DNA of 64,000 nucleotides, from assembly GCA_017506865.1 (NCBI GenBank), contig JAFCMP010000468.1:124001-188000 (forward strand). The letters are read 5' to 3'. The number at the start of each line of letters is the position of its first letter. Within the stretch, counting starts at the first letter, position 1. Below the pieces are notes generated by a model that was not told the DNA's origin, ran no database searches, and saw only the letters and a list, made by a program, of their open reading frames with translations. Below, one piece after another: positions 1 to 64,000 of this stretch. The stretch comes from Tribonema minus (taxonomy: Eukaryota; Sar; Xanthophyceae; Tribonematales; Tribonemataceae). A program made the position numbers and the translations under genes.

Positions 1-318
1 TGGAATGAAAAGAAGGGGGGGAGGGGAAGGGAGAGCGGGGAAACACCGGCCAGCCGAATGATAGGCTACTAGAAGTAGGGCGGGAAAAGCAAGCTGAAGG
101 AAATGTGGGCGATAAGGAAATGGAAGGGTAGGAGTTTACGGACGGACTGGAGAAGCCCCGGGGGTTCAGCGCACAGTACTACGCAGGCAGGCAGTAATCT
201 GACATCTCAACCTGCTATCGAGCGCGCGCATCACGCTCTACCGTGTGACAACACTGGGCACTTAACAGAACCACTGCCAAAACCCTGGATAGGAGCGTAA
301 CTCGGGAGGGGAGCGTCG
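1..318. other. 3' flank of the first EGF-like gene
   Basis: This stretch lies downstream of the stop codon at 319-321 of the minus-strand gene. It is G-rich on the plus strand near its left end. I see no exon, RNA gene or clear polyadenylation signal in it. Short open frames here do not resemble any family I know. Confidence 0.4.
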
Positions 319-3300
319 TCACTTGTCCTTGTACTGGCACAGCGGCCCGTGGAACCCCTTGGCGCAGCGGCACACATACGCGGCGTACTGCGGCTGCTGC
401 CAGTAGTTGAGGTTGACGCACTTGCCGCCGTTCCGGCAGGGGTCCGGCACCTGCGGGTGCGTGAACTTGCTCGGCGTGCACTTCTGGGGGCGCCCCTTGG
501 GCAGGCACCGTGTGTTGTAGCCCCAGTGCTCGCCCACCTTCACGCAGACCTGCGTGGGGAACGGGGGGGGAGGGGGGGGAGGGGGGCGAGGGTGGGGGGG
601 GGGGGGCATGAGAGGGGCTCAAGGGCGGCTGCAGCGCGTTTGTAGTGCGCTGCTGCACGGCGTTTATGATACACTTTGAAGTCTGCTTGTGTAGTCGAAG
701 GCCCGTCTTTGTTGCAAATTGCCAATGCCTGAGACAGCCTGAGGGTCACCGCCCCCACCAGCTATGCCCCCCCCCCCGTGCTGCAGTATCGCGCTGACTG
801 GTTGGAGGGCCCGATCAACCATGGATAGCAGATAAATGGAAGGCTCAACAAATATGGCAGTACTGCTACTACTCATAAATGCTAGTACGTCTGACTTTGC
901 GCTGCAGCGATTCTCAGATGCAATTTCAGCGGTCCCGCCGCATTTCATCTCACACACGTCATGCGTCTAGAACGTTCAGAGTGGATTGATTCATTTAGTC
1001 CAACTACGGCGGCAGCACGTGCCACAGTGTACTTGTGGATCAGCAGGACTTACGCTGCAATGGCTGGTTCGAAGGGGTGGCAAGCTGGTGGTGCATGACT
1101 TGAAGGTTCTCGGGTCACCCCCTGCTTCGAGTCTCCAGCCTCGCGCGCTGTGCTGTGTGCGCTCAGCACATGTATTTCGCAACAGAGTGGGCTAGACGCT
1201 TGCACGCCTGACACACACACGCATAGTATGGTTGCCACTCCCTGCTCATCATCAGTGACTTGATGAATTCATTATTTGAAGCGGAAGCCTCATCATCATT
1301 CGTGCCTTGCTGAGTTAAGTACGCAAGGGAGAAGCCTCGCAGAGAAGCCTCACGGTGCTAGAAACATGTGAGCAACACATACTGCTTTACTTTCAAGCTG
1401 AACTTGATCTTCGTGCTGAAATTGGCAGCCACCCCACATCAACGACCCAGCATCTCGCCACAGACGACGGCATGCAATCAGACGTATCCAAAAATCACAT
1501 AAATCCCATCACTTCAACTCCCCACTACTTCATCCTCTCACCCTGTCGCGCGCGCAGCAGATGTCATTCGGCCCGAACGACTTGGAGCGGACCGGGCTGT
1601 ACCCGTAGCCGCACGGCGTCTGACCCTTCTTGCACTTCCTCTCGCAGCGCGGCCCGGTGAAGCCCTCGGGGCACGCGCAGTAGGCCTCGGCGCCGATGCA
1701 GCCGCTGTCGGTTGAAGTTGACGTGCCCTGGACGGGGGTGGGGAAGAGCGGCATGTGAGAGGTTCATCGGGTTCATGGGGTGTTTGTGTGTGAGAGCAAG
1801 TGGCAGAGCAATGCAAGCAGCAAGGTCATAAGCAGTGGAACTCGCCGCCGATGCAGCCGTTATCAGTTGAAGTTGATGTGCCCTGCGCGGGGCTGGGGAA
1901 GCGGCATTCGGGAGGTGAACGGGATTTATGAGGGGGTGTGCGGGCCAAGCAGCAGCGCGCACTCAGCGTGCTTAGAAGTAGACCACCAAGCAAGAGGGTC
2001 CCGAGCAGTCCTCACACCACGTTGAGAATCCTTCTGACCGCGGACGAAGCTCAATCATGGCGCAAGTGCGGCGCACCTGCACGTAGCTGGGGGCGTCGCT
2101 GACGTAGCGCACGCCGCAGCGCGCGTCCTGCCTGCACACCGCCCCATGCCGGTCGACGCACGGATCGTCCGCGGGCGGCATGGTGCACGGCGGCGCCTTG
2201 TACCTGCAGCAGCACGGCAGTGCTTGCTCAGTGTCAGTGCTCAGGGCCTCGATAAGTACACAAGATGAGCTCTAGAGGCTCCGTCGTGCGCGGGCGGCAT
2301 GGTGCAGGGCGGCGCCTTGTACCTGCGCAGCGTCAGCGCTTGTGCAGTCAGAGTCGAACAAGCAATGAGTTGCTTGGCTGGCGAAGAAGCATGTACATGT
2401 ACATGCATCAATCGCGGGCTGCACGGTGCAGGGGCGGCGCCTCCCGTTTGCTTGCAGCATTGCGTCAGCGCTCAGCGTCGGCGCTCAGCTGCGGGGCCGC
2501 GAGGCATCCCCCTGATTCATGCTCCAGACAAGTACTGTGTGTCACTGAATAGCGTCCAGTTGAAGTATGGGCGGCGGGCAGGGCGTTGAAGCTGGAGCAT
2601 CAGCGTTCAACGCGGCGGCGGCACCGCGGCGCAGTCAGCATTGCGGTCGTTCACGCGCAAGATTCTGTGCGCAGGCAAGTCTCAGGCTGTTTGCTGAAGT
2701 TTGTGTGAATGATCCACTGAGTAGCCCCCTGCATGCAATCGCCCGGGGGGGCACTGACACAGGTCGGGGGGAGGGTGCCCAGCGTTCAGCAAAAACCTAC
2801 GCCAGGCCTTGTGAGTATACTTTCATGAAATACCTGGCAAATATATTGAAGTGCATGCCATGCAGTGCATGTCATACCACTCAGTAGTGCAACCCACATT
2901 CCACGCTGAATCAATACTATGGGTCACAAGCAACGAGGCCCACACCTGCCATTTTCCCGGCCTACTGTCAAGCACCTACCTACATGTAAGCCTGTGTGTA
3001 CCGTATTATCCATAATTAAGCCCATGGGGCGAGTTTATGAGAGCGAAAAAAGGGGGGTGGGGCGCCATTATTATATGGAGGAAAAAAGGGTGGGGTGCAT
3101 TTATGTTTGAGGCATTTTAGCTCATCTATCACCATCATGAGGTGCCAGCATGCTTCTACGCCGCTCCTGAAACCGGTTCAACTTTCCGAAAGCCAGCTGC
3201 TGCTTATGGGAGCCTTTTTGTGAGTTTGGCTACATGGTTAGCTGTCTTTCTGTCTGCTCTGCACGTTGCTGACAGTGCACGCAGGTGCACACACAATGTG

Positions 3301-6300
3301 GTGATGTAGCATGATTCACTGAGTGTGCAGAGTACACGTACGCAGAGGATACATGCTGCGTATGCATGTGAGAAAAAGGAGGGGGAGGGCACATTTTAAG
3401 AGCGAAAAAAAAGGGTGGGGTGTCATTTTGTGAGAGCTCAGAAACTCATAAAAAACTCGCCCCATGGGCTCGATTATAGATAATACGGTATTGAGACCTC
3501 GCAGGTCAATGTACGAACAGCAGCAACTGCCCAGCATGGCGTGCAGAACAACAGTTGCTGTTAACTTGCAGGAGACCTCGGTGTTGGCACACAGGCAAGC
3601 GCACACATGCGGTATGCATGACGACAACCACCCTGAGCGTGTAACATAACGCAATCACTGATACTTTGAAGTCGCCTACTGCTCATAATGGAAACGAATC
3701 ACAAGAGCTCTAGGTGACAAGAAGTGATTAGCCGCAAATGACTTCCACCAATAACCGTAGTCGCCGCTGTTGCGGCAATAATGTTAGCTGGTTCACCTGC
3801 AGGAGACCTCGATGTCGGACAGGCCCGTATCGATGTGCTGCAGCGAAGTCGCAATGTCTGGCTTCGGGCAGCACGATGGATCGTCTGCGTGCTTGAGGCA
3901 GTTGGCGCGGTCCGCGCACAGCGGGCAGCTGCAGCAGCCGAGGACAAGGTGATTTCAACAGCAGCAGCGGCGGCGTCGGCGGCAGCGCCATGGGCAGTTG
4001 CTGTGCGGCGCTCTGCAACGCATTGCGCGCGTTGACGCGCGGTCACAAGCCGCGAACGCAATATCAGACCCGGGCACACTTAAAGTACAGACTCACAGCG
4101 GCAGCGGCGGCGGCGACGGCATGGTCACTTTTTCACAATGCGCAGCGCAGTGTGCGCGCTGACGCGCGATCACGAACCGCACACGCAGTCCCAGACGCGG
4201 AGGACACCTCTTCCAGTGCAGACTCAGCGCGACGGTGCTGCAGAATCTCGCCTACGTCCGGGCGGTCGACATCTGCATGACACTCGTGCATGTAGGCATC
4301 AGGGACACATGAGGGTGCCAAGATGCTCCGTACAGGTGCCAACATGCTCTGTACATTCGCACAGGCACTAGGATGCGTTGCATCGGCGCCGCCTGGCCCA
4401 CAGCTATTCAGGCGGTGGTAGGAGCAATGACGCTCCTCGAGCTTGCTGCCATAACTGCGTGACAATGAAGGCCTGGCTGCTCTGGGGGGCACCACGCTCA
4501 GTGCACAGCGCTCATCAATATTGTAGCACTTGAGCACCATTCGTGCCGAGCGGTCTGATGGTGCACGTGATGCAGGCAGTTGAGCCGGGTTCAGTGATCC
4601 TCAAAGCCTCACTGCTGTTAAGGCGGTGCACCATGGCCAGGGCCTTCTGTAAGGTTAAACAGGCTTGTTTGCCGTATGGTCACGTACGAAACTGCGAGCG
4701 CCACCTGGGCAGGCGGCTGCACCACTACGACTGTCTGATCGACAGCCGGACTGATACGCGCTGCACACAACCACCATGTCATAGGGGGCGCAACCCCGCG
4801 CATAGAGCGCAATCTCGCACAGCCAGTCACAGGCAGATGGCTTATTACATCTCAGAGCAGAAGCCATCGCTGCACTGCGCAGCGTGACAACCAGCCTGCT
4901 TGATGCTGGCACCACGGGTGTCGGGCGGCAAATGCGTTGAAAGGCGAAGTTCGTTGAACGTGTACGGTGCGCACAAAGCTGTTCGTGTCGCGGGCATCGC
5001 GCGTGCGACGAAACTTTGAGCACCGCAACCTCATAAACTTCAATTTGAACTGCTGCGGAATTGATGCATCACTGATCGCACGGCTTCGAAACCGTAGAGA
5101 GCAGCAATGCTCCGCAGCCCCGACGGCACGGAAAAGTGCCGCGCCTGAGTGCAATACATCAAGTTGAAGTCGATGGTGTCGCGCCGCGTGTCCGCTGCTG
5201 TGGACCCCCTATATGAGCGCTGCGCATACCCCTTAAACCCTGCCGCGAGTGACTCGATCGTGGCGGGCGAGAGTGACTCACTTCTTGGGGCAGCAGACCA
5301 GCAGCGGGCACAGCCCGGCGCCCATGTCGAGTTGTGTCACCGTCAGCACGCCCCTGTCGCAGCTGATGTCCAGCCCTGCATCAGTTCATAATTTAAGGAA
5401 GAGAGGGAGAGAGAGAGCGGAAAGCGCGCGCCGCATGTGATGAGCAGCTGCTGAGCAGTGATGCCGTCCGTTTGGCTGTACGGGCAGTGACCATCATGAT
5501 ATGTGTATCTGTGTTGATAGAGATGCGAAGCAGCAGCAGCTGCGCGCTGCCACTGGCGGCACGTGCACCAGAGTCGTTGGTTGACGATCCTGCACATAAG
5601 GTGCGAGTGCATGAAGTGCCGCTGGGGGCGCGGTACCTCATGAAATTTGCAGCACACCTCTGTTGTGTCCTGGGTTTGTGGTTCAAAGCGCTGATGACGT
5701 TCGGTGGCCCTAGGGCAGCTGCGCCGTGAATGTTCAGGGCAGGCCCACTGACTCGGTTGCTGTACAGTAGGTGAGCGCCGTGGCCAGTGCGGCACTTAAT
5801 GCGCCAGTTGCGTAGAATCTGGTGCTGAGTGCACCCACTACTGTAGTGGCTGGGCCAGTGGCAACGTCGGTGCATCAGTTTGCAGCAGTCCGTGCCGCTC
5901 ATGAGCAGTGGCCAGCGTGCTATGGAGTCAGAGCCTGCAGCGGGATGCGCACAAATGATCTGCTAGCACATCTATAATACTCTAGTATAGCATCAGTTGC
6001 AAGCTGTCTGAAGCGCTCCGTTGCACAGCCCATCCTAGGCCTTTTTGACCAGGCGTACTATAGTATACGTAAGTACTACTAGTAGTATATACTACATCAA
6101 GAAGCATGTAGTACCTTTGGTGTACATGGTGAGCTCAGCCTGTCAGAGCGAATCAAGGGCATGTAATCACAGTTGACGCCTAGGTTCAGCACAACTGACG
6201 TGTCCGTGCAGGGAGATGGGCATACACTGCATGCATGCAAGCCTTGCTGGTGCCTAAGATCGGCAGAGCCGATCTTGACAATGTGCTATATGAGGGTCAT

Positions 6301-6765
6301 GGCCACTGCTTCTCAGCTGTTGCTAACAAATTCAAAGTGGCGCAACGGTCTGCGGCTGTCATCATACGGCGGTCTATCGTAAGCGAGTGCTGACTGGGCT
6401 AAGCGCCAGGTAAAGCTGCTTTACGGCAGTGCACTGTTGCGGCGACGCGCATCGGGGTGAATGCATGGAACGGCCCGACGATGCCAGAGTGGTCAAGGCA
6501 GTTTGGTGTGTAAATCGAACAGATCGCTTCATTTTGCGACGACTTCAACTTTGTCGTTCAGCGCAGAAGCTGTGCCCACGTATAGACTGCCGATCTTTAC
6601 GCATGGATGTTGATGACCGGGCAGGGCACCTACACGCCCTAAGGCCGTACCTGGCGCTGCCTCCGCAAGGCTCTGCGATGGAAGCATCCGCTGCGGTGGG
6701 TCCGCTGCACGGCAGCGCAACAAAGTTGACGCCAACAGAGCTAGCGCCAACCTCATCACAGTCAT
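319..6765 (-). CDS. Secreted cysteine-rich protein with C-terminal EGF-like domain (paralogue 1)
   Basis: I infer a six-exon gene on the minus strand: 6765-6651, 5375-5282, 3928-3797, 2203-2077, 1727-1542, 549-319. The exons total 885 nt and join in one frame to give 294 residues. The first exon gives an N-terminal signal peptide (MTVMRLALALLASTLLRC). The mature part carries closely spaced cysteines (LCPLLVCCPKK, then DDPSCCPK), a second Cys-rich module (CACPEGFTGPRCERKC), and an EGF-like domain at the end (PDPCRNGGKCVNLNYW then YVCRCAKGFHGPLC). It is expected to be exported and disulfide-bonded; no enzymatic motif is visible. The start was chosen because it opens the signal peptide and because the same exon structure occurs in two paralogues here. 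Splice phases (1, 2, 2, 0, 0) match those paralogues exactly. Introns hold truncated copies of exons 3, 4 and 5 and a MITE-like element. Family and module boundaries are seen; the cellular role is unknown. Confidence 0.84.
1838..2447 (-). repeat. Exon-head echoes of exons 5 and 4 in paralogue 1 introns
   Basis: A partial copy of the exon 5 acceptor and first ~45 nt lies near 1838-1895. Two partial copies of the exon 4 acceptor and first ~35 nt lie near 2285-2326 and 2412-2447, upstream of the real exons in the transcript. The copies diverge abruptly from the exon after the shared head. A weaker copy of the exon 3 tail and donor lies at about 3563-3590. Confidence 0.7.
3001..3488. mobile_element. 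MITE-like element with ~44 bp terminal inverted repeats and TA flanks
   Basis: The left end starts CCGTATTATCCATAATTAAG and the right end, read on the other strand, starts CCGTATTATCTATAATCGAG; the similarity continues to about 44 bp. The dinucleotide TA flanks both ends (2999-3000 and 3489-3490). A TA target duplication is characteristic of Tc1/mariner-type elements. No transposase is encoded in the 488 bp, so it would be non-autonomous. It sits in intron 3 of paralogue 1. Inside are A-rich/G-rich motifs repeated in direct orientation. Confidence 0.6.
3692..3790 (+). repeat. Dispersed repeat family R2, copy 1
   Basis: This segment starts with GGAAACGAATC, runs through GAGCTCTAGGTGACAAG and ends near a gcgg-rich stretch that follows TTCCACCAATAAC. 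The same order of blocks recurs at 7800-7925, partly at 8601-8665, and in reverse at 45430-45640. Nothing in it looks coding; it is probably a small transposon-derived repeat. Confidence 0.6.
3985..4235. repeat. Imperfect two-unit tandem repeat
   Basis: Two units of roughly 115-125 bp share the core gcgcgctgacgcgcg followed by tcac and a cgc-rich tail (about 4025-4050 and 4150-4175). They lie in intron 2 of paralogue 1, just upstream of exon 3 in transcript order. I see no coding role. Confidence 0.45.
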
Positions 6766-6870
6766 GCTGGAGTGTGGGTGCTGTTACCTGAATTCAACGA
6801 TTTTCAACGAACTAAGGAAAATTCTCCTGCTTGCTTGCGGTGATTGAATCAGCTGACCAATCATAGGCGC
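6766..6870. promoter_or_regulatory. Putative bidirectional promoter between divergent paralogues
   Basis: Only 105 bp separate the two start codons, at 6765 (minus) and 6871 (plus). The interval contains a CCAAT box at 6857-6861 on the plus strand and no clear TATA box. Both 5' untranslated regions and the core promoters must fit here unless there are unseen upstream non-coding exons. Co-regulation of the pair is an inference. Confidence 0.5.
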
Positions 6871-9800
6871 ATGACGACGAGTCTACTGTCTCTGGCGCTG
6901 GTGGCATCTCTGCTGCTATGCGGCGCAGCAGAGCTCCCTGAGCGAGTGCTTCTTGCGGAGGCAGGTAAGATAATTTGCCAACTTGAAGTTAAACCAGGTG
7001 GCTGTAGGCTACCAGTGAGTGTCGATAACGCGCGTCTTACAGGAGGATGTTGTACTCCGTTCTGAGGCAGTGCATGCTGATATTTCCAAATAAACCTCGT
7101 GACAGCTGCATCCTGGCATTTAGAGGGGCAATCCATAACTCAACGTGTGACCTGCCCTGATCATTAGTAAACCGTGTTGTGCTACTAGTGACCTCAGCTA
7201 GCTGCGCATCACAGTACTGGGCCATATTATAGTTTCGTCATCACGCTGGGTATATTGCATAGCCTCAGTCGATGACTGTGACCCTGGCGGCCATCACCGG
7301 CATTGGGCCGGGGATCGGATCGGAGTCTTTGGCTTTCACCCTCCCTGACATGACGTGGACATGATGTTCGCACACTGTTCAGAGTACCACCGGTGACGAT
7401 AGGTCTAGAATAAACGGCCGCTTTTGTTTTTTCCCCTCGAGGGCCCACACAAGCTAAGTCTTGATAACGCGTGGTCCGAGCGGCGGCCGGCGTCGCCGAC
7501 CGGCGTCCACTCAGCGGCGCCCTACATAGTTACTGATCACTTGCCGAGCACTACGCACCTATGAAGTTCTTGAACAGAGATGAAGCCCAAGGCCTCGGTT
7601 GCGGCCCGGGGGCTGCCAGTGCATGCATGGCATAGCGCAACGGAGCGCACTGCAGTGTGGTGACTACAAAGATGTCTGTCCTATTTACTGAGCTACTCAG
7701 TAAGCTGAGGCCTCTATGGGCTACCGTAGGCGTGCTACATCGGTGATGCTGATCCCACTGGCACTCGAGTCCGACAGGTTGGCGCTACAACTATTATTGT
7801 GGAAACGAATCAAAAGATCGTAGAGCTCTAGGTGACAAGGGATGGATAGCCGCAAGTGCCTTCCACCAATAACTGTGGTCGCTGCTGCTGCAGTCATTGG
7901 CCACGAGTCAAACAGTGCCATCATATCCACAGAAGTCAAAAGATTTCTGTGTGCAAGCTTTTAAATTATAGCATTTGAGGCATGGGTGTTCAGTATGGAA
8001 ACATCTCAGTGACACGTGTTTGATAGGCCAGCTCCAGCTGGTAGCCCAGCACAGGAAGTTCAGCAGCTACTGACAGCGCTCTTGAATGCGCGTAGTGCAG
8101 GAGGTGGTGAGCGGGTTTTGAACCTCGTGTGGCGACACGAAGGCTCCAGACTGTCAGTGAGGTTGTTTAGCACGACCTATCCGTAGCGTTCTCATTTCCT
8201 CACCTACGAGCAGCAGCGTAGCCTGCAGGCAGAGCACGGGTCTGGAGTCTTGTCTGACCCCGTAGCTTTGCCGCGCTAGAGGGTAAGCCTCCTTTCTCTT
8301 ATATTACATGTACCACCAGTGATATACAGTGACATGTCATATGGTGAGAGTTGCCTTTTGTTATTAAATGGGCACACAAGCTCAGCGTTGGTGCGCGTCC
8401 TGCTGCAGAACTTGAAGTCAGAACAATATTCAATGTGCAGGCTACAGCACTGCAGCTGAGCCTGCACCATGGCTGCAGCGGTTGTTGTACTACTAGTAGT
8501 TTCGCGCCCTGAGCGAGAATTAATAAAAAGTACATGCCAGGGAACACCAAAATGTCTGAGCCTCAGGCTGACATGCTGCACATTGTCAACTGGTGCTTTC
8601 AGGGAAACGAATCAAAAGATCGTGGAGCTCTACTTAGGTGACAAGGAGTGGTTCACGATTGAGTCAGCTGTCACAATACGATCACACAGTGCATTCGCAG
8701 CAAGCGTGCCCCAACCATTAAAATCAGATAAAGTCACAGTGCAGGGCCGCATCGAGTGCATGTCACTGAGCAAGTGCCTCCTCCACACACACACACTTCC
8801 CGTCTTGTCGTGACCTGGTGCAGGGCTGGACATCGGTTGCAACAGGGGCGTGCTGACCGCAACGCAGCTCGACATGGGTGCCGGGCTGTGTCCATTGCTG
8901 GTCTGCTGCCCCAAAAAGTGAGTCGCCCCCCCCCCCACCCCCCAAGAGTGAGTTACTCATGCCTTGCTTCCTGCAGGCATGCGCGGCGCGTCGTTCTAAC
9001 AGTGGGTGCAACAGCGTGCGCCCGAGGGCGGCATATGTCAGTGCCCACATGCGCGGCAGTATCTCTGCGCTGTTGCTCCTCCCCGCGGCTGGCTGCAGCG
9101 GCTGTCGCTGCTGGTTACGACCGTGAACCTGCGGCAGACTCATTGAGGCAGGCAGTAGCATTTGTGTGTGCATAATGCGGCACGCAGCAGTGGACTCCGC
9201 CCAGTGTCGGACCTCTGGACCGGGGCAGGCGCGTAATGTTCTTCAAGGTAGATCGGCGGCAAGCTGGCAGTGCTCATCTTACAGCACGTGGCGCAACCCC
9301 CGAGTCACTCACGCCCGTCCCCAGCCCCCCCCGTCCGCCCCTACCCCCCCTTCCCCAGCACAGCACTACATCAAGTACCCTGCGCTCAATAGACATTGCC
9401 CTCCTGCCGATGTTCGTTGTCGCCGCCGCTGCGTCGTAGCAGACGCTTCGCCTGCTGCGCGCTGCACCGCATGTTAGGCCTTACAAGCAAGGGGGCCCGG
9501 GGCTACGTAATATATGCCGTCAAGCAACGTTTCTAACTTGAAGCACTCCTCATTGCGCCTTGCTATGGCTGACAGATGTGGTCCATGGAGATGTGCCAGA
9601 TGGGGCCAGCGCATATCGGCGCCATTGTCACGGTTGTGCGCCGCCAGCTCACTCACTCACTCACTCACTCACTCAGTGACACTCACTCTCTCACTCACTC
9701 ACTCACTCTCAGCACTGCCAGGGACTGTGGGGTGCTCAAATACTGCATTGAGCACGCACCGCGATTTTTGTGCATCGGAGTATTGTGCTCATGGCAGTGG

Positions 9801-12389
9801 GACTGAGAAGCTCGCAATTATGCAGCTGATGGTTGGGCATGCTACGCACTCAGGCTGCTGTGCTGCCCGCCGGCTGCCCAGGGCCCGCTGCAGAGCAGAA
9901 AGTTGTGCGTCGACCATTTAATCAGGAGGCTCCGAGCCCAAGAAGTGCTGTACTAGGCCTGGTTGCACTTGGCTTTCAAGTGCAAATAGCATGTGCTAAG
10001 GGGCACACCGTATCGCCGCCATTGCTTTAAAATTTGTGGTACGCTTTGCTGTTGCAGCTGCCCGCTGTGCGCGAACCGCGCCAACTGCCTCAAGAACGCG
10101 GACGACCCGTCGTGCTGCCCGAAAAAAGACATCACGACGTCGCTGCAGCGCGTCGACACGGGCCTGTCCGACATTGAGGTCTCCTGCAGGTGAATGAACA
10201 AACAAACCATCAGCACCTTTGCGCATTTTGATGTAGTTGCGCACCGCGCGCAATGTGGACATGACAGTTGCGTGCACGGCACATGTGCCACTGCGCTTAT
10301 GACATGGACATTTTGTACCACTTCAAGTCTCCTGCAGGTGAGAAGAAGAGTCAATCAGCCCCACTTCGCACTCCACACTTGGGGTGCCTGTCGTGCTGCT
10401 CATACCGTATGCAGACATGTGGGCCTGCGTACTGAACAAGCATAAAGGCGACCCTAGAGACACAGAGCAGATGTGCCAGGTACAGGCCTTGTCGAGCTTG
10501 AGTGGCAGAGCAACATTCAGGACACAGAGACCAAAATACACGGTGCAACGCTTACATTTAGACTGCTGGCACTGCAGGTACAAGGACCACACACACAACT
10601 TGTAGTTGACGACAATATCTCAAGCGCAAACGAGCGCGGTGCCGGCCGGATGCTGAGCACTGATGTTGCAGGTACACCCCCCCCCGCCTTGCGACGGTGC
10701 CACACACGGACCCTCTACTTCAGGTGCAGAGCACAAATCTCTAGCACTGACGCTGCAGGTGTTCCGCCCTGCAACACGTCACCCACAGACGATAGATCTC
10801 GCTCACAACAGCGTCTGAGAGTCGAGCGCGAACGAGAGCGATGCTGGCTGCGTAGACTCTCGGAAGCGACCATGGCAATGCGCAGTGATGCTGCAGGTGT
10901 TTCGCCCTGCATCACGCCACCCGCAGACAGTAGATCTCGCTCACAACAGCGTCTCCGAGTCGAGCGCGAACAAGTGCGGTGCTGACCGCGCTGTGTCGCA
11001 ACTGCACTGCTGACTGCGCTGCGGCGATGCACTGCGCGCGGACGCTGCTGCAGGTGCAAGGCGCCGCGCTGCACCGCGCCGCCTGCAACTGTTACAGATG
11101 CATGCAGAAACTCAACCTGCAAAGTGTTCACTGCCTGACTTGAAAGCACGGCTGCAGAGCAGTGCTGACTGCGTGGTGGCGATGGCGTGCTGAGCGCTGA
11201 TGCTGCAGGTACAAGGCGCCAGATACATGTAGGCACTTTACCTGCCAGTAACAAGCATTCGTTGCTTGACTTGAGATCATGGTTGAGAGCAATGCTGATG
11301 GCTGCGATGGCTTGCTGAGCGCTGACGCTGCAGGCACAAGGCGCCGCCCTGCACCACGCCGCCCGCGCACGACAGGCCGTTCGAGCTCAACCTGCAAAGT
11401 ACTTATCGGAGCCCTGAGCACTGACATTGAGCACTACCGTGCTGCTGCAGGTACAAGGCGCCGCCCTGCACCATGCCACCCGCGGATGACCCGTGCGTCG
11501 GCCAGCACGGCGACAGGGTCGTGTGCCTGCGCAACGCGCGCTGCGGCGTACGCTACGTCAGCGACGACCCCGGCTACGTGCAGGTACGACGCTCTCAGTA
11601 AGAACATGCGATCTGCGCACTGCCGGTGTGTGCTACCGCCATGGCCTTGTTCAAACTTCTCTGTGCTCTGATAGGGGGGTTTTGGCGCACTAGGCTACCC
11701 CCCCGGCTGCGTGCAGCTGCGCCGCCCTTGCGTGCTCGAGTGCCTTTGTCGTGTTGGCCCCAAGTCACAGGGGCTTTGAAGTAGTACGCCCCCCCGCTTT
11801 GGGCAGGTGCGCCCCGCCTGCGCCACCAAGTCTGGTCTTTGTCAGGAGCGTTCGTGATGTACTCAGTGTAGCAGGAACCTTCGCTTGTTGATTGCGCCTG
11901 CGTGGTAAAGGCAGCAGCACTTCCCTTTGCGCGCTGCCTGGTCAGACATTCTTGATCGGGTAGCCAGTTGCGCTACTGCGTCAAGCCTTGGTGGTGCTGC
12001 GGCTTCGCTGTTGCTGCGCGAAATGCGGCCAAACCTGCAGGCCACGTCCCTGTTGCCCTGAACTGCTCTGCACAAGCAACGCGTACGAGCCTTGTGACCC
12101 CCTCGGATGCCGTTCCCGCTCCTGCATCTGGGGCACGTTGACTTTGCCAGACGACGGCTGCAGTGGCACCAGGTTCTACTGCTTGAAGTATGCAGCGACC
12201 CCGCTGCTCGGATTGCGGCGCCATGTGCTCTCTCACACACACACGCCATGAACTTGATATGCTCTTCGGCTGCCGCTCCCCCTCCCCCTCCAGGGTACGT
12301 CAACTTCGACCGACAACGGCTGCATCGGCACCGAGTTCTACAGCTTGAAGGACGCAATGACCCTGCCGCTTGGATTGCTCTTCCATTTG

Positions 12390-12428
<39 letters not shown>

Positions 12429-13238
12429 CATGAATCCGATGCACCCCTCATTGCTGCTCTCACTCCCCATCCAGGGAACGTCAACTTCAGCCGACAACGG
12501 CTGCATCGGCACCGAGTTCTACTGCAAGTGCCCCGAGGGCGTGACCGGGCGGCGCTGCGAGAGGAAGTGCAAGAAGGGACAGACGGCGTGCGGCTACGGG
12601 TTCGACCCGGTCCGCTCCAAGTACTTCACGCCGAACACCATCTGCTGCGCGCGCGGAAAGGCGAGCCGTTGAAGTCGTGGAGTTGAAGTTTCTGTGCAGT
12701 TTTGTGCGCCTGCCATCGCGTGACCGGCCGTCTCGCCATCTCTTCAACTGAGGCACCGCTGCCGTCCATGTACATAGGGCGTACGCCGTGCGCCCGCGCG
12801 TCCGCCGCGTGCTCTGCCCTTGCGATTTTCAGTGGATTGTTGCTTAGGGCGCGGACGTTCTTGTTGATCAGTCCTTGCTCAGGGCGCAGTGTCGCCCAGA
12901 TGGTCGACGTTTCTCACAGCACGCTCAGAGCGCGAAGCGGCGCGCATGCGGGTGCCGCCACCCTGCCTGGTCACCGATCCAGCAATTTCAAGTCATTGCG
13001 CCCAAGTGATGGGAGCCCGCAACTGCTCACTGCGGCGCGCCGCCATACTGCGCGTGTGTTGTCTTGCAAGGGTATGACACTGCAAAATACGGATTTGCCA
13101 ACACTGGCAGTGGTGATATGCCTGGCGCCACTTGCAAATCGCCGGAGGAAGCAGCTGCGCACGCACGCACGCACGAACACACCCCGTGCGCAACACGCAC
13201 TATGTACGCCATTCAGCTGAAGTCGCTCTCAAGCAAAC

Positions 13239-13278
<40 letters not shown>

Positions 13279-13534
13279 CCCCCCCCCACACACACCGGTG
13301 CAGGTCTGCGTGAGGGTGGGCGAGCACTACGGCTACACCACCAAGTGCGTGCCCAAGGGGCACCCCGAGAAGTGCTCGCCGAGCGCGTGGGCGCACCCGC
13401 AGCTGCCCGACCCCTGCCAGAACGGCGGCAAGTGCGTCAACCTCAACTACTGGCAGCAGCCGTACAACGCCGCGTACGTGTGCCGCTGCGCCAAGGGGTT
13501 CCACGGGCCGCTGTGCCAGTACAAGGACAAGTGA
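6871..13534 (+). CDS. Secreted cysteine-rich protein with C-terminal EGF-like domain (paralogue 2)
   Basis: I infer six exons: 6871-6964, 8824-8917, 10058-10189, 11451-11583, 12475-12660, 13304-13534. They total 870 nt and encode 289 residues. Residues 1-20 form a signal peptide (MTTSLLSLALVASLLLCG). The mature part has about 30 cysteines. Blocks in order are LDIGCNRGVLTATQLDMG and LCPLLVCCPKKN (about 32-63), CPLCANRANCLKN with SCCPKK (64-106), YKAPPCTMPPADDPC with NARCGVRYVSDD (107-151), GCIGTEFYCKCPEG with RRCERKCKKG (152-213), and an EGF-like domain at about 251-284 (PCQNGGKCV then YVCRCAKGFHGPLC). Intron 5 uses a GC donor (AAAG|GCGAGC) and ends in a 36-nt poly-C tract before the acceptor. 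Exon positions and phases match paralogues 1 and 3. It is divergent from paralogue 1 and convergent with paralogue 3. The role is unknown; a cell-surface or matrix protein is plausible. Confidence 0.86.
7800..7925 (+). repeat. Dispersed repeat family R2, copy 2
   Basis: GGAAACGAATCAAAAGATCG, GAGCTCTAGGTGACAAG, TTCCACCAATAAC and a block ending GGCCACGAGTCAAACAGTG follow in the same order as in the copies at 3692 and, inverted, 45430-45640. It lies in intron 1 of paralogue 2. A shorter copy beginning at the same block lies at 8601-8665. Confidence 0.6.
8499..8533 (+). mobile_element. 5'-truncated retroelement 3' tail (copy 1)
   Basis: The segment TTCGCGCCCTGAGCGAGAAT followed by TAATAAAAAGTAC is also found at 23575-23703, 24742-24876 and, inverted, 41191-41217. 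All copies end at the same AAAAAGTAC but start at different points. That is the pattern of 5'-truncated retroelement insertions. Confidence 0.55.
9648..9711 (+). repeat. (CTCA)n microsatellite
   Basis: About 64 bp of CTCA tetranucleotide with two short interruptions (GTGACA and CTCT). It is in intron 2 of paralogue 2 and needs no coding explanation. Confidence 0.9.
10660..11372 (+). repeat. Array of six exon-4-head echoes upstream of exon 4 (paralogue 2)
   Basis: Each echo contains a TGCAG acceptor-like end followed by decayed versions of the first 20-45 nt of exon 4 (real copy starts GTACAAGGCGCCGCCCTGCA at 11451). Approximate positions are 10660-10700, 10750-10800, 10886-10935, 11041-11090, 11198-11225 and 11323-11372. 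Spacing is about 80-160 bp, and the copies nearest the real exon are the best preserved. A tail echo of exon 3 (TCTCCTGCAGGTGAG) lies at about 10328-10342. Confidence 0.75.
12115..12352 (+). repeat. Two exon-5-head echoes (paralogue 2)
   Basis: Partial copies of the exon 5 start (GGCACGTTGACTTTGCC at about 12131 and GGTACGTCAACTTCGACC at 12293) precede the real exon at 12475 by roughly 345 and 180 bp. They continue through GGCTGC..GGCACC..TTCTAC and then diverge into unrelated sequence beginning CTTGAAG. The second has a good C-rich acceptor. Confidence 0.75.
12390..12429 (+). repeat. (TC)n(CA)n microsatellite
   Basis: A short run of TC repeats followed by CA repeats lies in intron 4 of paralogue 2, about 45 bp before the exon 5 acceptor. 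A related CA run at 12235-12243 precedes the second echo, so the microsatellite belongs to the repeated unit. Confidence 0.85.
13240..13287 (+). repeat. Poly-C tract before a 3' splice site
   Basis: There are 36 consecutive C, one T, then 11 C, ending 16 bp before the CAG acceptor of exon 6 at 13303. It acts as, or near, the polypyrimidine tract of intron 5. The minus-strand paralogues have equivalent G-rich stretches on the plus strand at 559-608 and 15927-15946. Confidence 0.85.
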
Positions 13535-14889
13535 CGACGCTCCTTTCTGGAGTGACGCTCCCTTCTACAGTGGCAGCGCTCGTGCCTTGTATAACCCCCC
13601 CGCCCGCCCCCCCGGACCCTTGAAGGCTGCCGTCAGAGCCTCTGGGGCAACATGGGGGGAGGGACACTTGCATTGTGCTCTGCATTGTGGAGGGTAATGC
13701 ACGTGTCACTGACGAACTGCAACTTGCAGTGCCAAAACAACCAGCTGCCACAGTACTCCCCGCTCCACCCTTATCCCAATCCCTTCCGTAATCGTTCACC
13801 TTGAACCTTGAACCTCCTTGCCCCGATCCCTCCTGTGGTCTTCCACCCTTCCAACCTCCTGATTCCTCCTCTAGATTTCTACTCTTTCGACCTCCTTACC
13901 CCTGTCCTTCCTCTAGTCTTTCACCCTTCCAACCTCCTCGTGGTCGTCACTCCCCCCCCGACTCCCACCCATCCAATCACCTTGTTTCCCACGTTTCCCC
14001 AGTCTGCACTTCCCCGCCCTACAGCAGTGGGCGGGGCGGTGTATCCCTGTACTCCCCTCCTCCTATACCGTATGTGACATGGAAGAAGTGTTCAGAATCG
14101 TAAAGAGGAGATGCCCTGCGCCCCCCACCCGCCCAAGAGGCCTCTGTTTTTCGCATCCCATGCGGCGCGGGTGCAAAGCGCCAGCCTCGAGGATGTTGTT
14201 AGTACAGCATGTAGCAGTGGCAGTTGACGCATGCGTCTGCAAGCATGCAGTGGCGGCAGCGGTGACGTCATGACGCCAAGTTGAAGTTGAAGCCTTGAAG
14301 AGCCAAGCAGGTGCCCGCGGACGCTGCGAGAGACCCCCCTTGCAAATTCAATGTTGATGTAGATACCAGTGCCTTTGTGTCATGACCAGGTTTTATTGCC
14401 TGTCCTGCATGATGAGTTACCGCGTGACTCCAAGTCGGCATGTGGCAGCACGACATGTGAGCTGTACTCTCCGTTGTTGCAATAACATGTCACTGAGGGC
14501 GCAGCAGAGCCTAGTTGCATTGTGCGTGCTTGCTTCACAAACGACTCTTCAAATGTAAAGCTCGCACATCCAACATCATTGCGCTTGGATCCTTGTGCAA
14601 CATGATTCAGCACGCTGCATGACCCACTTGTGTGGCATCTCTGCTGATGCACCAGCGGCTGGCAAAGTGCTTCAGATGCACATGAAGTTGAAGTATTGGC
14701 TGCAAGTGCACATTGCTCAGCAATCCCCAAGCGGAGTGTTAATTTCACTGGTGCTTCATCTGCACGCCCTTGAGGGGCGGAACTCCCATCTGATGTGATT
14801 TCCAGCATGCAACATGTGCAGCATACATGCATGCCTGGGACAGTGCGGCCAAGTGTGCTCGAAAATGGGCTCGAAATGTATGTCAAAGG

Positions 14890-15003
14890 AGCTTTGCCCG
14901 CAAGGCTCCGCGATCATGCCATCATGGAAGCACTCGCTTCGGACGCTCTGCTGCACCGCAGAACTACAGAGTTGACGCCAACAGTACTTGTGCCAAAGTC
15001 ATC
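14890..15003 (-). pseudogene. Decayed copy of the EGF-family exon 1
   Basis: Read on the minus strand, this contains blocks matching exon 1 of paralogue 1: CTGTTGGCGTCAACT, a TGCGGTGCAGCAGAG block, GAGTGCTTCCATGATGGC and CGGAGCCTTGCGGGC. A TAG stop interrupts the signal-peptide frame and several indels are present. No downstream exons follow in the same orientation before paralogue 2. It is probably the remnant of a fourth family member or of a local duplication. Confidence 0.5.
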
Positions 15004-15599
15004 ACAGCCTTCATCTGCTGCTGTTGCGGGCCAGCAGTTGGTGTAAACAGGCAATAGCAAAGTGAAAGATTCCTACAGTACTAAGGTTCCTACGGTAAAG
15101 ATTTCCTTTCCTTAAAACGACAACCACACTCCTGAGATTGTGCTATAGCAAGAGTGATTGTATGGTGCAGGCAATGCAGTGATATGCAGTGTGCACCCGT
15201 GCGCAAACTTGAGGCACGCTATCTGGCACAAGGAAGTCGGGATGACGAAAGCAGCTAGAGCTCCATGCGAGGATGCAAGCCAAAAGCAGCAAGGCGCCAA
15301 GCAGGAAGAGAACCCAGGCTGTAGGACCATGTGAGAAGAAGCGAATTGATTGATTTGAGATAATTGGGCAAGCGAAGCCCTGAGAAGGAACGTGCTCAGG
15401 AAAGCAACATGGAGAGACCGGGAAATATCGGGAAAATCGGTTTGTCTCGATAAAATGCTGTGATCCTGCTCTGTAATCTAGCCAGTCAGGCCCTGCATGG
15501 TCGTGACCAACAGCTGCAGACTCAGGAGAGCCTGCTAGTCTGACAGGAGAACGTAACCCCCCCCACCTCCCCCTTCCCAGCGATGTCGCCTCTGCCAGC

Positions 15600-15602
<3 letters not shown>

Positions 15603-15674
<72 letters not shown>

Positions 15675-15676
15675 GC
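15603..15676. repeat. (GT)n microsatellite
   Basis: About 57 bp of perfect GT repeat followed by GC/GT-mixed repeat to 15676. It lies 44 bp beyond the stop codon of paralogue 3, so it is likely in or near that gene's 3' untranslated region. Confidence 0.9.
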
Positions 15677-15719
15677 ATGCAGAGCCTGTGGAGCGTCACC
15701 TCAAACAGGAGCGTCAACA

Positions 15720-17204
15720 TCACTTGTCCTTGAACTGGCACAGCGCCCCGTGGAACCCCTTGGCGCAGCGGCACACGTACGCGCCATACTGATCCTGCTG
15801 GTACTCATTGAGGTTGACGCACCTGCCGCCGTTCTGGCAGGGGTTCAGCGTGCACTTCTTGGGGTGCCCCTTGGGCAGGCACCGAGTCTTGAAGCCGTAG
15901 CGCTCGGCGACCCTCACGCAGACCTGCGGGGGGGGGGGAGGGGGGGTAGTAGGAGTTTCCGTGAGAGGGACGTCAGAAAGATGGCACAGTGCCCGAATCA
16001 TTGGGGTGCCCCTCTGGCAGGCACAGAGTCTTGAAGCCAAAGCGCTCGGCGACCCTCATGCAGACCTGCGGAGAGGGGGGGAGGGCAATGGAGAGTTAGT
16101 TTGCAAGGGGGGGAGGGGGGGGGGAGGGGAGATTGCATTAGAGGTGGCATAAAAATTACGTCAGATATTTAACACAGTGAAAGTTTAACGCGGGGCATTC
16201 ATACGTACGGATAGTTGACGCAGTGAGAGTTTCGCACGGGGTGTGTTCGTGCGTACGGAGCGCCTTGGTCGTGCGGATTGCAAGCGGCGGGGTTAGGTCA
16301 CTAGTACAAGTGTTGGTAAGTCCGTATTGTGTAGATCCATGTGCATTTACAGGTAGTTGACAGATACTTCAAAGAAGTATCATACTTGAGTATGACTGAT
16401 CAGTGAACACCCATACCAATGTATGCACCATAGTGCAACGTGTCGCAGTGATCAGTAATAGGGCCGCATATCCCAAGCGCTATGCCTAGATGGAACACCC
16501 AAGTCAACCTTGACGGTGTGGCAAACCCGTACATGTGGGCCGTTTCAGGCTCCAAGCATGGATTAAGAAGAAGTACAAGGAGGGCGCACTCTTTGCGTCT
16601 GATGACACACGTGGCGGCGTCCACAGGGGGCGGACAGATGGAGGATGTAGTGGTGAGAGGGTTCATTTTTTGACGTCGTGTAGAATTGATAGTTGGCGCG
16701 CATCAAGACACCATGTCACAACGCAGACTTGAGTATGTAGATTCATAAATAATGGCAAAATTAACTTCCACAATCTGGGCTGCTTCGTGTCCTAAGTGAG
16801 GGGGAAAACTTACAAAAGGGGGGGGCACACGTCAGATGCGCAGGCACGCAGCCCCCTGTACGTCAACAGCAGCAGCGCCCCATTTGCATACACGGCGAGG
16901 CGGCGTGACGCGCGATGAGAAACGCGCAAAACTGCACAGCAACTTCAACTGCGCCACTTCGTCTCCTGACCTGGTTGCGCGCGCAGCAGATGTCGTTCGG
17001 CGTGAAGCCCTTGGAGTGGTACGAGATGACCTCGTAGCCGCACGCCGTCTGCCCCTTCTTGCACTTCCTCTCGCAGCGCCGCCCGGTGAAGCCCGCGGGG
17101 CACGCGCAGTAGGACTCGGTGCCGATGCAGCCGTTGTCGGTGGAAGTTGTCGTGCCCTGGAGAGGGATTGAGAGCAGCAACGAGGGGTGCATCGGGGTCA
17201 TGGT

Positions 17205-17237
<33 letters not shown>

Positions 17238-20200
17238 CAATGGAAGAACAATTCAAACGGCAGGGTCAGTGCGTACTTCAAGCAGTAGGACTCGGCGCCG
17301 ATGCAGCCATTGTCGGTGGAAGTTGAAGTACCCTGGATGGCAAGTGAGAGCAGCATTGAAGTGGTGCATGGGGTTCGTGGGGTGGGTGGGTGGGCGAGGG
17401 AGACGCAGATGGCAGAGCGATTCAAGCAGCGGGGTCACGGCGTACCTAACAGCGACCTTCTAGGAGTAGGACTCAGCATGATGCAGCCTCGAGCCCCGCT
17501 GAGCCCTGGCTTGTTTGCAACGCAAGCAGCGCCTTGCCCCCCTCTCTCCTCCTCGCCCCAGTGCCACACATTGGCGCATCGCACGCAGAGGAGCGTCCCG
17601 CGCAGGGCCCCTGCACCACACCGAGATCCCCTCTGACTCATTGAGAGCAGTACAGCAAAGACTCGACCGCCCAAGGCCGGCGCCGCGCCTGCACTTGGCC
17701 GGGAGCGTAGTACACCAGAGCGCACAATGGAACTAGAACAGGCAAAAGACGGCCATGGTGCAGCACACACCGGCAGTACACGTTTTACATGAGCACGAAG
17801 TGGCGTACCTGCACGTAGCTGGGGTCGTCGCTGATGTAGCGCACGCCGCAGCGCGCGTCCTGCCGGCACATTGACGCTTGCGTGCCGACGCATGGATCGT
17901 CCGCGGGCGGCATGGTGCAGGGCGGCGCCTTGTACCTGCAGCAGCAACAGCAGTGCTCAGTGTCAGTGTTCAGGGCCTCAAAAAGCGTTCCATCTTCGAA
18001 GTTCAACTGGGCTTTAATGCCTGTCGTCTGCAGGCGACGTGGTGCAAGGCGGCGCCTAGTACCTGCGCAGCGTCAGCGCTCGCGCAGTCAGCGTCACTCT
18101 CGACATTGCGTGTAAGCCGAACAAGTTTGCGGGGAAAACATACTTCTTACATGTATATCGGTTGCGGGCGGCACGGTGCAGGGCAGCGCCTTGTACCTGC
18201 AGCATCAGCGCCCAGCAAGCCGTTGCCACCACGCAGTCAGCAGGGCTGTGGCACTGCGCCGCCCGCATGGCGCTGCTTTGCGCGTGAGGCACGTGCATTG
18301 CACGCTTTGGTTGTGGTGCGAAGGCGCGCGGGGCGGGGCGGGTCTGGTTTCTGTAACGCCCTGCTATCGGTATGCAAGTGTGAGTGGGAATACTTTCAAC
18401 GCATGCTGACGCGCAAGATCAGCGCAAAGTGCAGTCAACGATCAGAGTACTTGCAGGCGCTGAGCATCATCATGCGTCGGGCAGGGTGCCTTAGAGTCGA
18501 TGGCGCCGCGTTTTGATGAGGACGCAGTTGAGAGTTCTTCGGACGTCACTTGGCGGTGCTCTGCCGCTGCATGGTTCAGCACCGTACAACTCATTCACGC
18601 GCGAAACACGTGCTGTGCCACAGTGAATGTGATTGCACATGTGCTGCACCCAGGCCGCCTGAGGCGCGTCAAGTGCGTTGATTTGAGGCATGCAGCATGC
18701 GGTCCATGCGCACGGACACCCACTTGCAGGCGACTTCCAACACAAAGTCTTGCATACAGTATGCGCAACACGACGGCTACCCAAACATGGAGCGCGAAGC
18801 GGACGCTAATTGTTGCTCCTTATCACCTGTAGGAAACCTGGGAGCGGGACCAGAAGCCCACTTCAAGCGCGCTGCGGCGCATGTACCGTACAGTGATGGT
18901 GAATATAACTGACATACCTATGGTATGCGCAATACGCACTTGCCCGAATGCGTATAGTTGCTGATAGTTGCTTGTAATTTTGTTTACCTGCACGAGACCT
19001 CGATGTCGGACAGGCCCGTGTCGATGTGCAGCAGCGTGGTCGCGATGTCTTGCTTCGGGCAGCACGACGGGTCGTCTGCGTGCTTGAGGCAGTTGGCGCG
19101 GTCCGCGCACAGTGGGCAGCTGCAGCAGCCAAGTGTATACCAGAAAATGATGGGGTATTAGGAGGCGGCGCCGACACCCGACTCTCCAAGGCGCGCGCTG
19201 GAGGCAACAGCTTCGTCATACCACGGGCCTGGAATACTTATGTTGAGTCCAACACCTGTCGTGCGCTGTGTCACAAGCGACTTTATTTTTAGTTTTGATA
19301 CATTTTGTCTGCTGTTGAATTGGTGGGCCGCAGGTCCTAAGAGACCGTCCTGTAAAGCAGGTCGATATATAAAGCTTCAAAGCAACCGTGGCAATGGCAG
19401 CGATGCGGTCAGTAGTGACACCATGTGCACTTCAGCACATGAATGGTGCAGATGGCAGCCAAGGGCAGTCACACCTACAACAGCAATACAACCTCGTGGT
19501 ACAATCTGCAACGTGGCAGTTGCTGCCATTCAACAGAGCAGCCGGTAGGCAGCTGCTCCACAGCAGTGCACAGCATGCCCGACTATCATGCAGCGCAGAA
19601 GATCTGCCCTGCACTGACTCACCCCCCCCTTGTCAATGAACGTATGCTGTCGTGCCCAATGAGTGCTGCGCGAACTTGTGGAGCATGGCGCACACTTGAG
19701 TCACTCTTGGAGGGGGCGCGAGTGACTCACTTTTTGGGGCAGCAGACCAGCATCGGGCACAGCCCGGCACCCATGTCAAGCTGCGTCACGGTTAGCACAC
19801 CCTTGTTGCAGCCAATGTCCAGCCCTGCGGCGGTTCACGACAAGAGGCCCGGGGGAGTGTGTGCGTGGGGGGGGGGGAGGGGGAGATGCATGAAATACTG
19901 CATAGAAGTAATTAGATGGACTGCTTCACCGGCCCGGGGTCGGCTCTTGGCTGAGAGTGTCACGCACCACGGGGGGGGGCTATGACCTGCTTAAGTGGAG
20001 AGGAAATTCCTTAAGTGTCACAGTGAGTGTGTGTGTGTGTGCTGGGGGGGGGAGGGGGGGAGGCAAACAGTCACAGTTGATGAGCTGCGCAACCGGCCTG
20101 AAGACAGCTTTTGGCTGACATTGTGGGGATGATAACGTGGTCAAGTGGACAGTAACAAGCATCGGCTGTCACTGAGGGCTTCTGCATTCAATTGAAGTTC

Positions 20201-22072
20201 TGAAACGTGACGGCCTGATAGCGCAACTTTAGCTCTTGACCTCATGTGAGGGCCCGCACGCACGCATGCTGTGGCATGTGGCATCAGTAGCGTCCACGTG
20301 CCATCATGACATGAAGAGTGCTCCAGTTCTGCACCGGTGCCTGGCCGCAAAACAATGTGAGCCAGCGGCCCTGCGCTGTGCGCTCATTGTCAGGAAAACC
20401 CCCACTGAGGACGCGCTGTGTGAAAGCCAACTCGACAGCACGCAATTCACTTTGTGAGTGACAGGCAGTAAGTTGACTCTTGACAGATTGAATGTGCAGC
20501 TTACGAGACTGAGTAGTGTCAACCTGGGGCTGAAATTATGTCATATTGCCCTGGCATGCAGTAACATGGCCGCAGCTGGCACAGCGGCAATTGTGCTGAA
20601 TGCATTGTTATGTTCAAAATCTGCCGCAAGGACGCACACAATGTAACATGGTCGTGTTCAAGTTTCTGCAACATGTTGCCATCAGTTCCAGCTCGTGCCG
20701 CACTATATGATAGGTGCGTCAGCGTCAGTTTGTCAGTGAGTACTACTTAGTAACAATGAAAGAAGGTCCAAGTTGCGCACAGCCGCCGTGGCCCGGGGCA
20801 ATACATGGCATGCATGGCCCATTGGATGCCCGGCCATTGCCTCCTCAGTTCAACATTCAATTTGAATGGAGAAGTCTTAGAACCGCATTCAAGTCGACTG
20901 ATTCAGAACCCGGTCCGGATCTTTTGTGGCCACCACAACGCGCTCCGTTGCGCAGCCTGAGCCCCCCAACCTACTAATAGTACGCCTTCGGCTTCATCTC
21001 ATCTCGTGCTCAAAGCTCACCGTGCTCCAGTGATTCAAAATTTATGTCACTCACTGGCCGGGATGTCGGTAACTCAACGACAGACTGAGTCTCCGAGAGT
21101 CTGAGTGGCTGCGACATGGGACCCATTGGGGAGACTGCATAAAGAAGTATCTTGTTTCAAGTTGAATTGCAAGAGCAGGACGTGGCTTCAAAGTTTGGAG
21201 AAGAGGACCTACTGTAAGTTTAAAAAACGCTTCTGAATTGGCCAACTTGAAGTCTGCTAACCCTGCCAGCGGTCGCTGCTGCATTATTACATGATGTTGA
21301 CTCAGAGGTTATGATGTGACTGATTGTGTTGAGATTGTTCAGGATTGCATAGTGACTCAGCACGGGAGCCCCATTTCAAACTTCATGTTGGAGTTGAACT
21401 TCAAGAAGATCACTAGCAGGAGTCATCTTCGTAACTGAGATTGAAAATATGCCCCAAGTCCGACAGAGTCTGAAAGTCACACTGGTGTGCTCTTCACGTC
21501 ATCATTTGATCTTCAGTCAGATGTAAAGACAACTTGAACCTGACTCAGAGTTGAGTCCGAGCTCCTACAACTGCCTCTGCACTGGCCTCATTTTGTGGCT
21601 TTGTGTGTGTGCAAGAGCACCAGTTGAGGCACTTGGAGGTGTGTGTGGGGATGCATGCTGCAGGATCCGCAAGCCGGTGTTCGGTTTATCGATGACTGAT
21701 TCATTGCTGGTGCAAAAGATACCAGGCAGCCAGATCCTGAATTCATTGACCCATTAATCAGGGACAATATGCACAAGTCTCGCATGGTGAAGATGATGTA
21801 CAAAGTGAGATACAACGGAAGTCTCGTAAAAACAGGTGCTAGTACCAGCATGCAAATCATATGATACCTTCAACAGCATTCAACGCCAGGTCTCCCTTCA
21901 GCGCTTACAATACTTCTCGCCACGATTAAAATGATTGCCTGCAATTTTGCCGCTTACCTGCTGCTGCCTCCGCAAGGCTCTGGGATGGCAGCACTCGCTC
22001 AGGAGGCTCTATTGCGCCGCACAGCAGCAAAGGCGCCAGCATCAGCGCCAGGGACATCAGGCTCGTCTGCAT
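15720..22072 (-). CDS. Secreted cysteine-rich protein with C-terminal EGF-like domain (paralogue 3)
   Basis: I infer six minus-strand exons: 22072-21958, 19824-19731, 19119-18988, 17935-17809, 17156-16971, 15923-15720. They total 858 nt and give 285 residues. The signal peptide is MQTSLMSLALMLAPLLLCG. It is followed by EPPERVLPSQSLAEAA, which is shared with paralogue 1. The cysteine blocks are the same as in the other two genes (LDIGCNKGVLTVTQLDMG, LCPMLVCCPKK, DDPSCCPK, CGVRYISDDPSYVQ, CACPAGFTGRRCERKC) and the protein ends in an EGF-like domain (NPCQNGGRCVNLNEY then YVCRCAKGFHGALC). The last exon is 27 nt shorter than in the paralogues, with the loss in the linker before the EGF cysteines. 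Phases match the paralogues. Introns contain head echoes of exons 4, 5 and 6. It converges on paralogue 2. Function is unknown beyond being secreted and disulfide-rich. Confidence 0.84.
16010..18205 (-). repeat. Exon-head echoes of exons 6, 5 and 4 in paralogue 3 introns
   Basis: Partial copies lie at about 16010-16072 (exon 6 head, VCMRVAERFGFKT), 17282-17335 (exon 5 head, TSTSTDNGCIGAESYC), and 18025-18065 and 18160-18200 (exon 4 head). Each has an acceptor-like CAG or TAG at the right place and stops matching after 40-65 nt. A GA/GT microsatellite at 17203-17237 sits between the exon 5 echo and exon 5. Confidence 0.72.
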
Positions 22073-23574
22073 GCTGCACAAGCCGAAATATAGTTTGTGT
22101 ATACAGTATTCAGTATTGCTGCTGCATCAGAAAATTAAGTGAGGAATTTCTGAACCACACAGGCGGGACCAGTAGAGACCCTCACTCTACTTCCGTTTTT
22201 ACCGAGTAAAGTAAACGACATTGGCCCGACGGCCGGGTGCCCTGCACCATTTAGCACTTACGTATTCATGGAAGCGAAGCGGGTTCGAAGCGCCCAAAGG
22301 CAAGCGGGTTCGATGCGTAGCGATGCGTTCCCCCATGTGACCGGGCTTTTTCGGCGTAATTCAAACTTGAAGTATTTTCAGGGTACTTTTGGTGAGTACA
22401 CACATGTGCGAGGTGGCTGAAATGACGTAGGTGATGATATTGCTGATGAGAGCAGCAGTGTGCGCTGCCTTCATCAGCGGTAGCATGAGCCACTCACTAG
22501 CAGTGTGTTTGGAGCACCTTGATTTGATGAACATGTGTGTGTATCACCGGGATAACGTAGATGATGCTATTGCTGATGAGCGTGGCAGTATCTAGGCTCA
22601 GCTAGTAGGTTGCCCTCATCAGCGACAGCATCAGCCACTTCAGCAGTGTGTTTGGAGCAGCACCGATCCAGGGCCTGTGTAAGTGCGGCAAAGCAGACGA
22701 CGTGTACTGTAAGGGGATCAACGGACACAAATCTGCACTATACACAGGTAGCGGCACCCTTACCCAATATTTCACGGTACTTACAGGCTGCACGCGCGAG
22801 CGATCCGAGAGCTGTTGTCAGGTCGGTCTGCCTTGAAAACCTTGCAACGCGATCGGCTGTGGTGCCATGCTGTAGGCGCGGCGGTGGTTAAGAGAGGTGC
22901 ACAAGAGCCCTATTTAGACTGTGCGAAGGTTCGAACTACTAGTATTACGTCACTCCCTCGGTCGACAAGCTTACAAGCTGCGGGCAGCGCTGATGATCGA
23001 TCTGCGCGAAGTTGCCGCCAGCGCTGGCCGATGCGGCGCCACTGCCGCTGTTTTGGTGTGACCAGGGTGCTGCTCATAGGCCTGCAAAAAGACTGCCCAA
23101 AACGACACGCCATTTTTCGCAAGAGCTGAAAGTGCTTCGCATTGCTGCACGCGCGCTAGCTCCATTCTTGAAGCTCTCCCTGCTGCAACGTCAGACATCT
23201 CACTCAGTGTGTGTCAGGCGCAAGCCCGTGGTAGCGAAACGCCCGAAACCCACCACCAGCACCACTCAACACTTCACCAATGACGCCACCGCACGGCAGG
23301 GTGAGACACTACCTGTGCCGCCTATGCGGCAGAGCGTGCCTGTGCACCTGCCGTGGCGGCGCCAGTCAGCGCGCGGAATGCACTCGCGTCCTCAGCCGTA
23401 TACGCATCGCTCGCCGATGATGGTTACAAGGGCAGTAACGGCAGGAGCTCGGAGGGGGGGAAGGGGGGGGGAACCGCGGGTTTGATTGGGCCAGCTGTTG
23501 CGCTGTAACGCATCTAATTGCATGTGTGTTTGTGGACGACAGGCGCTGCAATTGTGTACTTCAAGTACACCATA

Positions 23575-23703
23575 GCAGCGGCGGCATTTGAGTGGTTGTC
23601 GTTACGACACTTTCGGACTGTCATACCACATGTAGATTCCGTACAGCTAGATGCCAATCATCTGGGCTTTTTCGCGCCCTGAGCGAGAATTAATAAAAAG
23701 TAC
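23575..23703 (+). mobile_element. Retroelement 3' tail (copy 2)
   Basis: About 130 bp matches 24742-24876 closely: GAGTGGTTGTCGTT, GACACTTTC, ATGTAGATTCCG, CATCTGGGCTTTTTCGCGCC and the terminal AATTAATAAAAAGTAC. No coding sequence precedes this copy, consistent with a 5'-truncated insertion. Confidence 0.6.
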
Positions 23704-24102
23704 ACCATGCCTTGAGCATATCCCCAAGATTGTGTGCAAGTGACAAACACATTGTGATGGTCAGGTTCTTTGAAGTAAAGCACAATTGCGCTTGCCCCTC
23801 CGGTGGGAGGATGCATGTATTGTTGACAGAAATCATCTGATGCTGTTGTGATGCAGGTGATGACGATGCAACGCATTTTGATATTGTTGTACGCCCAGGT
23901 GTTGTCAATGCAACGCATCTCGGTGCCCGGTTAGGTATTGTCGACGCAATGCATCTCGGTACCTTGATCTAGTTGTTTTGTACAGGTTTCTCGGTACATG
24001 GAGATTTCCGTGAACCGCTCATTCCCTTTTGAAAAAAAAGGGGGTCAACAAGGAACTCCATAAACACCACACCTACCTACCTTTGGTTCTATGCACGGCT
24101 GT

Positions 24103-24705
24103 GTCAAGCGCCACGCATCAAGGCGCACAACACCATCGTTAATAATAGCGTCAAGAGGGCCACACAGCGCATCCTGCGGCAATACCTCAGAACGGGACTG
24201 GTGGACGAGGACTATACGCCGTTTCTGGGATCCACCGGGCCGCCGGGGAGTCGCAGGATGGACATCACGCTGCCTGCCGACGCCTTCCCGGTGGCCGGCT
24301 ACGACGACCCGACACGTCACTTACCGCTTATGGTGGACATCACCTGCTTCGAGGCATAGGTGGCGTCGCGGGCGCAGAAGACTGCAGCAGACCCCGAGCG
24401 TTGCTGCCGCGACCAAGAGGCCGCCAAAAGTACCCACAATTCTGGTCATTATGATCAGAATTGCTGCACTCTTGCCACTTTGGCAGTCGGGTCAGTCGGC
24501 AGCATCGGGGAGCAGGGGCGGAAGGCTGCTGGAGGCTGTGGCGACGGAGTATGCCAGCAGAATGTCAGTGCCCGGAGGAGCGCGCCCTAAAGCTCTTAAG
24601 GGCATCGCCCTGGCGCGCTTACGCTCGGCACTGTCAACGCTCCACATGGCGTACTCTGGCCGTGTCATGACACACATGGCAGAACCGGGGGGGGCGGGCA
24701 CATAG
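24103..24705 (+). pseudogene. Decayed C-terminal end of a reverse-transcriptase-type retroelement ORF
   Basis: One frame reads through KAHNTIVNNSVKRATQRILR, then LVDEDYTPFLGSTG, RRMDITLPADAF and LPLMVDITCFEA before a stop at 24357-24359. After a frameshift it resumes as VGSIGEQGRKAAGG and, in another frame, LLEAVATEYASRM with RPKALKGIALARLRSALS. A basic H/K-N-x-V block, a hydrophobic D-I/V-T block and a terminal G-x-x-G-x-x-G/A-x-x-L-L block resemble the C-terminal region after the reverse transcriptase in many algal and invertebrate retroelements. At least two frame breaks are present. The repeat at 24742 directly follows and looks like its 3' untranslated tail. The family call rests on pattern memory only. 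Confidence 0.4.
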
Positions 24706-24741
24706 AGGTTGACGTAGGGGAGGATCCCGAGATGCCATTTT

Positions 24742-24876
24742 GCGGCGGCGGCGTTTGAGTGGTTGTCGTTGAGACACTTTCAGCAGTCACACGACATGTA
24801 GATTCCGCACAGCAGCATCAAGTTGAACCAGCATCTGGGCTTTTTCGCGCCCTGAGCGAGAATTAATAAAAAGTAC
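24742..24876 (+). mobile_element. Retroelement 3' tail (copy 3), adjacent to the RT-type remnant
   Basis: This is the copy nearest the RT-type frame; only 36 bp separate it from that frame's last stop. It ends AATTAATAAAAAGTAC like the other copies. I infer that it is the 3' untranslated end of the element. Confidence 0.55.
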
Positions 24877-25690
24877 TTATTTCATGCATGCTGAATTCAA
24901 GAGTCATCTATACAGTGCCTCATGTATGAGCTGAGCTCAAATGGGATAGACCGTCAAAAATATAGGTCAAAAATATAGTTTTTCATGGCTGTCGGATGCA
25001 CCAGAACAATGGAGCAAAAACCAAGTGAGTGCTGTCATTTCTTGCAACAAACAGCAGGCTCAAACCAATCTTGAATGCAATGGCATGACGTAGTCAACGG
25101 AAGCTGGACGTCAGGCGTCAAGATCCACAGCTGCATGTCGCGCGCGCCGTCGCCGTCAAGGGATCCCTTGACATCATGATTCTCCGCTCACAGTTCTCAA
25201 TGCCACACATAGCTCACCTTGCGCATGAGTACCTCACACCATAGACATGCTAGAGCTGCGTGACCCACGTGCAGGCGCACATCTGACACAACATGAATGC
25301 CAGCCCAGCAGCAGATCTGAATGTGCGCCTTCGCATCAATGAGTGCAAGTCGCATCACGCAAGCCAAAAGAAACAACACACGATGATGCGCTGGTGCAGC
25401 ACAGACATGATTCCGTCTATTGTGAGCAAGGCACAATTGGCTGCCAGCGCGCCGCAGTGTTGGGCTCCCCCCCCCCCCCCCCCCGCCCCCCTCACCCCAG
25501 CCTGCCACCCCCGTCTTGAAGCATCGCTCATCCCACTCAGAGGCCAGCACGTAGAGAAGGGGGGGGGGGCTGCGCTGTGCGACACGGATCGATGTGCGCA
25601 CAGAATCCCCCTCCAGAGGGGGGGTGGCACCGGCCTCCCGAAAATGGGGTTTTCAACGCATCATGATTTTCTTGAAACAGATGGGGAAAT

Positions 25691-28600
25691 TTACGCGTCC
25701 TCCTTGTCCTCGTCGACCAGCGCGAGCTTGACGCCACGTGCGATCTTGGTGGGCACCAGCTGAGGGGGGGGGGGGGGGGGGGGGGGGAGCGCGGGGGGGG
25801 GGCGGCGGTCGCACGGTGCGTTCATGAATGTGAACGGAGTCGCTGGAGTGAATAGAGAAGTATGAAAGTGAACGTTCCTGTGTGTGGCATCAACAAGGCG
25901 CCACACGCCCTTGGGCATAACCTTGACGCCAACGGCGATCCTAGCAACCGACTTTTGCGAGTCCAGGTTTGCCTGCGTCACTGCTTCTCACACTTCAACT
26001 GGAACACATCACGCGCTGCCGCCGCGGTCACTCACGTTGACGCCGCGCGCAATCTTGATGGGCACACACGCGGCCGACGGCGATCCTGGCGACCGACTTT
26101 TGAGGTGCAGGTTTGGCTATGTCACTTCTTGCCTCACTCAAACCTCAACTTCAACGCATCACGCACGGCAGTCGCTGCGGTCACTCACGTTGCGATCCTG
26201 GCAACTGATTTTCGAAGTACACATTGACATACAACTTACGCCGACAGCAATCCTGGCAACTGACTTTTGAAGTAAAAACCAACAGACCACTTCATTCTTT
26301 GCTCATACTTCAATGCATCACGCGCTGCTGTGGTTGGCCACTCACGTTGATGCCGCGCGCGATCTTGGTGGGCACGGCCTTGACGCCGACGGCGATCCTG
26401 CGGTAGAGCTCCGTCTTGGAGGGCAGGTTGGAGATGGCCTCCACGCCGGCGGCGTCAAGCGCCTTGCCCTCCAGCACGCCGAACTTGGGGGCGTGCGTGT
26501 CCTTCTTGTTGACGACCTTGATGAAGTCCTGAGGGGGGCCGGGAGGGGGGGGGGGGGGGGTGCGGGGGGGTTGTGAGGTTGACGATTGGGGGGGGGGGGG
26601 GGGCACATCCCCCTGCTTGGTGTTGTCGTCCTTGATGAGGAGCAGCGTGAGGGTGAGGAGAGAGGGGGGGCAGGGGGGGGGGGAGCGCACTTGATGCTCC
26701 GTGCGCGCGCTGTACGACAGCCGAATACGCGCACAGCGCCAGGGGTATCGGGTGGACACTGGCGTGCCGCGTCTCATGAGCGCTGCGCAGCGAGACGGAG
26801 AAAGGCAGCCACGCCCGCCGCGCGCATACCCAGCTTCTCGCCAACGGCTCACAGCAGAGCGTCAGCAGGGGGGGAAGAGGCGGCACGCGGCGGGGGTGAC
26901 ACGTGTCGACGGCAGATTTCGCTGGAATAGATCGCCTGAACCATGTCACAAGCGTCAAGCCCCCCCGCCCCCCTCCCCCTCCTTTGCCGCTCTGCAAAGG
27001 CCTGTTTTCAGTTTGCACAAGTTGCTCGACACACCGCCATCCGCATGGCCGCAGGCAGCGATATCGTGAGAGCAGCTCGTCACAAAGTCACGTGCACACG
27101 CACGGAAAACAGGATCTGCGTGCAACGACAGCACCGTGGCGATGGCGCGTTGCGCGCTCTCTCGCGGACGTTGACGCAGCAGTGCATGTGCATGGGCCCT
27201 TCGCCATGACGTACCGCCTGCAGCCGCCCCCCGGCGTCGCCGACAGGTCCAGTGCCAACGCACTCACTCACAGTATGTACGGGCAGCGATGGCTCTCGAC
27301 TCCGAATCGGCGATTGCTATCGCTACCATCCAAAGGTGACGACTGCAATGTGCGCGTCTGCACCAGGCCACAGCACAGCACAGCACACAACAGCGGCGAC
27401 GTACACTCTTTGGCTGCCCCGAGCGCAGCTGAACGGACGCGGACGGAACGAGAGAAGAACATATCACATGCGGTCGCGCTTGGTGGTGTCGCCATAAACC
27501 CTTCCCCCCCCCCCCCCCCCCCCCCCCCCCTCGATCAGCAGAGCGCAGCGAATTCTGCTCCGACCACAGAGCAGCGGACACCCGCCACGCAGAGTAAGAA
27601 GAAACATGTGTGCAACTGCACGTACGAAGAGCATAGACAGTTGCACGGCAGTTACACGGCGCGGCGCGACCGACTACTCGCCTTTGGCGACGCCACGTAG
27701 AGCAAGAAGAGTTATAAACGACAACGCGTGTGCGTCTACGTGCGCGCGGAACCAACGGCGACCAACAACAGTTACGCGACAGTTACGTGGCAGTTGCACA
27801 GCATATAACCGACTGAACTCGCCTTGGCGACGATGATGGACTCTGAGAGGTCGTCCTCCACAAAGAACCACATGTTCTCACCCTTGGTCATGTCGCCCAC
27901 CACCGCCTCTCACACTGCGGCGCGTATGCGTCTACACGCGCGCGCGAAACCAACAGCGCCCAATGATAGTCACACGGCAGTTACAGTGTAACCGACTCAC
28001 CTTGGCGACGGTGATGGACTCTGAGAGGTCGTCCTCCACGAAGAACCACATGTTCTCGCCCTTGGTCATGTCGCCCACGACCGCCTCCCACTGCGGCGCG
28101 CCCTCCACCGCCAGGCGCATGAGCTTGTTCTTCACCACGCGCGCCTTGGTGCCCGCCGGCAGCTTCTTGCGCATGTCGGTGACCTGCGGTGCGGCGCGGC
28201 GGGGGTATGTAGGCATGGGGCTTGTTAGCGGGGGTTGCGCGGCGCGGGGGGGGGGGGGGAACGGGGGGCGGGCGCTGGGGCTCCATGTGGACGGGAGGTG
28301 CGCCCGTAACCCTAACCCTAACTGTGACCCTGACTATGTACTGCTGTCTATGTGCACTGTGCTGATTGCAGCGCGCTACTGTCGGCGCGCCATTTGCGGG
28401 AGCACATGCGCAAACTGCTGGCGAACGCCCACTAGATCAATTCATTCGATAGCGAGGGCATCCTAACCCTAACACTAACCCCAAGTGCGTGCCGCTCAGC
28501 GCGAGCCACGCAGCATGTCCGGCACAGCGCCTACGACAGCCCCGGACCATCGAACTGCTGCTGGGCGATGATGAGCCATCGTGCGACGTGCACGCGCCTT

Positions 28601-30846
28601 ACCCATCGCCACGACGGGCGCTTAATCCGAGCGCTGTCCAGCTGACGTACTTCAAGCGGCGACTGTCCGCACACAAACACATCAGCAAAGCCGCCGCCGG
28701 GCAGCTCCACGATGCCAACACGAGCATATCTCTTGGCGCACCCAGGATGAGCAGGCGCTCTCATCGGGGGCAAAGGCAGCACACAGAGGTGCGTGACGGA
28801 ACTGCCAATACTCAGTTTCCTGACTGTTTCGAGGGGCAGTTTTGGTGATATTCCTAAGCAGTGGCCTCAGTGCTCAGCGCTCGCGCGCGCTCACTCACCG
28901 AGTTGACCTTCAGCTGGCTGGAGGGGATGGCGAAGATCTGTGGGGAAACGAGCAAGGGGCGCGCAGCGCTCGCACCGTGAGCAACCTCAATGCGCATGCA
29001 CCATGTGCTGTGTGACGCTAATGTTGACAACCTTTGTGCCAGTGTCTGAACATTGATGGGTGCTAGAGCGGACTTGCCAGCGGTATGGAGAAACAGCAGT
29101 CTCACAAGGCCAGGCTGGCTTGCATCTAGTCAATGGCACAAGGTCATAACGTAGTACAACGTGTGTCGCACATGGGGGTGAATGGATGGCAGCACATGCC
29201 TGCGTGCAAGTGGCGCCAGAGATGCAGTACAAGCGCGGTCAGCGGCACAGCCCTCGCACCATCATGCAGCAGCTGCGCTCAGGCGATGCGCGCGGAGCGT
29301 GCAGCACGCATTGCCTGTGCAAGTGATGCAGCGTCAGCCATGCACTTCAAAGCTGCATACTCCTACATGAATTTCAGACTGTGGTACTGCCGTTGCCATG
29401 CACCGATTCATGCAGCTGCACACGTGCACCTCCGGCCGTCATGCTGCCGGTAGCTTGCAACAACTTCCACCGCGAAAATGGCATTCCCTGTCAAATGAAT
29501 GCCTAGCCAAATGCGACTGTTCGTCTACAGGACAAGAACAGGACCCGAGTCCTGATGCACAGAAATGCTACCCGGCATGCACGAGCAGAAAGGTCTGCTG
29601 AGCGATAAGACGCGGCCGGGTTTTATGAACGCTGTGGGTGCTACAGAATCCCCACTTGGAACCCTCAAGCACAGCGCGCATGATAACACATATGTCGCTG
29701 ACGCTTTTGACAGGCACCTACACGGCACAGCGACGCTGCGCCTTGATTCTGATCGATCGGGACGTGCAGAGTCTGGCGCACATCCTTGGAGGAGCCCATG
29801 CGCCCCGTGAGCATAAAGCTGACTGTTGTGGCTGGGCCAGAAGGCTGGCAAGTGAGTAGTCGCAACGGCAGCGCTCTACACATTTGCTTACCACAAAGCT
29901 TTTGGTGACGACTCTGTGGAGGGGCGGCCGACGACATGTGACAGCTGCGCTGTCCGTATATAGCGCCCAAGTATGATGCAGTGGCCTGGCCACCACATTG
30001 CGAAGTTGGCATGACCAATTTGTCACTGTGAGCACCGTCTACTGACATGTACACTGGGATGGCGCTTTCTGCGAAATCAGCTGTTGCTACTGCAACAAGG
30101 AAGCACCACTTACCATGGTGGCCTTTGCAAGGTCCTCCTTGACAGACGCAATAGTCGCCAGCTTGCCAGCACGGGTGGAGCTAACTCCCTTAGCGCCGCC
30201 CATTGATATCTGCCAGCACGCCCCACCCCCAGTCGCCCACCAAACAGCAACACACAAGATAACAAACAGTCAAAGGTCAGCACATGGATCCGTGAAACAA
30301 CAGATGCACGTGAGATGCGAATAGAAACCAGTGCATCAGCCTCTGCCACGGACCGCGCCTGAGATGCTTCGTGCTTCGTGCGCCTGTGTGCGTGCACGGT
30401 TGATATAGCGAGAGTTACACTAGTTGCACTTGACCCTGTCCCTGCAACGAGCTGAGGCATGGCCCCAGGCTTTTCCAGAGATCGTCATTGCAGTGCCGTA
30501 TATGCATGCACAGCTGTCATCCCGCTTCCGCTTCGCAAGCCATGGCCTCCCTGCCATCAAAATACGTCAGGTTGCCAGCGGACCGCACACAATCCGCACC
30601 GCCTCCGCTTGCTGCCCACCCTGGCTCCACTGCCTCATTGGAACGTGCTCTCGACCTACTGTCCCGCAGCCGCGCAACGCACGCCTGGCACAATTGCGAC
30701 CCTACACGCAGACGCTGTCTGGGCCTCAGGCTTACCCTTGCTGTGCATGATGGACTCCGTTGTGCGACGGCGTTGACGGGGACGAAGGATGTGTAGGCGT
30801 GGGCTGCGGCCAGCAGGGCCAGGCAGAGGGCGGTGAGCCGGAACAT
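25691..30846 (-). CDS. rpl10: Plastid ribosomal protein bL10, nuclear-encoded precursor
   Basis: I infer six minus-strand exons: 30846-30736, 30209-30114, 28937-28899, 28183-28001, 26528-26346, 25759-25691. All junctions are phase 0; the total is 681 nt and 226 residues, a usual size for a plastid L10 precursor. Residues 1-17 are a signal peptide (MFRLTALCLALLAAAHA), followed by YTSFVPVNAVAQRS, a transit-peptide-like stretch with a Phe near the cleavage point. This is the bipartite presequence typical of complex plastids. The mature part shows the L10 order: VKEDLAKATM, IFAIPSSQLKVNS, VTDMRKKLPAGTKARVVKNK, LMRLAVEG, GENMWFFVEDDLSESITVAK, then KFGVLEGKALDAAGVEAISN and LPSKTELYRRIAVGVK. bL10 anchors the bL12 stalk of the ribosome and would act in the plastid stroma. 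Exon 6 begins with VPTKIARG, a near repeat of the end of exon 5. Introns are rich in tail echoes and poly-C/G tracts. Confidence 0.86.
25760..25802 (-). repeat. Poly-C tract of L10 intron 5 (G-run on plus strand)
   Basis: A plus-strand run of G (about 25763-25787), then a second G-run to 25802 broken by AGCGC, lies directly against the acceptor CAG of the last L10 exon. In the transcript it is a C-rich polypyrimidine tract. A similar, broken tract lies before exon 5 at about 26531-26602. Confidence 0.8.
25905..26270 (-). repeat. Four tail echoes of L10 exon 5
   Basis: Partial copies of the exon 5 tail, with or without the AAC|GTGAGTG donor, occur at about 25905-25960, 26030-26090, 26180-26222 and 26236-26270. 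They share cttgacgcc/acggcgatcctggcaac blocks read on the plus strand. Most are followed by ACTTTTGAAGT or a variant. They lie downstream of the real exon (26528-26346) in the transcript, inside intron 5. Confidence 0.68.
27505..27531 (+). repeat. Poly-C run on the plus strand within an L10 intron
   Basis: A run of about 27 C lies in intron 4 of the minus-strand L10 gene. Most such runs in this window read as C in the sense strand of the host gene; this one reads as G and is an exception. It could mark an inserted or inverted segment or an unseen plus-strand transcript. Confidence 0.75.
27672..27915 (-). repeat. Tail echoes of L10 exon 4
   Basis: A long copy at 27822-27915 matches about 80-90 nt of the exon 4 tail (from CGGTGGTGGGCGACATGACC to GTCGCCAAG), including the frame. 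It is followed by GCGAGT instead of GTGAGT. A short copy of the last ~18 nt lies near 27672-27700. The flanks are also repeated (TTACACGGC.., CAGTTAC.. blocks), giving units of about 150-180 bp. Confidence 0.75.
28300..28485. repeat. Interstitial telomere-like repeats in L10 intron 3
   Basis: Short CCCTAA/TTAGGG-type motifs occur at 28306-28320 (cgtaaccctaaccctaac) and 28463-28482 (cctaaccctaacactaacc). They are degenerate and far from a chromosome end signature, so not a telomere. Confidence 0.7.
28489..28848 (+). CDS. Unrecognised open frame inside L10 intron 3 (opposite strand)
   Basis: This is a 119-residue open frame starting near MPLSASHAACPAQRLRQ and ending CFEGQFW. It is antisense to the L10 gene and wholly intronic. 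I recognise no domain. Base composition is exon-like (GC-rich), so it may be a transposon fragment. Chance origin is likely. Confidence 0.15.
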   Translation: MPLSASHAACPAQRLRQPRTIELLLGDDEPSCDVHAPYPSPRRALNPSAVQLTYFKRRLSAHKHISKAAAGQLHDANTSISLGAPRMSRRSHRGQRQHTEVRDGTANTQFPDCFEGQFW

Positions 30847-32896
30847 GGCGCCTTGCTCCTGTGGTGGCTTGCTAAACACGCAGTACAACCATCAGTTCAA
30901 CTTTTTTTAGTCCTCGATACCTACCCATGGAAACGAAACGGGCAAATGAAAAAAATGAGAAGTGTGAGGGATAGGGATAGGGGTGGATGGGGGCTTGCTG
31001 TACTCACCCAAGCTGCAGGTGGCCGGGAGTACGATGTGAAATGGAGACCAGGTGCTGATAACTTACTTTGAAGCAGGACTAGCCCGGGCTGAGGTCTCTA
31101 GATGCGGTTTTGCAAGCGCGGTCGTTCCTCTAAAGGAGCGAGCAAGTATGCCTCCGAATGATGCTCTGCTTGAAGATGAGTGCCGCATCTGGGTCATCTG
31201 TGCTAATGCGATCTCTCATCTAATTGAAACGAGAGTTTATGAACTGCTGATCGGCTTGCATTTATAAATAAATCGAGTACTAGCTGTACGGCTTTGGCGC
31301 TCAGGTACCAAGACACCTATTTTGGGTGCTCGCTGCAACCTCGTAGGCACTGCTCTGTCCCTGCCTTGATGGTCAGCCATTGCCTTCTTCTGAATGTTAA
31401 TTATGCCAGTACAAAGTATGTTCATTGTGTGTGTTCTCACCGAACTTCTCGCGAACGCGGTCGCTGGCCAAGGACTGATGTGTGAGCACAATAGCACACC
31501 GTGGCCTGCAGGTGTAAGCCCCAAACTGCAATTGAGCACCGGGTTGATGAGCAGCTCATCGGTTCATGCTGCAGAGCCTTTACGACAGCCCGTGCGGTTT
31601 GCAACAGCGCGGCGCACTCGTAGAAAGAGCGGCCCATGTGCAGCTGTGTGAACCTTGCTACAGCTGCTGAGTGCATGAGGCAACGCACTGATCGCAGTGG
31701 AGCATCATGCCTGGCTGGTTGTATCACAGCCAGTGTGCCTGCTGTATATCACGGGCTCAGCTCACTCGCAGCAATGGGTCAGCCCCTGCTTTACAGGTTC
31801 AGCGTCTGCGACCAATGTGGACTTCCCTGTAGCGATGGGCTCCTGCTTTGTATGTCCATTGCAACATATATGGTGACCAGTATAATGTGCCCTTTCGAAG
31901 TGGGCGCAAAGTGTGATGGACAAAACAGTAGCCAGCACGGCGCTGTTTGCTGCTGGCGGGGCCACTGCATGCGCACCTTGCAGGCATGGAAGTGACGTTC
32001 ACGACAGGCACGCTAGCCAGCCTGACAGCGCAGAGTCACCGAGCTGAAAATGTGGCGATGAGTGTATGCGGCAGTTAGCATGCTGTCATCAGTCCTCCCA
32101 ATCATTTGGGAACATCGTACAGCTAGACCCGCCCGGGTTTCTGCGCCTCTATGCAGCGTGATAGTCATTGTGCACAAGGCCACCACTTGAAACCCCCACC
32201 TCCGCCCGTGGCCGACGTTCGGGGCACCAGCTGCCACTGCTCTCGTATGACAATTGCGGCCGACATGTTTCTGCAGTGCTATTCATACACTGCGATCTGG
32301 TTGTGTATGCATGAATGGCGTCATTGTATGATGCCATTCAACGCAGCCATCCATTCGGTGAGCTGACAATCTGCAGGCTGACATGGCCTCAATGCCTGCT
32401 ATAGTGCATGCACGCAGTGTCTGCTGCAAGATTGCAAGTACTTACTGGCAGGTCACACGACGAAAATTGTTACTGCAGTGCGAGCCCGAAGTGCACAAAC
32501 GCGCCCTCCGCACTTGTCGCTGCGTATGGTGTGGTGACTGCTTGATCATGCAGTCGTTGTGGATGCCATCATTGTTGGTGCCCTCAGTACCTCCTGGCCG
32601 CCCAGCAACAGGGGACCCAGTGATGCAGACTATGTGCTGGTCTTAGAAAACCAATCTTAAAGGCAGCATGACATAAGAGAGTCACCTGGCGGCCCAACTC
32701 GGCCGTCCTGGAGGCGTGTCACTTGAATTTTCTGGGGTGCCCTTCTGAGGCTCCCCACCGCTCGGGCTGCAGGCTCCACTGGCTGCACGACTTGTAAGAA
32801 CAGCAGCGAAGCCTCACACCATTCAGTAATCGCCGCACCAGCAGCAGCACTCTCACGCGTGAAAACCGTCAGCTGAACGTCGGCGCGCACAAGATC
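30847..32896. other. Intergenic region between L10 and the first glycine-rich gene
   Basis: This is the shared upstream flank of two divergent genes (L10 minus, glycine-rich plus), so it should contain both promoters. I see no convincing exon, TATA box or repeat family here. Open frames of 60-120 codons occur on both strands but lack splice logic and family resemblance. Confidence 0.4.
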
Positions 32897-33658
32897 ATGC
32901 AGCTTCTCTCAGCGGTCTGTGTCGCTGTCCTCGCTGCTGGTGCCCTTGCCTGCGGCGGACCGCCTCATGCGGGTCACCGCCGTGAAAGCGCTGTTGACGG
33001 TAAGCACTGCAAAAGCAATGATGACTTTTAGTAAACGCACTGCGCTGTAATTCCTAGACCACTGCCACGGCAGCCTCTACCGCGCAGTTGTACATGGCCA
33101 GCGTTGCTCTGCAAGGCTAGGGTAGCTTTCCATTTGCCTCTTGCTGTGCGGCACGGCTGCGCCGTGCCGTTCGCTGTTGCAAGTACCCATGGATACGGAC
33201 TGCGTGACCAGACAGTGAAGTTCGGCTTTCAAAGTGCTGCCGAGAGGCTCGAATCATTTTTGGTAGCAATCTCTGCTGCATCTGCTGTGCCCCTATACGC
33301 AACATTTGTGTATGGCAGCTCCCCTGTGTCTCCAGTACAGGCAAGGTGGCGCTCACAATTCCGCATTGCTTGCACTTGCCAGCGCCTGTGTCTCAATGCA
33401 CAGAAACAGATATCAGCGAATGATTTCTTGAGAACTGCACTTTGTGCGCGTCCGGGCATCCACGCCGTCATGCCAACGTCGCTGCTCCTTGACTCATGCC
33501 TAAAGATGAATACAGTTGATGCATACTTTCCAAAGCTAGACGCTATGCGCGTGCCGTGCCCTGTGCTAAGCGGGCGCTGTGTAGACTGCATACTGAACTG
33601 CATCATGATGTCATTCTCGCTGAGCTGGTTTCCATTGCTGTCAGAACGGGAGCTGTCC

Positions 33659-33689
<31 letters not shown>

Positions 33690-36600
33690 AATACTATGGT
33701 GGCGGCTACTACCACCACCCAAGTGAGCATTCTGCATTGCACATCGAAGTATGCTGAAGAACGTATCCCCCCCCCCCCCTGTGCCCCCTATGGCAAAGCA
33801 CTGTGGTGCTCCCAATCAAGTGCAGATATTTGTGTGTTTTTTTGCAAGAATACGCGCATGTAGAAGCCGCGGCCAGGCTGCCCATGCGGTCTGAATGTAT
33901 GACCCTGTTCGTCCAGCAGTAGCTCTTGCTTCCCCCCCCCCTCCCTGACGCTCATGGGCCGCGCAAGAATCTGCAGCTTCTTGAGCGGATGCTGACGCTG
34001 CGTGCAACCACCAGACTTTTTGCCCGTCCATGACATGTGCATTAGTGACCGCTCGAAAGGCAAGTCAGATAGCTGACAGCAGACTACCATCGCGCTTCTC
34101 TCTCACATGCGTACATGTGCACAGCCTTAATTCTACTTCTAATTTCTCTGCACGCGCGACGTTAGAGTTGTGCCAGCTATGCGATACGTGCACACATTTG
34201 AATTGGAGCTGCACTCTTTAATGGCTGTATACCTCGAGTCCCTACCGTGCGCAAGCGTCCTCTTTCAGTGCCCCTCCAGACGCCGCCCCCCCCCCCCCCT
34301 AACCTCTCCCCCTCCTGACATGCCCCCCTGTCCCCCCCTCCCCCATCTCCCAGTGGAATACATTGAGCTTATCATCCTTCAATGACGCAAGTTACTATTA
34401 CTCACACAGCATTCATGAAGTTGTTGACCGTGCTATAGGATGCTCTTCAAGGTGTACCCACCGTCCCGTTGCAGCTGTGACTACTGCAACGACACTTCGT
34501 GTCTACAAGCAGAACCATGTTAATCCTGACCCCCGCCTCTACGCCCCAACCCCCCTATGTGCGTGTTGACACAGGCTACCCTCACTACCCTCACTACCCC
34601 CACTACCCCCACTACCCCCCTAGCGGCGGCGGGGGCGGCGGCGGTGGCGGCGGCGGCAGCGGCGGTGGCGGCGGCGGTACGTGTTCATGCCTCGAAAACA
34701 CTGACTCGGTGTTTACATGTTTACACCAAATCCGAGCTGCTTGGACATATTGTAGCCATGTGCACCTTTGTGAGTACATGTAGGCTAGAGTCAGCATGCG
34801 TACGCCGCTGCACCTTTTTCATGACGACTGGTCAATGGTGTTCGATGTATAGCGTTGATGTCACATGGTGAACACGCGGCAGTTCCATTTCATTAACACG
34901 TCTTGCTGCTGCCAGAACAGCGTCCTGCTGTCAGCACCAGCTACCGCACTGTGTTGAGTACACCCTGAGGATTGACTGATTCGCGCACCGATGCTTCAAC
35001 GAGCTGCCGGCTGCACCCTCACTCTCATGACAAGGATTACAGTTTGCATGAATATGAGTGCTCCATGATGTGTGGTCAATCACCAGACTGACCACCGTCC
35101 TGCATTCATGGCCTTGATAGGCAAACGGTTTGCTCATTCATTTGCTTTTGCACTTCCCGTGTGTATCGTTCCTGGCCACGCAGGCGGCGGCGGCGGCGAC
35201 GGTGAGTGCTGAGCACTGATAAGCTGTTATGTAGTTACGCCAAATCTTGACGGTTTTCACGTGCAAACTGTCGATTGACTGCGCTGTTCATGAGCAGAAC
35301 CTACCGCGTCTCTACTCCCTTGGTCCTTCCCCATGTACATAGACATGCACAGTTTACTTGGAAGTTGCAGCCGTGTCTTCCATGCAGCTCCTCTGAGTGC
35401 GTGCGTCACACGCCATCCATGCAATGTGTGGCAGTTGACAATCGGAAGGCTGGATGTTCTTGTTGACAACGACTGCACGCAGTAGTGCCGATGCGTTGTA
35501 TATGATATGGTTGGTGCAGTACTTGGGTGTGCACAGCGTGCATCTCGCAGGTGTGCGCGGCACCGCAAGCACTCATCCTAGGCCTAAGCTGAACCATACT
35601 CGCAGTTCCACACGCAGGTTTTGAGGGCTCAGGTAAGGGTTCACATAAGGTCGAGGCGTCACAAAGGGTTTTGGCGTGCATTTAGCAGTACGGCGCTGAT
35701 GGGTGTTCTCCCCCAGTACTCACACCTACTGCGTCTTGCGGAGCGTTGCATGCTTACTGCTTGTTTCTCAACTTGATGTTCTTTTGCTATGTCTTCCACG
35801 AATTTCAGAGCGCGGGCTATGGGGCAGCTACGGCTACCACTACCACCCAAGTGAGTGTTCCAAGTTGAATAATTCTACTTCTACGACAAAAAGCGTTGTG
35901 CCGAATATGGATGGCAGTGCCAGGATGGTGACACACACTTGTTACTCTCTGCCTGTGTCCTTCTTCAACTGGTTTGAGCTATGGCTATGGCAACCCAAGC
36001 TACCTGTACCCACCACTCATGCTCCCCTCTCATTGCACCCCCTCCGCTCCCCATATGCCCCCCAAGTCCCCCCCCCCTCCCCCCCCCCGGCTTCCTTGCT
36101 CCCCGGCAGTACATTCCCCCGGCCCCCTTGCTCCCTAGCAGTACATTACGCCCTTCTGATCCTTCACAGTGATGCAGGGTGCCTTTATTTTGTGACAAAG
36201 CGCAAATGCACTGGTCAACTGCTGTACTGTGGGATACCATTTACTCTGCAGAGTCATGGCCACACGCTTTAGTTTGTGATCGATAAAACTTTCAACCTGA
36301 TGTTCAACAAAGATCATGCTGACCCGTCCATACATTAATAAACTCACGACACATGTGCGTGCCTGTACCAACAGGCTATGGCTCCAGCTACGGCTACCAC
36401 CACTACCCCCGCAGCAGCGGCGGCGGTGGTGGCGGCGGTGGCGGCGGCGGCAGTGGCGGCGGAGGCGGCGGCGGCGGCGGCGGCAACACTGGTGGCGGCG
36501 GCGGTGGTACGTGTTTACGGCTTCCTTGCTGTCATCGCTTTGCCAGTCTCATTGGTTCTTAGTACGATGCAGCGCCGCTCACATTCAACGTACATCCAGC

Positions 36601-37905
36601 CGCTGACTACATAGCTTTGGGCTCGCAACACTACAGATCGGGCATACGTTGGCGCTGCGCAGTGGTATACCACTTTGGTCAGGGCTAGGGTATGCATGTA
36701 TGTCACTTCAAGCATGAGAGGCATGCATCTCATTCTCTGCAAGGAGCTCTGCTTGAGTCAGTTCATACTGCACGGTGCGTCAAAGCCCAAGTGTGGGTGG
36801 TGCTTTCATGTGTTACCGTGCGTTGACCTCACCAGCAGCATTTCTTCAAGTGCATCTGGTGCGATTCGTTCACTGCGCCACAGACGTGTCACAGAGCTGG
36901 CGTCCAGCTGGCTGCACATCACTGTTCAGACAACGATGGATATCAAACACTATGTATGTATCATGATTGTGCTGTATGCATGCACGAGTTTGTGTGCGGA
37001 GTGAGTGTGCCGTCAATGCAGCCATAGTTTCACATTGGCGACCGCAAGCAATGGGTCGCTGATCAGCTTCTGTTTTCCCTGCGTGCTGTCCCTTTCATCG
37101 CAGGCGGCGGTGGTGGTGGTGGTGAGTACTGAGCACTGTTGAGCTGTGAAATATGCGTCCCGATGTTGGCGCCATTGCACCAGCTGCACAAATCCAATGT
37201 CACAAACCGTGCAAGTGGGCGCAGAGTAGTCATGCCCAATGTTGCGTCTCTTGACGAGTCCTGCAGTTTTAAGCCAATTGTCTTGATTCCTCAACTATGT
37301 ATGCAGTCGTGAACCAATGGCTACATGCAGCTCCTCGAGGTAAACATCCTGTGAATGGCTGGCAATTTGCCTTGACATACTCAGCAGCAATTTTCAATCA
37401 AGGCAGCAGCACCAAGACTGGCGTGGTGACATGCAATTTGACGAACCAAAGTGAAGTTTGGATCGTGTACCTAAGTACCATCATGCATGTGATCGCCTTG
37501 ACACAAGTCTGGCCGCACTGCAATTGCATAGGGCACTTGGCAGAGTCATGTTCGAGAAATCACCAGCAAAGTCTGCTCAATTGAAGGGCAGAGCTCATTC
37601 CAAACCGCGACGAATCATGCGATATGTCATTCCCACTTGCATAGCACAACTTACAGTTACAAGCACTGAACTAAACGCGATCTCTGCCACGCCACATGAT
37701 ACCACCAACCGTAGGTGCAACTTCCATGCGTCACACGTACAACAACGTCAGGTCCTCCCCTTTCAATATCCGCGGTAGCAGCTTACCATCAGGTACTGAT
37801 CGGGCTGTGTGTCCCTTCCGCTGCTGCTGTTCTTCTGAAACAGGCGGCGGCGGCGGCGGCGGTGGCGGCGGCGGGCGCCGCAGCCTGCGCGGCGGCTGCG
37901 CCTAA
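32897..37905 (+). CDS. Secreted Gly/Tyr/His-rich protein 1
   Basis: I infer nine exons: 32897-32999, 33645-33722, 34575-34676, 35184-35201, 35618-35632, 35809-35850, 36375-36506, 37104-37121, 37844-37905. They total 570 nt and 189 residues. Exon 1 encodes a signal peptide (MQLLSAVCVAVLAAGALACG). All seven internal exons are multiples of three with phase 1-1 junctions, so each encodes a removable module. Modules in order: RELS-polyGly-EYYGGGYYHHP; (YPH)n-YPPS with polyGly; GGGGD; GFEGS; ERGLWGSYGYHYHP; SYGSSYGYHHYPRSS with long polyGly; GGGGG; and a basic Cys-containing end GRRSLRGGCA. Three exons are 15-18 nt. Gly/Tyr-rich secreted proteins are usually structural (walls, coverings, adhesives), with tyrosines available for cross-linking; that role is inferred. 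A possible dead module (GYGYGNPS) lies at about 35976-35999 without a proper acceptor. Confidence 0.74.
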
Positions 37906-40009
37906 CTTCAAGTTCACTTCAACATGGTGGAACAGCAGCCACGCGCTCTGCGGCACTAGCAGCATCAAGAATACGCTGTGCGCGACAGTTGCCTCTGCAA
38001 GCGAGCCCTTTATTTCAGTGCCGCTCAGGCAGGCGCGTCACAAGTTGCAGTTCAGGTCTGCGGTTGGGCAATCTCAAGCAACATCGGTTGTGAGCTCAAG
38101 CACCGCAGTGCACAGGGGGTATTGCATAATGCGCCGTTGCGGCGGACAAGAGGGGGGAAGCGGGGGGTGCTGTAGGCAGTCTTTGGGACGCCCATGTGCG
38201 CATCACTGCATAGATGGGAAGTAATGCCTTGTGGATACATGTAAATCTCAGAGAAGCGCGCACGTGGCTGCCTGTCACTTGAAGCTCACACCACAATGAG
38301 GCAGCACCTACCAACAGTTGTGGATACGGTCAGCCTATTCAGATCAGCATCAGCACAGTGCACACGTGCGCAGCAACTTCAGTTCATAGGGGGTGCGGCG
38401 TAGGCACTGCCGCTGCCCTGTCAGGCTTTGTAAATGCACTTCAACCACAGCGCAAAGTGTAGTGTACCCATTCATCTCTCGTGTGCTTCTCAGGTGTGCT
38501 TGCACAAAGCTCTGCCCGGCACCTTTGCAGCAGAAGCCTTGCTGTGTCTGGCCATAACCATCATTGATGCACTTTTCGTGGTGTCACGCGTTGGGATGGG
38601 CATTGTGATATATCGGCACACTTTGTGCATGCAGATAACCTCAGCATAAGACTTGACGCTGCTGTTGCGCACGTCGGGTGTGACTTTATTGGCGGTAGCG
38701 CGTCATACATATTGCCAGGCACGCTGTGACTTGCCGCTGATATACTGGTGTAGCATCGTTACCGTCTGTGCTGCTGGTATGTTGCCTGTGTGATCATAAA
38801 GCAGTGCTTGCAACCAGTAGCAGCCAAAATATCCTCCAAAGGCGCCCTCATGCAGTAACCGAGCGCTACCCATTGACATGTGTACAGTTGGTGTTCGGGC
38901 AGTTGGAGCATGATCCAGCGCAATTTTTTGCCTGAAGTTCGGCTGTACGCCAGAGAGCCAGTCTCTCTTTGGGGCTTCAGCAGGTGCAAGCATCAATTCT
39001 GCCAGCACTGGCACAGGAAGGCTTGAAATGGTTGAACCCTGCGGCGATAATCCGGCCAAGTGGAGCGTCGCACCCACTCCAATCTGCTGCGCGATGCAAA
39101 GCCCTGCGACGGCATCAAGCCGGCCAGCTCTTCCGACCTCGTGAAAGTGTATCATCAGCAGCCCCAGATTTACAATCGCTTAATTGGCCACTCCGCTGTG
39201 AGCGCAAGCAGAAGCTTTGAAATGCACACTTGGTGATTTCTACCTAGGCAGCTAGCTGCCTCTGTTTGACGCATCGCGTTCACAATGAAGCGATTGGAGA
39301 TGTAGCCGCCGCCAACAGCATGGGGTGTGGGTTTTCTCACTAGCTGTGATCTTGCACGTGCATGCGTGCATAGATCCTCTGGGCCAGTGGCATTGAAAGT
39401 TGCCTTGCATGTAGTATCTGCGACTGGCTGACCATGTGCACACCTGCATGACTTTCGGTCGACAGTGCATCTAACACGGGTGTGGTCATGAAGGGTTTGT
39501 GTTAGACATTACAATCAGAGTTCGTTGAGTGTAGCTACAGCATCACGCAGTCCGAGTGAGAGCTCGTCTGCCATCCGTGGTCCTCTGCGGCCGCACTCAG
39601 CATCATTGCCCAAGACCATGTAAGCAAGCGCATAGTGTATCTGGAGCTTGCTCTCCCATTTTTTTTTCAGCTGTGGTGAGATGAACAAAAAAAAGGATGG
39701 ATTTTCAGCTTGCTTGAAGTTGAAGTTGAAGTTGCATTGGCGGATCTTCAAGAAATGGTGATGTTGCTTTCCTGCGCACACGCGCGTGTGGTGTTGTGTG
39801 CTTCGAGTAAGCTTTGCAAACGTTCTTGCTGGCGCTCATCAGCGTGCTGCTGTGAAACGAAAACGATCTATCTGTATTCATCGCACAGCTCTCGCCTCTG
39901 ACACTTGCGAGTCATCGTGCCGGTGATGCCCCTTGCCCCTTGCAGAACGCTCTCACTCTCATCGCTGCTGCCTCGTATTCCTAGCAACGCTCGCTCGCCA
40001 GCCAGTGGT
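37906..40009. other. Intergenic region between the two glycine-rich genes
   Basis: This holds the 3' flank of gene 1 and the promoter side of gene 2. A minus-strand open frame of 150 codons (39155-38703, containing RLDAVAGLCIAQQIGVGATL) is the only notable item; I do not recognise it and it may be a transposon fragment. At 39714-39734 there is a triple TTGAAG-type repeat. Confidence 0.35.
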
Positions 40010-41922
40010 ATGATGAGGCTCGTGTGGGCGCTATGTCTGGTGTCACTGCTCGGTATCGGAGCGCTGGCAGAGCCTCACTCTAATCGTGATCGCCAGGAGG
40101 CCAGAGAGGGTGAGTGCGCGATACTGTACGCCATGCCTTGCAGGGGCTGTCGTTACCGTGCGTGTAAGCTTCCCTCTGCGGTATGCAAGGCCAGGGCTTC
40201 GTGCCACAGATGTGGGCCTGCTTCAAGATCGCGTTGTGAACGAAGCTGGTTTGGGAGACCGAGAGTTGCGCCTTGGGGCTGATGGCATTGATACGTTTCG
40301 CCGGCTCTGTGCCCTTGTCACTATGCTACGCTTAAACAACGCTACTTTCAAATTCTCTCTGCAGCATGTGCTGTTTTGCTACTTCGGATACGTGCACATT
40401 TGTGTCTTGCAATGCCAACATGAGTTCACATGAGTGCACATACACGCTGCGATAAGCTTCTGACACCACCACGTTACGCGCTAGTCGCAGCACTCCTACA
40501 ACGGCCAAGGGTTGTTGTGACTTGCAATATGCCAATGCAGACTGAGCAATGCCACGCAGGCAGCCATCGACATTATTTTGTCGTTGCATCAAAAGATCTC
40601 ACGACAGCGCAGTTAGTGAGATTTGGAAAGAGTAGCACTACTCATCCATCTCTGCCTCAAGGCCAATGCTCTCAGACACGCTTGCCGCCAACGTCACCTG
40701 AAACTTATGTCTCCATGCAGAGCGTGGGTTGAGCGGCGGCGGCGGCGGCGGCGGTGGCGGCGGAGGCAGGGGTAGGGGACGTGGTAAGCGCGATTGTATT
40801 TCATTCGTATTTCATTTCAGACCCCATGTTCTGCTGTGCGCCATACTGCGTATGCCACATTATATGCCTTGTGCAGTGTACTTCAATGCACTTCTTGCTG
40901 CATATTACTCTCAATCTGCAACCAAGCCGTGCCGCTGCTGCTGCTATGTATATGACAAGGCACAGTGTTTTTCCTCCGGGTTGATCAGTCTATATTTGAC
41001 GTCCGAAGGAGCGTCCCACAGAATTTAGAAGGCGTTGTGCCACAGTGGTCAAATAATGGACGTCGCAATATTTTTGGCTGATATATCTGTGATTGCTCAT
41101 GTATTTGTGCGCGCGTGCATGTGCATATGCGTTCACACCACATGCAGCGCACTCATCAAAGCCCCCAAGCAAGTCCACTCAGCGGGGCATGTACTTTTTA
41201 TTAATTCTCGCTCAGGGGCATGTGCTTCGAAGTATATGCCGCATAAATGCAATGCACGCATAAGCCCTACAGGTGATACTTGCACCTTTCATGGGCTGTG
41301 CTCCTTTGCCGTTTGCCTACTGACATGGCAGGCTCGTGGTGGTGGTGGCAGCACTTTGGTGGCGGCGGCGGCGGGGGCGGCGGCGGCGGCGGTGGCGGCG
41401 GAGGCGGCGGCGGCGGCGGCGGCGGGGGTGGAAGCGGTACGTACGCTTGTTGTAGATCGTTTATATGCAACAGGCGTGCTGTCTTGTGCAAGCCCCTTCA
41501 GACTGTTGCTGCGTGTCAGAGTTGCAACATGTGTACCTCGCGCACCGGCATCACAGCAGGTATCAAAACATTCTGCAAGTATGTATGCGTTTGCTTTTCT
41601 GCATCGCTCCCTTCAGCTCATTTTCAAGCCCTTATTTCGCTCCATGCTCGCTTCAAGTGCCTTGTAAAGAATTCATTATTTGGTCGCATGACCTCTCCAC
41701 TGCGCTCTTTGCGTTACTGCACTGCCTACCGCTGCGATAGCAGCCGCAAGTGTGTTCCCCCCATGTAACGAAGCGCAAGACGCTGTTCATGGCCTGAAGG
41801 TCAGACACCACTGCCATTCATCCTCAACTACTCATCTGATCTCTGCGGTGTACGTGTGTGCGACAGGTGGCGGCGGCGGCGGCGGCAGGCACCGCCACCT
41901 ACGCCGCGCCCCCCTGCACTGA
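40010..41922 (+). CDS. Secreted Gly-rich protein 2
   Basis: I infer four exons: 40010-40109, 40721-40783, 41332-41436, 41867-41922. They total 324 nt and 107 residues. Exon 1 encodes a signal peptide (MMRLVWALCLVSLLGIGALA) and a charged stretch ending DRQEARE. Internal exons are again multiples of three in phase 1-1: ERGLSG-polyGly-RGRGR, then GSWWWWQHFG followed by about 26 Gly and Ser. The last exon gives polyGly and a basic end RHRHLRRAPLH. The ERGL start of exon 2 matches the ERGL and EREL module starts in the neighbouring gene, and the basic tail is in the same place, so the two are paralogues. It is expected to be secreted or wall-associated. The second Met, one codon downstream, could equally be the start. 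Confidence 0.74.
41191..41217 (-). mobile_element. 5'-truncated retroelement 3' tail (copy 4, inverted)
   Basis: Read on the minus strand this is CCCCTGAGCGAGAATTAATA followed by AAAAGTAC, matching the terminal block of the copies at 8499, 23575 and 24742. It lies in intron 2 of the second glycine-rich gene. Confidence 0.5.
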
Positions 41923-43674
41923 GGGCTCACCCTTCACAGCAAGGCCCACGCGTCAATGAATGCGGGAAGGAAGGGTGCTGCCTTGTGCACCAAGCCAGCA
42001 AGTTGGCTGTGGCACCAGAGTGTGGCGTACACTACTCAGCACATATTTGAAACAAATAGCGAAGACTTTCATGTAGCTCTGGAGTATGAGTCATCGCAGC
42101 CCAGCCCCGCCTCGGCACGTACCCAGCTGCGTTGTGCAGTGGGGGTTGGGGGGGAGGGGGTCAGTGCTGCTTGTCAATCTTGTGTGTGGCTCTGCACTGC
42201 CATCAGTCACTCCGTTGCCCGGCACGTCCCATGTCTGTATGCCCGCAACTGTTGTTGTGCCTGCACGCCCTGATTCATGCCCTAGGTGTGTATATACATG
42301 GTAGTGGCCAGTTGCGACGCTCTGCACAAGGACAGCATGCACCAAAAGGCGCAGGCCAGCGGGCAGGAGCCAGCAAACTTGACGCAGCCTGAGCAGCTCG
42401 TGTCAACGCGCCCGCTCTCCGCGCGTACCTGGGAGCAATACATGCTACATACTGCTTGCATTGGAGACGCGCGTTTGCGTTCTTGGTTCTGATTGTCTGC
42501 TCCAGGTTGGCAACTGCCACTGCTGGTTTGGTACTTGCCGATGGGCACGTGCACCGCTGCTCAATGAAACTGCCATGGTGATGTTGCAAACCTGACACTA
42601 CTACTAGATGTTGATACGTTCGGGGCAAAGTATGCGATGACTGCACTTCTCAGACTGCTGTGCGCTACGCGCTCAAGACATGGACAGGTATCACCAGACA
42701 ACTAGCATACTTTTGAAGTATTTTGTAGGAACTGCATGTGTGTTCTGACCGTATGCAGTCGATTTTGCTGCTATATGAACCTCAAGACGCACACTTCATA
42801 GGTTGAGGTCAGAGGCATGAAGCAAGGTAGTCACAAAATACTTCAAACACGCGTACATCCTGTACCTGCAACACACAAATGCAACAGTAGCGGCACAATC
42901 ACTGTGCAACTGCGTACACTATAGGTAGCTGGTGCGGCTACTTGAAAAGTGAGCATTTGCCAAGGCACAACAGACCAACAGAACAATCAGACATCGCTGA
43001 CGTATCTACCCTGTGAACCAGTAATTTCTTGCATTAGATTTGTTTTAGAGTACAGCGTCACGGGGCAACACCCAGACTATGCCATCACGCACCACGCAAC
43101 AGATAGCGACCCCAAATCTTCACCCGCCGATATTTACCATACAGTAAGAACCTACAAGTACATCAGCCAATACCGGCTGTGTAATTGCGGTCGAACCTAC
43201 AGCTCAAGTAACTTTTGTCAAGACAATCCCTATTGCCGACTTGATGCCCGCTCGACAGCATTGCACTGGAGCCGTGACCCCTCCTCAACCGACAGTCCTG
43301 CACGCGCCCGCAGAAAGCAGAGGGGTGCCTGCACGTACCGTGAGCAAGGGAGCAGTGTTGGGTGGTGCCAGCATGTCCCCATGTTTGTTCTGAAACGCAC
43401 ATCTCTAAGGCGGTGCTGCAACGGCCGCCTCAGCACTGCCATCACACAGCATGCACTAAATGCGCAGCCGCCGCAGCCCGCATTTGCTGTGGCAGCATTC
43501 AATACGGGCCCTCTTCGCGTGAAAATGGACGAGCTGTGCGCCAGTCGATGCGCCGGCGGCGGCGGCGGCAACGCTGGCGGCAGCGGCAGGGCTGGCGGCA
43601 GCGGCAGCGCTGGCGGCAGCGGCAGCACTGGCGGCAGCGGCGGCAGCGCGAGCCGCAGCGGCAATGTGCGCTCT
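41923..43674. other. Intergenic region between glycine-rich gene 2 and annexin-TerD gene
   Basis: The two genes converge here. A (GGC/AGC)n-rich stretch at 43553-43662 lies just beyond the annexin-TerD stop codon. A 305-codon plus-strand open frame (42949-43866) crosses it and is described separately. No RNA gene was recognised. Confidence 0.4.
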
Positions 43675-43866
43675 CTACGCGCCAACGGGGTAGCCGCCGT
43701 ACGCGACGCCGCCGATGTGCGCCGAGCCGGCGGCAGCAGCGGCGGCGGCGCCGGCAGCGCGCTCCGTCGTGTCCTTCATGGCGGCGGCGGCGTCGCTTAC
43801 GAGGGCGCGCACAGCGTGGACGGCGGCGGGGTCGGACGCGTACGCGCCGGGGATGCCGCGCCCTAG
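42949..43866 (+). CDS. Long unrecognised open frame antisense to the end of the annexin-TerD gene
   Basis: The frame is 305 codons and lacks an ATG at its left end (it opens at a GTG). The first half contains YHTVRTYKYISQYRLCNCG and a cysteine-rich stretch. The second half is Gly/Ser-rich because it crosses a GGC repeat, then runs antisense through the last exon of the annexin-TerD gene. The right part is almost certainly a shadow of that GC-rich exon. No family is recognised. Confidence 0.18.
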   Translation: MSICQGTTDQQNNQTSLTYLPCEPVISCIRFVLEYSVTGQHPDYAITHHATDSDPKSSPADIYHTVRTYKYISQYRLCNCGRTYSSSNFCQDNPYCRLDARSTALHWSRDPSSTDSPARARRKQRGACTYREQGSSVGWCQHVPMFVLKRTSLRRCCNGRLSTAITQHALNAQPPQPAFAVAAFNTGPLRVKMDELCASRCAGGGGGNAGGSGRAGGSGSAGGSGSTGGSGGSASRSGNVRSLRANGVAAVRDAADVRRAGGSSGGGAGSALRRVLHGGGGVAYEGAHSVDGGGVGRVRAGDAAP

Positions 43867-46800
43867 CGCGCAGTACATCCAGCCCATGGGGCTGCGCTTG
43901 AGCCTGCGCGCGCACGAACGAAGGTATTGGAAAGTTGGTGAATGCGTGACGGCGAGGAGCGGTGGTGCGTGCGTTTCGAAGCAGAGAAGTGACGTGAGTC
44001 CGAGGGGTGCGATACGTTTGCCCCATGGGGATGCAGGCCGTCCTGCAGGTGTGCCGTTGGCGATTGTGAGCAGCAGCGCACAGGAGGGCAAAGCGTGCAT
44101 GAGGGAGAGTCTACTGGCCTCCGCGGGCAGGTTTCGGTGCAGGGCCGCCATAGCAGCATGCGCAATCACTTTTAAAAGTCTCCCGCTGCCGTGAGCAGCA
44201 GGCACCAGGGATGAACGGCGCAGTGACGTCAAGTCCACCGGTGTTTGGCATGGGGCATGCGTCTTAAGCTTCAAGTAAGCTGCTGGTGCACGTGCAGCCC
44301 ATGCTTCGTAGGTATTCCTGCAAAGTGCTGGCATCTGGTGCTGGGACGGCACGCATTGGCGTGCCACAGAAGCGCAAAATGAGGCAGCATACAGGCTCTT
44401 GGTGCACTGCGTGTGCAATGGCCGCGCCGGCGCCGCACGGGGCGAGCAACGGCGGACGGCCGCAAAACTTCAACTTTAAGCTCACAGTGACTTGCAATGG
44501 ACTGCAGTGCTGCGCACAACATGCGCCACCGAAGCGGAGCGGGTGCAGTGGAAGAGGGGTGGAACATGGCTTGAACTGCATTGGGCGCTGCTGCTGACCG
44601 CGCACTGTCGAGCCTGCGCTGCCGTCCAGCATCGTGTCATTGGATGCCAACAATTTCCTTTCCAGAGTACATGATCCCCCCAGCTCACATGCCTTACAAA
44701 GCAGCATTATTTTGCTTCACAGTGGTGTGAGAGAGTCACTCACATGGCGAAGGCAACGCCGCGCTCCTTGATCTGCGCGCCGAGGCGGTAGTTGGCGCAC
44801 ACGTGCTGCGTGCGCGGCAGGAAGAGGCGCGCGTACGCATTGCCGACGTCCGCGAACGTGGCGTCCGCGCTGTAGCAGTGCACCGTGAAGACCTGCGCGC
44901 AGAGCGGAGCGTCATCGTTGGTGTTGAAGTTCAACTATGAAGTATGAATGATGAAATGTGCGCGGCAGGAAGAGGTGCGCAAACGCATTGCCCATGTCCA
45001 CGAACGTGGCGTCCGGGCTGTAGCAGTGCACAGTGAAGACCTGCGCGCACAACGGAGCGTCATCGTTGGTGTTCAACTGCAATTGTGAACAACAAAACTA
45101 AAAGGCTTATGTTTTGAACAGAGGTGGCTTCCGAGGGGTGATAGGCCGGGGAGGCAGGACTTGAGGTTGACGTGCCAGTATGAGGGTGTTGCGATGTGCC
45201 CACACCTTGAAGTAAGGTGACAGCACAGCCATGGCATTACGCATTTAGCGAAGGCGTCTGCTTCGTCAGCAACGGTTTCAGCCGTCACGGCGGCAAGGAC
45301 CACGAGGGTGCGCGGCGCCGGAAAATAGGCGCATTGACTGTGGGCGTCGCACTCACTCTTTACTTGTTGGGGCACACTAGTATCTTGTAGCACACAATGC
45401 CAGATTCACATGGGCTCGATCTAACATTCATGGTGCACTGTTTGCATCGTGGCCGATTGCCGCAGCAGCGGCGACCACGGTTATCAGTGGCAATCTAACA
45501 TTCACGGTGCGCTCTTTGACTCGTGGCCGATTGCCGCAGCTGCGGCGACCACGGTCACTGGTGGAAGGCATTCAATTGGACGGCTTACCACACTTGTCAC
45601 CTGGAGCTCTACGATCTCTTGGTTCGTTTCCATTCCTCATGTCGACATGTCAACTTCAAGTTCAACACTCACCAGCGCGTCCACCTCGTACGGCACGTCC
45701 CCGAGCCGCACCACGACGCTCTCGTCGTCCCCCTTCCCCTCCCCCGTGCGGTTGTCGCCGCCGTAGGCGACCCCCGGCGCCGCCTTGTTCCCGTAGAAGA
45801 CCACCCCCTCGGTCTCCCCCCGCGCGCTGAGCATCACCACGCCGGCGTCCAGATCAATAGCGCGCCCGCGCGTGTCCCAGCCGAGCCCCACCGCCAGCGC
45901 CTCCGTCATGTCCTTGCTGCACACGCCAACGTCCCCCGCGCACAGCGACACCGTGCGCGCGTCGCTGAGCTGGGTGACGGCGGGCGCGCGGGGGCGCGGG
46001 GGGGGTCTACTGAGCGCTACCCTCAGGGGGGACAGGTCCAGGGGGTCGGGGGTCGCCACCCACGCGCGCGCGGCGGCGCGGAAGTCGCCGGAGAGCTCCG
46101 AGTCCAGCGCCTCGGTGAGGGTTACGCCGTATGTGGACAGGTACGCGTCGGCGATGTCGAGCAGCTCGCACTTGTCGTGGCCGCCGAGGACGCGCACGAC
46201 GGCGGCCTCGTCCGTCTGCAATGCAGCGGCGTCACAGTTGAGGTTGCAGTTGCTGGTGAGGAGTTGGAGGTCGGTTGTGGCAGCAGCGCTCTGCTGCGGC
46301 TGGACGTCAATTGAAGGTCAGAGAGCTAGGACGTTGAACGTCAATTGAAGGTCGGAGGGCTAGGACATTGAGCAGCTCGCACTTGTCGTGGTCGCCAAGG
46401 ACACGCACGACGGCGACCTCGTCTGTCTGCACGGGCGTCACAGTTTGAGGTTGCGGGTGAGAAGTCAAAGGTCAGCTGTGGTTGAACATCAGAGAGCTAG
46501 GATGTCGAACAGCTCACGCGTGTCGCGGCGGCCGCTGGGGACGCGCATGACGGCGACGGCCTTGCCCGTCTGCGGGAGCGTCACATTTGAGGTTGGAAGT
46601 AGAGGTCAGGAAGCGAATGAGACGCGCGTCACTTCAGAGACGCACGTCCTCAGCGTCAGCATGCTCACACTTCTGCAGCCGGAGATGCAGGCACTGGCGG
46701 CTAAACCTGTCCGCAGAGTCAAAGTCGCATTGTCTGGTGTGGTGGGTGGGGCGTCCTTTCTCTCAGAGTACTCTGCGCCGCTCTGTGCGTTGTGTTTGCA

Positions 46801-49800
46801 ACTGCTTGTAGTTCAGACTCGGCACCACAAATTGACGCACACACACTCCGTGTTGACTGCGACAGTGCTCAGACGAAAACGCGAGCGAACGTGGGCTCAC
46901 CCCCAGCCCCTTGAAGGCGCGGTTCAGCACGCGCGCGAAGAACTCCGTGGGCGCGTACAGCAGCGCCACCAGCGCGTCCTCGAGGTCGCCGCTCGTCTCG
47001 CGCTCGATGGCGTTGCGCAGCGAGTGGCCGTACGCCCGCTCGTACGCGTCCTTGATCGCCTCGATCTGCGCAGACGCACGCCGAGCAACAGCTTTAGGGT
47101 GGCGTCGTGGGTATGTGAGTATCTGCAGCAGTCTGCTGATTTGAGCAGCAGCAGGGAGGCGCATGCCTCAGAGTGAGGGGCTGATCCAGGGCTACCACCC
47201 TTGATCGCGTCAACCTGCGCGGACGCTCGCCGAGCAGTAGCAGCAGCGCGACGTCATGGGCATATCTGCATACGTCATGGGTACGTAGGTATCTGACGAC
47301 CGTGGATTCACTTCACCTGCGCGCGCGACGACTTGGTGAACGTGTTCATGAACACCCCCTCGTCCGTCCCCCACGCGCCGACGCCGGCGCTGTAGAGGGC
47401 CTGCGCCTGCTGCGCGGCGCGCGCGGGGTCGGCCTGCGCGGACTCGTCGCGCTCGGCCTTGAGGAGCTCCACGATGACGCGCCTGGAGTTTTGGGGGGAG
47501 GGGGGGGGAGTGGAGGGGTATATTAGCGGCGGGACAAAAAACGGGGCGTACAGAGGTGCTGAGCGTTGTCATTGCTCTCTGAAACCCCCCAACAGCTCGC
47601 GGTTGAGCCTGTCGAGGGGCAGCGGCTTGTCATGCAAAGAGGTAGCCACAATACTATCACAGGGCTGGCACTTTGTTCCGGCAGTGAACATCAGGGTATG
47701 CATAATTGTAGGGTGCGCGTATACCTGAAGTCCCCCGACAGCTCGCTGCTCATGAGCGGCTTGCCATGCGGAGGGGCCACCTCAAATCCACCACAGCGCT
47801 ACATAGCAAGGACAGAGTAAGCATGTGCAGTGCGCCTGTACCTGAAGTCCCTTGGCAGCTTGCTGTTGAGTGGGTCGATGAGCGGCTTGTCGTGCAAAGG
47901 GGTAGTCTTAAAGGGCTAGCACTATTTGTCCGAGGCGAAAATCAGGATATGCATACAGGGTGCGCCCGTACCTGAAGTCGGCCGACAGCTCGCTGTTGAG
48001 CCTGTCGATGAGCCGATTGCCATGCGGAGGGGTTGCCTCCAGGGTTAGCACCATTGGTCTGATGCACGGAGCAGGGCATCTAGCGCATGTGCGTACCTGA
48101 AGTCCCCCGACAGTTCGCTGTTGAGGCGGTCGATGAGCGGCTTGTCGTGCTTGGCGTCGTACTTGGCCTTGAGCGCGCGGACGCGCGCGTTGCTGCGCGG
48201 CGCCAGCACCTCGATCAGCATCTGCTCGTTGGTGCCCAGTCCTGCGGTGCAGTCAGGGTTGAAGTCACAGTTAGGGCTGAAGTTGGAACCAGCGGCGTGC
48301 TGTGTAGCATGCCAGGAGCTGCGGGTCGAGCGCACATTCTGCGATGTATCGGCATGCGGCAGCAGCACAGACAGGCCACCGCTGCTTGTGTGCGCACGAC
48401 AGTTGTACTGAGGCGCTCGAGCTAGCCAATTGCAGCACTGCGGAGTGGGGCTGCTCTGTGTGGTTTTGATGTGGCCAGGGCAGCGTCTGCGGGCATCGAG
48501 CTGCACTGTTACTCTGGGCTTGCGGTAGGCTTTGCAGCAGCTTGCCAGAATACAAACAGAGTCAGGCAAGCGCCTGCTCAGCGTTGCCCTAATCCTAACT
48601 TATAACCCTAAGCCTAGCCCTAGCCCTGACCCTGATGCCAAATCCTCCTCATCAGGCCAACGCTGACCCTGCAGTGGACGCGCTCTCTCTCGCAACCCCT
48701 GGAGCGGCACCCACCGTCGCACGCCTTGCGGACCGTCTCGGCGTCGACCTCGTCGTACGGGCGCACGAGCGCGCACAGCAGGTCCCCTAACCCTGCCGCC
48801 AAACCCTCCCGATCAGATCAACGCTAACCCCAGAGTGTACACTCTCTCTTGCACAAACCCCGCCACACAGCACCCACCGTCGCACGCCTTCCGGACGGTC
48901 TCGGCATCGAACTGACTCATTCACTCTGTTCACTGCAGATGTGAGCTACCCTGTGGATAGCCTCAACCCCTGACCCTACCCCTACCCCTACCCCTACCCT
49001 TAACCCTCGAGCGGATTCACGCGCTTCTTCCACACGGCACGGCACGGCGCAGCACACGCACTGTCGCACGCCTTCCGGACCGTCTCGGCGTCGCACTTGT
49101 GGTACGGGCGCACGAGCGCGCACAGCAGCTCCTTAAGCCCTGATGCCAAACCCTCCTGATCAGATCAACGCTAAAACTAGAGTGGATGCGCTCTCTTTCA
49201 CAGCGCGCGGCGCACGCACCGTCGCACGCCTTCCGGACCGTCTCGGCGTCAAACTCGTCGTACGGGCGCACGAGCGCGCACAGCAGGTCCTCGTAGTTGC
49301 CGCTCGTCTCGCCGCGGATGACGTCGACGAGGCTGCGCTGGTAGAGCGCGTGGTAGGCGCGGTCGACGCGCGCGAGGTGCTCCTTGGTGCGCGCGCACAG
49401 CACGCCGACCAGCGCGCCGTCGTCCGTGCCGAGGCCCTTGCAGGCTCTGCCATGCGTGCAAGAGAGAGAGGGAGGAGCGTCACATTACAGGTTGAAGTTC
49501 CACACGGAAGCGCGGGATGTGCCTTACAAAAAAAGCGCGCTCAATCCCGCAAAATTTCAAGCAAGTAGAACATGGACTTCTACGCCGACCAGCGCGCCGT
49601 CGTCCGTGCCGAGGCCCTTGCACGCCCTGTTGCGGGGAGCGCGCGCAAGCAAGCGGAGAAGGAAGTCACATCCAGAGGACGCCAAGAGGCACGAGGCATT
49701 TTGGGAATCACTGTCCTCAATCTCCGCCAGCGCACGACCATGTAAGGCTTGGCAGTACCGCCGATTGATGACTGCGCCGTCGTCCGTGCCCTCGCAGGCC

Positions 49801-50595
49801 CTGGCGTAGGGAGAGCACGGGGAGGAGCGTCACATCAGGACTTGAAGTTGCACACGGAAGCACGAATATGTGCCTCACAGAACAAGCATGCAGAAACTCA
49901 AGCGAATGAAACATGGACTTACACGCCGATTTGCGCGCCGTCGACCGTGCCGAGGCCCTTGCAGGCCGTGAACACCAGGAAGCATGAGTCAGCGACCTCT
50001 GCCTCCGCCAGACGCTGTAGTGCGTGGACTCATGGAGTGCGCAATTTTCTATGCCGGGCCCCCCGCAGGCCCTGCCGGCCGTGCGCGCGAGCGCGAGAGC
50101 GCAGAGAAGCGCCACACCAAAAGTACCACAAAGAACAGCAGAAAGCCAGCACAGGAGTTCCTTGTACAGCGCCCCCCAGCTATCCCCAGCGCCAGCAGGT
50201 GTGGCATGTAATGTAAGGGCTTGCACGCTGTTGCCACCCGTGCTGATGCCCTTGCAGGCCCCTGCCTCACGCACACGCACGAGCGATAGAGAGAGAGAGC
50301 CGCCGTGCATGCACAAACGTCCTTGCGCCAGTGAAGGCAACGTTGTACGCATGCGGTGCGTCAGGCTCTCGCGCCAGCAAAATTGATGCTCTATAGGTAT
50401 ATACTGCTATACATATATACTTCAGAAGTATGTATTTATACACTTTACCTGTGGATCAGTATGGCGTCATTCTCCGCTATGTACGCGCGGATGTTCTCCC
50501 GCTCCGCCACCAGGTGCTTGGCGAGTGCCACCGGCTCGGTCGGACGCCCCTTGTACTCCAGGCCCTTGGTGGGGTCGCGGCCGTTGCACCTGCTC

Positions 50596-50626
<31 letters not shown>

Positions 50627-53600
50627 AGGGGCTGTCAACGGAAGAGCATGGCGATGCTCAGCATCACAGTGGGTGCTTGCAGGGGGGGGGGGGTGCTGTG
50701 GGTAGCCCCCGCGGAGCGTGCAAAGCGTGTGCCATGAGCGCTGTGTGAAAACATGTCAAGAACTGTAAGCAGTGGTGCATGTACCTTGTGTGCCTGAGCG
50801 TCATGCGCAATGTGTCCGAATTGACTGCAGTCGTACGTGTACTTCAATTACTGGCGTGTTGTCTGCGGTATCGGCGACCGCGCCTAGGCTGTACAGCAGC
50901 TGAGGTACAAGCAAGTGCGGTGCAGGTGACATGCCACTACGAGTGCTCGCCGGGCAATCGCGGCGGCCTGCACATTGCCGCCTGCCTGCTGTGGTGAAGC
51001 ACAATGGTCAAATGCATCACTGCAGAAGAGGCACTGCAGTAGTACTTTATTTACTTCCGCTCAAGGGGCGGAAACCCTATTCTGCACCACGTCACATACA
51101 ACAGTGCGCTCCTACTGAGCTTGTGCGCGCTGTCCCTGCTAGGACCATCCTTCTGAAGTACACAACCGCGCGCTACTGCAGTACTTGCAGGTGACGTGCC
51201 GACAGCAGCAGTGCTCACCAGGCGATGGCGGCCTTAAAGTCGCTACCCAAAAGCCTCTCCCGGGCTGTGGCGCTGATGTCGACACCCATCAGCACCGCCT
51301 CTCTGACACAAACAAGTCGAGGTAGTGTATGTAGCATTCGTATGTCCCCTGTGTATCTCATGCTGGGAGTGTTCAACCTGGGACCACAACATATCTCGCT
51401 CGCAACTACGCCGACAACCGTCATTGACACCAGCAGTGCTCACCAGGCGATGGCGGCGGCCTTGAAGTCGCCGCCCATGAGCGCCTCCTTGCGCAGAGTC
51501 TCCTGTACTGTCGCGCCGTACGTGTCCAGGTAGGCCTCGCACACGGCGGGCATGAGGCGCTTGTCGGTGCCGCCCAGGATGCGGCACAGCCTGTCGCTGT
51601 CCTGTGACACAATAACGTGCGGCAAAAAAACCGAAGGTAAACATGATGCTGCAATTCCTGAAGACACATCCTGTAATTTAGTGTCACTGGCCTGTGACAA
51701 TAGTATTGGGTCCTGAATGTGAGATGATTTCGCCCCCCAAACACAGCCTGTCGCTGTCCTGTGACACAAGAACGCCGGGGGGGAGGAGTGAGACATCGAT
51801 CGGCGACACACGCGTGCAGACTTTGACGTACAGAAACTCTGGAGTTCCTCAACTACTTTGTATGTTGATTCCTGGAAGCATTTCACCATGTGTTAGCGCC
51901 GCCCCCACTTTTGGGATGATAAAACCTTTCTTTTCTCGAGAGCTTCCGTCCACAAGCATGGACAGTCTCCAGAGCGCTGCAGCAGCTACTGCAGCTATTG
52001 TCAGGCACTGCACTGTAGTTACACGCACATCACAAAAAGCCTCACCACGCCGGCGCCCTCAAGCATTGGCTGTGTAGCCAGCTGCGCTTGGAGCCACCCG
52101 TGCCTCCAGGTTCGAGGTACCAGACAACAGCAAGGCTGCACTGTCAAACGCGATTGAGGTACTTCTGCGCGATTACTCAAACAATTGATGCTACGAATTG
52201 CAGGCACTTCAATTTTTTCATCCTGGCCGTGACCTTTTCCTCGAGCACGGAAACAAACACTTGATTGAACTGAACATATGCTTGTTCGTGCCTTTCACAT
52301 GACGCACATTTTGAATCCATGGTGCAGACATTCTGACCTTTTGCCCCCATAGAAACGTGTGGACGTATCGGAAAATGGCTCACCGCGCCAGCGCCGTCAA
52401 GCGCAGCACGTATCGCGTTGGCAGTGTAGACAGCAGCGCTCGGCTGCAGCAGCTCCACCAGCGCCTCCAGGGTCAGGGCACAAACTCAAAGCAGCGCTAC
52501 CTTGTTGCGGCTAACAGAAACACTGCACAAATACTTCATGTCTAATAGTACAGTATTGCAGAAAAAGAGCCTCACCGCGCCGGCCCCGTCCAGTGCAGCG
52601 TGTATGGCGTTGGCGGTGTAGGCAGCAGCGCTCGGGAAGAGCAGCGCCACCAGTGCCGTTTCCAGCGCGCCGCTCGTTTCCTTCTCGATGGCATGGCGCA
52701 GACTGGAGCCCTGTGCGCGCTCGTACGCGTCCTTGATGGCTTGGATCTGGCCCGCGCGCGCGAATTAGGGTTAGGGTTGGGACTAGGGTTAGGGTTAGGG
52801 TTAGGCGTCAGCGGAGCGGCAGTGGAGTGCTGGGATGACCACAAACCTTCGTATGCGTCCTTGATCGCTTGGACCTGGCGTGAATGCGAGGGCGCAGGGG
52901 ACAAGTCGACGTCAGTCCATGAGCGTCAGCGGTAGTGCGGGGTGATTGACTGGCACTGGACTTGGACTTATGCGGGGGAGTGAGCCAGGGACAGGAAAGT
53001 GTGATGTGACATTTAACATGATGGTGTAGCTCTCAGATTATGCGTGCGCGGTCAGGCCCTGTGCGCGCTCATACGCGTCCTTGATCGCTTGGATCTGGCG
53101 TGTAAGCGCGGTCGCGCGGGTGAGGGTTTGGTTTAGGGATAGGGTTAGGGTTAGGGTTAGGCGTCAGTGGAGCGGCAGTGGAGCGCTGGGATGACCACAA
53201 ACCTCGCACGCGTCCTTCATCGCTTGGACCTGGCGCGCGTGCGGGTTAGGGTTAGAATTTGGGTTAGTTTTAGGGTTAGGGTTAGGTTCAAGGTTAGGGT
53301 GAGACAACCCTGGGGCAAAATTGACGTAGATCAGCAATAAAAGTGCGGCAGTGGAGTGCTGGGGTGGTCAAAACTGGCATTGAAGTTGGCTGCATTTGGG
53401 GGAATGAGCCAAGGGCACACAAGCACGATGTTACTTGCAAAGCGTGATGTTGCTCCAAGTACCGATGGGCACCGGGTCCAGCCGTGCTGCAGAAATACTT
53501 AGCAGGGAGTCCTACAGGGCAAATACTAGCTTCAAGTAAAGGCTTAAAAATTCAACCAATGTCCCGCCGCTCCATCACCTGCGCACGTGACTGCCGGCCC

Positions 53601-56600
53601 AGTATGTCGATGATGATCGCCTCATCTGTTCCCATGTGCCCGGCGCCGGCTTTGCCAATGTTCTTTAATGATGCATGGTGTAATCTTCAACAAATTACCT
53701 TGCGAGCTACACTTCAAGTAAATGACGCTCCATCACCTGTGCGCGCGACTGCCGGCCCAGGATGTCGATGAACGTCGCCTCATCCGTGCCCATGCGCCCC
53801 GCGCCGGCCTTGCTGCGGTTATTGTAGAGCGTGGTGTAAACTTCAACAAACTACATTGTGAGCTACACCTCAAGTAAATGACTCTCCATCACCTGCGCCC
53901 ATTACTTCCGGCCCAGTATGTCGATGAACATTACCTTGTCCGCGCCCATGCGGCCCACGCCAGCCTTGGTATGCATGCTTGAAACTTCAACCTTGTTAGC
54001 TACTTCAAGTACCGTAAAGGACGCTCCATCACCTGCGCGCGCGACTGCCGGCCCAGGATGTCGATGAACGTTGCCTCGTCTGTGCCCATGCGCCCTGCGC
54101 CAGCCTTGTACAGCGCCTTGGCCTGCGCCGCCGCCTCCGCCGCGTCGACCGTCGTGCTCTCGCTCTTGCCGCCGGAAAACTGTAGACGCGTCCGGCAAGG
54201 CAGACACAAGCGGTTGTTGAGCGTGGATGCGAGATCAATCCTCGAAGCCTATTGGTGGTGGTAACACTGTGATGACCTGAGATGCTTGATGAGTACTTCG
54301 AAGTATGTACATGATGCGTGTGTTGAACTGTCCGTGGTATTGATAACGGCTGCCGTGGTCTGGCAGGCACTTGCTGCCGGAAGGCTGCGGGCGCATGCGC
54401 GCGGTGCGGTCTCGCGAGCAGTCGGCGCATCGCGCGCGTTTCAAGTGCAGGGTTCACTACTGGCTTTGCATCTGTGGTACTTCGTTGGTCTGGGCTGCGA
54501 GTGCGACTGCCTGACTGATGTGTTGGACTGTCGGCGGCGGGTGTGCACGACACACCAGCAAGCCGAGCGATGCCCTCGCTTACATTCTTGTAAAGTAATC
54601 TGCTGTGCTAGCATTTCGCGCCCTGACACGGGTGCCAACACTGGTGTCTGGCAAGTGCGCATGATTCGCATGCAAGCTGTGAGACTGGCAATCTCAACAC
54701 AGAAGTACGCATCACCACTGGCAAAAGTGACGGCTTGCAGCACATTGCGCATTGAGGCTGGTGCAGGTTTCAGTGGCGGCGCAGCTACCAAAACAGTATT
54801 CCCGTAGCGCACAGGTGCAGCGTTACCTGCAGAACCAGCAGCTTCTTGATGTCCTTGCTGAACACGCCAAACTCCTTGTTCAGGGTGTCCACAAGGGTGG
54901 CATTGTTCTGCGAGTCGTACTTAGCCTTGATGGCCGCCTGGGGGGGAGGGGGGAGTGAATGGGCGCAGGCACAGAGTATTAGCACACTCCGTTATGTCAA
55001 CACGTGTCTGCATTACAAGTGTCATTTGCCTGTGCTAGATGTGTCATACACGTGGTGTACGCACTTGCACTTGCCCTTGATGGCCGCCTTTTGACGGGAG
55101 GGAAGGCAACGGCGCCAGGCGCAGCACATTCGCACACTCATACATCAACATGGGGGGGGGGGGGGGGGGTGACAGGGGGGCGCTAGGCACAACATCAACA
55201 CAGGCACAGCATCTTGGCACACTCAGATACGACAACATATGCCTGCGTTACAAGTGTCATCTGCCTGTGCTAGATGTGACGCGCCAAGGGTTGGTTCTGT
55301 GGCGCGCCGCGCGTTGACTGGCGAACATACTGAAGGCCATGTGGGATGAACCAGCGCGGTGAAGTCATTATCTGTAGTGTTCACGCGCGCACACGGTGTT
55401 CAGCAAGCAGACAGCGGGCAAACCATTAATTATGTGAGTGGCGGTGAGAAAAGTTGTACCTGCGCCTCGCGCCAGTGCGCCAGTGACTCGCCGAATGCCT
55501 AGGTTGTGCTCCCAAGGTTGCGCTTCATATCCTTCGACACACCAGTTATGCTTTAACAACGGTGTTAGTTGCCTTTTCAAGACCAGTAGCATGGACAAAC
55601 TATGCAGGCTCATACGCTTTTCGTTTCAGTTGCCCGATCCATGTACGAAGAAACACATACATGCGTAGAGGCCGCCGTAACAGTGGACCAAGCAAGTACT
55701 CTGCGCGTCAAACTGCAAGCGTGGCCCATGCAGTGACCAGAACTCCTAACTCACAGCTCCGCACTGGTTATTCACAAGCAGAAATGGAAGCTCAGTGCAC
55801 GGCCAGGGGCTGTTGTGAGATCAGAGCAAGCGAGTACGGCAACGACCAACAAGAGCGAGTGCCCCCACGCATTGACCAGAGCTCGTCACTCACCAGCTCC
55901 GCGTTGGTGCGCGTGTTGACCAGGTCAACCAGGGCACCCTCATCTGCAGCGGCGCAAGTGGTGATGAGAGGAACCGGCGTCAGACCGCGCGCGCTTGCAG
56001 ACGGCGCACAGACGTTCAAACGCGACCGTTGTCAGCGAGAGCAGATCTTCTGCAAGGAGTTGTTGAAGTTGATTGTGGGGCTCGGGGAAGGGAGTGACAT
56101 GTGCCGCTGCGTGTGTGTCGCAGGAGCTACGGCGTGGCACAGGCGCGCACTCCTCCTTCCTTCAGACAAACTGTCACTCCAACTCAAGGCGAGCCGATTG
56201 CAGTTCCTCACCACACCATAACTGTGCTTCTGCCTCTACAGAATACATGAGGCCTGTATAGTGCCCACATGCATGCTCTGGGCGCTGAGCTGCAATTCAA
56301 ACACTACAACCAGCACTGTGGCAGAACAGCATGGCACCTCTGTATGTCTGAAACACTTGTCATCTCTCTGAACTACCCAATACGTGCACTGCAGCTGCTA
56401 TTGCATCAGGCTGTTGAAGCAATGAACTCTGATTGTACTTGCGGAGATTCCAGCTCACTTCAACAGGTGACGTGCACGCAACTCACCGGTGCTGCGGCGC
56501 CGAGCGTGGAGGAGGGGGGCGCGAATCGCAGGACACACAACATGCACAGCGCAAAAGGCACAGCAGAGGGTGAGGTGAGCGGCGGACACGAAATCAGTTA

Positions 56601-59600
56601 CTGAGAAGCCACAAGATGGGCGTTGCAACTGATAAACGAATACAATACGCCCTTACAGGGGCAGTGGATGGGCACTGCTTCAAGCGTACTCAGGCCACAT
56701 TTCACCCCCCCCCTACCCCCTTGATCAGGTGGCAAAGGGGCTCAAGACGCGGCGGCAGCACTGCTCCCTCCTCTGCATTGGTCACGTGGCCACAGCCGCC
56801 GGGCGCAGCAGTCGCACGTATGGTGGCAGCGCTCATACACATTGCCCGACGACCGTGTTCGCTTGCAGTGTCGTTCGGGTGTCCGTGCGTCTGCGTCCGC
56901 TCAAGCAGCAGCAGCAGCAGCGATGCTCAACCCATGCCCGTGGCCGCTGCGGTGAACGCCTGCCCCGACGTCCCTCCGCGCATACGCCATCACCTTCGCC
57001 AAAGCATTATATGACAATACCTACATACTGTCAACAGTATACGTACCCCACGCCCTTGGTCGCGTTCATGAAGACCTGCGTCAACATCTTGCACGTGTAC
57101 ACCATCACCTTTGCCAAAGCATTACATGACAATACCTACGTACCGTCAGCAACATACTACCCCACACCCTTGGTCGCGTTGGTGAAGACCTGCGCGCCGT
57201 AGTCGTCGACGTCCTACATGAGACCTACATAGCGTTAGCATTATACGTACCCCACGCCCTTGGTCGCGTTGGTGAAGACCTGCGCGCCATAGTCGTCTAC
57301 GTCCTGCAGCGCGTACACCATCATCTTGCCAAACCCGCCGCTCACGTCGCCCGACACCACCTGCCGCAGCGTCTTGCCGTACTGCGCGACGCTCGCAGCG
57401 CTCAGCAGATCCAGCTGGGCCTGCGCAGTGTAGTTTATAATAATGATTGCATGATTATCGCAAGGGGCATGGCATGTAGGTATCAGTGACGCCAACAACG
57501 CTCAGCAGATGCAGCTGGGCCTGCGCAGTGCATAATACAAATGAAACTGCAAGGGGCATGGCACGCAAGTATCAGGGACGCTCACAACGCTCAGCAGATC
57601 CAGCTGGGCCAGCGCAGTGCAAGTACACGGTAACAGGTGCAACAATGATCCTTGGGGCCAGCGCATATGTAGCCTGCATGGTGCTGCAGTATGGCTGCGG
57701 AGGCAGCTGCAACCCCGCGCAGCGCGTCATGGCTGGGGTGCGGGGGGGCACGTTATGCACGCATCAGCGAGGGTTGCTGTGCTCAGCACATCTGGCCCGA
57801 GGCCGTGCCATGTCACCCTCCAGCAGCCCAACCCTAAACCCAAACTCTAATACTACCCCTAATCCTAACCCTGACCCTGAGAGATCGGCTTTGCCCGGCG
57901 CATACGCTTCCTGCTAGCAGCGCCGTTGTGTTCACAGGCACCCAAGCAACGTAGCGATGGCAGTCCTCGGCGCTGTGCGTGTGCAGCCTAGGGCCGATGC
58001 TCAGAGCGAGGCACAGGACGGCGCTGCGAGTCTGGATGGCCGTGTTAGGGTTAGGGTTAGGGTTAGGGCCCGTGCAGCTCGAGGCCCATGCTCAATGGCG
58101 AGGCATGAGGCGACGCTGCGGGTCCGGACGGCGAAAATTTCAGCTCGTGAAGTGTCGAGCTTCCCATCGCTGTTCCTAAGTTTCACGTGCCTCCAGTGAC
58201 GCACACAACCAGAAGTGCCTTTGCACCAGGTCTTGCACATCGCTCGTCGCTCAGCCCAATCCAACGCTGATCTTACGAAACAGCTCCTGCGGAATGACTC
58301 CACCTCTCGAGAGCTGCAATACCTTCATTGCCGGCCGCTTATCTCCAAAGTGTGCAAAGCATAGCCGCCCGTGGCACACTCTACAAGCGCCTCACAGTCT
58401 TGCCCTATGACTGCTCGGCTCGCTGCGGCTTATACAAACAACAACAAAGCACGCGCTATTCGCTGAGCGACACTCGTAATTGCCAGCTGCGCTCACCTTG
58501 GTGCGGTTGCAGAGGACCTCCACCTGCGGCGCACGGACAAGATCAAGTTCGAAATCAACGGAGAGTTCAACATCAACGTGAGCAGCGGCCAAGGCACAAT
58601 AGTTGTACATTTGTATGCATGTATGTATATGATGTACACATGTATGCGCCGTGGCAGCGCTCAGCATAGATGTATGTTTGTTTACTTCAAAGCATGATGT
58701 ATGTAGGCATACGGTCGGAGCCGCCAGCGCCCAGCGCGTGACACGCGCCACGTGTCTGATCGCCCCGCGCTGAGACACGACACTGCTCAAATTTCCACTT
58801 CAGTTTCTCCTCTGTGCAAACTGCTAGGATTTTGTGTTCACTCTACTTTCTCTGCTGGCTCAGCCAGCGCCGCCAGGTGCCCAGCAGCGTGCGATGCACG
58901 AAGCAGAAAGATAAAAAGGGTGGCACGTCGCAGTCAAGCGTCTAACTTCGTGTGGTGACTTGCCGCACGCCGCTCGACACTGGGCGACGCGATGCTGTGC
59001 AACGGCAGTGTAAGGACCCTAACGCTGACAGTAATCCTAACCCCACTAATCCTCACAACCATGTTGGTCCCACAACAGGTCCCAAACGCTGCGGCTCTGC
59101 AGTTTTGGGACCCTTGCCGAGCGTCTGCCTTCATGTGGTGACTCGCCGCACGCCGCTCGACACTGGGCGACGCAAAGCCGTGCTACGGCAGTGTTCAAAC
59201 CTCAACCCTAGCCGTTACCCTAACCCTAATTTTGACAACCACGACGGTCCCACAACGGCTCACACGCGCTGCTGCACTGCAGTTTTGTCAGCCCACTCAC
59301 GCAGCACCGGCGTCAACTGCCCACCGATGTGAGTGCATTGCCACCATGCGCAGGTAGGACTCTGAGCCATGGCACTCGGTGTGGGCGCGTCACATATTTC
59401 AAGTAGAAGTATAGCACTGCCTTGCAGGACAAGGTGCTGCTCACGCGCTGCTCAGAATGTCCCGCTGCTCAGAATGTCCAAAGTACAATTTTCCCAGGGT
59501 CAGCACAGTCGCAACAGACGCATCTTGCACAAGGCGCCTTGCCCGCTGGCGCTGCACTACAGACAAGATTGGCACATGTTGTGGTATTTGTCTGATGTGT

Positions 59601-61090
59601 GTGCACAGCGCAGAAAGCAGCTTCCTTCCTGCGAGTGCTCCCGCACATATTCGCATTTTTTGGTAGCCCTCAGCATACAGCAGCTGGGCACGCGCATATT
59701 TGCTTCGTGAACCTACCAAACAAGCGCCTGTAGTCGGCATTCAGCTCCGCGCGCTGGTCTTGCCGCACAAAACAACACAGCACTTGCGGACTCGCGTCCT
59801 CAGAAGCTGCGGCTGCCAAAGTGCTTCAGTCAGCACGTCACGGAAGCTACGCACTTGCTGTGACCCACGCTTTACTACAGTGGATAGTTGGCGCACGACG
59901 TGAAGTGTGGAAAGCAAGACCTTCCGAGCACTGCTGTAGCAAAGTGTGTCGCATGCAGCAAAGTGTGTAGCTGTAGCAAAGTGCGTAGTGAGTAACAAAT
60001 TGTGCATTTGTGTATTCTGTAGCAAAGCGTGGGTTCTCACCAGGCGGCTCTCGTCCGTTAGCAAGCGAGACCTTCCGAGCTCTGCTGTAGGATGGTGTGT
60101 AGCATGCAGCAAAGCGTGTAGCTGTAGCAAAGTGTGTAAATGTTGCAAAGTGTGTAGTTTGTAGCAAAGTATTGGTTCTCACCAGGCGGCTCTCGTCCGT
60201 GCCCAGCCCGCTGGTGGCCTTGTGCACCGCCTTGGCGTCCTCCGCCGCGATGAATTTCTTGAGCGCGTCGTTTTCCTGGTTGCAAACGGCGTCAGCGAAC
60301 AATCGCCAAGGTGTTTCAGAGGTAGTGCTGAGACAGTTGATGAAGTCTCGAGGGAGTCTGCTTAGTCACCACGTGCACCCTGCACAGGCGCCATAAGGCT
60401 AGGACGGCATAATTGGCGTGGTGGCACAGAAGCTCCGCTCTGCCGCTTGGCGTTGCTCGAATTGGTCGCGAGCGGCGTCAGCAAACAATCGCACGTTATG
60501 TGGATGTAGTGTTCAGGGGCATTTGTGGTGTAAGTAGTCTCGTGGAGCTTGGTTGCTCACAACTTGCATCCTGCGCTGGCACACAGCTAGGTTGTGACCA
60601 CACGTTCAATATGGTGGTACAGAAGCTCTGCTCTGCCGCTTGCTGTTGCTTGCATTGCTGCCTAGATGTTCTGGAGCCTAGATGCAAGCTTTTGCTGCTG
60701 CCGCCAAAACATTTACCGCGAACAAAAACACCACTAGGCATGCAGCTTCCACCCGCCGCTGCAGCAGTTCTACTGCCGGCTAGAGACCTCACAGAAGGGC
60801 TCAGCCTATATGCATTTGTAGATTTCATCTGTGACTCGTACGGGGGCTTGCGCACTTACGGCAATCAAACATGCGTGCAGCAAACCGCAATGAACAAGCC
60901 CTCGCAATGTGCATGCGCTTACTCTAGGGAACACGACGAAACCAAGGAACGAGCGACAGATGAGATCGTCGTTGTTACGCTGCCGGTCACAGCTGCGTAC
61001 CTCCGCTAGAGCCTTGGTGACATCAGGAAGCTTGCTCGGCTCCATGGAGTCGATCTGGGCGTCTGTCACGCTTGCCATTACTGCGGCCAT
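43675..61090 (-). CDS. Octad annexin fused to a C-terminal TerD domain
   Basis: I infer 18 minus-strand exons: 61090-61001, 60275-60183, 58523-58497, 57420-57251, 56491-56487, 55943-55894, 54937-54827, 54179-54033, 52746-52576, 51601-51444, 50589-50449, 49446-49220, 48241-48097, 47482-47317, 47065-46901, 46215-45673, 44892-44744, 43903-43675. They total 2787 nt in one frame, giving 928 residues. Eight annexin repeats are marked by calcium-loop motifs at about 53 (GLGTDE), 125 (GVGTDE), 213 (MGTDE), 285 (GAGADSD, degenerate), 392 (GLGTDD), 464 (GLGTNE), 549 (WGTDE) and 620 (GLGTDE). Spacings of 72, 88, 72, then 72, 85, 71 show two normal annexin tetrads, as in vertebrate annexin A6. Residues ~730-880 are a TerD domain: GLGWD, IDLDAG, VVFYGNK, GDNRTGEGKGDDE, then VFTVHCYSADATFADVGNAY and GWMYCALGRG. 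No signal peptide is present, so it is cytosolic and probably binds membranes with calcium. The tail is Ala-rich. Confidence 0.87.
44960..45050 (-). repeat. Head echo of annexin-TerD exon 17
   Basis: The copy matches the exon 17 acceptor (GCGCAG|GTCTTCACTGTGCAC) and about 80 nt of exon. It is interrupted relative to the real exon and lies 160 bp upstream in transcript order. The flanking CGGAGCGTCATCGTTGGTGT block is repeated too, so the unit includes intron. Confidence 0.75.
45430..45640 (-). repeat. Dispersed repeat family R2, inverted copy with internal duplication
   Basis: The block CGTGGCCGATTGCCGCAG..GCGGCGACCACGG occurs twice (about 45449-45481 and 45523-45557). It is followed by TGGTGGAAGG and, after a spacer, CTTGTCACCTGGAGCTCTACGATC and GTTTCC. 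This is the reverse of the copies at 3692 and 7800. It lies in intron 16. Confidence 0.6.
46320..46575 (-). repeat. Two head echoes of annexin-TerD exon 16
   Basis: Copies at about 46365-46435 and 46500-46575 carry CTGCAG or CCCGCAG acceptors and the first 60-70 nt of exon 16 (ACGGACGAGG..GTCGTGCGCG). They diverge by several substitutions. Flanking CAGAGAGCTAGGA blocks are also repeated. Confidence 0.72.
47585..48035 (-). repeat. Four tail echoes of annexin-TerD exon 13
   Basis: Copies at about 47587-47640, 47722-47775, 47838-47905 and 47968-48032 share the exon tail TCGATGAGC..CTGTCGGGGGACTTCAG and the AG|GTAC donor (or its remains). They continue into intron. Spacing is about 115-135 bp. 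All are downstream of the real exon (48241-48097). Confidence 0.75.
48585..49140 (-). repeat. Tail echoes of annexin-TerD exon 12 mixed with TTAGGG-type repeats
   Basis: Copies of the exon 12 tail (ACCTGCTGTGCGCGCTCGTG..AAGGCGTGCGACG|GT) lie at about 48705-48790, 48880-48915 and 49055-49135. Each is embedded in a unit of about 170 bp with GATCAGATCAACGCTAA-like and CTAACCCT blocks. Degenerate CCCTAA repeats occur at 48587-48640 and 48960-49008. The real exon tail is at 49220. Confidence 0.75.
49570..50270 (-). repeat. Head echoes of annexin-TerD exon 12
   Basis: Copies of the exon 12 head (GGCCTCGGCACGGACGACGG..) occur at about 49580-49630, 49770-49805 and 49920-49970, with weaker traces near 50055-50080 and 50235-50265. 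Each continues into GAGAG-rich and TCACATC..GAAGTT intron sequence that is also shared. The real exon starts at 49446. Confidence 0.7.
52755..53300 (-). repeat. TTAGGG-type interstitial repeats with exon 9 head echoes
   Basis: TTAGGG or near-TTAGGG runs occur at 52767-52806, 53128-53160 and 53243-53300. Between them are copies of the exon 9 head (GATCCAAGCGATCAAGGACG..) at about 52845-52880, 53055-53100 and 53205-53235. The repeat unit therefore joins an exon head, its acceptor and telomere-like intron sequence. Confidence 0.78.
53555..53975 (-). repeat. Three tail echoes of annexin-TerD exon 8
   Basis: Copies at about 53570-53655, 53737-53815 and 53885-53970 match the last 70-80 nt of exon 8 (MGTDEATFIDILGRQSRAQ region) with the CAG|GTGATGGAG donor. 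They are separated by AACTTCAA..GTAGCTCAC intron blocks. Spacing is about 150-165 bp. The real exon is 54179-54033. Confidence 0.78.
56487..56491 (-). other. Candidate 5-nt microexon of the annexin-TerD gene
   Basis: The sequence reads gccgcag|CACCG|gtgagt on the minus strand. Exon 4 ends in GTG GG and exon 6 starts AT GAG, so only the 5 nt C-ACC-G makes GGC ACC GAT GAG, restoring the invariant Gly-Thr-Asp-Glu of annexin repeat 2. Without it the frame breaks. Confidence 0.6.
57040..57220 (-). repeat. Two tail echoes of annexin-TerD exon 4
   Basis: Copies at about 57045-57080 and 57160-57215 match the exon 4 tail (GGTCTTCACCAACGCGACCA AGGGCGTGGG) and keep a GT after GGG. Head echoes of the same exon lie at about 57490-57530 and 57585-57620. 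Confidence 0.7.
57825..59235 (-). repeat. Interstitial telomere-like repeats in annexin-TerD introns 2 and 3
   Basis: CCCTAA-type runs at 57827-57870 and TTAGGG-type runs at 58044-58069 lie in intron 3, and CCCTAA-type runs at 59016-59046 and 59203-59231 in intron 2. Orientation differs between runs. A 150-bp direct repeat around 58955-59300 (GTGGTGACT..CGCCGCACGCCGCTCGACAC) carries the last two. Confidence 0.7.
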
Positions 61091-62982
61091 GCTGCCACCT
61101 GTTATTCTCAGCTCTGAGTTTGCTGCTGCAGATGCGTGATGGCGGCTGGACTAATTCGCCGCTGCTACTGCGGCGGGGGACAGCGGCTCTCGAAGAAGCA
61201 AAGGAACTTTCCCTACAGTTTCGGCAGGTTCCGGAGAACCAAGAACGGTGCCCACAAAGTTGAAGTTCTCTGCAAGTGTTTAACTGCAGCACTGGTTTTT
61301 GACGGCAGCACCAGATACCCTCCTGTGTTGCGCCGGAATACGACAGAGACTGCGCTAGTGCGCACGGGACGCCGCCACGAACCCCCCAGGGGGCCCCACC
61401 GGCGCCGCGCGCTGCCGCCGCCGCCCTGCGCACTACTGTGTTTGCGCTCACGATTGACGCAAACAGCCACAGCGCATGCGGTGGCAAGCGTTCAGCGTTT
61501 CTGCAGGTCGGCGCAACACCCGCCACGCGTCACGATAAATTAGACGCCTCGTGAGACACGATCGAGCGACCAAAGCCGTTGACGTTGACCACGATCGCCG
61601 ACAGTCAAGCGCACCTGAATGACCTAGCATGACCTGCAAGCATCAACGATTTTGCGTTGCACAACGTTTGCGTGAGCGCAAGCGCAGCAGTGCCCTTCAC
61701 AACGTCCCATCATCTTGTGAACAGCGCTCACCATGCAGGTATACCTAATCGTGAAGAGCAGCACACAAGCAGCAGCGACCGTCCCCACGTCATCGTCTCA
61801 CATGAAAGCGCATCAGTTGTCATGTACAGCCACCGAAACAAAACGCCGCTGAAGGGTTAGCGGCGAGGCCGGCGCGCCGGCGTACACTTATTCATACATA
61901 CCGCTGGTACTTCAAGGTACAATTGTCGGTGCTGTCACTCTGCGCGTATGACCCTCAGCTCGCGCGCAAGCGGGAAAAAAACGGGGTCGGTACCAAACTC
62001 GTACTCTACAGAAGCAAATGGACCATGTATGGTCCGGCCTCCCCTGCGAGCAGGGGAAAGGCCGGGGGGGGGGGCGGGGGCAGCGTGCCGCCCCCCCAAA
62101 CTTCATCATGAACTACAGCGGGGACGCAGCGCGAAACAAAACACGCAGCAGCGAGTGGTGAGCGCGCCTGGACTTGAAGACCGGGCGCAAGTAGCTCCCC
62201 TGCCAGCCAGTACCACGCAGCGACGTGCGGTGCGATGATACGGGGGCTGGAGGGAATGGGTGGAGGGGGGGTTTGGGGGGGCGGCGGGGGGCGGCGAAAG
62301 CACCTACAGTTGTGATGGTGCCGCTCTTGTGCTGCCCGGCCGTGAGCTCCAGCAGGCTCAAAACCACGGCGCGTTCCGCGCAGCCGCGCTCTGCTGGTGC
62401 CAGCTCGTCAGCCAGCGCGGACTGTCACGAGCTATCGCGCCCTCTGCCCTGTGCGTTTCACAGCGGACTTTCCAGCAGCACGACGCTGCAGCCGGCGCGA
62501 CCCGCGGCAGCGAGCACGCTCACAGCGTCGCGCCGTCGCGACCGTCCAGGCGGTTTGCCCGTTGCCGCGTGAAGCTCCTGCGGCACCGGCGCCGCTTCAT
62601 CGTGGCAGCGACGTGCAGCTGCGCAGCGGCAGGGCGCCCTAGGTGACAGCGCTCGATGGCGGCCTGGTGTTCAAGCGGCGGCGTGCGGTGCGCGCCAAGC
62701 CGTCAGCCGGCTGTGCCACCACGGCCGCCGCTGCTGCCACCGCCGCATCTGCCGTCGCCGCATCTGCCGCCACCGCAGCTGCTGCCGCTGCCGCTGCAGC
62801 TGCCGCCGCCGCCGCAGCCGCCGCCGCCGCAGCCGCCGCCGCCGCTGCCGCCGCTGTCGCTGCTGCCGCCGCCGCCGCCTCCGCCGCTGCCGCCGCTGGC
62901 ATGCCGAGGCCCTGCGGCCCCAGCGCTATGTGACCTAAACTATGTACCAACTTCAACTGAAGAAGAAAGCGCGCGCCGTCCT
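61091..62982. other. Region between the annexin-TerD start and the membrane EGF gene
   Basis: This holds the 5' flank of the annexin-TerD gene and the 3' flank of the next minus-strand gene. A GCC/CCG trinucleotide repeat lies at 62715-62905. A minus-strand stretch near 62367-62310 (SLLELTAGQHKSGTITT before a GT donor) looks exon-like but I cannot link it to neighbours. No other gene is supported. Confidence 0.4.
62715..62905. repeat. (GCC)n-type trinucleotide repeat
   Basis: An imperfect run of GCC, GCT and GCA triplets reads as poly-Ala, poly-Pro or poly-Arg depending on frame, and stays open in several frames. It lies just beyond the stop of the membrane EGF gene, so it is probably 3' untranslated or intergenic. 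Confidence 0.75.
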
Positions 62983-63942
62983 TCAGGCGCGGCCGCCCTC
63001 GCCCTGGTAGTACCCGAGCTTGTCGCCGTAGCCGTACGCGGGCTGCACGGGGGGGCACATGGCCACGGTCGCGTCTGCCTCGTCCAGCGCGGCGTACTTG
63101 CGGTTGAAGCGGCGGTGCGACGCGCGCACGTGCGTCATGGCCAGGAACAGGAGCGCCATGGCCGCGGCGACGCCTGCGCGCACGCGCGCGGAGGGAGGGG
63201 GCGGCGCGCAAACCGAGCGGGGCATGGAGGAGGCGCATGGGTCCATGTGGCGTCGCGCTGCGGCAGTGCTCAGCTCATACCATGCGGTGCTGCGCTTACT
63301 ATTATTTCTTATAAATGGCACTTGAAACAGGTGCGACGGTGCGACTGGCGCGCAACAACAACGCGTGATGCTGCGCGACCATGCGCGGTGGCTGCAGCGC
63401 AATGCGGTTGGATGCCAGAAGCAGGCTGCCTGCACGCCGTCGCATCCTACACTCAAGTAATACCCTCCTTCGTTCCAGTGCATGAGAGGCGGTCCATGTG
63501 CATCAGCGTACGGCGCATCGAAGTACACAAGCGGCACACAACACCTACCTGCTGGCGCAGGCACGGGCGGGTCGGCGGCAGGAGCGCATTTGATGATGGT
63601 ACCTGACGCCATGTGTGCGCTACCTCACGTGTTCAAGCTACACTTGGTACTTGCTAGTGCATCACCAGCACTCTACAGAGGCGTGCACAGGGCCTTGGGC
63701 ACACGCAGGAGCTCCAGCGGAAACAGCGCCTCAATCACATCGACGACGCTGTACGCACTATCCTAGACGTTGAAGTTATATGCTCTCTACTTCAACAGTA
63801 CCTACCCGCCAGGGCCTTCGGCACGCGCGGGTGCTCCGGCGGCAGGAGCGCCTTGATTACGTCCTTCACACCGCGAATGCGCGCCTGGTCGTCGGAGCCC
63901 GCCGGCGCACGGCAGTTGGGCCCCGTCCAGTGCTCGTTGCAC
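62983..63942 (-). CDS. C-terminal part of a single-pass membrane protein with an EGF-like end (partial)
   Basis: Two minus-strand exons are visible: 63942-63806 and 63173-62983. They join in phase 1 and run to a TGA at 62985-62983. The gene continues beyond the right edge. The first exon starts with CNEHWTGPNC, the last part of an EGF-like domain, then about 30 residues of linker (IKALLPPEHPRVPKALAG). The second gives one hydrophobic segment (VAAAMALLFLAMTHV), a basic stop-transfer stretch (RASHRRFNRKY) and a short tail with tyrosines (AYGYGDKLGYYQGEG). The arrangement is that of a type I surface protein with an extracellular EGF part and a short cytosolic tail. Partial copies of the first exon's tail lie in the intron at about 63690-63760 and 63553-63606. 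Without the upstream exons the family cannot be named. Confidence 0.66.
63555..63765 (-). repeat. Two tail echoes of the membrane EGF gene exon
   Basis: The exon tail (ATCAAGGCGCTCCTGCCGCC..CCGAAGGCCCTGGCGG|GTAGGT) is echoed at about 63555-63606 (ATCAAATGCGCTCCTGCCGC, with GTAGGT kept) and more weakly at 63690-63760. Both are downstream of the real exon. Confidence 0.68.
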
Positions 63943-64000
63943 CTGCGAAAAAGAGACAAGGGGGGGGGACAGGGGGGGGGGGGGGGCTGGCGTCATGCAA

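Follow-up and report, generated by a model that had tools for sequence, protein, structure and literature searches.

The window analysed here, a stretch of 64,000 nucleotides, comes from the stramenopile Tribonema minus (Xanthophyceae) and carries on its minus strand, from 61090 to 43675, a gene encoding an annexin followed by a TerD domain. In the final model, this gene starts at an ATG at 61090, with an in-frame stop upstream, ends with a TAG at 43675, and consists of 18 exons encoding 928 aa with no internal stop; an earlier note on this DNA had proposed the same number of exons joined in one frame between the same limits. The following features were assigned:

61001..61090, minus strand: exon 1, aa 1-30, start codon at 61090; N-terminus homologous in transcript P0003
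60183..60275, minus strand: exon 2, aa 31-61, annexin repeat 1 begins (GLGTDE)
58497..58523, minus strand: exon 3, 27 nt, aa 62-70; identical join in P0003
57251..57420, minus strand: exon 4, aa 71-127, remainder of repeat 1
56487..56491, minus strand: exon 5, 5-nt micro-exon CACCG completing GVGTDE (repeat 2); also in the paralogs C490 and C13; P0003 reads GVGTD
55894..55943, minus strand: exon 6, aa 129-145, repeat 2
54827..54937, minus strand: exon 7, aa 146-182, repeat 2
54033..54179, minus strand: exon 8, aa 183-231, repeat 2/3
52576..52746, minus strand: exon 9, aa 232-288, repeat 3
51444..51601, minus strand: exon 10, aa 289-341, repeat 4
50449..50589, minus strand: exon 11, aa 341-388, connector joining both annexin tetrads
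49220..49446, minus strand: exon 12, aa 388-464, repeat 5
48097..48241, minus strand: exon 13, aa 464-512, repeat 6
47317..47482, minus strand: exon 14, aa 512-567, repeat 6/7
46901..47065, minus strand: exon 15, aa 568-622, repeat 7
45673..46215, minus strand: exon 16, aa 623-803, repeat 8 continuing without a frame break through the Pro/Ala-rich linker into the N-terminal half of TerD
45673..45909, minus strand: TerD portion of exon 16, beginning at aa 725 (GLGWD, DLDAG, GDNRTGEGKGDDE; 10/10 calcium-ligand positions; coordinates computed from the exon table)
44744..44892, minus strand: exon 17, aa 804-853, middle of TerD (VFTVHCYSADATF...)
43675..43903, minus strand: exon 18, end of TerD, Ala/Gly-rich tail, and stop codon
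44958..45040, minus strand: additional, degenerate copy of exon 17 (its first 83 nt), within intron 16 and outside the model

In a draft with 17 exons, 15 of the 16 introns were of the GT-AG type with matching phase, leaving one exception; once the micro-exon CACCG (56491-56487) is inserted, all 17 introns of the final model are GT-AG. All three paralogs that carry TerD have the motif CAG-NACCG-GTGAGT once in the equivalent intron, against a mean expectation of 0.0000 (2000 dinucleotide shuffles per intron) for this strict pattern, which was defined post hoc from the matches. A looser pattern also occurs once per paralog intron, versus 0.19-0.26 expected from dinucleotide shuffles, and the micro-exon is also implied by the transcript P0003, which comes from a close relative of the C490 paralog. 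The non-canonical intron formerly placed between exons 4 and 6 was dropped, as the micro-exon resolves this junction. Two candidate exons were ruled out: one at 59756-59715 (QRAELNADYRRLF), given that exon 3 (58523-58497) completes repeat 1 and P0003 has that join, and a TerD exon near 45309-45244 (TLVVLAAV...), given that exons 16 and 17 are in phase and that it has no counterpart in the aligned relatives. Also discarded were an intron placed by an automatic model in the C490 linker, a stretch that reads as uninterrupted exon, and a spurious extension of the spliced alignment of the fourth annexin locus (C335) past repeat 8.

The annexin octad and the TerD domain

Profile searches resolve the 928-aa protein into eight Annexin stretches (PF00191; E 9.2e-130, 423.3 bits versus a curated cut-off of 25, hmmscan) and one TerD stretch (PF02342; aa 725-872, profile positions 19-178 of 187, E 5e-27, 95 bits versus a cut-off of 25.3). 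Both domains thus lie well above the Pfam cut-offs, and their order is the one that had been read from the translation, with two annexin tetrads followed by TerD. A Pro/Ala-rich linker of ~45 residues separates the octad from TerD. The type-II Ca2+ motif (GxGT[DN] with D/E at +39) is present in repeats 1, 2, 5, 6, and 8; repeat 4 has GAGAD, and repeats 3 and 7 have RMGTDE and AWGTDE, not fitting GxGT[DN]. In a tree of the repeats from the four Tribonema octads and the database relative P0002, repeats 2/6, 3/7, and 4/8 pair by position, which makes the octad a doubled tetrad.

The structure considered is a predicted model of a relative, P0002. Its octad is mostly at 75-92 pLDDT (10-residue blocks) and its linker is of very low confidence. 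Single-annexin chains mostly reach TM 0.85-0.94 by target against this model. Annexin A6 (annexin VI; PDB 1avc / 1m9i), which likewise has two tetrads per chain, is the top match of P0002 by sequence (E 4e-90) and the top PDB match of its model by fold (1avc, E 3.7e-32), but the fold alignment shows only 26% identity and, since annexin VI superposes badly over the whole chain (TM 0.44 by target, rmsd 27.6), the two-tetrad arrangement receives no support from this comparison. Annexin A6 is not known to carry a TerD domain. In the TerD part of the model, strands are predicted, with blocks mostly at 35-75 pLDDT; no TerD chain is found among the 50 fold matches listed, TerD being modelled at low confidence.

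The motifs noticed earlier in the TerD part (GLGWD, IDLDAG, and GDNRTGEGKGDDE) are all present. Bacterial TerD of the ter stress/tellurite systems (PDB 2kxt, 3ibz) can be aligned along most of the TerD domain (2kxt, E 7.9e-24), and the loop GDNRTGEG-x-GDDES is the same but for one residue; unlike in these systems, TerD is here joined to annexins within a spliced eukaryotic gene. TerB gave no match in the genome and TerC matched on contigs C544, C518, and C68, none of which carries an annexin-TerD gene, in an exon-by-exon search that can miss small exons; the joint encoding of TerD with terB and terC that marks the ter tellurite-resistance system was not found. When 15 TerD sequences (4 bacterial, 2 C2-TerD, 9 annexin-TerD) are placed in an unrooted tree, the annexin-TerD set is separate with a support of 0.968, and the C2-TerD proteins (P0010; P0054), in which C2 replaces the annexin, form their own branch.

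The Ca1/Ca2 ligand positions of Klebsiella TerD (29, 40-42, 78, 79, 82, 84, 88, 89), taken from PMC8779313 and transferred by alignment, are kept at 10/10 in the window protein, 9/10 in C13, C490, P0002, and P0011-P0013, 7/10 in P0015, and 5/10 in P0014. TerD might instead receive a soluble signal resembling a nucleotide, with the annexin acting only as membrane anchor. One study lists TerD with nucleotide-binding domains for which specialised nucleotide derivatives are possible ligands (PMC7159879), and another likens TerD and TerE to a Dictyostelium cAMP-binding protein (PMC8123226). The complete ligand set of the window protein, together with the Ca2+ binding reported for Klebsiella TerD in two studies (PMC8123226, PMC8779313), makes this reading doubtful; nucleotide and Ca2+ roles of TerD are mutually compatible.

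Paralogs, database relatives, and integrity of the fusion

Four annexin loci were found in the 158-Mb genome of Tribonema minus (window, C13, C490, and C335), with eight Annexin stretches each; octad annexins, which the earlier note had called rare, are therefore not so in this genome. TerD is carried by three of them (window, C490, and C13, paralogs on separate contigs), which account for all three family matches and all seven TerD-query matches (E<=10) in the genome. In C490, whose exons 1-2 lie outside the stretch examined or were undetected in it, the exon leading from annexin into TerD is likewise single and uninterrupted (113035-112583). C335 has an acidic Ser-rich tail after its octad.

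Both domains occur together in seven database proteins (P0001, P0002, and P0011-P0015), five of which were rescanned and confirmed. P0002, an annexin-TerD protein of 924 aa, was called on a metagenome contig of 27 kb, and P0011-P0015 are five ORF pieces crossing from annexin into TerD according to precomputed domains (three of five rescanned). P0001 (JKP88DRAFT_280489, named 'Annexin' in UniRef) is the C490 paralog, deposited with both domains, the fusion having gone unremarked; compared with P0003, its gene model duplicates segments at exon edges and misses some pieces of the repeats. We found no report of an annexin-TerD fusion in searches of open-licence literature, several of which covered only part of their matches. 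The statement that no such fusion is established thus holds for the literature searched, but not for the databases, as this paralog was already in NCBI/UniRef. Stramenopiles, to which Tribonema belongs, are among the groups that the earlier note had proposed to search for this architecture. Among the 8000 best candidates scored (roughly 510-1624 aa), none was a long, nearly identical record of the window gene itself. In viral contigs, 15 pattern matches with the P0002 query contained no relatives, and 126 with the TerD alignment contained one TerD-like locus (L025); in prokaryote genome contigs, 320 matches to two patterns of the octad alignment contained no relatives, two patterns making for a weak search. 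Of the 22 neighbouring stop-to-stop ORFs that reach 190 aa or more, 10 were scanned, with one sub-threshold match that we take as chance.

The gene could also yield mainly an annexin-only product, with TerD as a tail that is optional, subject to alternative splicing or in decay. P0003, a transcriptome ORF of 699 aa labelled complete and 98% identical to the annexin part of C490, ends in the linker before TerD. Transcripts that end before TerD had been named in the earlier note as a refutation of the fusion, and P0003 may be one; the corresponding C490 stretch is very G+C-rich, and the end of P0003 may therefore be an assembly break. This reading would further fit the lack of a TerD match in C335, the loss of several ligands in P0014 and P0015, and the NG86 dN/dS values among the paralogs, which are higher in TerD (0.61-0.79) than in the tetrads (0.28-0.51), with 0.73-0.88 in the linker and 0.27-0.64 in the inter-tetrad connector. 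TerD is thus less constrained, or faster-evolving, than the annexin part. Yet amino-acid identity among the paralogs exceeds a base-permutation null in all three pairs for TerD (z 4.7-6.6) as for the annexin part (z 15.2-15.9), TerD is retained in three of the four annexin genes, and the window copy has its ligand set intact, and we consider this reading unlikely.

That adjacent annexin and TerD genes were mistakenly joined across a border is highly improbable. At the window locus the fusion is read from DNA, and the related transcript P0003 stops short of TerD. Yet a single exon of the window gene runs in one frame from repeat 8 through half of TerD, a point that the earlier note had rightly held against an accidental join, and the same is true of C490; P0002 presumably has an uninterrupted frame, five further pieces cross the border, and the order is kept in three paralogs. 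As the same join recurs in two paralogs and in database sequences, the protein appears to be a genuine and undescribed kind of membrane protein.

A putative Ca2+-dependent membrane effector

Directly readable from the DNA are the architecture, the gene structure, the type-II annexin Ca2+ motifs, the TerD Ca2+-ligand positions, and constraint on both parts. We put at roughly 0.7 the probability that the locus is a single gene for an octad (two-tetrad) annexin bearing a C-terminal TerD on a Pro/Ala-rich linker and acting through a Ca2+-dependent membrane mechanism. Annexin and TerD are almost certainly fused at the gene level, and the fusion is very probably translated as one protein; for the proposed Ca2+-triggered mechanism, modelled on known annexins and TerD, we would give even odds.

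Most likely, the product docks to membranes or bridges them when triggered by Ca2+, and its tethered TerD binds Ca2+ as well. A rise in cytosolic Ca2+ would lead the annexin core to bind acidic phospholipids, and the two tetrads could link a pair of membranes or of patches, as has been proposed for annexin A6. Docking would carry the tethered TerD module to the membrane, where TerD may itself bind Ca2+ and recruit or sense a stress-related ligand. Membrane repair or Ca2+/stress handling is the likely setting; the earlier note had likewise inferred a Ca2+-dependent function at membranes or in stress.

Annexin-TerD is a new combination of known domains. In bacterial annexins, repeats are combined with, for example, putative proteases and a colicin domain, and TerD does not occur in the text of the 2014 study (PMC3894181), which states that such additional domains were not yet described in eukaryotic annexins. 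Here, an annexin octad bears a stress domain of bacterial type that is conserved, both across three paralogs and in sequences of other origin.

All TerD domains found by our searches of this algal genome are attached to annexins. To our knowledge, the role of TerD in eukaryotes is poorly known, and its covalent tie to a well-understood Ca2+-dependent membrane domain provides a directly testable hypothesis. We tentatively suggest that annexin-TerD proteins may form a class of their own among eukaryotic Ca2+ effectors, going back to one fusion event with several later lineages, and that their TerD may work at membranes under the control of Ca2+. If this is true, then together with the separate C2-TerD fusions it would mean that eukaryotic TerD domains generally serve as membrane-stress modules gated by Ca2+, and that they have repeatedly been coupled to domains whose lipid binding depends on Ca2+.

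Gene model and introns

The window is C468:124001-188000 of an assembly of 158.18 Mb in 554 contigs, which we assign to Tribonema minus (Xanthophyceae, Stramenopiles). The features of the gene are:

61090 to 43675, minus strand: annexin-TerD gene from ATG to TAG, 18 exons, 928 aa
56491-56487, minus strand: 5-nt micro-exon, CACCG
61000 to 43904: introns carrying degenerate copies of the adjacent exon's edge, anchored at the splice site (for example 53968-53893, 53812-53737, 53654-53579, 49133-49063, 48785-48715, 45040-44958)
52766-52806, 53136-53160, 53240-53300, 58041-58070, 48590-48640: short interstitial TTAGGG/CCCTAA-like runs within introns

The limits proposed in the earlier note match both ends of the final model to the base. 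A hand-placed draft had 17 exons, one of its 16 junctions being odd and requiring GG + N-AC-N-G + AT, which is fitted by the micro-exon, lying between CAG and GTGAGT. The string CAG-NACCG-GTGAGT occurs once in the corresponding intron of each TerD-bearing paralog (on contigs C490 and C13), and GVGTD stands at the corresponding place in P0003, a EukProt transcript whose source is a close relative of the C490 paralog. Among blastn matches of the introns, 23 of 24 hit a flanking exon in this gene (all 23 reaching to 2 nt or less from its edge), 24 of 24 in C13 (22 at the edge), and 22 of 23 in C490 (17 at the edge). These introns seem to grow through repeated duplication of exon-intron junctions.

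Domains, constraint and putative calcium sites

Eight annexin repeats followed by TerD had been claimed, and both Pfam profiles accept the final protein far over the cut-off, annexin in eight stretches (E 9.2e-130) and TerD in one (E 5e-27); the result for the 17-exon draft is almost identical. TerD was also said to share exon 16 with the last annexin repeat, and in this exon a single frame indeed runs from repeat 8 through a Pro/Ala-rich linker into the first half of TerD. The corresponding exon is uninterrupted in C490 and split by two introns in C13. Since repeats 2/6, 3/7 and 4/8 group by position in a repeat tree (1/5 together with weak support), the octad appears to have arisen by doubling of a tetrad.

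In each of the three paralog pairs, more amino acids are identical than if the same base changes had been redistributed at random, both in the annexin part (z 15.2-15.9) and in TerD (z 4.7-6.6); the excess is much smaller in the linker (z 1.3-2.5). NG86 dN/dS lies at 0.28-0.51 in the tetrads and 0.27-0.64 in the connector joining them, at 0.61-0.79 in TerD and at 0.73-0.88 in the linker; the ratios are rough, as third-position GC is 0.85-0.92. Judging from these comparisons, TerD is constrained, yet evolving faster.

Annexin repeats 1, 2, 5, 6 and 8 show GxGT[DN] followed at +39 by an acidic residue; repeats 3 and 7 do not match this pattern, and in repeat 4 the threonine has been lost. PMC8779313 lists ten residues of Klebsiella TerD as ligands of Ca1 and Ca2, and by alignment all ten positions are identical in our protein. 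Nine are kept in each of C13, C490 and the database proteins P0002 and P0011-P0013, seven in P0015 and five in P0014; in the latter two the putative ligand set is decayed, which counts against the reading proposed below.

An AlphaFold2 model of the relative P0002 (nine sequences) has a mean pLDDT of 73.6, with a good octad, residues 696-745 below 50 and a low-scoring TerD. Foldseek ranked annexin VI first, although the two chains as a whole superpose poorly (TM 0.44 by target, rmsd 27.6), and single annexins superpose well; no TerD chain was among the 50 matches listed for this model, whose TerD is of low pLDDT.

Paralogs and database relatives

Whole-genome six-frame searches gave 24 annexin-repeat matches, confined to contigs C468 (this gene), C490, C13 and C335, and three TerD matches, each directly downstream of the annexin repeats in C468, C490 and C13; both counts are lower bounds, because only the best candidates were scored, exon by exon. 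A TerD query at E<=10 gave seven matches, all within these three loci. The joined products of all four loci have eight annexin stretches each (that of C490 without its first two exons). The fourth octad gene (C335:36042-42962, loci L016 and L017), in which an acidic Ser/Asp-rich stretch follows repeat 8, has no TerD match in either the genome search or a scan of its joined product. TerB was not found in the genome search, and TerC matches lie on contigs other than the annexin-TerD ones.

The protein searches covered a database of 5.8 billion entries. Annexin and TerD co-occurred in two of nine matches of a first search (8000 best candidates scored), P0001 and P0002, and again in these two among three matches of a second, the third being the C2-TerD protein P0010, with two C2 stretches. 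A further search (8000 best candidates scored) gave 557 matches, at least five of them with both domains (P0011-P0015, among the 120 listed); the other 115 listed comprise 114 TerD-only proteins and one C2-TerD fusion, P0054, which comes from a EukProt transcriptome with the label Phypoly. No long record of the present gene was shown among the 8000 best candidates scored. P0001 (JKP88DRAFT_280489) is the deposited C490 paralog; its gene model doubles ARWGTDERVF and GVAFA and omits pieces present in P0003, which makes the database models for this family unreliable. P0002, presumably intronless given its source, shares 54% octad identity with our gene, compared with 64-67% between the three paralogs. 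P0011-P0013 all break off at GVAFAM, precisely where exon 17 of our gene ends, which suggests a common intron position.

Proposed function

Annexins are known as a family for Ca2+-dependent membrane docking. Together with this, the Ca2+ binding reported for bacterial TerD (PMC8779313 and PMC8123226) makes a Ca2+-triggered membrane-docking protein the most economical and most likely reading: upon a Ca2+ trigger the protein would dock at the membrane through its annexin part, to which a Ca2+-binding TerD would be tethered. A nucleotide-like ligand for TerD is possible (PMC7159879). An annexin-only isoform is also possible, at least in the source relative of P0003, as this ORF of 699 aa, which shares 98% identity with the annexin part of C490, is labelled complete and stops within the linker, at PALPPH, before TerD; its end may reflect either alternative splicing or an assembly break.

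TerD also occurs in the T. brucei flagellum attachment zone proteins FAZ28 and FAZ30 (PMC10953051), and C2-TerD proteins couple it to C2. The annexin-TerD architecture was not found in the open-licence literature searched, but is already in the database, unremarked, and common to several sequences of other origin. Rather than a new kind of system, the protein predicted from these genes combines two known domains in a new way.
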